Source: Nitrospinota bacterium
Lineage (GTDB): Bacteria; Nitrospirota; Nitrospiria; Nitrospirales; UBA8639
NCBI GenBank assembly: GCA_022572725.1
Contig: JACZVJ010000018.1
Span: 1-37,504 of the forward strand
DNA length: 37,504 nt
Direction: 5' to 3'
Within the stretch, counting starts at the first letter, position 1. Every line of letters begins with the position of its first letter. Positions 1 to 37,504 of the stretch are shown here, one piece after another. The notes beneath the pieces are model-generated. The model worked only from the letters and a program-made list of their open reading frames with translations, searched no databases and had not been told where the DNA came from. Both the position numbers and the translations under genes were made by a program.

Positions 1-204
1 AATCGGGCGAGTATTATCTTGCTTGTACACATCGAGTGAGGCGAAGACACTATGGGAAATGCCGATACCAGAAGCCATTGTTAAGGCAGTCATCGCCGTA
101 CTCTTACCGCTCCCGTTTGGGCCGACCAAGAGAGTAAAGTTGGATAGAGGAAGGTCCGCTTCCCTTAAGGTTTTAAAATTCCAAAACTTTATTCGCTTAA
201 TCAT
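1..204 (-). CDS. AAA-family ATPase, 5' part only
   Basis: The minus strand from an ATG at 204 reads open to the window edge (68 codons), so only the N-terminus is present. Residues 1-27 (MIKRIKFWNFKTL followed by LPLSNFTLLVG) match the opening strand of RecF/SMC/OLD-like ATPases, and the Walker A motif GPNGSGKST follows directly. This is the usual start of AAA_15/AAA_21 proteins, which bind ATP and are common in stand-alone or defence-associated loci. The downstream partner that would show whether this is an OLD nuclease or another system lies outside the window. No strong Shine-Dalgarno is visible before the ATG. The ATPase call is solid; the subfamily is not. Confidence 0.8.
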   Translation of the reverse strand, partial: MIKRIKFWNFKTLREADLPLSNFTLLVGPNGSGKSTAMTALTMASGIGISHSVFASLDVYKQDNTRPI

Positions 205-497
205 GATAGGTCTTCATGAGGTAAGAGAACCGTTGCCAGTTTAGCTCAAGGCAAGGATTAAAGCTAGAGAAGGCATAATGCTATAGGCGGGCGAACCTGC
301 CTCTTAATGAAATTCTGGACCTTCCTTAGTTTTGTTTTCCCACGACAGCCGCCTGAGCGTCATATAGTCACGAGAAACAGGGTTAGGCATGAGTATTGAC
401 AATATGCGGTCCAACCCCATCCGCACATGACGCCCGGTGTCGCCGTTCGGTTCACAGACTGTATCCCCGACTTTCCGGTGATTACTGCCAGCACTCA

Positions 498-1286
498 TCA
501 AGAGTCTTCCGGTTTCCACGCGGACATTGTACAGCGAAGAGCCAGGAGCGGCACGAAACTGGCGAGGTCGTTTGACACAACGGCCATGACCTTTTCGGCC
601 AGGGCTTGGTCTTCGAAGCACTCATACGCATCGTCCAGAAACCCTCCACGCAAGAGGGGATGATGCAGGAACGCAGGTCCAGGTCCCGTGGTGACCTCGA
701 GTGGGTCTTCCGTGACCACAATATGTTCCAGTTTCAGCTCTTCGAACCATTGCGTCACGTGTTGCGCGGAAGGGCGTTCAGCGACATAGTCGGCGAGGGC
801 CTGACGCTCATGCACAAGGTGCCGATGGGCCATTTCGCGATCAATTCGCTGCCAAAGGGAGTCGAAGGTCCCTAACGATGGGAAGGTCAAGACAATCTGT
901 CCCCCAGGTTTCAGGTGGGAGACAAGGCTTTGCAGCGCTTCGAACCGGTTCGGTCGAAAAAACATGAAGGACAGGTTCCCCGTGATGCGATCGAATGATG
1001 GGAGTGTGGGCGGAAGCGCGCAGATATCCATACACACGAATTCCAGCCATGGGAGGGCCGAGCCTTGCACGAGGCGGGCCCGTGAGAGTTGGGCCTGGCT
1101 CAGGTCCATGGCCAGCACGCGACCCGTTGACCCAACGTGCTCAGCCAGATAGAAGGCCGGAATCCCATCCCCGCAGGCTATGTCTAACATGGTTAATCCG
1201 GGGTGCACCTGAAGCTGAGCCAGGAGGCACTCCGCAAAGAGTGTTGACCACGGGTCCTTTTGGGGAAGGGGCCAGGACAGTTTCAT
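498..1286 (-). CDS. class I SAM-dependent methyltransferase
   Basis: A 262-aa protein of the UbiE/Methyltransf_11-25 type. Motif I is seen as LDIACGDG (residues 34-41), and the acidic residue after beta2 (AMDLS, D61) should bind the SAM ribose. The segment ITGNLSFMFFRPNRFEALQSL and the later LKPGGQIVLTFP fit motifs II/III of the fold. The substrate cannot be read from the sequence. Its ATG lies 3 nt after the stop of the upstream DUF427 gene with no clear ribosome binding site of its own, so translational coupling in a two-gene operon is likely. Confidence 0.85.
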   Translation of the reverse strand: MKLSWPLPQKDPWSTLFAECLLAQLQVHPGLTMLDIACGDGIPAFYLAEHVGSTGRVLAMDLSQAQLSRARLVQGSALPWLEFVCMDICALPPTLPSFDRITGNLSFMFFRPNRFEALQSLVSHLKPGGQIVLTFPSLGTFDSLWQRIDREMAHRHLVHERQALADYVAERPSAQHVTQWFEELKLEHIVVTEDPLEVTTGPGPAFLHHPLLRGGFLDDAYECFEDQALAEKVMAVVSNDLASFVPLLALRCTMSAWKPEDS

Positions 1287-1289
1287 TGA

Positions 1290-1661
1290 TCAAGAGATGG
1301 GGGGTAGTTCTTCAATGGCATCCATTTTTTCTGGATAGAAGACGACGTGATTTTTGATTTCGGCTACGGACGCGAACGGTGCCTCATAGGTCCAGACGGC
1401 ATTCTCGGCGGTTTTGTCTTCCACACTGACGGTAAAATACGATGCGTCACCTTTGAAGGGGCAGTGGGTGGCGTGGTCGGTGGATCGAAGATAGGACATC
1501 GTCACATCTTCCCGTGGGATGTAGTGCACCGGTGGCAGGGTCCCCTCGCGAAGCACCAGCGCCTGTCTGGTATCCGCAATGACCGTCCCATTAAACGTGA
1601 CCTTCACGCGATTCTGATTTTTCTCAATGGTGATCGCATGGGGATGGCTGGGCGAGGTCAT
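1290..1661 (-). CDS. DUF427 domain protein
   Basis: A 123-aa protein with the hallmarks of DUF427: an N-terminal strand pair around VKVTFNGTVIADT, the segment PVHYIPREDV, the conserved CPFKGDASYFTV and the closing VVFYPEKMD. The family is widespread in bacteria and has no established enzymatic role. The start is an ATG preceded by AAAGGAG at good spacing. It is the first gene of a pair with the methyltransferase that follows 3 nt later. Confidence 0.88.
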   Translation of the reverse strand: MTSPSHPHAITIEKNQNRVKVTFNGTVIADTRQALVLREGTLPPVHYIPREDVTMSYLRSTDHATHCPFKGDASYFTVSVEDKTAENAVWTYEAPFASVAEIKNHVVFYPEKMDAIEELPPIS

Positions 1662-1907
1662 GATGATGGCTCCTTTCGTGGCTCAACGGATGCCATGGGC
1701 TTGCATTATTTCATATTTCCTTTTGACGACCGCTCCTCGTCTTTTTGATCTCCACACGGGCGCTGTCCCACAAGACACTTTCGTTGGGCGCATTGTTGAT
1801 AGATTGCCCCGGCTCGATGATCTCAGGGGCGTCGGCCTGGCCCCCAGCGTGCCGTCGAGGCAGACCTGATTGTACGCTCCTCCAAGCGCTTTGCTCTACC
1901 CCATTTT

Positions 1908-2666
1908 TTATCCCCATGTGACCTCACGCAAATGTAAGTGCGCATCAGACGAAGAGTCAGTCCGATGCCGAACCACCTTGATTAATTGACCAGTCCGAGG
2001 CAGGGTGAGATGGTCTCCTACCTTTGCCACTTTTCCCCCGGCAATCAGTACCTCACCAATGTCTAACAGGGTGTCGATTACCGAACGGTCCGGTAACCCG
2101 GTTGGGCGATACGTTTCAAGTTCTTCCAATCCGAATTTCGCGAGCCCCCGGGTGTAAAACCACACTTGCCCGCGCTGTGGTTGGTCCCGCTGTTCAACTT
2201 GCACATGGTCTTCAACATGAAACTGCTCCAATCCCCGGTCACGCCAATCTGAAGGATTGTAATACGACGCTGTCCCCACATCATACGCCGTCCCTTCTGT
2301 CAGGAGAGTCAGCCCTCTGGCTAATCGAGCCACATGGAGTGTGACATCCGGCTTGTCCTGCCCCACATTCTGAAGGGGATGGACCGTCGCTATTTGTGAA
2401 TGGCTCCATTGAAGCCTGTCGCGCCACCATTCACTCGTTTCGGTGGAAAGGCTGGTGCTCACCTGGGCCCGCCATTTGGTATGCCCCGCGACAAATTCGG
2501 AATGGCTGGCCTGGGTTGTGAATTGAATCTGCAGTGGGCCGCCATAGGCCTGGTTGAACCACGCCGCCAGGAACCCTGGGGGAGGTGGATCGGCATGGGT
2601 AAATCCAACTACAAAGGCTGGCAGGGCTCCACTCCGCCCTCCCTTCTTTTTCTTTATTTTCTTCAC
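1908..2666 (-). CDS. conserved hypothetical protein, GTG start
   Basis: A 252-aa protein when started at the GTG at 2666, which has GGAG five bases upstream. The longer reading frame opens at 2804, but its first residues are encoded by the tRNA terminator hairpin, so that start is unlikely. After a lysine-rich N-terminus comes ALPAFVVGFTHADPPPPGF. The C-terminal segment QVWFYTRGLAKFGLEELE resembles DUF4261-type proteins, but I cannot confirm that family by eye. There are no membrane segments and no catalytic motif that I recognise. Confidence 0.6.
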   Translation of the reverse strand: MKKIKKKKGGRSGALPAFVVGFTHADPPPPGFLAAWFNQAYGGPLQIQFTTQASHSEFVAGHTKWRAQVSTSLSTETSEWWRDRLQWSHSQIATVHPLQNVGQDKPDVTLHVARLARGLTLLTEGTAYDVGTASYYNPSDWRDRGLEQFHVEDHVQVEQRDQPQRGQVWFYTRGLAKFGLEELETYRPTGLPDRSVIDTLLDIGEVLIAGGKVAKVGDHLTLPRTGQLIKVVRHRTDSSSDAHLHLREVTWG

Positions 2667-2771
2667 GTGGTCTCCGTTGAGATTTCGTTCCGGATAAAGC
2701 CGGTCGGAGCCTATCTGGTGATGACTACCGGACCAACCCGAGGAGGGGGTTTTCTCTCTCAATTCCCAACT

Positions 2772-2812
2772 ATAAAAATAAAAGCCCTTTGACCTGTTGG
2801 CCAAAGGGCTTT
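2772..2812 (-). terminator. intrinsic terminator of tRNA-Asn
   Basis: Perfect 10-bp arms AAAGCCCTTT (2781-2790) and AAAGGGCTTT (2803-2812) enclose a 12-nt loop. On the minus strand the hairpin is followed by a T-rich run (TTTATTTTTATAG). It lies 12 nt beyond the CCA end of the tRNA gene. Confidence 0.85.
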
Positions 2813-2823
2813 CTTCTGGAAAT

Positions 2824-2899
2824 TGGCTCCCCGGGCAAGACTCGAACTTGCGACCAATCGGTTAACAGCCGACCGCTCTACCAACTGAGCTACCGGGGA
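2824..2899 (-). tRNA. tRNA-Asn (GTT anticodon)
   Basis: The minus strand folds as a complete cloverleaf. It has an acceptor stem TCCCCGG/CCGGGGA, D arm GCTC/GAGC, anticodon arm GTCGG/CCGAT with loop CTGTTAA (anticodon GTT, asparagine), a 5-nt variable loop, and a T arm GCAAG-TTCGAGT-CTTGC. Discriminator G and a genomically encoded CCA (2824-2826) are present, 76 nt in total. Confidence 0.97.
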
Positions 2900-2946
2900 A
2901 CGCTCCTTTTCCCGATTCTTTCAACAAGGCTCAGTCAGCGGGAGGC

Positions 2947-2974
2947 ATCATAACACACTTTTGAATGAGATCAA
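2947..2974 (-). promoter_or_regulatory. sigma70-type promoter of tRNA-Asn
   Basis: On the minus strand TTGATC (2974-2969) and TATGAT (2952-2947) are separated by 16 bp. This places a start about 40 nt upstream of the tRNA 5' end. Confidence 0.6.
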
Positions 2975-3095
2975 TATCTTCTGTCCCCCTCCTCTATTCC
3001 TGCCTCCCAGGGGGACGCGGGAAAGAGTGGGGTTTTAGTCATTCGTTTCCACTCCCCAGTAATACCGCTTTCACCGAAGAGGGTTCCGTAAAAAT

Positions 3096-3359
3096 TTAAA
3101 ACTGAAAATCGGGGGAGTCTTCCTCTCCTTCTTCGGCCTCCGAGGCTCCACCTTCCGAAAGGGCAACATAGTGCCGAGCCCAGGATAAATAAATGTTCCC
3201 GCTATCCTTCATGGCATCAGCCCCCTTCATCAGTTTCGCCGCCACCTCAGGGTCACCTCCCGCAATTTCCATTTCCCCGGCTTGACGTTCCATCATGCGG
3301 TGGAATTGACTCATGTGGTCTTGAATTCCACTCATGAGTTGTCTGAGTTCCTGGCTCAT
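3096..3359 (-). CDS. small hypothetical protein after the oxidoreductase operon
   Basis: An 87-aa protein with an amphipathic, Met-rich helical N-terminus (MSQELRQLMSGIQDHMSQFHRMM) and an acidic tail (EAEEGEEDSPDF). No cysteines or known motif are seen. It follows the 2-oxoacid:ferredoxin oxidoreductase genes on the same strand but sits beyond their terminator, so it may be expressed by read-through or from its own promoter. The upstream Shine-Dalgarno is weak (GGGTAGAG). Its role is unknown; a small accessory polypeptide of the enzyme is one possibility suggested only by position. Confidence 0.55.
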   Translation of the reverse strand: MSQELRQLMSGIQDHMSQFHRMMERQAGEMEIAGGDPEVAAKLMKGADAMKDSGNIYLSWARHYVALSEGGASEAEEGEEDSPDFQF

Positions 3360-3400
3360 TTCTCTACCCTACCGGTAATGGGGTCTCACCATTCTCCAGC

Positions 3401-3445
3401 ATAAAAAAGCCCCACGACATGAACAACAGTCTGCCGCGGGGCTTT
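3401..3445 (-). terminator. terminator of the 2-oxoacid:ferredoxin oxidoreductase operon
   Basis: Arms AAAGCCCC (3406-3413) and GGGGCTTT (3438-3445) form a GC-rich hairpin. On the minus strand it is followed by TTTTTTAT. It lies 19 nt beyond the stop of the ferredoxin-type subunit gene. Confidence 0.8.
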
Positions 3446-3463
3446 GGGAATATCCCTGTATGT

Positions 3464-3742
3464 TTAACCCGAATAGGCTTGGCCGAGCTCAGCCGCTTCA
3501 CCGGCATTTTCCATTAAGGAACCATCGGCACTGACGGCCACCATGGTTATGGCCATATGCTTGGCCGCATCACAGACTACCATACACAACTCGCATCCCT
3601 TGCAGCGGTTGATAATAACCTCTGCCACCATTCTATCTGTATTTAAATCCAGAGTATTCGCCTCAGGGCAATACATAATACAAAGGCGGCATCCCTTTTT
3701 CGCCACACATTTTTCATCGGTCACGAGTGCCACGTTATACAT
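3464..3742 (-). CDS. porD: 2-oxoacid:ferredoxin oxidoreductase, ferredoxin-type delta subunit
   Basis: A 92-aa protein with two 4Fe-4S cysteine sets, CVAKKGCRLCIMYCPE and CKGCELCMVVCDAAK, typical of the delta subunit that passes electrons between external ferredoxin and the catalytic beta subunit. It ends the operon 27 nt after the gamma-subunit gene, just before the terminator. The first cluster has its first two cysteines five residues apart (C-x5-C-x2-C-x3-C) rather than the classical C-x2-C, as in many delta subunits. The gene symbol assumes pyruvate specificity, which is not proven; a 2-oxoglutarate enzyme (korD/forD) is the alternative. Confidence 0.82.
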   Translation of the reverse strand: MYNVALVTDEKCVAKKGCRLCIMYCPEANTLDLNTDRMVAEVIINRCKGCELCMVVCDAAKHMAITMVAVSADGSLMENAGEAAELGQAYSG

Positions 3743-3769
3743 AATTCAACTATCCCTTTGTCTTTCCAG

Positions 3770-4465
3770 TTAGGCTGCAGCTACAGTCAGCTCCACGTTA
3801 TTCTTTTCGGCCCATTCAGAGGCTATTTCATACGCACGGATTACCGTATCTAAATTTTTCTTTAACAGATGTTCTTTTTTGGCAAACTTCTTTTTAATGG
3901 CTTCATCCAAGGTGGCGGTTCCTCCTGAAGCCACAAATTTCTTTCCAAACCGCTCTTGAAGCGCTAGGTCGAGGGAGTTGAGGGTAACACATTTGGTAAT
4001 TCCGGCCACCGACCCAATCATGGTCATGTTCGTCGAGAGTTCGGTCCCTGCCACTTCTAGGGCAATTTGAGTGCCCGCGATATAAAACACTGCCACATTC
4101 AGGTCTTTGAGCCGTTGAACATCTTCCTTGGAGAGCAGTGGAATATCAGAATTGATGATTACCACTCCCTCCTCTTTAATTCCCGAATAAAAGGGCATCG
4201 TATAGCTTTTCCCCATTGTGATGACTTGCGGATGAAACACTTCAATCACATCAGGGAAGACCAGTTCGCCTCGGTCATAGATCCGCTTGATGCCAATCCG
4301 GCAATAACTTTCGGCTGGGGCCATCCGTTTTTCCGCCCCAAAAAATGGGTTGGAGATCGCAAATTTTCCGTCTCTGGACGCCGCCATGGCCATCACATGA
4401 GCAGCCGTCACCGCACCCTGCCCCCCTAACCCTGACATTCTTATATTGATTCGGCTTTTTATCAT
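3770..4465 (-). CDS. porG: 2-oxoacid:ferredoxin oxidoreductase, gamma subunit
   Basis: A 231-aa protein of the POR gamma family. The glycine-rich start MSGLGGQGAVTAAHVMAMAA, the segment NPFFGAEKRMAPAESYCRIG and TNMTMIGSVAGIT are characteristic. In this enzyme class the gamma domain packs against alpha and beta and is involved in CoA binding and assembly. The start at 4465 is preceded by a G-rich ribosome binding region (GAGGGGGG). The gene lies 38 nt after the beta-subunit gene and 27 nt before the delta-subunit gene. Confidence 0.88.
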   Translation of the reverse strand: MIKSRINIRMSGLGGQGAVTAAHVMAMAASRDGKFAISNPFFGAEKRMAPAESYCRIGIKRIYDRGELVFPDVIEVFHPQVITMGKSYTMPFYSGIKEEGVVIINSDIPLLSKEDVQRLKDLNVAVFYIAGTQIALEVAGTELSTNMTMIGSVAGITKCVTLNSLDLALQERFGKKFVASGGTATLDEAIKKKFAKKEHLLKKNLDTVIRAYEIASEWAEKNNVELTVAAA

Positions 4466-4503
4466 AAGGGACCCCCCTCGTTCACCACGCTTTCGACGCC
4501 CAC

Positions 4504-5412
4504 CTAAGCATTTTGGCCTGCCAACTGCTTTTTCAGGGCAGCTTTTCTTTCTTTCTCCTTTGCCGTCATCTCTGCAATGAGTTCCTTGGCGGGTTCACTG
4601 ATATATTCCCTATAGGCAAACCGTTCGGTTGGCTTTTCAGCGTCCCGCATCTCCTGTAATCCTTCCATGCTGTTCTTTCCAATTTCGAGAATGCACGGAG
4701 TGTACAACTGAAGATAGGTTGGCCCGATTTCCCGAGCGATATAGATGGCATTTTTCACAACCTTTTCTATGAGGTTGGGTTTGCTCACGGTACAATTCAC
4801 CACATAGTGGCACCCAGACTCCCGCGCAATTTCCGGCAAACGCACTTTTTCAAAATGCTTTCCTATCGGGGCCATCTTCGCTACAAACCCCTTTTGCATC
4901 AGTCCGCTTTCTTGTCCGCCGGTGTTGGCGTACAGTTCATTATCAAAGCAAATGGTGGTGAATTTTTCCTGACGGAACCAGGCCTGCAGGGTCATATCCA
5001 ACCCAATATCCACTGTGGCCCCATCCCCGGCCAACACGACCACATCTTTGACCCTCCCAGGAAATCGAACGGTGAGGGCACGCTTGAGCCCTGATGCAAT
5101 AGCATTCTGATTTCCAAACAGCGAATGGATATTGTGAATCCCCACATGGGGGAACACCAAGCTTGTACACCCCGTCGATCCCACCATCACCGTATCTTCA
5201 GGATTCGGAAGGGAGGCAAGGATATACCGGAATGCCATTGATTCCGGGCATCCCGCGCACAACGAGTGTTCCTCGATTAATTCTTTGGAGGTTCCAATAT
5301 CTTTCCAGCCACGGGATTCGTTCCCATACGTGGCTTTTTGGACCAAGTCTTGGTACTCAGGCGGCATAATATCAAACATTTCTGGCGCGATCTTTATCCG
5401 TTCTAAACTCAT
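4504..5412 (-). CDS. porB: 2-oxoacid:ferredoxin oxidoreductase, beta (TPP-binding) subunit
   Basis: A 302-aa catalytic subunit. The thiamine pyrophosphate motif is seen as LAGDGATVDIG, followed by FDNELYANTGGQ, whose acidic and Asn residues coordinate Mg-TPP. Cysteines in LCAGCPES, GSTGCTS and VNCTV are the expected ligands of the proximal 4Fe-4S cluster. With alpha it carries out reversible ferredoxin-dependent carboxylation of an acyl-CoA. The ATG has an AGGAGG Shine-Dalgarno. A lysine- and glutamate-rich C-terminal helix (AKEKERKAALKKQL) is probably peripheral. Pyruvate versus 2-oxoglutarate specificity cannot be settled by eye. Confidence 0.9.
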   Translation of the reverse strand: MSLERIKIAPEMFDIMPPEYQDLVQKATYGNESRGWKDIGTSKELIEEHSLCAGCPESMAFRYILASLPNPEDTVMVGSTGCTSLVFPHVGIHNIHSLFGNQNAIASGLKRALTVRFPGRVKDVVVLAGDGATVDIGLDMTLQAWFRQEKFTTICFDNELYANTGGQESGLMQKGFVAKMAPIGKHFEKVRLPEIARESGCHYVVNCTVSKPNLIEKVVKNAIYIAREIGPTYLQLYTPCILEIGKNSMEGLQEMRDAEKPTERFAYREYISEPAKELIAEMTAKEKERKAALKKQLAGQNA

Positions 5413-5487
5413 TGGGTCCTCCTCTTCATCATTGTCCTAATCAAATTGATGTTTTCCCAGACTCTCAGAATTTTTACTCATCACCCC

Positions 5488-6693
5488 TCAGCTTCCCCGC
5501 CCAGCCATCGCAGCAACCTTTATCCCCAAAGCACCCTTGATGTGCTCGACAATGATCTCAGGCGGCATCGTCATTCCGCCACAAACACGTGGGCCTGTCA
5601 CCCGTTCGCTATTGGGGATGGTCGCCCTGATTTCCTTCGCCAGCCATCCTGTCACGTTGAACTCCGGCACAATGATGTGCTTGGCATTTTTGGTCGCTTC
5701 TCGGATTTCTTCATGGGGCCAAGGACGCAACACTTTGATTTTCACAATGCCCACCTCGATCCCTTCCTCTTCCAACAGGACCTTTGCTTCCCGACCCTGC
5801 GAAACGGCTGTTCCCGAGGCAACAAGGAGAACATCCGCATCAGGGTTCTCCACTTCAATGAGTCCATCCAACCATGCAATGGTGTGCTTGCGGGACCTTT
5901 CGGCCGCCGCCCAAATTTCCTGCTGCCAACTGGCATGGGTCGCGTAGCTGATATAGTTGCTCTTCATGACAAAGGGGTCCCGCATCATTCGAACTGGGGG
6001 GCATTCCATATCCATGCACGGAACAGGAGCCCGATACGGATCATACGGGGGCAGGCACATATCAACGGGCGTCAAATTGACCATGTCCTTCGTGTGGGTC
6101 ACAAAAAAGCCATCGCAACAAAGAGCAAGCGGAAGATGGACATCAGGCTCTTCAGTCACCATGAACCCCTTCAACATCCAATCATAGAAGTCTTGAGCGG
6201 ATTCAGCATGCCACACCAGCATCCCCGTATTCATGAGGTAGGAAATTTCCAACGTGTCCGGCTGAATGGACAACGGAGAATTAATCCCACGGCAGGTCAC
6301 AATCATCTGAATAGGGAGCCTCGCCCCCGCCCACATTGGGAAATTTTCCATCGCCCGCATGGTTCCCGGCCCAGCGGTCGTCGTGAAGACACGGGCTCCA
6401 CCAAAAGCTGCCCCAGCGCATTGACCCATGACAGCAAACTCACTTTCCCCTCTAAAGTAGTCCCCTATATAGCCTTCGGCAAATAACTCCCCAATGAGCG
6501 CTGCGGCTTCACTTTGAGGAGTGATGGGGTAGGCAATCATCACATCGACGTTCGCCCGCCGAATGGCCTCCTTAATGACCTCACTCCCAGTAAAAAAGCA
6601 GGGGGTTCGAGGTGCTTCATTCATCATATGCCATGGATCAGCAAAGACTTGACCCTTTTTATTTTTTGTTCCGATAACTGACTGGGTTGCCAT
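5488..6693 (-). CDS. porA: 2-oxoacid:ferredoxin oxidoreductase, alpha subunit
   Basis: A 401-aa alpha subunit. The substrate-pocket motif AYPITPQSE and the region GESEFAVMGQCAGAAFGGARVFTTT are family signatures, and a transketolase C-terminal-like domain (ADVLLVASGTAVSQGREAK to VLRPWPHEEI) follows. It pairs with the TPP subunit encoded 75 nt downstream. The start is firmly set by TAAGGAGG nine bases before the ATG. It is separated from the preceding operon gene by 169 nt that includes a run of eight T residues, so it may also have its own transcript. Confidence 0.9.
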   Translation of the reverse strand: MATQSVIGTKNKKGQVFADPWHMMNEAPRTPCFFTGSEVIKEAIRRANVDVMIAYPITPQSEAAALIGELFAEGYIGDYFRGESEFAVMGQCAGAAFGGARVFTTTAGPGTMRAMENFPMWAGARLPIQMIVTCRGINSPLSIQPDTLEISYLMNTGMLVWHAESAQDFYDWMLKGFMVTEEPDVHLPLALCCDGFFVTHTKDMVNLTPVDMCLPPYDPYRAPVPCMDMECPPVRMMRDPFVMKSNYISYATHASWQQEIWAAAERSRKHTIAWLDGLIEVENPDADVLLVASGTAVSQGREAKVLLEEEGIEVGIVKIKVLRPWPHEEIREATKNAKHIIVPEFNVTGWLAKEIRATIPNSERVTGPRVCGGMTMPPEIIVEHIKGALGIKVAAMAGRGS

Positions 6694-6862
6694 GATTAAC
6701 CCTCCTTAAATAGCGAACAGTGGCTTGTGCCTTGATGGGCATTCCAAACTACCAATGGCCAAAATATTCATTTCCACTATGATAACCGAATTGGCAAGGA
6801 TTCGATATACTTAAATAGCCGAACGACGAAAAAAAATCCCGTCCGGGAAGCGTTACGTCAAC

Positions 6863-7477
6863 TCAATTTTCAGACGGCTGGACAGACCCTTTCAACTTTC
6901 TGACCCACTCAGCCAGACGCATAATCTTGTCGGCTGTCGCATCCCGAAAAGAAAGCATCGCATCTTCATGCCCAGCTTGTGCGCACATCGCAATCGTATA
7001 GCAATTCGTCCCCCCTCGAATAATTTTCAAGGAGAGATTGGCTTGATGGCAGTGCACCCCTACAAACATACAGGCGTCAATTTTGTTATGCCAGATGGTA
7101 AGGTTAGGATGATTGGGGTTAATTTCGACTTCGGGGTCGATTTTGGGGTACTTCGGCCGATAATCCGGCATAGGAATAAGCATTGGCTTTTGAGAAGGGG
7201 TGATGCATTCCTTAATGGTCTCGTACAGGTGTCGAATAGCAGTTGCCTTTTTGGCGGCTTTCTCATTCCATGCCCAAAGGACAAGCGGACCCGGGAAAAT
7301 TGTAGGCACCTTGGCCATAAGAAATTGACGTGCCGCGGCTTCCATTGCTTCCTCTTCCGGTACGATCCTCCCATTGATATGGCCCTGCCCAGGGTCGGGT
7401 AACCGAATTCCCATACTTGCCGCCGACGGGGGAAGATAATGTTCCGGCCCTGGTAAAACCTTATATTGGACCGTCAT
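6863..7477 (-). CDS. CO-dehydrogenase-like accessory subunit of 2-oxoacid:ferredoxin oxidoreductase (probable epsilon)
   Basis: A 204-aa protein, first gene of the operon. The segment VPTIFPGPLVLWAWNEKAAKKATAI and the later NLTIWHNKIDACMFVGVHCHQANLSLKIIRGGTN have the alternating strand-helix look of the CO dehydrogenase beta/acetyl-CoA synthase epsilon fold (CO_dh family). Such proteins are annotated in the five-subunit 2-oxoacid:ferredoxin oxidoreductases of Aquificae and Nitrospira. No cluster-binding CxxC is present, so a structural role is more likely than electron transfer. The ATG has GGAG upstream. Epsilon-subunit identity is inferred from context and general similarity. Confidence 0.65.
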   Translation of the reverse strand: MTVQYKVLPGPEHYLPPSAASMGIRLPDPGQGHINGRIVPEEEAMEAAARQFLMAKVPTIFPGPLVLWAWNEKAAKKATAIRHLYETIKECITPSQKPMLIPMPDYRPKYPKIDPEVEINPNHPNLTIWHNKIDACMFVGVHCHQANLSLKIIRGGTNCYTIAMCAQAGHEDAMLSFRDATADKIMRLAEWVRKLKGSVQPSEN

Positions 7478-7561
7478 TTATGAATCTCCACAGTCGGCAA
7501 CCCTTTTATGGGAATTTCGTAGGTTCTACTCTATTCTGATTTACCGATTTTCGCAACCTCG

Positions 7562-7621
7562 AAAAAGGCCCAAAGAATGAACCTTTCGGGCTACTACCCC
7601 TATTTCCATGAGCCTTTGGCC
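7562..7621 (-). promoter_or_regulatory. candidate attenuator in the operon leader
   Basis: On the minus strand, in the leader between the promoter and the first oxidoreductase gene, arms GCCCGAAAG (7591-7583) and CTTTGGGC (7575-7568) form a hairpin followed by CTTTTTC, which looks like an intrinsic terminator. An upstream segment GGCCAAAG (7621-7614) could pair with the same 3' arm and preclude the terminator. No leader peptide or known riboswitch was recognised. Confidence 0.4.
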
Positions 7622-7653
7622 CCAGAATTTCCCTCCTTCTACTCTACCCCACT

Positions 7654-7683
7654 ACTATAGGGATTTCCCCTATTTTTTGTCAA
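7654..7683 (-). promoter_or_regulatory. sigma70-type promoter of the oxidoreductase operon
   Basis: On the minus strand a consensus TTGACA (7683-7678) and TATAGT (7659-7654) are 18 bp apart. Predicted initiation near 7647 gives a leader of about 170 nt before the first gene at 7477. Confidence 0.65.
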
Positions 7684-7953
7684 TTACCACTCGCTCAACA
7701 CGAAACAGCTACGACCCAAAAGGATACATCCTTACGAATAGATCTTAACCAGGGTCAACAGGGGGGGAAAGCCTTCTAAAACCAAAGCCACCGGCACAAC
7801 CGGATGGAACGTAAGACTGTGACCCAATCTCTGTTTCGCCCCTCCCCCCTTCACTAGCCATCTCACGATGCCATCAAGGCGGGAAAACCCCCAGCCGAAA
7901 GGAAAAGGATCGAGTGGGTCCCCATCATATAGGGACGATCGCATAAAGGAAAA

Positions 7954-9839
7954 TTGACCTTTTCCGTCCAATTCTTCATAAAGTTTATAGATCTGCCCAG
8001 GGTCTTTAGAGGCCACAGGGTTATCCCCTACTTTGTGACTCTTTTTCTCTTCCTGCCAGTTTGCTTCCAGGGACACAAGGCTTTCGGAACATTAACACCA
8101 AATCACATTGTTATAGTCGTCAACCGGAACAACCCTGGAAGCCGTTCAGTGGCCCAGCATTACGCCACTCGGCGAGGTGTTCCACAAGACCACATCCTCC
8201 CCCTTGACCTGCCGCACAACGAAACCATAAGCCGACCTGACTATCAGGAGCTTCTGGTTCACCCCCTCCAAGAACTTTTAAAAGCCAGAAAGCTTGCTTC
8301 CAAAACTCGAGTCCTCGTGACAACCTATGGGGTTCCCCTTCGGGTCCAGGGTCTCTCCCCTAGTCGAAAGGAAGCAGAGTGGAAGAAAGACGCGGAGGCG
8401 TGGCAGAGGGCAGCCCAAAAATTCCTGGAAGACCTTAACCTTGAAATCAACCAAGTCATGGACCAACCCATCCAGGGGGAAAACCCCCTACTACACACTG
8501 AAAAAAGGAGACTGTCGGGCGGAACCCCTTACTCTCCTGAAGCCCTTCTCAGGACGATTGCAGCCTCTGTCAAATCGGCCCAAGTCCGTATTCGGAACAT
8601 AAAGGATCCGCACCGCAGAAAAGAAAAGGAACAAAGGCTCTCTAAAGTCATCCTAAAGATTTCAGGAACATCAGCGCTGGCCAAGGTGCCCTTCCTAACC
8701 TTGGCTACCCCAGGGTTGGAGGAAGCAAACATTTCTCACCCCAAGTCCGAGGCCCAAACAGCATCAAATTTGATAACCCTACTTATGGAGATGCCATCGA
8801 CAGCGAATCGAGGCCTCGCCTATCAATTGGCGCAGCAGGCTTTTGGGATCACAGGCGTGTTGGACTTAGCCATGAGGGAGGCGAAAACCTATACCTACAA
8901 GGAGGCCGATGCCAGTGTGGATAGTGAACTAAGCCTCCTGTGGTGGGATAAGGGGTTGTACTCAATCCCCGGGCGAATGCCTAACCCTTTCTATGCGTGG
9001 CACCCGGTAAATGGACAGGCTAAAAACCAGGAATCTCTTACTCCAATTCCACTGCTTATGGTCAGCAGCATTGATGCTCCCACTCCGGAATTGGCCAGAC
9101 AGATGGTGGATTCCGCCATCCTGGCTGAACAGGTGGGTCTATTAGGAAACGCCTACAAAGACGCCAGAGGACTGAACGCTGGCGATTCCTCATCCTATGG
9201 ATACTACGACCAGGGTCTTCGAGATACAGCGAAATTACTCGACGACCGCACCTCATAATAAAGTCATTTTGGAAAATACGAACAGGCGGCTTAGTCAACG
9301 GGGCGAGGCTCCCAATGTGGGGCTCTATGCTGGCTGGTATCGTTTACGGTCCTATGAAGACGCCTTTACCTTACAACACAGGGGCCATTGGATACCATAT
9401 AGCCTCAGGGAAGGCCATCAGTCTCCATAATCCATCGGAGCGGGGTTGGTGTAAGAATGCTTTGGAACGGGGCATCACCGTTACCCTCGGTCCAACCGGG
9501 GAACCGTATTTAGATGTCTGTCCCCCGCCCACAGAATTTTTTGGTCTTTTGCTAACAGGACGCTATTCCCTGATAGAGATTTATTACCTCTCCACCCGTT
9601 ACATCAGTTGACGCCTGGTATGGTTTGGAGACCCCTTATATAATCCATGGGCAGCACACCCCAAGACGACCTCTTCCGACCTGCCAAGGTTTTCTCCCAA
9701 AAACCAACCCCTTGAGGCCTTGCCTAAAGCCCCTTCTGAGTTGAGGTTTCCTAACCCAACCAAAGCAGCCCAAGCCCTCCGGGAACAGCGCCAGCAACTC
9801 CTCAATCAGCTCCCTACACTGTTTCGTCGCGTGAACTAA
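7954..9839 (+). pseudogene. TIGR03790-like secreted protein gene, broken by frameshifts and a stop
   Basis: The first part (7954-9258, TTG start with AAAGGA upstream) encodes a hydrophobic leader, then NHIVIVVNRNNPGSRSVAQHY and a C-terminal YYDQGLRDTAKLL, as in TIGR03790-family proteins (function unknown). The match then continues in another frame (about 9242-9380, with NVGLYAGWYRLRSYEDAF) and in a third frame (about 9381 on, with GAIGYHIASGKAISLHNP and FFGLLLTGRYSL). In that frame a TGA at 9609-9611 interrupts IS-RLVWFGDPLYNP where the family usually has Trp, after which the frame stays open to TAA at 9839. Three lesions in about 370 bp indicate a recently inactivated gene or local assembly error. 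The family call is from memory of its motifs. Confidence 0.75.
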
Positions 9840-10008
9840 TCTTAAATGGCCAGAGTTTCTAACGATGGCGTAGGACACTTGAATTTCACCGGGATGGTCC
9901 CAACCGGCGGTAAAATTTTTTGCTCTGAAACAGTTCGGCCCAGGCGGAGGAGCGGTCTACTTTTGAGGGGTTTTCGGCACAGAAGGTCCTGCCACAAATG
10001 GCGGGGAA

Positions 10009-11385
10009 TTAATACTTGTATTTGTCTTCTTTAAAAGGCCCGTCTACAGGAACGTTAATATACTCAGCTTGAGTAGGGGTAAGTTTCGTGAGGACACCGC
10101 CAAAACCACGAACCATGTGGGCGGCCACTTCTTCGTCGAGTTTCTTAGGCAATACCTGAAGAGTAACTTCGGCGTTGGGCTGATCAGCAAATTTACGCGC
10201 ATACAGGTCTATTTGAGCGAGAACTTGGTTAGCAAACGAACCATCCATAATACGTGATGGGTGGCCAGTGGCATTTCCCAAATTCACCAAACGTCCTTCC
10301 GACAGAAGAATCAGGTGGTCATTGGTGGCCTTGTCACGGTACACCTTGTGCACCTGAGGCTTCACTTCGTCCCACTCCCAGTTTTTGCGCATATAGGCAG
10401 TATCGATTTCATTATCGAAGTGACCGATATTACAAACCACGGCCCCGCATTTTAGCGATTGCAACATCGCGGAATCGCAGACATTAAAGTTACCCGTGGC
10501 CGTCACCACCAAATCCGTGTGACCCAGCAGGTCCTTGTTCATGTCTCCTACTTGGCCAGTATTGATGCCCTCGTTATAGGGAGAGACCACTTCAAAACCA
10601 TCCATGCATGCCTGCATCGCACAGATTGGATCGATTTCCGATATCTTCACAATCATACCTTCTTGGCGCAGTGATTGAGCGGAGCCTTTACCGACATCGC
10701 CGTAACCGATCACGAGGGCCTTTTTCCCAGCCATCAGGTGGTCCGTCCCCCGTTTGATGGCATCATTCAAACTGTGGCGACATCCATACTTGTTGTCGTT
10801 TTTGGACTTGGTCACGGAGTCGTTGACATTAATGGCCGGAACTTTAAGCGTCCCTTTTTCCAACCTTTCCTGGAGGCGATGAACACCCGTCGTAGTTTCT
10901 TCGGTTATACCGTGAATCTTGTCCAGCATGGCTGGAAATTTTTCATGGAGCATGAGGGTCAAGTCCCCCCCATCGTCCAAGACCATGTTGGCATCCCAGG
11001 GCTCGCCATCTTTCAGGATGGTTTGCTCTAAACACCACTCATACTCTTCTGGGGTTTCACCCTTCCAGGCATAAACAGGCACACCCCTTGCGGCCATGGC
11101 GGCCGCGGCGTGATCCTGGGTTGAAAAGATGTTACACGATGACCACCGAACTTCAGCCCCCAGTTCGATCAGCGTTTCAATCAACACGCCCGTCTGAATC
11201 GTCATATGAATACACCCAAGAATTTTGGCGCCCTTCAGGGGTTGCGAAGCGCGAAATTTTTCGCGCAAGGCCATCAGAGCCGGCATTTCGGTCTCCGCAA
11301 TTTGAAGTTCTTTGCGGCCCCAGTCAGCAAGACTGATGTCAGCTACTTTGTAGTCGTTCAAGATTGTCTTGGTCGCCGTGCTCAT
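10009..11385 (-). CDS. ahcY: adenosylhomocysteinase
   Basis: A 458-aa S-adenosylhomocysteine hydrolase, which splits SAH into homocysteine and adenosine and so removes the product inhibitor of methyltransferases. Seen are [16 protein letters not shown] at the N-terminus, [14 protein letters not shown], the NAD-binding glycine motif [26 protein letters not shown] and the C-terminal PFKEDKYKY tail that reaches into the neighbouring subunit. The length is normal. The ATG is preceded by AAGGA. It lies 119 nt after metK on the same strand, consistent with a methyl-cycle operon. Confidence 0.97.
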
Positions 11386-11504
11386 TATTTTTCCTTGTTA
11401 AGTTAAAGTGCAGTTTTCAATGCATCCGCTTACCAAGGCTTCCCCAACATAATCGGAGTTTCTTCCCGACCAAGAGGGTGATATGGGGCAGTTGCAAGAA
11501 TATT

Positions 11505-12656
11505 TTATTTCCCTACTTCCCTTCTAAGGATTGGAACCTTATCGATCTTCTCCCAGGTGAATTCTGGTTCACTCCGGCCAAAATGTCCGTAGGCAGCGGT
11601 CTGTTTATAAATTGGTCGCCGAAGTTTAAGGTGGTCAATAATTCCTCTCGGGGTCATTGGAAAATGCTTCCGGACCAATTTATCAATCACCTCAATCGGT
11701 ACTTCTTCCGTCCCCTTGGTATTGACCAAAATCGAAACCGGTTCAGGAACGCCAATCGCATAGGCCAGCTGGATTTCACACTTATCAGCCAGTTTGGCCG
11801 CGACAATATTTTTGGCGATATATCGAGCCATATACGAGGCTGAGCGATCTACCTTGCTGGGGTCTTTGCCTGAGAAGGCCCCTCCCCCATGGCTCCCTAC
11901 CCCACCGTACGTATCAACGATGATTTTCCGTCCAGTCAAACCTGTATCTCCCATGGGCCCCCCTGTCACAAAGCGGCCAGTGGGGTTAATGTGAAACTTC
12001 ACGGTCACAGGATCAAAAATCCCTTTGGGCATGACAGGATTAATGACCTTTTCCATGAGGTCCCGTTCAATCTTTTTCGACGTCACCTTATCGCTATGTT
12101 GCGTGGAGACTACGACGGTATCGACACGGACCGGTTTGCCGTTTCGATACTCCACAGTCACTTGGGATTTTCCGTCTGGGCGGACCCAGGGCAGGATGTT
12201 TTTCTTCCGGACCTCTGCCAATCGCTTCGTGAGTCGGTGTGCAAGAACAATGGGCATCGGCATCAATTCCGAAGTCTCATTCGTGGCGTACCCAAACATG
12301 AGGCCTTGGTCCCCTGCCCCACCAGTATCCACACCCATGGCGATATCCCCGGATTGCCCCTGAATCGCGGTCAAGACAGCGCACGTTTTATAGTCGAATC
12401 CAAAACTCGCATCCGTGTATCCCACTTCTCGGATGGTATCCCGAATAATATCCGGGATTTCTACATACGCCTTGGTGGAAATTTCCCCGGCAACAAATGC
12501 CAAGCCGGTAGTCAGAATGGTCTCACAGGCCACCCGACAGAACTTATCCTGAGCAATAATGGCATCCAGGATACCATCAGAAATTTGGTCGGCGATTTTA
12601 TCAGGATGCCCTTCCGTCACTGACTCAGATGTAAAGAGAAAATTCTGTTGGCTCAT
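11505..12656 (-). CDS. metK: S-adenosylmethionine synthetase
   Basis: A 383-aa methionine adenosyltransferase that makes SAM from methionine and ATP. The family motifs are all present: [30 protein letters not shown] and the loop [17 protein letters not shown]. The length is typical. The ATG follows GAGGGAAAGG. With ahcY downstream it covers two steps of the activated methyl cycle; metF is encoded about 15 kb away. No SAM riboswitch fold was recognised in its 5' region. Confidence 0.97.
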
Positions 12657-12773
12657 TGCCTTTCCCTCATAAAATGTAATGGTTTACATGGCATAATGGA
12701 ATTTCCCTTCCTAAGACCTAATTTTCGTTGGAGAAAAAGAGCTAAACCCGCGGATCGCTGGAGACTCCTTTAT

Positions 12774-12801
12774 AGAATAGAAATCCGTGGGAGTTTGTCA
12801 A
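12774..12801 (-). promoter_or_regulatory. sigma70-type promoter of metK
   Basis: On the minus strand TTGACA (12801-12796) is followed after 16 bp by TATTCT (12779-12774). It lies about 120 nt upstream of the metK start. Confidence 0.55.
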
Positions 12802-12999
12802 ACCCAAAATGCCGCTTACCGAAAAAACCCTTGACAACAAAAAGCGCTGAAATGCCTCGTCCAATCGAGAACGGGGTACTCATTTGACCTACGGCAGGAT
12901 TCCCTATGATTCTTATCGGATTCTTTTCAGGATTTTTTAGTTGGATTTTTAACAGGACCCCTTTGCGCCCCCTATGTCCTATAATTCTCCATTGCTAAG

Positions 13000-13025
13000 C
13001 TCCAGGACCGGTACCGGTCCTGGAG
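13000..13025. promoter_or_regulatory. 26-bp perfect palindrome, candidate operator
   Basis: Half-site CTCCAGGACCGGT is followed by its exact complement. It has no adjacent T run on either strand, so it does not look like a terminator. A shorter palindrome GGACCGGTCC at 13119-13128 shares the GGACCGG core, about 110 bp closer to the USP gene. Both lie upstream of that operon's promoter. Confidence 0.45.
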
Positions 13026-13148
13026 TGTCGCGAGCATGAATTCTTGCTAATTTTGGATCTGCAACAAGGGCCAAACGCCAATGACAACTGGTTCCTCCAA
13101 ACCATAGGACTGACTGCCGGACCGGTCCTTTACAATGACCCCTTCGAG

Positions 13149-13178
13149 TTGCATTAGTAGAAACGCCAGTGCTAAAAT
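13149..13178 (+). promoter_or_regulatory. sigma70-type promoter of the USP/radical SAM operon
   Basis: TTGCAT (13149-13154) and TAAAAT (13173-13178) are 18 bp apart. They lie about 120 nt before the ATG at 13301, which has a strong AAGGAGG. Confidence 0.45.
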
Positions 13179-13300
13179 CCCCCGATTATCCACGGGGTAT
13201 CGGCACGATCTGTCGCTCTTCACCTAAAATATCTATCCAATAAAAGGGGATTAGTGCACGCTAAGAAGTTTTCCCCTGGAGTTTCGCAAGGAGGCTTCTG

Positions 13301-15394
13301 ATGTACAAGACGATATATATCCCGGTTGACAATTCCGACCATTCCAACATGGCCGTCGATCTGGGTGTGAAACTGGCAAAGGAATTCGGCTCCAAAATTG
13401 TGGGAAGCCATGTGTACGCGGCCAAGATGCATGATAAGCGGTTTAAGCAAATGGAAGCCGGCTTACCTGAGGAGTACCACGACGAAAAAGAATTGGATCG
13501 GCAGCGTCAAATCCACGATTCTTTGATTACCCGAGGCCTCCAAATCATCACCGACTCTTATCTTGACTACGTCGACAAAAAATGTTCGGAGGCTAATCTT
13601 CCCCTTGAACGACGTGCTTTGGAGGGCCGCAATTGGAAAGTTCTGGCTGAGGACATTAATACGAATGGATACGACCTGACCATCATGGGAGCGTTGGGCG
13701 TGGGGGCTGTTAAGGATTCCGTCATCGGGAGTAATACGGAACGGGTCTTACGGCGGGTGCGGACCTCAGACATGCTCATTATCAAAGATCTCCAGCCTAT
13801 GAATGGGGGAAAAATCGTCGTGGCCGTAGATGGAAGCCCCTATTCTTTTGGAGGCCTTAAAACTGGCCTTGCCCTGGGTAAAGCTTTAAACAAGACCGTG
13901 GAGGCCATCTCAGCTTTCGATCCTTACTTCCATTATGCGGCGTTTCACAGTATTTCCGGAGTCCTGAATGAAGAGGCCGGAAAAGTCTTTCGTTTTAAGG
14001 AACAGGAAAAGCTTCATGAAGAAATCATCGACAGCGGCCTGGCCAAGATCTACCAGTCTCATCTCGATATCTCACGTGAAGTTGCCCAGGATGAAGGAAC
14101 GGACATCCGGACGACCCTTTTGGATGGAAAGGCCTTCGAGAAACTCCTTCAGTACGTTCGGAAGGAACAGCCGTGGCTCTTGATTTTAGGGCGCATTGGC
14201 GTGCATAGCGACGATGATATGGACATCGGCAGCAACACGGAAAATCTTCTTCGAATTGCCCCCTGTAATATTCTTATCTCCAATCAAAAATTCGTCCCAC
14301 CCATTGACGTACAGGCGGAATATACCATCGCCTGGACCGAAGAAGCGCTTCTCCGCATGGAAAAAGTCCCGGTTTTTGCTCGCGGGGTCGCCAAAACAGC
14401 CATTCACCGATATGCGATTGAAAAGGGACATACCATTATCAGTAATACGATTGTCGATGCCGCCGTCGGGGACATTCTACCCAAAGGCGCCCTAGACGCC
14501 ATGAAAGCTCTCGGGGGACAACTGGATGCGGCTGGAATTGACCGAAACAAAATGCAAGCTGACGAGGCCGTGGCCAGTGACCTCATGGGGTCGACTCTCA
14601 GCGGCATGATGAATCAAATCGTCGAAGAAAAGCCTTCGTCGGATCGTCCAGCGGTCAGCGCCAGTACCCAGGCCTATTTAGATCGAATGTCTCGAAACTA
14701 TTACGTCTGCAATGGGTGTGGCTACATCGGAAAAGGGGATGCCCCGGTCAAATGTCCTATCTGCGGAGGAGCCGGAGACGGATTCAAAATCGTTGACAAG
14801 AGCATCTTTGAGGCAGCGGCAAAGACTGAAGGGACACTGGAAACCCAAATGTCCTACGATGACGTTCCCATGCAATGGACCAAGGATGCAAAAGAAGCTA
14901 TCCGGGCGGTTCCTGCCGGGTTTCAACGAAGGCGAGCCAAGGCTAAGATTGAAAAATCGTCCCGCAAGCTGGGCATGACCACCATTACTCTGGCATATGC
15001 TGGTCCGATGATTCAGGAGGCAGCTTCCGAGGAATACACCCCCATTTTCGCCAATAAGACCCCTTCCTCTTCAGATGCTGACACCCAACACCAACCGGCA
15101 AACAATGGAGACTCGCAAAATCGTGAGGAAGCTTCACCCTATACCTGGGAGCCGGACGCCCTTCAGAGGCTGGAACGGGCTCCCGAAGGTTTCATGCGAG
15201 ATTGTACCCGCGCGCTTATATTGAAACACGCAGAGAAGCTTGGGACGACCTCCATCACGCTCGAAGTGGCGAATGAAGGCATCGACCAAGCCAAGGAGAC
15301 CATGGAAGAAGCGATGAAAACCGGGAATCTGAAAGAGATCGTTGCTCGCCTGACAGGTGTAGGTGCGGGGTCAGGAGCAAACCCCAATGGGTAA
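13301..15394 (+). CDS. universal stress protein / rubredoxin-like / PCP_red multidomain protein
   Basis: A 697-aa protein with an unusual domain order. Two UspA domains (about 1-162 and 168-328) each keep the nucleotide-binding signature, as GALGVGAVKDSVIGSNTE and GRIGVHSDDDMDIGSNTE. Next comes a helical PCP_red-like domain (about 343-387, WTEEALLRMEKVPVFARG), then a rubredoxin-type metal site with CxxC pairs C470/C473 and C485/C488. Two further PCP_red domains follow (about 525-570 and 614-657). PCP_red is the C-terminal domain of the light-independent protochlorophyllide reductase B subunit. The start is set by AAGGAGG. The gene overlaps the next by 8 nt. A redox-sensing or electron-delivery partner for the radical SAM protein is an inference. 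Confidence 0.85.
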   Translation: MYKTIYIPVDNSDHSNMAVDLGVKLAKEFGSKIVGSHVYAAKMHDKRFKQMEAGLPEEYHDEKELDRQRQIHDSLITRGLQIITDSYLDYVDKKCSEANLPLERRALEGRNWKVLAEDINTNGYDLTIMGALGVGAVKDSVIGSNTERVLRRVRTSDMLIIKDLQPMNGGKIVVAVDGSPYSFGGLKTGLALGKALNKTVEAISAFDPYFHYAAFHSISGVLNEEAGKVFRFKEQEKLHEEIIDSGLAKIYQSHLDISREVAQDEGTDIRTTLLDGKAFEKLLQYVRKEQPWLLILGRIGVHSDDDMDIGSNTENLLRIAPCNILISNQKFVPPIDVQAEYTIAWTEEALLRMEKVPVFARGVAKTAIHRYAIEKGHTIISNTIVDAAVGDILPKGALDAMKALGGQLDAAGIDRNKMQADEAVASDLMGSTLSGMMNQIVEEKPSSDRPAVSASTQAYLDRMSRNYYVCNGCGYIGKGDAPVKCPICGGAGDGFKIVDKSIFEAAAKTEGTLETQMSYDDVPMQWTKDAKEAIRAVPAGFQRRRAKAKIEKSSRKLGMTTITLAYAGPMIQEAASEEYTPIFANKTPSSSDADTQHQPANNGDSQNREEASPYTWEPDALQRLERAPEGFMRDCTRALILKHAEKLGTTSITLEVANEGIDQAKETMEEAMKTGNLKEIVARLTGVGAGSGANPNG

Positions 15395-16763
15395 ATCCCT
15401 TCCAGTCCTGAATCTCCAATTACATGAAAGCAAGCTTGACGTTCTCGAAAGCCAAGTCACTCAGTTTTCGACCCCTTCCCGCATTCCCCAGGATGGCCGG
15501 ACCGTCGATGACTTTAAGCCCTACCTCATTGCTTTAAATCTCACCAAGCGGTGCAATCTCAAATGTGCGCATTGCTATTTGGATGCCACCACAAAGGCCG
15601 GTGGAGGCTCCGATGAGCTCACAACTGAGGAATGTTACCGGTTAATCCAGCAAATTGCTGAAGTGAATCAAGGGTGCCTCCTGGTCATCACCGGGGGGGA
15701 ACCTCTGGTTCGTCCTGATATTCTTGACATTGCCCGCCACGCCGTGAGCGTTGGGCTCACGGTCGTCTTCGGGACCAATGGCATGTTGATCAATGACCGG
15801 ATGGCGAAAGACCTGGTGAGCATCGGGGTCATGGGGGCGGGTATTAGCATTGATTCGTTGGATCCAGAAAAACACGATAAATTCCGTGGCCTTCAAGGAG
15901 CATGGAAAGGAGCGGTGGCGGGAATCGAAGCCTGTAAACGAAATGGGCTGCAGTTTCAGATTCATTTTAGCGCCCAGCCGATGAATTACCGTGAACTCCC
16001 CGATGTGGTCGAATGGGCCCACCAAATAGAAGCCCGCGTCCTGAACGTCTTTTTCATGGTCTGCACAGGTCGGGGGGAGGAACTCACGGATATTAAGCCC
16101 GAACAATACGAAGAGGTGTTGACCTTTCTCATCGACTGTCAGGACAAATACAAGGACATGCTGGTCCGAGCCCGGTGCGCACCACACTTTAAACGATTGG
16201 CTTACGAGAAAGACCCCAACTCACCAATCACAAAGGCTCAGGGGTACATGGGTGGAGGGTGTCTGGCGGGAACCAATTATGCCCGGGTCACACCAAATGG
16301 TGACCTCACCCCTTGTCCGTACATGCCTTTGTCAGCGGGTAACATTCGCCAGAATAGTTTTAAGGATTTATGGGAAAAGTCCGATATTTTTGATTCATTC
16401 CGCTACCCACACCTCAAGGGTAAATGCGGGGAGTGCGAATACAGCGAGATTTGCGGGGGATGCCGCGCGCGTCCCTACGTGGACCACGGAGACTGGTTGG
16501 ACGAAGACCAGTGGTGTTTATACACACCCAAAGGAGGAGAAAAGGTCAAGGTGGCCTTCAACGTTCCAGAAGAAACCTCGGTGGTGTGGGACGAGGCAAC
16601 GCAAACACGCTTGAACCGGATTCCCTATTTCTTGCGCGCGATGGTGAAAAAAGGTGTGGAACGCCACGCCAGCGAACACGGCATCCCGGTCATTACGGTG
16701 GAGCTCATGGAAGAGCTCAGGAAGAAGCGCTTTGGGAGCGAGAAGCCTGTGTTTAAATTTTAA
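15387..16763 (+). CDS. radical SAM/SPASM protein with C-terminal PCP_red domain
   Basis: A 458-aa protein from the ATG at 15387 (AGGAG nine bases upstream; a GTG at 15363 is possible but poorer). The radical SAM cluster motif is CNLKCAHC (C56, C60, C63), followed by ITGGEPLVRPD. A SPASM region has cysteines in GGGCLAG, TPCPYMP and CGECEYSEICGGCRARP for auxiliary 4Fe-4S clusters. This layout is that of the NirJ/AhbD group, which modify tetrapyrrole side chains, and of peptide-modifying enzymes. The C-terminal 50 residues (VVWDEATQTRLNRIPYFLRAMV) form a PCP_red-like domain, a domain shared with the preceding gene product. The substrate is unknown. Confidence 0.88.
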   Translation: MGKSLPVLNLQLHESKLDVLESQVTQFSTPSRIPQDGRTVDDFKPYLIALNLTKRCNLKCAHCYLDATTKAGGGSDELTTEECYRLIQQIAEVNQGCLLVITGGEPLVRPDILDIARHAVSVGLTVVFGTNGMLINDRMAKDLVSIGVMGAGISIDSLDPEKHDKFRGLQGAWKGAVAGIEACKRNGLQFQIHFSAQPMNYRELPDVVEWAHQIEARVLNVFFMVCTGRGEELTDIKPEQYEEVLTFLIDCQDKYKDMLVRARCAPHFKRLAYEKDPNSPITKAQGYMGGGCLAGTNYARVTPNGDLTPCPYMPLSAGNIRQNSFKDLWEKSDIFDSFRYPHLKGKCGECEYSEICGGCRARPYVDHGDWLDEDQWCLYTPKGGEKVKVAFNVPEETSVVWDEATQTRLNRIPYFLRAMVKKGVERHASEHGIPVITVELMEELRKKRFGSEKPVFKF

Positions 16764-17290
16764 TGAGTGCTCTCCAAGAGTTCCTCTCCGACGTCAATAA
16801 AGTCACACCGATTCTTGTTCATTGGTTGCATCTCCTGTCCGCCATCGTGTGGATCGGTGGCTTGGCCTTCCTGGTGATGGCTGTCACCCCTGGCCTCCGC
16901 ACGTCGGTTCCCAAAGAATTCATCAAACCCATTTGTGACACATTCTATAAACAGTATCGCCGGGTGGTGGGAATCCTCTTGGTTGTGATTTTATTTACTG
17001 GGGGGATAAACCTCCACTACGTTGGAGAACTCATGGTAGCCCAAACAGGAACAGGGCTGACTCACAACGCGAAATATCTCATCGTGCTTTTCATAAAATT
17101 GGCCCTCGTCCTGGGAATCCTGACAGTGTTTCTGTACACCGTGATTTTTCGGACCGAGCAGACTGGAGAAGAGACTCCAGAAGAAAAGGAGGAGCAGGTC
17201 GTTGAACCGATCCCTTTTCAGCAAGGCGCCCTGTGGATGGGGGTTTTTATCATCCTTTGTGCCGCTACAATGAAACACCTTCACACATAA
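16763..17290 (+). CDS. CopD-like/DUF2269-type membrane protein
   Basis: A 175-aa integral membrane protein with four predicted membrane helices (about 13-40, 68-92, 108-132 and 155-172). The first helix carries HWLHLLSAIVWIGG, whose paired histidines are typical of CopD and related haem- or copper-binding membrane proteins; a charged cytoplasmic-type loop (EETPEEKEEQ) separates helices 3 and 4. Its ATG overlaps the stop of the radical SAM gene (TAATG), so the three genes are surely co-transcribed. It may anchor the pathway at the membrane or handle haem; that is an inference. Confidence 0.75.
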   Translation: MSALQEFLSDVNKVTPILVHWLHLLSAIVWIGGLAFLVMAVTPGLRTSVPKEFIKPICDTFYKQYRRVVGILLVVILFTGGINLHYVGELMVAQTGTGLTHNAKYLIVLFIKLALVLGILTVFLYTVIFRTEQTGEETPEEKEEQVVEPIPFQQGALWMGVFIILCAATMKHLHT

Positions 17291-17614
17291 ATTCTCCACC
17301 CCTAGTTCCTGCAAGCTTCCCGTGATTCCAAGCTCGACGGTTGGCGGTAACCGTCTTCCAAAGCCCTCTCTCGTTTTACTAAGCACCCATCCATCGGGGA
17401 ATCCCCCCTGATTTCTTGTCTTGCCAAATAATCGTATGGTACTGTCCCACTGAGGCAGAGAAGGTTTCCTCAACGTGTGGCCGAGAACCATCCTTGCCGG
17501 ACGCAGCCGGATCGGGATCATCTAACTGGTCCAAATTTTGGTCTACCCAGCCTGCCAGCTACTTTCCAAAGCCATCCTCAACCCAGTACGGTTTAGGGCA
17601 CCATTCCGAACATC
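17291..17614. other. intergenic region before der
   Basis: No gene, convincing promoter or terminator was recognised in these 324 bases. Short open frames here have no ribosome binding site or recognisable product. Confidence 0.4.
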
Positions 17615-18982
17615 ATGAGGAAAAGGCCAGGGCACCCAGAACAGGCCATCCCACCGGGACTTGAACAATCGCTCCCTTTGCCCGTGGTCTCAATCATCGG
17701 CCGGCCGAACGTGGGAAAATCGACCTTGTTCAACCGGGTGTTCGGCACGAGACACGTTATTGTGGACGACACACCGGGCGTCACTCGTGATCGAATTTAT
17801 GCGGAGTGCACCTACCAGGGCTGTCGATTCAAGTTGGTTGACACAGGAGGATTAGACCCCTCCGCCACAGAGGGGATGCTAGGGCTGATTCGACAACAAA
17901 CCCAAATGGCCATTGCTGAGGCTGACATTCTTCTCGTCATGATGGACGGGCGGGCCGGCCTCACCCCGCTCGACCAGGAAATCATCAAACTTCTCCGCGG
18001 GATGACAAAGCCCATCTTTTTTGTAATCAACAAAATCGACAGGCCCGAACCTGATTCTCTCTTGGCAGATTTCTTTCAACTGGGCCGAGATACGCTGTAC
18101 CCGATTTCTGCCGAGCAGGGGATTGGGGTTGATGAACTGTTGGAAGCCATCATTCCCTTATTGCCTAAAAGCGAAGTGTGCGAATCTGATCCCACCTATC
18201 CCCGCGTGGCCGTTGTGGGCCGGCCAAATGTTGGAAAATCGACCCTGGTCAATACGATCCTGGGGGAAGACCGAGTCCTGGTCAGCCCCACACCTGGGAC
18301 GACGCGGGATCCGGTGGATACGCTGGTGAATATCCAAGGACGCCACTACCTTTTCACCGACACCGCCGGAATCCGGCGTCGAGGGCGAATTGAACGAGGT
18401 ATCGAAGGCTACAGTGTGGTCCGAACCCTTCGGGCCTTGGGCCGATCGGATGTCGCCATTCTGCTTTTGGATAGCCTCGAGGGAGTGACCGAGCAAGACA
18501 CCAAAATCGCCGGACTGATTGCGAAACAAGGGCGGGCGTGTATTCTCCTTGTCAATAAATGGGATCTCCGCAAAGGGGAGCCAGATGCGCAAAAGCAGTA
18601 CCACCAGGACATTACCCGGCGGTTTTCTTTTATGACCTTTGTACCGACTCTTTTTGGCTCAGCGATGAAGCCCCAAACCATTGCGCGTCTCTTCACGAAG
18701 ATCAACGAGGTCATGACAGCCTTTACCCAGCGAGTTCCCACCAGTCGCCTCAACCAATTTCTGCAACGCGTCATTACTGAGAATCCCCTACCCATCAAAA
18801 AGCGGCGCCCGGTCAAATCCGTGTTTATAACCCAGGTGGCCACCAAACCTCCAACCTTTGCCCTGTTCGTCGGCCAGCCGATTGAAGTCAAGTCAGCCTA
18901 CACCCGATACCTTGAAAACCGTCTGCGAGACTCTTTTGGGTTCGAAGGAACCCCCATTAGAATTCTCGTTCGACAGAAATAA
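17615..18982 (+). CDS. der: GTPase Der (EngA), ribosome assembly
   Basis: A 455-aa protein with the tandem GTPase domains unique to Der: two identical P-loops GRPNVGKST at residues 29-37 and 202-210, switch motifs DTGG and DTAG, and base-specificity motifs NKID and NKWD. The C-terminal KH-like domain (VPTSRLNQFLQRVI to FEGTPIRILVRQK) is intact. Der acts in maturation of the 50S subunit. The ATG at 17615 has no strong Shine-Dalgarno and adds about 20 residues compared with most family members, so a start at a downstream TTG or GTG close to residue 22-24 is possible. Confidence 0.96.
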   Translation: MRKRPGHPEQAIPPGLEQSLPLPVVSIIGRPNVGKSTLFNRVFGTRHVIVDDTPGVTRDRIYAECTYQGCRFKLVDTGGLDPSATEGMLGLIRQQTQMAIAEADILLVMMDGRAGLTPLDQEIIKLLRGMTKPIFFVINKIDRPEPDSLLADFFQLGRDTLYPISAEQGIGVDELLEAIIPLLPKSEVCESDPTYPRVAVVGRPNVGKSTLVNTILGEDRVLVSPTPGTTRDPVDTLVNIQGRHYLFTDTAGIRRRGRIERGIEGYSVVRTLRALGRSDVAILLLDSLEGVTEQDTKIAGLIAKQGRACILLVNKWDLRKGEPDAQKQYHQDITRRFSFMTFVPTLFGSAMKPQTIARLFTKINEVMTAFTQRVPTSRLNQFLQRVITENPLPIKKRRPVKSVFITQVATKPPTFALFVGQPIEVKSAYTRYLENRLRDSFGFEGTPIRILVRQK

Positions 18983-19064
18983 CCAATAGAAGGACACGTC
19001 TCCATTAGAGATCCAGCCAACTCGTTTGGACTCTATCCATGCTGATCGAATAGAATAACTCACC

Positions 19065-19469
19065 ATGAACATTCCCATCCGCTTGCTTCTTTTGACTACA
19101 CTCCCAGCGTGGCTGGCGATCCCAGCCCCTGGTTTCGGCTCGGGTTCACAGACCGGAGACCAGAGCAACGGCCAAGCGATTTACCACCTCCATTGTGAAG
19201 CCTGTCATGGCGAAAATGGGAGGGGCGATGGCCCCCGAGCCCCATTTCTTGCCCCGAAACCGGGAAACTTCGTTTCGGCAGCGACCTCTGCCAAATCAGA
19301 CGAAGAACTGCTGGAGATCATCGCAAACGGCACACCAAGGACGTCCATGAAAGGGTGGGTGGAGACATTCACCGAACAGGAACGCAGGGACGTGTTAGCC
19401 TACATCCGCTCCTTTGTTCGCTTCCAACCGCGTTCACTCACCCCACCCCCTCCAGGATCTCCCCAATAA
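19065..19469 (+). CDS. small periplasmic cytochrome c
   Basis: A 134-aa secreted protein. A signal peptide (residues 1 to about 25, hydrophobic core LLLLTTLPAWLAI) precedes a single class I cytochrome c domain with the haem motif CEACH (44-48). The segment GTPRTSMKGW carries the likely axial methionine M95, and the C-terminal helix ERRDVLAYIRSF is typical. The Pro-rich tail is dispensable. It follows der by 82 nt on the same strand but is functionally unrelated. A role as electron carrier in the respiratory chain is expected; its partner is unknown. Confidence 0.88.
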   Translation: MNIPIRLLLLTTLPAWLAIPAPGFGSGSQTGDQSNGQAIYHLHCEACHGENGRGDGPRAPFLAPKPGNFVSAATSAKSDEELLEIIANGTPRTSMKGWVETFTEQERRDVLAYIRSFVRFQPRSLTPPPPGSPQ

Positions 19470-19576
19470 GCACCCCATTTCAATCCATCACCAAAGCCTG
19501 AAATGCCATGGGGCACGCACGCCCAAGATGACTCCTCAACCTTGGCCTATGACCCTTTGAAGGTACCCCCCTATGT

Positions 19577-19609
19577 CTTGGGAACAGGCGTCCCCCAAGT
19601 AGGTTTTTT
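19577..19609 (+). terminator. candidate terminator after the cytochrome c gene
   Basis: Arms CTTGGG (19577-19582) and CCCAAG (19594-19599) are followed five bases later by a run of six T. It is about 110 nt beyond the cytochrome stop, in the convergent gap with the M20 peptidase gene. Confidence 0.4.
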
Positions 19610-19697
19610 CGCAGGTCCCCTAGGCTGAATTTTCAACTATTATTTTGGAAGGAAAGGTGGGAATTCCTCGGTAAAAGAGGAAAGGGAGAAATCCAAA

Positions 19698-21086
19698 CTA
19701 CCCAGAGGTTCTCTTGGTACCACGCTCTATACAGGAAAGCTCTGAAAAATAGTGCACAAAAGTACGGATCCCGCCTGAGGCTTGCCCCCAATCATAAAAC
19801 TCATTGGGGGCATGGTACCCATGTTCGGGTAGGCTCAAGCCCATGAAGAGAATCGGGACCTTCCACGCACGTTCAAGGAGGGAAACGGCCCCGATTGAGC
19901 CCCCTTCCCGAACCATCGAAGGATCCTTCCCAAATCCAGCCCGAACCGACCGTTTTAACGCTTCCGCATATGGACCTTGTACGACCCCTTGAAAGGGCTC
20001 CAACTGTCCATCGCTGCTCACGTGAATATCCGGGTTGCGTTCTTTGATGAACCGTTTCAGCAGCTTAAAGATTTTACCCGGTCGTTGATTGGGCACGAGC
20101 CGCATACTGACCTTGAGTTCTCCAAATGGCGGCACAATGGTTTTGACGCCTGGCCCTATATGTCCCCCAACTAAACCATGGACTTCAAAGGTCGGAGCAG
20201 CCCAAATGCGTTTGATCAAGTCGGCTCGGTCTTCTGTCCGAATGGAGTGGAGTTGGTACACACGCTTAAATCGGCTCACCTCAAAACCCGAGGATAAAAA
20301 TTCCCTCATTTCCCGGGCTGCGGGATACACCACATCGTCATAAAAACCAGGAATCTTCACTCGGCCGGTTCGAGCATCCACACAAGCCTGGACCGCTTCA
20401 CACAACTCTGTGAGCGGGTTCCGTGCTCCACCGCCGACGAGCCCTGAATGAACGTCCGTCGTCCCGGTTCGGAGGGTCAAACGGGCGGTCAACAGACCAC
20501 GGAGTCCGGTAGAAATCGCGGGATGATGTTTGGAAACCCAAATGGTGTCTGAGACCAGCACGGAATCCGGTCGAGGAACCTGGGGTTTTTGAGCCAAGAC
20601 CTCTCCGAAGTGCGGGCTGCCAATTTCTTCTTCCAGCTCCCATAAAAATCTGATGTTCAGGGGACACCCCTGCTCAACGGAATAACGACCTGCCAGCAGA
20701 GCTGTGAGCGCTGGGCCTTTGTCATCGGTGGTGCCACGTCCCCGGTACCGGTTGCCCTCCCGAAAAAAAGAAAACGGAGATTGCCTCCATTCAGGCTCCT
20801 GAGCAGGCTGCACATCCAGATGATTGTAAACGGTGACCGTCGGATACCGGTTCCCCATGTGCCACCCACCAGACACAGTGGGATAACCTCTCGTCCCCAC
20901 AATCCGGGCCTCCGCGCCCAATCCGCGCAACATTTGGGCAGCGAGCTCGGCGGCCCGTCGAACATCACTGGCATAGCCCGGATCCGAACTGATTGAAGGG
21001 ACTTCCACGAGTTGAGCGAGCATATTCTCAAACTTGGGGCGGACCTCACGGATGTAGCTTTCCAACAGAGAATTACGTGGAGCCAT
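19698..21086 (-). CDS. M20-family metallopeptidase (dipeptidase/deacylase type)
   Basis: A 462-aa zinc hydrolase of the M20/ArgE/DapE superfamily, closest in layout to the dipeptidase branch. Metal ligands are recognisable: H89 and the catalytic D91 in NHLDVQP, the bridging D121 in GRGTTDDKG, the catalytic Glu pair in LWELEEEIGS (around 152-153), D in VSDTIW and the C-terminal His in EHGYHAPNE. The lid-domain dimerisation region lies between about 200 and 330. It should hydrolyse a peptide or N-acyl amino acid in the cytoplasm; the substrate is unknown. It follows the site-2 protease gene by 53 nt. Confidence 0.87.
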   Translation of the reverse strand: MAPRNSLLESYIREVRPKFENMLAQLVEVPSISSDPGYASDVRRAAELAAQMLRGLGAEARIVGTRGYPTVSGGWHMGNRYPTVTVYNHLDVQPAQEPEWRQSPFSFFREGNRYRGRGTTDDKGPALTALLAGRYSVEQGCPLNIRFLWELEEEIGSPHFGEVLAQKPQVPRPDSVLVSDTIWVSKHHPAISTGLRGLLTARLTLRTGTTDVHSGLVGGGARNPLTELCEAVQACVDARTGRVKIPGFYDDVVYPAAREMREFLSSGFEVSRFKRVYQLHSIRTEDRADLIKRIWAAPTFEVHGLVGGHIGPGVKTIVPPFGELKVSMRLVPNQRPGKIFKLLKRFIKERNPDIHVSSDGQLEPFQGVVQGPYAEALKRSVRAGFGKDPSMVREGGSIGAVSLLERAWKVPILFMGLSLPEHGYHAPNEFYDWGQASGGIRTFVHYFSELSCIERGTKRTSG

Positions 21087-21139
21087 GGTTTAGCAATTTC
21101 CTAACCATTTGGAGTTGCCAGGCAGAACGCCTGAGGAGA

Positions 21140-22132
21140 CTATCCGAAATAAAAAGGGACCGGGGCAAAGGTGAGAATAAAGATCGCCACCGCCCCCCAA
21201 GCCACCCAAATGCGACCCCGGCCCAGCTCCGTTCCGGGGTCAATGACCGGCGGGTGAGAGATACCAATTATTCCGGCCAAGCCGGCCCAAAGAATCCACC
21301 CCGGCCACCCCCATAAACCCAATACCAGCAGGATTGGAATAATGGCAAACGCCACCTTTCGCTGCCGGGGCCCGAACAACGCATACGCCACATGCCCTCC
21401 GTCCAACTGGCCAATGGGGATCAAATTCAAGGCGGTGACAAAAAAGCCAAACCAGGCCGCAAAGGCAATGGGATGCAACACCACTTCATGACCAGCGGAA
21501 ATTGGGCCAAAAGTCAGCCACGCAAAAAATTGAAGGAGGAGAGGTTCCCCCAGGTGTAAACCAAACACGCCTCCCTTCGGAACCACTGTCGAAAGAGATA
21601 GCCCAATGATGAGGGCGAAGACGGCGACAACAAATCCTGCAATCGGCCCAGCCACTCCAATATCAAACAACGCTCGACGATTCATGATGGGGGACCGCAA
21701 CCGGATAATGGCGCCAAAAGTCCCAATAAATTGGGGCGGTCCGGGAATGAAGAGCGGGAGCGAGGCCGGCACTCGATGGATCCGGGAGAACAGATAGTGG
21801 CCGAATTCATGAGTCACTAAGATACCCAATAAGGTGCCAGCGAATGGAAGGCCTTGATACAAGGACCCAGGGTGGTTCACCAAAAAGTCCCAAGCCCCTC
21901 GAACAGGCTCCGTATTCACTTGGTACGCCCCGGCCCACAAGGTCGTAAATACCGTCACCAAAAAGAGGCCGAGGGGAAGCAACAGCGCCGAAGCCACACT
22001 TGGCGTGGGGGGAGCCGGATGCTCCCAAGGAGGGGGCCACTCATGCTGGTGACGGGACAAATCCCTAACCCGAGGATCCTGCCCGTGATCGCCGTCCCAT
22101 TCTAATTGTGGTCCGACCTTCTCTTCATCCAT
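21140..22132 (-). CDS. site-2 protease family membrane metalloprotease (M50)
   Basis: A 330-aa membrane protein. After a hydrophilic His/Pro-rich N-terminus (1-45) come several membrane helices. The zinc motif HEFGH is at 108-112 and the second motif NLIPIGQLDGGH at 236-247 supplies the Asp ligand, as in S2P/RseP and the plant EGY proteins. Such enzymes cleave transmembrane segments of regulators or process membrane proteins. No PDZ domain is present, which is unlike RseP and more like the EGY-type branch. It is followed by the M20 peptidase gene on the same strand. The substrate is unknown. Confidence 0.86.
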   Translation of the reverse strand: MDEEKVGPQLEWDGDHGQDPRVRDLSRHQHEWPPPWEHPAPPTPSVASALLLPLGLFLVTVFTTLWAGAYQVNTEPVRGAWDFLVNHPGSLYQGLPFAGTLLGILVTHEFGHYLFSRIHRVPASLPLFIPGPPQFIGTFGAIIRLRSPIMNRRALFDIGVAGPIAGFVVAVFALIIGLSLSTVVPKGGVFGLHLGEPLLLQFFAWLTFGPISAGHEVVLHPIAFAAWFGFFVTALNLIPIGQLDGGHVAYALFGPRQRKVAFAIIPILLVLGLWGWPGWILWAGLAGIIGISHPPVIDPGTELGRGRIWVAWGAVAIFILTFAPVPFYFG

Positions 22133-22267
22133 TGGAATATTCTCAAACCGAACTAATTTCCTTATGTTCCCCTCTCCCCCGTGAGGGAGGTTTAGAGGAA
22201 TGGGACATTTCTAGGATTGGCGATCGTCTCAGAGGACATTGCGGATATCGGCGAAAAACCAAGACCC

Positions 22268-23113
22268 TTAACCGAAGGGATTGTGTACCACTTCTTCTTT
22301 TACGGTCGTTGCGGGTCCATGTCCCGGAAGCAAAACTGTTCCGTTCGGAAGTTGCAAGACTGACTGGCGAACTGAGTCTAAATGCCTGGGATAGAGCGAA
22401 AACGGATTGGAGCGCCCAATCGAACCAGCAAACAGGGTGTCTCCCACGAAACAGAGGTCTTGCCCCGCATGTTGGAACTTGTAACAAAACCCGCCTGGTG
22501 TATGGCCGGGAGTCGCTACACATTCAACAGTCAGGTTCCCCACGGAAATAGTCTGACCTTGCGAAGGTACAGAAAGCGTCTCCCGAGGAGGCTTCCACGG
22601 CAGCAATGGAAAATCGCCCTCGCCGAGATAAACGGGAACGGGCCATTTGCCCAGGATGCGATCCAAACCACCGGCATGATCAGCATGCCCGTGGGTAAGG
22701 CACACTCCCCTCAATTGAAGACCGCGCTCCTTCAACACGGTAAGCATGGCACCAGCATTATAGGCCGTATCAATCAACACAGCCTCTTGTGAGTGTGAGT
22801 CGTACAAGACATACCCTTTCACCGCATACCCCCCAATATCCCCCACTACCGTCACCACCAACCCATCCACCCAGTTTGGCGAGGACTCAGGAACCCAACC
22901 TTCAATCGTAATTTCCGTTAACGGCTTTGTTTTGAGTTGAAGGGCACACCCGATGGCTTCCACTTCTTTCGCTGAGGGAGGACGAGACCCTTTTTCTAAA
23001 GCTTCCAGTTCCTTATTGGAAAGGTCCGCCTTCTGAGCCACCTCGGCAATCGAGTACCCTTGGCCCATTCTCGCCTTTTTCACAATGTCACAAAATTCAT
23101 CTTCCAGGGTCAT
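22268..23113 (-). CDS. XRE-type HTH fused to metallo-beta-lactamase hydrolase
   Basis: A 281-aa fusion. Residues about 8-66 form an XRE/Cro helix-turn-helix (GYSIAEVAQKADLSNKELEALEKG). Residues about 85-275 form a metallo-beta-lactamase domain of the glyoxalase II type: HGHADH at 141-146, GHTPGG at 203-208, the bridging Asp in VGDTLF (D225) and the final His in LPGHGPAT. Both zinc sites look complete, so hydrolase activity is expected. The HTH suggests DNA binding or regulation by the substrate. Its start lies 8 nt after the macro-domain gene, so the two are co-transcribed. Confidence 0.87.
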   Translation of the reverse strand: MTLEDEFCDIVKKARMGQGYSIAEVAQKADLSNKELEALEKGSRPPSAKEVEAIGCALQLKTKPLTEITIEGWVPESSPNWVDGLVVTVVGDIGGYAVKGYVLYDSHSQEAVLIDTAYNAGAMLTVLKERGLQLRGVCLTHGHADHAGGLDRILGKWPVPVYLGEGDFPLLPWKPPRETLSVPSQGQTISVGNLTVECVATPGHTPGGFCYKFQHAGQDLCFVGDTLFAGSIGRSNPFSLYPRHLDSVRQSVLQLPNGTVLLPGHGPATTVKEEVVHNPFG

Positions 23114-23121
23114 AGAGATAA

Positions 23122-23625
23122 TCAGATCAGGTCACGCCAGGCCTGTACCATGGCAGGGTCGACATCGACAAGAACCACGGTTTGCAGGGATGTAGGAGTA
23201 AACTGACGAATCTCCTCAATCATTTTCCCAGCGGCGTCGTTGGGCAAGACCCGGCCTACACCCGTTCCCATGCCGGGTACAGCAATCGAGGTGAAACCTT
23301 TCTCATCTGCTAACGTCAATGAGGCTCGCGTGGCCTCGGCTACATTCTCAGCAGGAATGCGCATGGCTGGCTCCGGCATGGTGGGAGCATGGATGATGCC
23401 CTGGAACTTCGTCCGCCCCCCAGAGGTCAACACCGCTTGCCCCACAGGAATCGGGGCCTGCCTCCGAGCCTCGTCTTCTACCTGAGAACCCGCAGCGCGC
23501 CGAATCACCCCCGCTACCCCACCTCCCATGAGACCATAACTGTTCGCCGCATTCACGATGACCTGAGCATCCACCTCGAGCAGGCTGCCGTGGACAACCG
23601 AAATTTCCAGTTTGTCTCGTGCCAT
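23122..23625 (-). CDS. macro-domain protein (ADP-ribose binding or hydrolysing)
   Basis: A 167-aa macro domain. NAANSYGLMGGGVAGVIRRAAG (starting at residue 25) is the conserved phosphate- and adenosine-contacting region, and GMGTGVGRV (about 118-126) is the second loop. Members bind ADP-ribose, O-acetyl-ADP-ribose or remove ADP-ribose from proteins and nucleic acids. The ATG at 23625 was chosen because AAGGA lies just upstream; a frame opening at 23676 adds 17 residues without support. It is first in an operon with the XRE/metallo-beta-lactamase gene. Confidence 0.88.
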   Translation of the reverse strand: MARDKLEISVVHGSLLEVDAQVIVNAANSYGLMGGGVAGVIRRAAGSQVEDEARRQAPIPVGQAVLTSGGRTKFQGIIHAPTMPEPAMRIPAENVAEATRASLTLADEKGFTSIAVPGMGTGVGRVLPNDAAGKMIEEIRQFTPTSLQTVVLVDVDPAMVQAWRDLI

Positions 23626-23854
23626 GCCGTCCTTCCTCTTTAAAAAACTCTCAAAAACACCCTTGCGGTGGATCACCCGATTTCAAACCTTGGGATGGGC
23701 AAGAGGTTGGTTTTCGCTAAAAAGATCATTCCCTAACAAGGGAGACCTTAGCAAAAGTCAAAAGACATAGCTAGATAGGGAGAGGCTCATAAAAGGGGGC
23801 AGTGATCCTGGAAGGATGAGTGGAATGAAAGCCCGGTGAAGGAGAGAAGTCCCT

Positions 23855-25639
23855 TCAGGCCATAGCCATTTGACCCTTTTTGAGTTTGGGCGTGATCTCC
23901 GCTGGTGAAAGCGGTGGACTCAAAAAATAGCCTTGGATAGCATCGCAGCCTCGTTCTCGAAGGAATTCGAGCTGGGCCCTCGTTTCGACCCCCTCGGCAG
24001 TGACCTTAATTCGCAGGCCGTGGGCGAGCGCGATCATTCCGCTTGCAATCGCGGAATCCGCTTGACTGGCGGGAATGTCTCCTATGAAGGATCGGTCAAT
24101 TTTCAAGGTATCAATGGGGAAGCACTTGAGATAGCTCAGGGAGGAATATCCCGTACCAAAGTCATCGATGGAAATCCGGATCCCCAAATTTTTCAGTTCT
24201 TTCAATCGGCTGGTAGAGGCACCATTACTTTCAAAGAAGAGGCTTTCTGTGAGCTCAAGCTCCAGAAATTGAGAATCCAGCCCGGTCTCTTTAAGAATTC
24301 GATCCACGATTTCAACAAAGAATTTCTGACGGAACTGCCTTGCCGAGAGGTTCACCCCGACCGTCGTGAGCGGGAGTCCCGCTTTTTGCCATTTCTTGTT
24401 TTGCTGGCACGCGGTCCGTAACACCCACTCTCCAATCGGGACGATCATCCCATTTTCCTCAGCCAAAGGAATGAAGTCATCAGGCTGAATCAAGCCACGG
24501 TCCGGGTGTTTCCACCGCAGAAGGGCCTCCATCGCAATGATGCGGCCGCTTTTCATCTCAACTTGCGGTTGGTAGTAGAGCAGAAATTCCTCTCGCTCCA
24601 ATGCCCGGCGCAGGCTGTTTTCCAAGGCCAGATGCTGAGAGGCCTTACCGTTCACTTCAGTGGTGTAAAACCGGTACGTATTTCGGCCCTGCCGTTTGGC
24701 CCGATACATGGCCATATCAGCATTTTTGATGAGGGTTTCCGGATCTTTTCCATACTGAGGGTAAATGGCAATGCCAATACTGGGTGTGATAAACAGTTCC
24801 TGATCTTGTACCGTGATAGGGAGCGCCACGATTTGGAGAAGTTCTTGGGCTACCCTCGTGGCATCTTGAACTGTCCCGATTCCTTCCAAAATCACCGTAA
24901 ATTCGTCCCCTCCCAATCGCGCGACCGTATCGCTCTTCCGCATGCGAGAACGAAGCCGCTCGGCTACCACTTTGAGAACCTGATCGCCGACATCGTGTCC
25001 CAGTGAATCATTAATGATCTTGAAACGATCCAGGTCCAGGAACATCAGCGCCAAATGTTGGCTGCTCCGCTCGGCACGCGCTAAGGCTAAGGATAGGAGT
25101 TCCTTGAACAGTGTGCGATTGGCCAACCCGGTCAGCGCATCATATTGCGCCAGGTACGCCATTCGCTCCTCCGCCCGTTTTCGTTCAATGGCATACCGAA
25201 TGGAACGCTCGAGCAGGGTCGCGTTGATCTGCCCTTTGACCAGGGAGTCCGCCGCGCCAGCCTTAATCGCCTCAGTGTCGATGCTGTGATCAGCCTGGGC
25301 GGTGAGTATGATCATAGGGGCTTTACACCCGTTGTCAATGGCCTCTCGAAGGAGTTCCAAGCCCGTCCGTTCGCCCAGCCGGTAATCAAGCAAATACACA
25401 TCATGGACGTGGCGCTTGATGGTATCGAGCGCTCCTTCATACCCGAGGATCCATTCCAACTCAAACCGCTTCCCTTGGGCTTCGGATAGCAACTGCCTTG
25501 TCACGACACAATCTTCCTCTTTTCCGTCAACCAACAGCACTCGAACTGGCCCGCTATCCATTTCAGCCTCCGCTTCCCTTGGCCGTATTTCCCGCAATGG
25601 ACTCTTTAGAGCGACCTTCTTCATCGCCGGCATGGCCAT
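23855..25639 (-). CDS. response regulator with GGDEF and EAL domains (c-di-GMP turnover)
   Basis: A 594-aa protein with a receiver domain (about 32-150; phosphorylatable D85 in LLDYRLG, K135), a GGDEF domain (about 165-325) and an EAL domain (about 340-585). GGDEF is intact at 243-247 and the inhibitory I-site RxxD (R234-D237) is present. EAL is intact as EALLR (371-375), with ELTES, DDFGTGYSS, KIDRSF and AEGVET. Both diguanylate cyclase and phosphodiesterase activities are therefore possible. The start may be the ATG at 25633, which has better spacing from GGGGA than that at 25639. No cognate histidine kinase is nearby. Confidence 0.93.
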   Translation of the reverse strand: MAMPAMKKVALKSPLREIRPREAEAEMDSGPVRVLLVDGKEEDCVVTRQLLSEAQGKRFELEWILGYEGALDTIKRHVHDVYLLDYRLGERTGLELLREAIDNGCKAPMIILTAQADHSIDTEAIKAGAADSLVKGQINATLLERSIRYAIERKRAEERMAYLAQYDALTGLANRTLFKELLSLALARAERSSQHLALMFLDLDRFKIINDSLGHDVGDQVLKVVAERLRSRMRKSDTVARLGGDEFTVILEGIGTVQDATRVAQELLQIVALPITVQDQELFITPSIGIAIYPQYGKDPETLIKNADMAMYRAKRQGRNTYRFYTTEVNGKASQHLALENSLRRALEREEFLLYYQPQVEMKSGRIIAMEALLRWKHPDRGLIQPDDFIPLAEENGMIVPIGEWVLRTACQQNKKWQKAGLPLTTVGVNLSARQFRQKFFVEIVDRILKETGLDSQFLELELTESLFFESNGASTSRLKELKNLGIRISIDDFGTGYSSLSYLKCFPIDTLKIDRSFIGDIPASQADSAIASGMIALAHGLRIKVTAEGVETRAQLEFLRERGCDAIQGYFLSPPLSPAEITPKLKKGQMAMA

Positions 25640-25659
25640 TCCCCGTCTTTAAGACCTTA

Positions 25660-25697
25660 GATGGCTCAATCTCCTTTGAAATAAAGAGCGAGCCATC
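25660..25697 (-). promoter_or_regulatory. leader hairpin of the REC-GGDEF-EAL gene
   Basis: Perfect 8-bp arms GATGGCTC (25697-25690 on the minus strand) and GAGCCATC (25667-25660) enclose a 22-nt loop that contains AAGGAG. The hairpin ends about 20 nt before the start codon. No T run follows, so it is not an ordinary terminator. Confidence 0.35.
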
Positions 25698-25769
25698 CTT
25701 TAAGGCACTGATCCCATCCAGACAGACCAGGAAACCTATTGCGTCGTCTAAGTCTTGGCGCAAGAGTCA

Positions 25770-27278
25770 TACCGTTTGCCAGCAGTATCACCTATGTTTG
25801 TCTTAATGGCTTATGTACTTGAATTCCTTGATTTTTAAATACTTTACTTTTCCATTTTGTGCTGGGAGGGTAGGCAAAATTGTTTCTACTACTCGTCAAT
25901 TTTTTGCCCTGGTGGGTTTTTTGACACTGCTAGCCCTCCCTTGTCTTAACTCCTCCCGGGAATTTCATAACCGACCGGGGGCCCCAAAAAAGACCAGCGA
26001 GGCCCAAAGGGTGTCATGAGGAAGAAGCAAATGGGTCAAAAGCCCGTGGGGGCGGAATCCGCAGTGGAGGAACTAAGGAAGACTTGAATTGAGAAAAGAC
26101 GGGGTAGGGATTTTCTAAAAAAGGGGTAGAACCCAAAAGGATAGGTGAGTTATCTCAAGAGGGAAATTCTCATGCGTGAAAAATGGAAACGGGAGGAGCA
26201 GCACCAAGGAGGAAGGAACCGACATGTTCCAATGAGGGCTTGAGGGCGCACATCGTGGGGCCTCAAGAACTCAGATCCTTGTCCTACACATTACCAGGAA
26301 CATGTCTGCGACCAATGTCCGTGAGTCCCAACTACGGCCCTAACTGCAAGACGACTCTCTGTCCCCCCATCTACCTTCAGAGCCCTTTTCCCGGAAGGTT
26401 CATTGCGCATTCCAGTTGGAACTCCACTTCGGAAACCCTTCACGGGTGTCCCAGCTCTGAAAATTCTGAAGGATAGGCGCGTCCGGAAGACCATTTCGCA
26501 ACCCAAACCCCTCAGCATTCTCCTAGGAATGGATGAGTCGCTACTCTTGATTGGGCATGGATAAAATTGGCATGGAATAAATCTCGGGAGCAACCAGCAA
26601 CTCAGGCCAAGAACTGGGATCATGAAAATTGAGAGATGGGGGTTGTTCTCTGAGGGAGCGTTGTTTCAACGAGCCATCCCCTTAGTTTCGACTTGCAAGA
26701 ATGGCCAGTCCCAACGCCTAGGATGACCACAACAATTACGATGCGAAGGATAACGTGCGGGGGGGAATTTACCCAACCGTTTCCCTAAGAATGGCCATTT
26801 CCCCTTCCAGGCCCTTCCCCCTTTCATCACTTCATCCCAAATGCTCGGCGGAAGCAAGATTCTCATCGTTCCTCCTTCTCTAAATTTACTTCACAAAAAG
26901 CCAGGCGAGCAGGCTTCGCGACAGATGCTCCTAAAGATTATTCGGCTTGCAGGGAAAAATACTTGTGGACTAATAGGGTGGCCGCCTGGCATGCGAAAAA
27001 GCCAAAAAACAGGGCTTTGCACTTTTCCTCTGGTTTTTTCAAAATACCAGAGGTTCCCGTCCAAAAGATTGAGATGGTCCGATTAGGCTCCTTTTGGTAT
27101 TCTTTTACTTGCGATAAAGAACCACTTCTGTAAACTAGGGGCCATTCCCAAAATATAGAAGGGGTTAAGTGGCCTGAAAAAATCTGGCATACTCGAAAGT
27201 GTAGAACTTAAAAATGTCGTGCCCGAATTTGACTCTCCCATCAATTTGGCCCGCGCTGCATGACGGAGAGGAATTCCC
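25770..27278. other. long tract without convincing genes
   Basis: About 1.5 kb with only short open frames, none with both a good ribosome binding site and a recognisable protein. The most structured part is 26900-27053: arms GCCAGGCG (26900-26907) and CGCCTGGC (26983-26990) 75 bp apart, then AAAGCC/GGCTTT (26998-27018) and CCTCTGG/CCAGAGG (27027-27053) with T runs nearby. A weak CCC/GGG hairpin with six T lies around 25904-25920. It may hold an untranslated RNA or decayed genes; I cannot identify either. Confidence 0.35.
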
Positions 27279-28175
27279 ATGCACATTTCCGAAGTCCTGA
27301 AAAAGAAACACCCGGCAATCAGTTTTGAATTTTTTCCGCCAAAGACCGAAGCTTCATCCACAGATTTATTTCAAACGATTCAACATCTGGTGCCGCTTAA
27401 ACCCGCCTATGTAAGCGTCACCTATGGGGCAGGTGGCTCCACGCGGGAATTGACCCATGATCTCGTCGTCAAGCTGCAACGTGAAACCAGCCTCACGATT
27501 GTTTCTCATTTAACTTGTGTGGGGTCCACCCAAGATGAAATCTATCAAATCCTAAAAAAATATGACGAAAGCGGCATTCAAAATATCATGGCCCTGCGGG
27601 GGGACCCCCCTAAGACCCAGAAACAATTTGTCCCCGTTCCAAACGGGTTCCCCTACTCCGCCGACCTAGTGGCTTTCATCAAAAAACATTTCCCCAACAT
27701 GGGCATCGGGACAGCGGGGTTTCCCGAGGGCCACCCCGATACCCCCAATCGGTTAACGGAAATCGAGAATTTGAAAAGGAAGGTGGATGCAGGCGCAGAC
27801 TACATCTGCACACAACTCTTCTTTGACAACCGGGATTTTTATGACTTTTGTGAACGCTGTGAAATCGCAGGTATTCACGTTCCTATCATCGCAGGGATCA
27901 TGCCGATTACCTCCAGGAAGGGGATGCTCCGGATGGCGGAACTGGCCTTAGGTGCGCGATTTCCGGCGAAGCTGTTGCAGGCCATGACTCGTGCAGACAG
28001 TGACGACCATGCCGAGAAGGTCGGCATCCATTGGGCCACCGAGCAGGTCATGGATTTGATTCATAACAACGTGAAAGGAATTCACTTGTATACACTCAAT
28101 AAATCCAAGGCGACCCTCCACATTTACGACGCCCTTGGCATTCAAACCTTTGATACGCTTCAAAAACAGGACTGA
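27279..28175 (+). CDS. metF: methylenetetrahydrofolate reductase
   Basis: A 298-aa MetF that reduces 5,10-methylene-THF to 5-methyl-THF for methionine synthesis. The N-terminal FEFFPPKT carries the catalytic Glu (E17). VTYGAGGSTR, HLTCVGST, NIMALRGDPPK (FAD and folate contacts), AGADYICTQLFFDN and IAGIMPI follow in the usual order. The length matches the bacterial family without the eukaryotic regulatory extension. The ATG is preceded by GGAGAGG. It complements metK and ahcY elsewhere in the window. In some autotrophs MetF also belongs to the Wood-Ljungdahl pathway; nothing here supports that beyond the folate step. Confidence 0.96.
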   Translation: MHISEVLKKKHPAISFEFFPPKTEASSTDLFQTIQHLVPLKPAYVSVTYGAGGSTRELTHDLVVKLQRETSLTIVSHLTCVGSTQDEIYQILKKYDESGIQNIMALRGDPPKTQKQFVPVPNGFPYSADLVAFIKKHFPNMGIGTAGFPEGHPDTPNRLTEIENLKRKVDAGADYICTQLFFDNRDFYDFCERCEIAGIHVPIIAGIMPITSRKGMLRMAELALGARFPAKLLQAMTRADSDDHAEKVGIHWATEQVMDLIHNNVKGIHLYTLNKSKATLHIYDALGIQTFDTLQKQD

Positions 28176-28178
28176 CCG

Positions 28179-28213
28179 CCTCGTCCGTGAGCAAATCCCG
28201 CCCTGGGACGAGG
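28179..28213 (+). terminator. hairpin after metF
   Basis: Perfect 8-bp arms CCTCGTCC (28179-28186) and GGACGAGG (28206-28213) start 4 nt after the metF stop. No T run follows, so it may protect the mRNA 3' end or act with a factor rather than as a classical intrinsic terminator. Confidence 0.45.
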
Positions 28214-28906
28214 AGGGGAGATTCCACGGGACAGGGAACCGGTTTCTTAGTTTCGGTTTTTAAACCCTAAAACGGAATCAATCCATTGACCTCGGTTATC
28301 ATCTACCCTCATCTCATCCTTGGTGCGATCAAGGGATCTCCTCACTGACCCACACGTCCCACCCCATTCCTTCCCCATAGACAGTAACCATGCCTTCCGC
28401 ATCAGCATCTGAGTACCGCCTGAGATTTTTAGTGGGTTACCTGGCAGCTTCATGGCGGGGGAGGTCTTCAAATCCTCAAGAAAATTTCTTGAGAGGCAGA
28501 ATCTTGAACCAGAATCTGTACCAACACAATAAAGTAGAAAAATCTTCAATCCAGGCTTTAACAGTGATACTCCTCAACCCCCGTTTGCAGAAGTTCAAAT
28601 TCCTAGAAAGGCCCAAGGACATGAGGCTTATGCCCCCCACTTCTGCAAAGCAGTTCGTCATAGGCGTGCCGCCCACCCATGCATCATGAAAATGGGGACA
28701 GGCACCGGCGGGGACTGTCCTGATCAGGGACTGTTCCCCTTCTGTGCCGGAGCCAGTCCCCATTTTCTGATCAGGATAAAAGTGATCCCCGACGCAGGCC
28801 GTTTTCACCAGCCGGCTAAAGTATTTTTAGGACTGACCGATATGAATGCCATAAGCCGGTATCCGCCCAAATGGGCACGAAGGGGGACTGAAAAGGAGGA
28901 TGAAAC
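28214..28906. other. intergenic region between metF and a small gene
   Basis: It holds the REP-type palindrome at 28689-28766. An open frame running through the palindrome on the minus strand (KMGTGSGTEGEQSL) is a by-product of the repeat. Nothing else was recognised. Confidence 0.5.
28689..28766. repeat. REP/BIME-type palindromic repeat
   Basis: Outer arms AAAATGGGGACAGGC (28689-28703) and GCCAGTCCCCATTTT (28752-28766) pair with one mismatch. Inner arms GGGGACTGTCC and GGACTGTTCCCC flank TGATCA. The GGGGAC cores match elements that RAYT (REP-associated tyrosine) transposases disperse in many genomes. Related copies are at 33441-33479 and 34438-34450. No transposase is in the window. Confidence 0.75.
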
Positions 28907-29137
28907 ATGGCTTTAGCAGGAATAGCTGAAAATACCTTCATCGAAGTTACCGCTTTCCTAGGAACATCCGCTTTTGCGGCCAACAGGGCCAAAGGGGGTG
29001 GGCTGGAACAGCTTCAACCAACTCAGCTTGAAGACCTCAGGAAAATCGATCTTGTCAGCCTTTCCGACAAAGCGTTGCAGTTGTCCCGGGAAGCCCTCAC
29101 ACCAGAAAGTCCAGTCGAAGAGACTAAACAAGAATAA
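28907..29137 (+). CDS. small hypothetical protein
   Basis: A 76-aa protein with an excellent AGGAGG Shine-Dalgarno before the ATG, followed by a strong hairpin terminator, so it is very probably expressed. The N-terminus is small-residue rich and mildly hydrophobic (MALAGIAENTFIEVTAFLGTSAFAANRA), and the C-terminus is polar and acidic (SLSDKALQLSREALTPESPVEETKQE). It has no cysteines and no recognised motif. Its function is unknown. Confidence 0.6.
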   Translation: MALAGIAENTFIEVTAFLGTSAFAANRAKGGGLEQLQPTQLEDLRKIDLVSLSDKALQLSREALTPESPVEETKQE

Positions 29138-29192
29138 ACCAGCCCAGCCCATCATAATCCCTAAGTACGTAAATCCTCATTCCAGTGTAACT

Positions 29193-29228
29193 CCCTGCCC
29201 CACTCTGTAGGGGCAGGGGGGATTCTCC
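29193..29228 (+). terminator. terminator of the small gene
   Basis: Perfect 9-bp arms CCCTGCCCC (29193-29201) and GGGGCAGGG (29210-29218) are followed by a modest pyrimidine-rich stretch. It lies 56 nt after the stop of the 76-aa gene. Confidence 0.65.
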
Positions 29229-29531
29229 TCTGTTCTCCACGTTCATCCCTGGTTTCCACTCCCGACTCGGTGCCGGCTAAAAAGTGCGACCCACCAATAT
29301 AGGAATAATCGAACCCCTTACCCGTCCTCCTCCCTTTCAAGGCCGGAGGGAAGGGTAAGCGGTCCTATTTTCTGAAGAGAGCTCCCTACAGAAACCCGCC
29401 CTGGATTAAGCAAGGCCCCAGAAGCCCCGATGGAAGAAGAAAAGGGAAGCTGAGATCCAGAGAAATGATTGACGAGCTCTTAAGGAAACCTTGACGGTTC
29501 TGGCGTAAAAAAAATTTAGAGAGGGACCACC

Positions 29532-29789
29532 ATGGATCACCGGACAAAAATGGCTGACCGGCGACGGTATGAGAAGCGTGGGGTGGCTGTGAAGGCCAGT
29601 GCTGAGGGGCGCCCGCTTTCAGAGTCGGCAACGACTCGCCTTCATAAGCAAGTCCTGAAGAAATACGGTGAGGGTTGGGAAGTGGACGCAGTCTATCCAG
29701 GGTCCATTTTTGATTCCCCACAGTCTGTCGAAACCAGGGAAGGCCACATTGTCATGTTTAAACGACGAAGGCAGCTCCGCGACGAATGA
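29532..29789 (+). CDS. small basic hypothetical protein
   Basis: An 85-aa protein with GAGAGGG upstream of the ATG. It is rich in Arg/Lys at both ends (MADRRRYEKRG and FKRRRQLRDE), with a central VLKKYGEGWEVDAVYPGSIFDS. No domain was recognised; the charge pattern would fit a nucleic-acid- or ribosome-associated protein, but that is speculation. About 390 nt separate it from the preceding small gene, of which only the terminator is identifiable. Confidence 0.5.
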   Translation: MDHRTKMADRRRYEKRGVAVKASAEGRPLSESATTRLHKQVLKKYGEGWEVDAVYPGSIFDSPQSVETREGHIVMFKRRRQLRDE

Positions 29790-30001
29790 AGAGCGCATTC
29801 ATTTTATGACCAAGCCCTATTCAGCCATTGAAACCTGAAACAACAAACCTCCCTCTTCATGAAAAATTGAGAGCGAGAAACCACTAGGGGAAATGTGGTC
29901 CCGAAGGGGGTAGTTTTTGTTCCCTGATAGCATCTCACGAACCACCGACCCTCGGCCCTCCTTTGCCCTAGTCCAAATATCACCCTTTGCCCGTCGCCAA
30001 C

Positions 30002-30289
30002 ATGTACCCAGGGATACCCCCTATGCCGGCATTTTCATTTGAGAGAAATCGAAAAACGACCGATAAAGTTGATATGCCTGTTCCTTTCCTGACCGTTAAA
30101 ATGGATTGCATGCCTTACGATCAACTGCGGTTGCTGGATGCGTGGGAAGCCTGGGGGATCCCTTTAGACCAACAATGGGAATGGATCAGGCAGTTATTCG
30201 GACCGGCGTGCATGAATGATATGGAAGATGTTCTAACCGGCCAGGCGCGGGGATCCGCCAAAGAAGAGGAGAGCGTTCTCACCGCTTAA
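30002..30289 (+). CDS. possible small hypothetical protein
   Basis: An open frame of 95 codons from the ATG at 30002; internal ATGs at 30023 and 30074 are alternatives and none has a clear Shine-Dalgarno. The part after about residue 25 looks protein-like (YDQLRLLDAWEAWGIPLDQQWEWIRQLFGP), with an amphipathic Trp-rich helix. The acidic C-terminus ends 76 nt before the convergent glnS stop. No family was recognised. Confidence 0.4.
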   Translation: MYPGIPPMPAFSFERNRKTTDKVDMPVPFLTVKMDCMPYDQLRLLDAWEAWGIPLDQQWEWIRQLFGPACMNDMEDVLTGQARGSAKEEESVLTA

Positions 30290-30365
30290 AGAGCCTCAAA
30301 TCCGTGCAGGTCGGGTTGGCATCCTAAAAGAATCCCGCTGGAACACTCACAGCCACTAACTCTTT

Positions 30366-32069
30366 CTACCCACCCTGCTGAGTTTTCTCAACCTTAGCCC
30401 AGGTATCCCGCAAGGCGACGGTGCGATTGAAGACCAGCCGGCTCCCAGAAGAGTCCACCGAATCCACACAAAAATAGCCCTGCCGCTCAAACTGATACCG
30501 GCTGCCGGGGGCAGCCCCGGCCAGGCTTGGCTCAACCTGGCAAGATGGTAAAATCTCCAGGGACCTGGGATTCAAAAACGCCCGGTAGCCCCCGCCTTCC
30601 TTGTCCTCACCAGGGTTGGGCTTGATAAAAAGATAATCATACAAGCGGACCTCCGCCTCGATGGCCTTAGCGGCCGACACCCAGTGCAAGGTGCCTTTGA
30701 CCTTGCGGCTGGCTTGGGAGGAGCCGCTGCGTGTCTCGGGGTCATAGGTACAGCGCACCTCGACGACCTCGCCAGTTTGCTCATCTTTCACGAGCCCCAC
30801 ACATTGAATAATGTAGGCGTAGCGGAGACGGACTTCCTGACCAGGCGCCAACCGGAAAAATTTTTTGGGCGGGATCTCACGAAAATCCTCTCGCTCGATG
30901 TACACGACTCGGGAAAAGGGAACCTTCCGCGTCCCCATCCCGGGGTCCTCCGGGTTGTTGACTGCTTCCAAGTCTTCCACTTGCCCTTCGGGATAATTCT
31001 CAATCACCACCCGAAGAGGCCGCAAAACGGCCATCACCCTTGGAGCACGCCGGTTCAAATCTTCCCGGATGAAGTGTTCGAGCAGCGCCATTTCCACCAC
31101 TCCATCCCGCTTGGCGACGCCGATGTGGTCGCAAAAGTTTCGAATCGCCTCTGGCGTGTAGCCCCGCCTGCGCAACCCCATGAGGGTAGGCAGCCGAGGG
31201 TCATCCCAGCCGGTGACATGTCCCTCTTCAACTAACTCCAACAGCTTGCGCTTACTCATGACCGTATAGCTGAGGTTCAGGCGCGCGAATTCAATTTGCC
31301 GGGAATGACACCGGGCCTCACATCCATCGAGCATCCAGTCGTACAAGGGACGGTGGTCTTCGAATTCCAGAGTGCAAAGGGAATGGGTAACCCCTTCAAG
31401 AGAATCCGACAACGGATGGGCAAAGTCGTAGGTCGGATAAATGCACCACCGGTCACCGGTCCTGTAATGGGGCACCCGCCGAATGCGGTAAAGAGTCGGA
31501 TCACGCATGTTCAAATTGGGAGAAGCCATATCGATTTTCGCACGAAGGACGTACGCCCCATCTGGAAACTCTCCGGCTCGCATCCGCGTGAAAAGATCCA
31601 AGTTTTCCTCCATCGACCGGTTCCGATGGGGGCTCTCCGTCCCCGGTGCCACCAAGGTTCCCCGGTTCTGCCGGATTTCCTCTGCCGTCGAGCCATCCAC
31701 ATAGGCCCTCCACTTTTTGATCAACACCACGGCGTACTCATAGAGTTGCTCAAAATAGTCCGAGGCATGGAACAGGCGTTGCCCCCAATCGAAGCCCAGC
31801 CAGCGCACATCGGCTTGGATCGACTCAACATACTCCACATTCTCCTTGGTGGGGTTGGTATCGTCGTATCGTAGGTTGCAGAGCCCTCCGGGGGTTTCCT
31901 GAGCAATGCCAAAATTCAGGCACATCGACTTCGCGTGTCCGATGTGAAGATAGCCATTCGGCTCCGGAGGAAAGCGAGTCATGACACGCCCTCCATGCTT
32001 CCCGGCCTTCACATCCTGAGCCACGATCGTGCGAATGAAATCTAAAGAGGGAGGTCCGGGTATGGTCAT
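30366..32069 (-). CDS. glnS: glutaminyl-tRNA synthetase
   Basis: A 567-aa class I synthetase. [15 protein letters not shown] (HIGH at 42-45) and VMSKRKL (the KMSKS equivalent) define the active site, and [14 protein letters not shown] is shared by GlnRS and GluRS of this branch. The [16 protein letters not shown] segment and the C-terminal beta-barrel anticodon domain ([14 protein letters not shown], then [11 protein letters not shown]) identify GlnRS rather than GluRS. The length is close to E. coli GlnRS. Its presence implies direct Gln-tRNA(Gln) charging, though an additional GatCAB route cannot be judged from this window. Confidence 0.96.
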
Positions 32070-32308
32070 CGTGCTATCATGGTACTGAGAGAGGTCGCGA
32101 ATTCTACCGTGAGGTAGGGGGTTTTCATTTGTCGGGTTCCAGGGTTTATAACAAATTTTTCACCTAATGGGCAGGCCAAAGGGCCCAGCTCGAAGCTTGG
32201 GTGCTCTAACCATGACCCAGGATGAGAAATGATCAAGTGCTCTCCCTTCAACAGCACGACTCAATCTTTTACCAGAAAATCACCCACCCAATTCCGTTAA
32301 AACTTCCA

Positions 32309-32433
32309 TTGACAATTATTTTTCCCTTTGTTAAAGCCTGAACCCGAGGGCCCTTTCGGACAGGGAGGGTTTTCCGAAAGGTCTTCAATTCACGGCTCTT
32401 CCGAGCAGGGACGCTCCGGGAGAGCCTTTTTTT
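32309..32433 (+). ncRNA. candidate small RNA with promoter and intrinsic terminator
   Basis: In the gap between glnS and the ROK kinase gene, both minus-strand, the plus strand carries TTGACA (32309-32314) and TAAAGC (32332-32337) with 17-bp spacing. Then come a perfect hairpin CCTTTCGGA/TCCGAAAGG (32351-32381) and a GC-rich hairpin starting GGCTCT (32394) and ending AGAGCC (32426), followed directly by seven T. The predicted transcript is about 90 nt (roughly 32343-32433), with no open frame on this strand. No known RNA family was recognised. Its 3' end faces the convergent end of the kinase gene. Confidence 0.5.
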
Positions 32434-32518
32434 GTGGAGGGTCCTTTCCCCAACCAGTTTGCTCCTAAGGAGACTTGAAGGTCCCTCGGGAATAAGAAAC
32501 TCTACCCGAACTCGGGGT

Positions 32519-33415
32519 TCAGGACGGCCAGAGCCAAGCCGCTCCGCGAACGCCGCTCGAGTCCCCATGAAGCGGCGAAACCAATTTGGTGTCCACCCGA
32601 TCGGAAAACACCCACCTCCCCCATAACGTGGGGACATTGCGATACAGCCTTTCCAACTTCGACAGCCCCCCTCCCAAAACAATAACGTCTGGGTCCAGAA
32701 TGTTGATGACGTTGGCCAAGCTACGGGCCAGCCGGTGTTCATATCGCTGTAAGGTTTTTTCTGCCTCGTCTTCTCCGCTCACTGCACGAGAATTGATTTC
32801 ATGAGGTTGAAGGTCCTGGCCGGTCGTTGTTCGATATTCTTTGCGGAGCCCAGGGCCGGATAGAAAGGTTTCAATACAGCCAGCACGGCCGCAGTAACAG
32901 TCAGGGCCGGGACGCTCCTCGTCTTCGGGCCAGGGCAGCGAATTATGCCCCCATTCCCCGACGATGGCATTCGGACCCTGCAAGGGCTCACCCCGCCAGC
33001 AGACTCCTCCGCCCACGCCTGTCCCGAGAATGGCGCCGAACACTAACCGTGCACCCGCTCCGGCCCCATCGGTGGCCTCGGACACGGCGAAACAGTCAGC
33101 GTCGTTCGCCAACCGAACCGGACGGGTCAAGCGCTTGGCCAGATCTGCTTCCAGTGGCCGACCGATCAGCCACCCCGAATTGGCGTTTTTCACCAGCCCC
33201 GTTGCGGGGGACATCGTCCCCGGTATCCCCACCCCAATGGTGGCCTGGATTTCAAAATCCCTCTCGATTCCCTCCACTAATTGGCCGACGGCGGACAAGG
33301 TGGCTTGATAGTCTCCCCGAGGACACTCGATTCGCCGGCGGGTGAGTTCCTCACCGGACTCGGTCAACAGGATCGCTTCAATCTTGGTACCACCGAGGTC
33401 TATGCCAATCCGCAT
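32519..33415 (-). CDS. ROK-family sugar kinase
   Basis: A 298-aa protein from the ATG at 33415 (a GTG at 33424 is an alternative). The ATP-binding phosphate-1 motif is GIDLGGTKIE, the sugar-binding region includes NDADCFAVSE, and the ROK zinc site is seen as GHNSLPW followed by CYCGRAGCIET. The late glycine motif IVLGGGLS is present. ROK enzymes of this type phosphorylate glucose, fructose or N-acetyl-hexosamines; specificity cannot be read here. A REP-type palindrome begins only about 25 bp upstream of the start, in the expected promoter region. Confidence 0.9.
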   Translation of the reverse strand: MRIGIDLGGTKIEAILLTESGEELTRRRIECPRGDYQATLSAVGQLVEGIERDFEIQATIGVGIPGTMSPATGLVKNANSGWLIGRPLEADLAKRLTRPVRLANDADCFAVSEATDGAGAGARLVFGAILGTGVGGGVCWRGEPLQGPNAIVGEWGHNSLPWPEDEERPGPDCYCGRAGCIETFLSGPGLRKEYRTTTGQDLQPHEINSRAVSGEDEAEKTLQRYEHRLARSLANVINILDPDVIVLGGGLSKLERLYRNVPTLWGRWVFSDRVDTKLVSPLHGDSSGVRGAAWLWPS

Positions 33416-33440
33416 TCGTGACACTGCCTTAACTGTTCAG

Positions 33441-33479
33441 AAAATGGGGACTGACTCCGCCTGAGCCTGTCCCCATTTT
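33441..33479. repeat. REP-type palindromic repeat upstream of the ROK kinase
   Basis: Arms AAAATGGGGACTGACTC (33441-33457) and GAGCCTGTCCCCATTTT (33463-33479) pair almost perfectly around a 5-nt loop. It shares AAAATGGGGAC and GTCCCCATTTT with the copy at 28689-28766. The remainder of the 350-bp gap holds no recognised gene. Confidence 0.75.
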
Positions 33480-33766
33480 CCTCTCCGAAGGGCTTTTGCC
33501 CCTGCATGCGGAATCGGAGCTTCGGCCCTGTGCCTACGCGCCGACGCACGTCGACGTGCGGGGAAGTCAACCCCAAACGGGGGCAGTAAGAAACGGGGCG
33601 TTTTTCTCATGCATGGGTAATCCGAGGGGCCATGGCGTTCGGAAAAGAACAAAGGGATGCTATTCCCCCATGGGGACACGTTTAAAGTCAAGAATTTGTG
33701 GAGAATGAACCCAAAACCGGAAGCGAGTCGAAATGAAAAAGAGGGGAGTTAAATTGAGGACAAAAG

Positions 33767-34183
33767 TTAGGACAAAGGATAATTCATGGCTTTTAATTTG
33801 AGGTGTCTCCGCTCGAGGGTTCGAACCATCCGACTTAACACCCTTTCAGCAATTCTGGCATCTTCTGAGGTGATCGCAGAAAAAAAGACTCCCACCCGAT
33901 TCTCCCGTAAATGCCGCACCACCCCATCGACGTTAATTTCATCATCCCCAACGGAGAGCTTGACCTGGACTTTTTGTTTAACCTGATAGAGTGAAACCTT
34001 GTCTCGGGGCAATGCCAGGAGGACGCCTTGAAGGCTGAGATCAACCACTTTGGCCGCTAAGAATTGCTCTTCCTCGATAGCAAGCCCTGCCTCTACTTCG
34101 AGGCCGATGGGCACCTGAACACGTACCCCCGCACGTTCTCCCCCTTTGCTCAACCCTGTCGTGGAATGGGTCTCATCTTTCAT
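33767..34183 (-). CDS. PilZ-domain protein (c-di-GMP receptor)
   Basis: A 138-aa protein consisting of one PilZ domain. The c-di-GMP binding residues are visible as RAGVR (RxxxR, 17-21) and DLSLQG (DxSxxG, 48-53), followed by the expected strands (VQVKLSVGDDEINVDGVVRHLRENRVGVFF). The ATG at 34183 is preferred over a frame opening 72 codons earlier, because the extra part has a random-looking Cys/Trp composition. It is likely an effector of c-di-GMP made or degraded by proteins such as the GGDEF-EAL protein encoded 8 kb away. Confidence 0.88.
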   Translation of the reverse strand: MKDETHSTTGLSKGGERAGVRVQVPIGLEVEAGLAIEEEQFLAAKVVDLSLQGVLLALPRDKVSLYQVKQKVQVKLSVGDDEINVDGVVRHLRENRVGVFFSAITSEDARIAERVLSRMVRTLERRHLKLKAMNYPLS

Positions 34184-34437
34184 GTTTTGCCACCAGAAGA
34201 AAAAGATTGATCCATCGGAAGGTAAGCCAGGAAACCATTTTTGCGAGCGGTTAAGAGTCCAAATCCACCTGCACCTGCAAATATCTTGGGCAAACCGATG
34301 AAGGTACTGTCCTATTGGGCAATTTCCCTCCCGCCGGAGAATAGAGTTCCATTCATGAACTCGTACCGGTAAGAGTATCAATCGGCACGAATTCGACAAA
34401 ACTTAATTCGACACAACATAAGAAGAAAAGCACGAAC

Positions 34438-34450
34438 GGGGACTGTCCTT
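34438..34450. repeat. REP half-site remnant
   Basis: The 13-mer CGGGGACTGTCCT is identical to the inner arm of the palindrome at 28689-28766. No second arm is present, so this is a solo or decayed copy. Confidence 0.4.
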
Positions 34451-34729
34451 GGCAAATCACCAGAATAGCTCCTCCTCAACCACAACGAAGAGCATTTTTG
34501 CCCAAGAGGCGAAGGGGAGGATTATATCCCATTCAATTGTTCCACCTAGGTGATTTCATGGAAGAAGACCTGCGGACTTTCTGATAGGGCATGGTGCTCG
34601 CATTCCGGTTTTGTAGGGGATTTAGCCCGGGCTAAGAGACCACGCGAGGCTCCGGATTTCTGCAGATTTTTGGCACTAGGTCAGGAGGAAGACTCCTAAA
34701 AGACAGGCAGGTTCCACCTTCACCCCTGG

Positions 34730-34748
34730 TTGTATCCGATTAGATACC
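34730..34748 (+). promoter_or_regulatory. palindromic operator-like site 1
   Basis: TTGTATCCGATTAGATAC is an inverted repeat of GTATC/GATAC with TTGTATC, a 6-bp spacer, then GATAC. It matches site 2 at 35751-35768 at 16 of 18 positions with the same spacing. It lies about 160 bp upstream of a sigma54-like element, a distance usual for enhancer sites. Confidence 0.5.
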
Positions 34749-34889
34749 GAGCCAGGCTCAATCGGAGACATGTTGATGGTCTCGATTCCATATACTTCCA
34801 CTTACAACAAGCTCCATCCCTTTGATTTTCTGAACCAAAACAGGTGCTTAAAGCCTCCTTCGTTTGAGTGAAAGAAAAGCCTCCCCTGT

Positions 34890-34906
34890 TTGGCATTTGG
34901 ATTGTT
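34890..34906 (+). promoter_or_regulatory. sigma54-like element upstream of the response regulator
   Basis: TTGGCATTTGGATTGTT has the -24 GG with correct spacing to a -12 element, but the latter reads TTGT instead of TTGC. It closely resembles the element at 35886-35902 (14 of 17 positions) and lies about 110 bp upstream of the gene. Confidence 0.4.
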
Positions 34907-35016
34907 TTAAGATTCAGTGGAGGAAAAAGCTCTAGATTCGTGTTCAAGCAGCACCACGAAATCCCAACCCTTTCTGTACCAAAGGGCCTCATACGAGTCC
35001 ATCGGGTGAACAAGTG

Positions 35017-35556
35017 ATGTTCAAAGCATCCATACGCGGTCTTTTCGCCTGGCCCCAGAAAATCCAGGAATCCCCACCGCTACCGGCCGACCCGGTTGAG
35101 TCTTCACCACCCGTAAGGATTCTCCTTGTGGACGACGAAGAGACCAACCGGAAATTTTTACATCTCACCCTTGAGCGTTACGGGTATAAATGTGCAGAAG
35201 TCGAAAACAGCTCAGCGGCAATCCAATGGCTCAAAGAAAACGAGGCCGATCTTATGATTACGGACATATTCCAGGGATGGGTCCGCTGGGAGAATGGATG
35301 GCGTATACCCATACCAACCGGCCTGGAATACCTTGAAAAGCTTGCGGCAAGCCCCTTGATACTTCCACCTACCATTATCCTCAGCGGAGCTTTGCACTCT
35401 CACCCAGCTTATGGGGCCCGAGCCCTCAAAGCCGGCGCCGTTGCCATTTTGGACAAACCATGTTCCCTTTCCCACCTTTTAGCTACGGTAGCCCGTGCTA
35501 CCCAGTGCAATACAGATTTTCCCCACCGAATCAGGCAGGATCAATCCCAGCTTTAA
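35017..35556 (+). CDS. single-domain response regulator with an inserted loop
   Basis: A 179-aa protein from the ATG at 35017 (a GTG immediately before is possible). A receiver domain occupies about 33-165: acidic pair D39-D40 in LLVDDEE, phosphorylatable D83 in MITDIF, S123 in IILSG and K147 in LDKP. The loop after D83, normally a few residues (MPxMDG), is expanded to about 17 residues with three Trp (FQGWVRWENGWRIPIPTG). There is no output domain. The gene is preceded by a palindrome and a sigma54-like element. No histidine kinase is adjacent. Confidence 0.85.
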   Translation: MFKASIRGLFAWPQKIQESPPLPADPVESSPPVRILLVDDEETNRKFLHLTLERYGYKCAEVENSSAAIQWLKENEADLMITDIFQGWVRWENGWRIPIPTGLEYLEKLAASPLILPPTIILSGALHSHPAYGARALKAGAVAILDKPCSLSHLLATVARATQCNTDFPHRIRQDQSQL

Positions 35557-35740
35557 TGGAGATTTCCAAGAAGGTAGCCGGGAAGGAACCAGGGATAGCC
35601 ATGAAAGAAGCGTAATGTCCGAAGTCTTGACTGGTCGCGGTTTCGCATTCTAGGCCGGTGGAGGAGAGCATCACACCCTCCGTCAACGGAATTAAGAGGA
35701 GGCTAGGGAGGTTTTACAAGACGGATTAATCCCAAGCATT

Positions 35741-35770
35741 GGATACAGAATTGTATCCAAGTAGATACAA
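35741..35770 (+). promoter_or_regulatory. palindromic operator-like site 2
   Basis: Overlapping inverted repeats: GGATACA (35741-35747) with TGTATCC (35752-35758), and TTGTATC (35751-35757) with GATACAA (35764-35770). The second pair matches site 1 at 34730. It lies about 135 bp upstream of the sigma54-like element at 35886. The rest of the 35557-35955 gap has no gene. Confidence 0.55.
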
Positions 35771-35885
35771 TCTTATGTTTTATTCAAGAGTCCGTACCAT
35801 TTTAAAGTTTGAGGTCTTATTAATTTTCATAGTGAAAACAAATAGTTGTGTGATATTGGCCAAATTTTCTCCTCTTGGAAAAAAG

Positions 35886-35902
35886 TTGGCATTTAGGTTG
35901 CA
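35886..35902 (+). promoter_or_regulatory. sigma54-type promoter
   Basis: TTGGCATTTAGGTTGCA fits the -24/-12 consensus (TGGCA, then TTGCA) with GG and GC exactly 10 bp apart. Initiation near 35913 would give a 43-nt leader before the ATG at 35956. Confidence 0.6.
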
Positions 35903-35955
35903 GAGATATCATTCGTAAACAACAAAAACTGGGTATCAATGTTAGGAGGACAGCC

Positions 35956-36201
35956 ATGGCGCTCACAGTAATCAGCATTGGAATCTCCACAACCCTTGTA
36001 GCGTTGGTGGTTCTCCACCGGGTCTGGTCGATTAAACCGACCAGGGAATCCAAACCATCCCTTTCAGCTCAAATTTACCGTTTGTGGACGTGGAACGGTA
36101 ATAGAAATCACCACCAAATTTTTCGAGAACCAGATGGTGAGGGAATTTTGGATGGAGTGGCTACGGGTAATACTGAGGAGCCAAAAGGACAAAACCGATA
36201 G
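35956..36201 (+). CDS. small single-span membrane protein
   Basis: An 81-aa protein with an ideal Shine-Dalgarno (AGGAGG, six bases before the ATG). Residues 2-22 form one hydrophobic helix (ALTVISIGISTTLVALVVLH), followed by a positively charged juxtamembrane stretch (HRVWSIKPTRESK) and a polar tail (YRLWTWNGNRNHHQIFREPDGEG). The expected topology is N-out/C-in by the positive-inside rule. A sigma54-type promoter and a palindromic site lie upstream. No family was recognised. Frames opening further upstream are not supported. Confidence 0.6.
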   Translation: MALTVISIGISTTLVALVVLHRVWSIKPTRESKPSLSAQIYRLWTWNGNRNHHQIFREPDGEGILDGVATGNTEEPKGQNR

Positions 36202-36900
36202 CCCAAAACCAGGTAAACCCATCGGATTGGAACCTGTCCCAAAACTATCCGAAGGGTGGGGGGTAAATCCATTGTCAGAGAAAAGAGGGATACTGGCCAC
36301 CCCATCACGTGATGGAATACGGGTAAACCCTCGACGGTCCCCGACCCATTGGCCCCAACCGATGGCCTTCTCTCTGGAGGAAGTTGGTCCGGCACCTTCC
36401 GCTGCGCATAGATCCCCTTCTGCATAGCTCGCCGCCACAAAAACTGACCCGCATGGCCTCCGTTATTCCGGTATCGAATTGCCATAGCCTCCAAAACGAG
36501 AAAGGTTCCTTGATCGTTCCGCACGTAAGTTCCAGGAGAAACGATCGAGGCCAGATTAAGTATGGCTAGCCCAATCACCCCAACTGGCGCTTGCCCTCTA
36601 GGACGCAGACATACAACTTATCGGGCAATGAGCTAGGTAGAGACCTTCCTTGCAAGGGAACCCGGGATTCTAAGAAGGCGGGAAAAGAAAGGGAGAAAAG
36701 ATGAGACCCTAGGGAGAGAGAAAAGGAATGGCTGGGACTACTGGACGATTTTAAAACCCTTAGGCCAGAAAATCCGGATGTGGATCTCAACAGCTTCTTG
36801 GCGACTTGAGGGCTATTAACGATTATTATTTGGGGTGAGTGACGGGTCTCGAACTACTTGCCAATAGGGTCCAACCCCGCCACAGGCGCATGGTTACATG
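36202..36900. other. intergenic tract after the small membrane protein gene
   Basis: No supported gene was found. A minus-strand frame at 36108-36578 overlaps the small membrane protein gene and lacks a good ribosome binding site. The 10-bp palindrome CCTTGCAAGG is at about 36645-36655. Confidence 0.35.
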
Positions 36901-36907
36901 GATTGAC

Positions 36908-36944
36908 GCGGACAGGAATAGACCAAAGTGGGTCACCTGTCCGC
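36908..36944. repeat. long imperfect hairpin at the edge of a GC-rich segment
   Basis: Perfect arms GCGGACAGG (36908-36916) and CCTGTCCGC (36936-36944) enclose a second stem GACC/GGTC. It marks approximately where the base composition becomes more GC-rich toward the window end. It may be the end of a mobile element or a termination structure; no transposase is visible. Confidence 0.5.
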
Positions 36945-37094
36945 AAATCCGCAACCCAGACGCAACCTAATCGTTCTACGTAGAGCCATGGCTTGTCGGG
37001 AATGTACGTGACGCTACCGGCGGTTGCCGCCTACGGCAAAGCGGTGCTAGGCTGGGTGATCGCCGCCTTCACCGGCGAGAACGGAGGTGCTGAG

Positions 37095-37409
37095 ATGTGG
37101 AAAGTGGTGATGCTGGTGTGTGGGGTGTGCGTCTTGCTGCTGGTAGGCTGTGCGGCTGCGCCCCAGTCCCAAATCGACCAATCCCCTGACGACGCGCTGC
37201 TCGATCACGGCTTGCTTGGTCCGGTGAAGCAAGACGGCTACGGGCTTGGTGTGCACCACGACGCGACAGGGCGACCGTTTCGTTGGGTGCCACAGGGTGA
37301 ACCGGCTAATTTCAGCGACCCGCTGCTGGATGTGACGCCGAACGCCTACGGTCCTGGCATCGGCATGGATCAGTACGGACGACCAGTGCAGGCGGTGCCG
37401 TTTCAATAA
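37095..37409 (+). CDS. small lipoprotein with internal repeat
   Basis: A 104-aa protein from the ATG at 37095, chosen for the GGAGGTG upstream; a frame opening at 36993 lacks this and would bury the signal sequence. The signal MWKVVMLVCGVCVLLLVGC ends in a lipobox (LVGC, C19). The mature part carries two similar units, YGLGVHHDATGRPFRWVP and YGPGIGMDQYGRPVQAVP. The gene is clearly more GC-rich than most of the window, which fits horizontal origin or a different genomic neighbourhood beyond the edge. Its function is unknown; probably an outer-membrane or periplasm-anchored protein. Confidence 0.7.
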   Translation: MWKVVMLVCGVCVLLLVGCAAAPQSQIDQSPDDALLDHGLLGPVKQDGYGLGVHHDATGRPFRWVPQGEPANFSDPLLDVTPNAYGPGIGMDQYGRPVQAVPFQ

Positions 37410-37504
37410 GCCGATGCCGAGTTAAACCAACACCCGCCTGACGTGCCCCAGTGATCGCAACCCTTTCGCAGGCGTCTGCACCTAACTCCGGCGACCCCCA
37501 CCTC

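Follow-up and report, generated by a model that had tools for sequence, protein, structure and literature searches.

A conserved three-gene unit of tandem Usp, radical SAM and CopD-like proteins in Nitrospira-type nitrifying bacteria, with a probable role in tetrapyrrole chemistry

Our analysis of a Nitrospinota bacterium genome (GCA_022572725.1) revealed three overlapping genes that appear to encode a previously undescribed enzyme system whose chemistry probably concerns tetrapyrroles (heme). The window examined was a stretch of 37 504 nucleotides of contig JACZVJ010000018.1, and its genes encode a universal stress protein (Usp) extended by PCP_red and rubredoxin-like domains (gene 1), a radical SAM/SPASM enzyme ending in PCP_red (gene 2, hereafter rSAM) and a CopD-like membrane protein (gene 3) (Table 1). 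Coordinates and Pfam searches agreed with a preliminary description of three overlapping genes with these domain combinations. The open reading frame of gene 2 extends over 15363–16763 and gives 466 aa when counted from the GTG at 15363, but the ATG at 15387 is the more likely start, with an 8 nt overlap with gene 1 that matches loci L042 and L045; genes 2 and 3 overlap by 1 nt. An Rfam scan of the window returned one tRNA only and no known riboswitch, and promoter-like matches were at chance level.

Table 1. Features of the three-gene unit, by position in the window
Feature	Position	Strand	Evidence
Gene 1, Usp-Usp-PCP_red-rubredoxin-PCP_red-PCP_red protein, 697 aa	13301..15394	+	ORF and Pfam; orthologue directly upstream of rSAM gene in 74/74 testable loci
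Usp domain 1, aa 1–156, ATP-type motif GALG-x9-GS	13301..13768	+	PF00582; motif in 76/82 orthologues
Usp domain 2, about aa 170–327, motif GRIG-x9-GS	13808..14281	+	PF00582, second stretch; motif in 81/82 orthologues
PCP_red domain 1	14333..14464	+	PF08369, 51.6 bits
Rubredoxin-like site, C470-C473 and C485-C488	14702..14785	+	PF21349, 23.1 bits (below cut-off); cysteine pattern in 82/82 orthologues
PCP_red domain 2	14876..14995	+	PF08369, 35.7 bits, over cut-off
PCP_red domain 3	15146..15271	+	PF08369, 30.3 bits, just under cut-off alone
Gene 2, radical SAM/SPASM/PCP_red enzyme (rSAM)	15387..16763	+	ORF, Pfam, NCBIfam; separate clade (100/100)
CX3CX2C radical SAM cluster motif (C64, C68, C71)	15552..15575	+	Invariant, 97/97
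SPASM region, C300-x17-C318...C355-x2-C358-x5-C364-x2-C367-x17-C385 (seven cysteines)	16260..16520	+	PF13186; pattern in 97/97
C-terminal PCP_red domain of rSAM	16587..16721	+	PF08369, 54.5 bits
Gene 3, CopD-like four-helix membrane protein, 175 aa	16763..17290	+	Directly downstream of rSAM gene in 76/76 testable loci

The three-gene unit was present in nearly all Nitrospira-type nitrifying bacteria checked. Among testable named Nitrospira-type loci, gene order and strand were constant, with the Usp/PCP_red gene upstream of the rSAM gene in 74/74 and the CopD-like gene downstream in 76/76, an arrangement that is not due to chance and that supports the set as a real, conserved functional unit. 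That the genes should be neighbours in related genomes had been set beforehand as one test of the preliminary description, and neighbours they were at every testable named Nitrospira-type locus. The survey covered the phylum Nitrospirota, with wider coverage from a few sequence searches, including a plasmid search, and the absences reported here are those of profile searches. Outside the class, pairs of tandem-Usp and rSAM-PCP_red genes recur in families f14, f20, f28 and f37; no rubredoxin domain or CopD-like gene was seen in the pairs examined there, which suggests that the tandem Usp protein and the rSAM form the core of the system. Families f4 and f5 carry the rSAM without a neighbouring Usp partner.

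Profile searches of the gene 1 protein recovered the domain content first described, with two Usp domains (5e-30) and three PCP_red domains (1e-28, over cut-off). The rubredoxin-like match (RUBY_RBDX, aa 468–495, 5e-5) scored 23.1 bits against a cut-off of 26.5, and the CxxCG...CPxC cysteines of the site were kept in every one of the 82 orthologues. With an ATP-binding motif in each of its two Usp domains, the protein is a tandem Usp, and the top structural matches to this part were the tandem-Usp folds UspE and TTHA0350-ATP. The intact motifs and the fold suggest that it binds ATP, and an earlier proposal of responsiveness to nucleotides is plausible given that the motif is retained in both domains of most orthologues. 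It resembles UspE, TTHA0350 and Rv2623 in having two Usp domains per chain, the G-2x-G-9x-G(S/T) motif and structural similarity, but differs from them in carrying a rubredoxin-like site as well as three PCP_red domains, and in being encoded with an rSAM.

The rSAM was likewise confirmed to combine Radical_SAM (7e-23), SPASM (2e-10) and PCP_red (3e-13, over cut-off) domains, so that PF08369 was found in both proteins for which it had been proposed. Its best NCBIfam models were NirJ2 (TIGR04055, 326 bits) and AhbD (TIGR04545, 308.4 bits), both far under the equivalog cut-off of 500, and transfer of either function is therefore not licensed; AhbD of the same phylum scores 516–535 bits with TIGR04545. 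Phylogenetic inference placed the rSAM proteins in their own clade (support 100/100) on a long branch, beside but outside AhbD/NirJ2, with the AhbD groups separate. The rSAM shares with AhbD and NirJ2 the radical SAM/SPASM build, and with AhbD all cluster cysteines, TGRG and the C272-APH motif, whereas HCRA and CAPHYYR of AhbD are replaced by HCYL and CAPHFKR, and the C-terminal PCP_red domain and Usp partner set it further apart. Scores, phylogeny and common motifs thus agree with its earlier assignment to the AhbD/NirJ type. A TIGR04053 paralogue in the window's genome is without C272, C300, C318 and C367, and the plasmid search for the rSAM returned only TIGR04053-type or other radical SAM proteins at <60 % identity. 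The closest solved folds, SkfB, PqqE and SuiB, are RiPP-type enzymes and, together with the strict gene neighbourhood, would fit a peptide- or protein-modifying SPASM enzyme with the Usp/PCP_red or CopD-like protein as its substrate or chaperone. However, such fold matches are expected in any case since the PDB sequence search returned no AhbD or NirJ structure, the AhbD/NirJ2 models far outscore RiPP models on the rSAM, and we noticed no conserved gene for a short peptide among those of the operon; we regard this explanation as quite unlikely.

The gene 3 protein matched CopD (PF05425) below the gathering cut-off only (28.2 against 32.1 bits). It is small, with four helices, a His pair in helix 1 and a conserved Lys and His (conserved residues H20, H23, W30, K112 and H174), features in which we take it to resemble HemJ as well as CopD. 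It differs from both, however, in that the CopD score is sub-threshold, Pfam gave no HemJ (PF03653) match at E 0.01, and a fold search with its model returned nothing below E 0.5.

The gene 1 protein and the rSAM share the PCP_red domain (solved structure 2kru; relative 2l09, Asr4154) with subunit B of the light-independent protochlorophyllide reductase, DPOR (BchB/ChlB), and match it by this domain alone; alignments to the BchB model span some 50 residues. In contrast to BchB/ChlB, there is no nitrogenase-like catalytic domain here, and PCP_red is instead carried by the rSAM and the Usp protein. No BchB/ChlB-like ORF bearing PCP_red was found in the window's genome, and chlorophyll biosynthesis was rejected on this basis. 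A literature search for PCP_red or PCP reductase found no relevant paper. The window's genome holds 12 PCP_red domains in five proteins on four contigs, and most members of the class have about 12 copies per genome. Family f20 has the rSAM joined in one chain with a multi-PCP_red protein whose counterpart in the window's genome is encoded on a different contig (identity 44 % over 252 aa, E 8e-74; 41 % over 290 aa); the plasmid search gave no match for the multi-PCP_red protein. In f6, a stretch of 10 kb holds several PCP_red genes together with genes for Mrp/ApbC, a heme-oxygenase-like diiron protein and DUF420. In f18 an AhbD-type rSAM outside the clade described here carries PCP_red. The fusion and the clustering favour the earlier suggestion of physical interaction through PCP_red. 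An AlphaFold2 model in which the two neighbouring proteins were read through as one chain (locus L129, single in-frame TAG read as Q for modelling, 70 rows) gave good single domains with no confident arrangement (pTM 0.42), and no interface between the Usp/PCP_red protein and the rSAM can be claimed from it.

PCP_red proteins, among them one that bears cysteines and has two such domains, also adjoin Mrp/ApbC ATPases, as well as a bd-type oxidase cluster and a B12-rSAM. These neighbours and the tandem Usp could indicate a generic helical docking module in what is mainly a stress regulator or Fe–S maturation complex, the rSAM acting on a non-tetrapyrrole housekeeping target. This is unlikely, as all 97 of 97 rSAM orthologues retain the full catalytic motifs and the enzyme shows 78–85 % identity between two families of the order, as expected of a conserved catalytic step.

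The genomic context of heme synthesis was also considered. HemY and ChdC-family proteins (the latter in 39/40 relatives) are present in Nitrospirales, where profile searches found neither HemF nor, except in one f4 genome, HemN above cut-off; this suggests a coproporphyrin-dependent route with coproheme as an intermediate. An AhbD-HemE-HemH-HemY operon in f37 suggests that AhbD-type enzymes serve this route in the phylum. Together with its AhbD-type sequence, these observations would suit an rSAM that is an oxygen-independent coproheme decarboxylase, a backup to ChdC in microaerobic Nitrospira. We consider this unlikely, however, given the separate clade, the altered motifs and the coexistence of AhbD or AhbD-like proteins with the rSAM in genomes of f14 (G060 and G077), f37 (G220) and f28 (G275). 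A simple heme synthase was rejected for the rSAM because of its coexistence with AhbD or ChdC and its separate clade. HemY (TIGR00562, over cut-off) lies directly downstream of the rSAM in f20, the only family with this adjacency, and a second HemY there adjoins a second Usp/PCP_red operon; within the class, no heme gene consistently adjoins the rSAM operon.

In 49/58 Nitrospira loci the genes directly upstream, on the same strand, encode MpqE (NF052510, over cut-off) and an slr0320-like B12-rSAM, with which the rSAM might act in methyl-plastoquinone biosynthesis or its regulation. This role is doubtful, as in the window's own family (f1) the pair is located elsewhere (G000:C92) and the two differ in their distribution over the phylum, the rSAM occurring without MpqE in f14, f28 and f37, and MpqE without the rSAM in f13 and f21. 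An obligate quinone enzyme was rejected on these differing profiles.

Taken together, we tentatively prefer, at somewhat less than even confidence, a PCP_red-scaffolded, nucleotide-gated radical SAM complex of Nitrospirota that acts on a tetrapyrrole. The three genes would be the core of this system, with the tandem Usp protein as an ATP-binding, nucleotide-gated adaptor. The complex would be held together by the PCP_red modules of the Usp protein, the rSAM and further partners encoded elsewhere, such as the multi-PCP_red protein and the Cys-bearing protein beside the Mrp/ApbC ATPase. Besides the [4Fe-4S] cluster that cleaves SAM, the rSAM would carry probably two auxiliary ones, and in its AhbD/NirJ-type chemistry a heme or porphyrin would most likely undergo oxidative decarboxylation or a comparable reaction of a side chain. 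The rubredoxin site and CopD-like protein, which may be additions in Nitrospirales and near relatives, would probably transfer electrons between these auxiliary clusters and the quinone pool of the membrane. A tetrapyrrole substrate is suggested by HemY in f20, by the PCP_red-bearing AhbD-type rSAM of f18 and by the presence of PCP_red in DPOR, a tetrapyrrole reductase; against the preferred reading as a whole stand the sub-cut-off scores, the restriction of HemY adjacency to f20, the quinone-related upstream neighbours in Nitrospira, the low pTM and the rSAM of f4 and f5 without a Usp neighbour. It is rather unlikely that the system is a larger undescribed pathway, assembled by PCP_red and gated by the tandem Usp, in which several proteins make or install a modified heme or chlorin (e.g. 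for bd-like oxidases) with a HemY paralogue in some families.

In summary, almost all Nitrospira-type nitrite oxidizers and complete ammonia oxidizers carry the operon, and this, alongside the strong conservation of the rSAM between two families, indicates a probably important step in organisms for which, to our knowledge, genetic manipulation is not yet possible. PCP_red, a domain that owes its name to chlorophyll synthesis, occurs abundantly as a module in non-phototrophs, where it is repeatedly joined to heme-type radical SAM enzymes and their partners, and this spread offers a testable handle on the role of the domain in DPOR. The rSAM system is a concrete candidate for tetrapyrrole or electron-transfer chemistry in nitrifiers.

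In the operon, the Usp, PCP_red, radical SAM and SPASM domains ascribed to genes 1 and 2 in the preliminary description were all recovered by Pfam HMM search. The rubredoxin site and the CopD-like identity of gene 3 stood in part, as the rubredoxin-type cysteines (CxxCG...CPxC) were conserved in 82/82 gene 1 orthologues but the Pfam matches fell short. Gene 2 (rSAM-PCP_red) more likely starts at the ATG at 15387 than at 15363, giving an 8-nt overlap with gene 1 that recurs in several orthologues. The window belongs to a 3.17-Mb genome, and the named loci closest to it are from Nitrospirota, chiefly Nitrospira. The window also carries a cytochrome c gene with cytochrome 579 among its best NCBIfam matches, below cut-off.

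Features of the operon and related loci (f, families of Nitrospirota, f1 being the window's; L, loci; C, contigs of the window's genome, C178 being the window)
Feature	Contig or locus	Position	Strand	Content
Gene 1	C178	13301-15394	+	697 aa; Pfam: Usp x2, PCP_red x3, weak rubredoxin-like match
Gene 2	C178	15363-16763	+	466 aa; Pfam: Radical_SAM, SPASM, PCP_red
Gene 3	C178	16763-17290	+	175 aa; Pfam: CopD match, sub-threshold
Oxidoreductase and cytochrome genes	C178	4504-6693, 19065-19469		2-oxoacid:ferredoxin oxidoreductase subunits, cytochrome c
Two-PCP_red protein	C51			adjoins Mrp/ApbC-type ATPase gene
Multi-PCP_red protein	C46			
Cluster with Cys-bearing two-PCP_red protein	L011 (on C89)	3320-8555		with BchU-like methyltransferase, DUF420, membrane protein, bd-type oxidase subunit I
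MpqE/B12-rSAM pair	L297 (on C92)	6349-8927		
AhbD-type rSAM, f18	L289	3583-4971		
AhbD-type rSAM, f18	L290	990-2378		
Heme operon, f37	L292	5682-10333		AhbD-HemE-HemH-HemY
Mrp/ApbC-PCP_red pair	L009	6632-8372		also L210, L211, L208, L209
Mrp/ApbC-PCP_red pair	L205	6866-10487		
Stand-alone PCP_red protein, f27	L201	7874-9884		also L202, L212
In-frame Usp/PCP_red and rSAM genes	L129	4560-7982		also genus g3 loci

Neighbourhood analysis, suggested in the preliminary description, confirmed that the three genes form a conserved unit. rSAM-PCP_red was 78-85% identical in f1, f3 and 80 named Nitrospirota loci, mostly Nitrospira (about 70% in f2). In testable named loci its gene is immediately preceded by the Usp/PCP_red gene (74/74) and immediately followed by the CopD-like gene (76/76). 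In f4 and f5 it lacks both neighbours. Outside the class, f14, f20, f28 and f37 retain the tandem-Usp/rSAM-PCP_red pair, their Usp partners without the rubredoxin cysteines and that of f28 without PCP_red; this distribution therefore suggests an ancestral core of Usp and rSAM-PCP_red, to which rubredoxin and CopD-like parts were later added. At L129 and in genus g3, the first two genes are in-frame, with one TAG and two codons between them.

The radical-SAM CX3CX2C and seven-cysteine SPASM patterns were kept in 97/97 rSAM-PCP_red orthologues, and the ATP-type motif G-2x-G-9x-G(S/T) in 76/82 first and 81/82 second Usp domains of gene 1 orthologues. Structural matches were UspE and ATP-bound TTHA0350 for the tandem Usp half, and SkfB, PqqE and SuiB for the rSAM half. 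The CopD-like protein has a predicted four-helix fold (pLDDT 83), with H20, H23, W30, K112 and H174 invariant in 30/30 and no significant relative in a fold search against solved structures. A joint model of the gene 1 and gene 2 proteins had too low a pTM (0.42) to test a complex.

The top NCBIfam models for rSAM-PCP_red were NirJ2 (TIGR04055, 326 bits) and the heme b synthase AhbD (TIGR04545, 308 bits), far below their cut-offs of 500 bits each. Like AhbD, it has every cluster cysteine (including C272, C300, C318 and C367, which a TIGR04053 paralogue in the same genome lacks), TGRG and CAPH, whereas HCRA and CAPHYYR become HCYL and CAPHFKR. By maximum likelihood, PCP_red-rSAMs of this type formed a single clade (100/100), separate from above-cut-off AhbD and the phylum's common AhbD-like enzymes, although deep placements are uncertain because of long branches (warnings on both trees). 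A second, AhbD-type rSAM in f18, apparently the AhbD candidate of those genomes, has intact AhbD motifs and its own C-terminal PCP_red (37.4 bits, over cut-off), and falls outside the clade. PCP_red has therefore joined heme-type rSAMs at least twice, apart from its occurrence in light-independent protochlorophyllide reductase.

Nitrospirales relatives have HemY and, in 39/40, ChdC-family proteins; profile searches found no HemF, and HemN above cut-off in one f4 genome only, which indicates a coproporphyrin-dependent route. The last heme step would be covered by ChdC, and the route could do without an AhbD-type enzyme. Moreover, f14, f28 and f37 have AhbD or AhbD-like proteins in addition to the PCP_red-rSAM; in f37, AhbD belongs to the heme operon at L292, a coproporphyrin-dependent pathway in which it is the likely last step. 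Both observations disfavour a plain heme synthase and make a distinct role more likely, although a conditional backup heme synthase is possible. The neighbourhood that speaks most for tetrapyrrole chemistry is confined to one family, f20, where a HemY gene (TIGR00562, 290-305 bits, cut-off 97.85) immediately follows that of the rSAM; in genome G097 a second HemY adjoins a second Usp/PCP_red operon, and genome G066 has a separate hemE-(HemN-like by eye)-hemH-hemY operon. Canonical ferrochelatase (PF00762) was absent from 24/24 f1 genomes despite HemY and ChdC-family genes, HemE being observed next to HemY; most f2-f4 relatives have it, often adjoining HemY.

The window's genome holds 12 PCP_red domains over five proteins. 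The f20 rSAM-PCP_red (706 and 716 aa in total) has a C-terminal extension orthologous to the C46 multi-PCP_red protein (44% over 252 aa, E 8e-74; 41% over 290 aa). In f6, the Usp-PCP_red, rSAM-PCP_red and CopD-like genes share a 10-kb stretch with a second, convergent group that encodes multi-PCP_red, Haem_oxygenas_2 (diiron, PqqC/TenA-like), two-PCP_red, Mrp/ApbC and DUF420 proteins. This fusion and clustering join the remaining PCP_red proteins to the operon. The order Mrp/ApbC-type ATPase, PCP_red protein recurs phylum-wide, often continued by a Haem_oxygenas_2 protein and a multi-PCP_red protein. In f27, a stand-alone PCP_red protein lies between a B12-binding rSAM and a leuD-looking gene (by eye).

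In 49/58 Nitrospira-type loci with sufficient upstream sequence, two genes lie directly upstream on the same strand, one for the methyl-plastoquinone protein MpqE (NF052510, over cut-off) and one for an slr0320-related B12-binding rSAM. Methyl-plastoquinones are used by Nitrospira (PMC12324825), and slr0320 has been proposed in plastoquinone methylation (PMC8065906). MpqE and the B12-rSAM form a constant pair, upstream of the trio in Nitrospira and on C92 here; the B12-rSAM may be the quinone C-methyltransferase that adds the extra methyl of methyl-plastoquinone. A quinone pathway shared with the trio is disfavoured, as the pair lies elsewhere in the window's family and MpqE and PCP_red-rSAM distributions do not match across the phylum; the adjacency may instead mean that respiratory-chain genes are regulated together.

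Each of the domains (radical SAM, SPASM, Usp, rubredoxin, PCP_red) is known; no description of their combination, its conservation or the fused and clustered PCP_red network was found in the open-licence literature searched. The complex, gating, electron path and substrate of the PCP_red-rSAM system are putative. The tandem Usp would sense ATP/ADP and, via PCP_red contacts, license or position the rSAM. Delivery or reduction of Fe-S clusters could fall to Mrp/ApbC and the Cys-bearing PCP_red protein. The link between the enzyme and the electron pool of the membrane may, in Nitrospirales, run through the rubredoxin site and the CopD-like protein.

Follow-up and report, generated by a model that had tools for sequence, protein, structure and literature searches.

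The window considered here, a stretch of 37,504 nucleotides, carries a gene for a stand-alone receiver-domain protein and, downstream of it, a gene for a small protein with a predicted membrane helix, and each of these is preceded by a palindrome of the form GTATC-N6-GATAC and by a sigma54-like -24/-12 element. The features of the two regions are the following:

34732..34747, + strand: palindrome 1, an exact match (one of eight in the genome) in composite geometry, its end 143 bp from the -24 element; proposed as the putative activator site of the response-regulator promoter
34765..34769, + strand: GAGAC, read from the sequence, in the +22 register relative to palindrome 1; possibly a degenerate proximal half-site of that palindrome, weak taken alone
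34890..34905, + strand: sigma54-like -24/-12 element TTGGCATTTGGATTGT, with the GG kept and the -12 GC weakened to GT
35014..35556, + strand: putative target gene 1, a stand-alone receiver-domain protein of 180 aa (Response_reg, PF00072, E=7e-18); an alternative ATG start is possible at 35017
35741..35746, + strand: GGATAC half-site; its GATAC precedes that of palindrome 2 by 22 bp, in the same register as in relatives
35750..35771, + strand: palindrome 2, perfect over 22 bp with 8-bp arms (ATTGTATC-CAAGTA-GATACAAT), its GTATC core at 35753-35768 and its end 118 bp from the -24 element
35886..35901, + strand: sigma54 -24/-12 element TTGGCATTTAGGTTGC, a full match to TGGCAY-N5-TTGC
35956..36201, + strand: putative target gene 2, a small protein of 81 aa predicted to have a single membrane helix at its N-terminus; a strong ribosome-binding site (AGGAGG) lies upstream of the gene

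The receiver protein retains the acidic pair, the phospho-Asp, the Ser and the Lys, and has an insertion of about 15 residues after the phospho-Asp (MITDIFQGWVRWENGWRIPIPTGLEYL); a Pfam search with the small protein returned no family match. A preliminary description of this DNA had reported that the two genes share one upstream layout, and that layout was confirmed throughout: TTGTATCCGATTAGATAC at 34730-34747 and TTGTATCCAAGTAGATAC at 35751-35768 are identical at 16 of 18 bases, the element at 35886 is a full match and that at 34890 has T for the -12 C, and the start-to-start distance from palindrome to -24 element is 160 bp for the response regulator and 135 bp for the small protein. The exact core TTGGCATTT-N3-TTG occurs in the window only in these two elements. 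Taken alone, the palindrome has only mild significance within the window (with one mismatch allowed, two copies are reached in 7 of 100 shuffles), and the strength of the case therefore lies in the pairing and in its recurrence across the genome. When palindrome and promoter were searched as one pattern (palindrome, 98-150 bp, TGGCAYN5TTG), a Markov model with the dinucleotide make-up of the window yielded 0 composites in 45 Mb.

Pattern searches of the 3.17-Mb assembly found GTATC-N6-GATAC eight times, versus once for the reversed pattern. The preliminary description had raised the prospect of palindromes scattered inside genes; all eight instead lie between genes and are followed downstream by a sigma54-like site. 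The genome has three copies of the exact core TTGGCATTT-N3-TTG, two of them the window elements, and every copy has a palindrome at a distance of 113-143 bp. A single rpoN gene (contig C161; Sigma54_DBD, E=6.6e-57) and about 14 sigma54 activators are present, which answers the two gene-content checks that had been proposed. The promoters outside the window are listed by contig and position of the palindrome:

C26, 2882, - strand: exact palindrome, at 143 bp, before a stand-alone receiver gene
C26, 3164, + strand: one-mismatch palindrome, preceded at 22 bp by a degenerate copy, and a full sigma54 element, before a receiver-PAS hybrid kinase gene
C40, 5551 and 5572: one tandem palindrome pair and a -24/-12 element with two mismatches, before a gene for a ComEA-like (helix-hairpin-helix) protein
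C79, 2356: exact palindrome before a stand-alone receiver gene
C79, 3375: exact palindrome and a sigma54 site with one mismatch, before a zinc-ribbon protein gene
C158, 2828: exact palindrome and a sigma54 site with two mismatches, before an activator-type gene

The putative targets in the source genome are mostly signalling proteins, and a half-site search of the same genome gained no further gene. The earlier suggestion of a small co-regulated signalling unit is borne out insofar as the two window genes appear to share a regulon; that regulon, however, is not confined to two genes but would extend to at least nine promoters in the genome, and the likely activator gene (see below) lies elsewhere than the proposed unit.

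To place the arrangement in a wider setting, 60 relatives were searched for the palindrome followed after 98-128 bp by TGGCAY-N5-TTG, and this composite was found in 27 of the 60, with no control match. A wider search, in which TTGC was required, covered 396 genomes of the phylum, split by a kinship column into 144 of the same order and 252 others; here the composite was present in 66 of 144 genomes of the order versus 1 of 252 in the rest of the phylum (p about 3e-33, kinship ignored), and the reversed control matched in 0 of 396. Among 11 named Nitrospira, Nitrospiraceae or Nitrospirae genomes, the exact composite was found in two, Nitrospira sp. nzgw278 and one Nitrospiraceae MAG, and the match in the latter is identical in coordinates and sequence to the single match outside the order. 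That match is flanked on one side by a different activator of the PAS type and on the other by a CoA-transferase-like gene and, because of these neighbours, is treated as a separate case.

Features that the search pattern did not demand were conserved as well. A second palindrome-like match, often degenerate, lies within 48 bp in 44 of 61 distinct sites, and in 39 of these 44 the distance is exactly 21 or 22 bp, the usual register for second sites in the composites of relatives (upstream or downstream) and one that would place two dimers on one helix face. TTG is followed by C in 93% of the 61 sites, part of which were selected with TTGC while the earlier 36 came mostly from the TTG-only search, and the next base is T in 70%, as in the canonical -12 TTGCT. 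Both features lend support to these being real promoters. The distances from palindrome to -24 element fall into two clusters, one near 108-113 bp and one near 117-121 bp, which differ by about one turn of the helix. Since the homologs of the window receiver have diverged (about 31-47% identity) and have no composite nearby, the window promoters were not footprinted by orthologs and the zinc-ribbon gene was used instead; its orthologs from seven genomes all retain the palindrome and the sigma54 site despite differing surrounding DNA.

These results bear on an alternative, namely that the two layouts resemble each other by chance or as copies of a small mobile or duplicated element, with no regulatory meaning. 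In its favour, the two window sites are separated by about 1 kb in a single assembly, and short palindromes may be remnants of other elements; copies of this kind would need long shared flanks, however, and this is already contradicted by the two upstream regions, which, judged by eye, have no obvious likeness outside the motifs. Moreover, the six central bases are free to vary while the additional features just described are conserved, and the pair is found again in many genera, in front of unrelated genes, with a control count of 0. We regard this explanation as having next to no likelihood. That palindrome and promoter act together, which had been put forward earlier as an inference, is supported by their co-occurrence across genome and order, the zero control matches, the spacing and the accompanying TTGCT.

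Another possibility is that the palindrome is bound by a regulator of another kind, for instance one like RhpR, that modulates promoters which happen to be of the sigma54 type. RhpR is an OmpR-type regulator and not a sigma54 activator. In Pseudomonas syringae, RhpR of the RhpR/RhpS system binds exactly GTATC-N6-GATAC, but its bound sites lie in varied places, also inside genes, and no link to sigma54 is described for them (PMC4191427), whereas the sites reported here are tied to sigma54 promoters at enhancer distance and are often paired at 21-22 bp. The identity of the palindromes, which comprises ten defined bases, may be a coincidence, and we consider an RhpR-like regulator very unlikely.

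A candidate for the activator was found beside the palindrome promoters themselves. Contigs C26 and C79 each break off in one and the same NtrC-type gene (L057, 1-230; L059, 1-180), and the two ends are identical over more than 100 bp at the 3' end and divergent before it, so that the split is probably an assembly break at strain variation. When the contigs are joined, four palindrome promoters flank the activator gene, those of the zinc-ribbon and receiver genes of C79 and those of the receiver and hybrid kinase genes of C26. The encoded protein is an NtrC-type response regulator with a receiver (PF00072), an AAA+ domain with GAFTGA (PF00158) and a Fis-type HTH (PF02954; L048/L057) that carries LQRTYFARLVKQK (LQRTY). 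An ortholog with at least 57% identity is present in 45 of 60 relatives, and composites occur in 25 of these 45 versus 2 of the 15 relatives that have no ortholog (p = 0.004, kinship ignored). Four relatives (G003, G019, G031 and G017) share a locus with an ApaH gene, the zinc-ribbon gene with its composite, an ABC-type substrate-binding protein, a histidine kinase (of the HAMP-GAF type where tested) and the activator, and in a genome of another family (G053) the activator ortholog has, about 2.5 kb away, a kinase gene that carries an exact composite. Many loci of activator orthologs have no palindrome within about 8 kb, and 9 of 12 genomes of genus g3 have the ortholog, yet no exact composite was found in the sample of that genus. 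Genomic linkage and co-occurrence nevertheless make the C26/C79 regulator the most likely activator. In the g3 loci (e.g., L157 and L160) the ortholog and its adjoining kinase are kept, the zinc-ribbon gene is absent from the two loci read, and the recognition helix is QRSYLARVLK versus QRTYLSRLLK. The change from QRT to QRS was ruled out as the cause of the g3 misfit, as one genome (G012) has both QRS and the composite.

It could also be that the sigma54 regulon is real and another enhancer-binding protein is in charge of it, e.g., the C158 activator or a PrsR-type protein encoded on C69. The genome offers about 14 activators to choose from, and palindromes lie upstream of the C158 gene and of two distant homologs (L175 and L176), in tandem in the homologs. 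A C158-type protein, however, is present in only 3 of 60 relatives versus 27 of 60 with composites, and the recognition helix of its homologs is an unrelated one; for these two reasons the C158 activator looks like a target. With respect to PrsR, the published box differs from GTATC-N6-GATAC in that it includes TTTACA and is placed at 32-92 nt from the sigma54 motif (PMC1569441). Against the PrsR model TIGR02915 (cut-off 502.6 bits), the C26 candidate falls short with 403.4 bits and the C69 protein passes with 608.7 bits, and the latter is taken to be a separate, true PrsR on the ground of that score. From these two proteins, we judge control by another enhancer-binding protein to be improbable. 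On contig C158 (L060, 1-1600), the activator frame loses homology at about 1510-1580, and the ORFs beyond look foreign and include a secreted protein of a type that we take to be associated with Planctomycetes; the contig may be chimeric.

Taken together, the explanation that accounts best for these data, and one that we hold to be probable, is a single activator acting through a shared enhancer on a sigma54 regulon that includes both window genes. From the sites, their pairing, spacing and spread, rpoN and the activator gene, we infer that GTATC-N6-GATAC, often accompanied at 21-22 bp by a second and in many cases degenerate copy, serves as the enhancer at which the C26/C79 regulator, phosphorylated by the histidine kinase usually encoded beside it, would bind about 105-145 bp upstream of the promoter. 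DNA looping and ATP hydrolysis by the activator would then open the promoter. In the source genome, the regulon would comprise the window receiver and the small membrane protein together with the two other stand-alone receivers, the receiver-PAS hybrid kinase, the zinc-ribbon and ComEA-like proteins and the activator-type gene. Counting against this explanation are the first window promoter, which lacks the -12 C and has a single palindrome at 143 bp, and three other sigma54 sites in the genome with one or two mismatches.

NtrC binds glnA-type tandem enhancers as two dimers on one helix face, upstream of a sigma54 promoter by at least about 100 bp. The system described here resembles NtrC in its paired sites, their upstream distance and the receiver-AAA+-Fis architecture, and differs in palindrome and spacing; the candidate itself is not NtrC, given its 402 bits versus the NtrC cut-off of 559. 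A closer parallel is the PrsK/PrsR system and its PEP-CTERM box, with TTTACA located 32-92 nt before the sigma54 motif (Haft et al. 2006; TIGR02915; PMC1569441). Both have an NtrC-type regulator, a kinase, and a motif, sometimes repeated, with a sigma54 site before many scattered genes, and the PrsR system was found by the same phylogenetic-profile logic; unlike the PEP-CTERM box, the motif here is GTATC-N6-GATAC at about 105-145 bp, and, in contrast to PrsR targets, none of the targets looked at, in a non-systematic way, was identified as a PEP-CTERM protein. A literature search found no description of a GTATC-N6-GATAC/sigma54 regulon; the motif is absent from a Desulfovibrio sigma54 study (PMC4641369), and Nitrospira goes unmentioned in a cross-phylum sigma54 study of 2025 (PMC12316311). 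Judged from sequence, the pairing of palindrome and sigma54 site most likely marks a previously undescribed regulon of an NtrC-type activator, which would follow a logic already known from PrsR/PEP-CTERM with a different enhancer and spacing. The specificity of the signature (0 control matches in 396 genomes) makes such a regulon readable directly from DNA and names its likely activator.

Gene content and the composite in one named Nitrospira genome point to Nitrospirales as the order concerned. To our knowledge, almost no genetic tools exist for Nitrospira, which are nitrifying bacteria. Genes preceded by the composite in relatives, with gene starts picked by a simple rule, encode PAS-type histidine kinases, small CxxC proteins, Tle1-like hydrolases, a RoxA-like cytochrome-segment protein, secreted and outer-membrane-like proteins and short membrane proteins. 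We lean slightly toward an order-specific signalling hub, in which one two-component activator would drive receivers, hybrid kinases, a second activator and small zinc-ribbon and envelope proteins; if true, this would amount to a layered signalling cascade in bacteria for which hardly any work on gene regulation exists. In genus g12 (L230-L235, L098-L100, L122), a 73-aa family, MKCxRCSGLMV...RCxxCGNxxDPLIH, recurs behind composite promoters, and the one member run had no Pfam match. The Tle1-like hydrolase family, of which one member was tested against Pfam, lies behind the composite in several genomes (L317, L213, L215, L221 and L228), among them Nitrospira sp. nzgw278. In the window itself, a PilZ-domain protein (33767-34399, - strand) is encoded divergently from the receiver gene and a receiver-GGDEF-EAL protein (23855-25639, - strand) lies 10 kb from it; these neighbours may link the signalling genes of the window to c-di-GMP.
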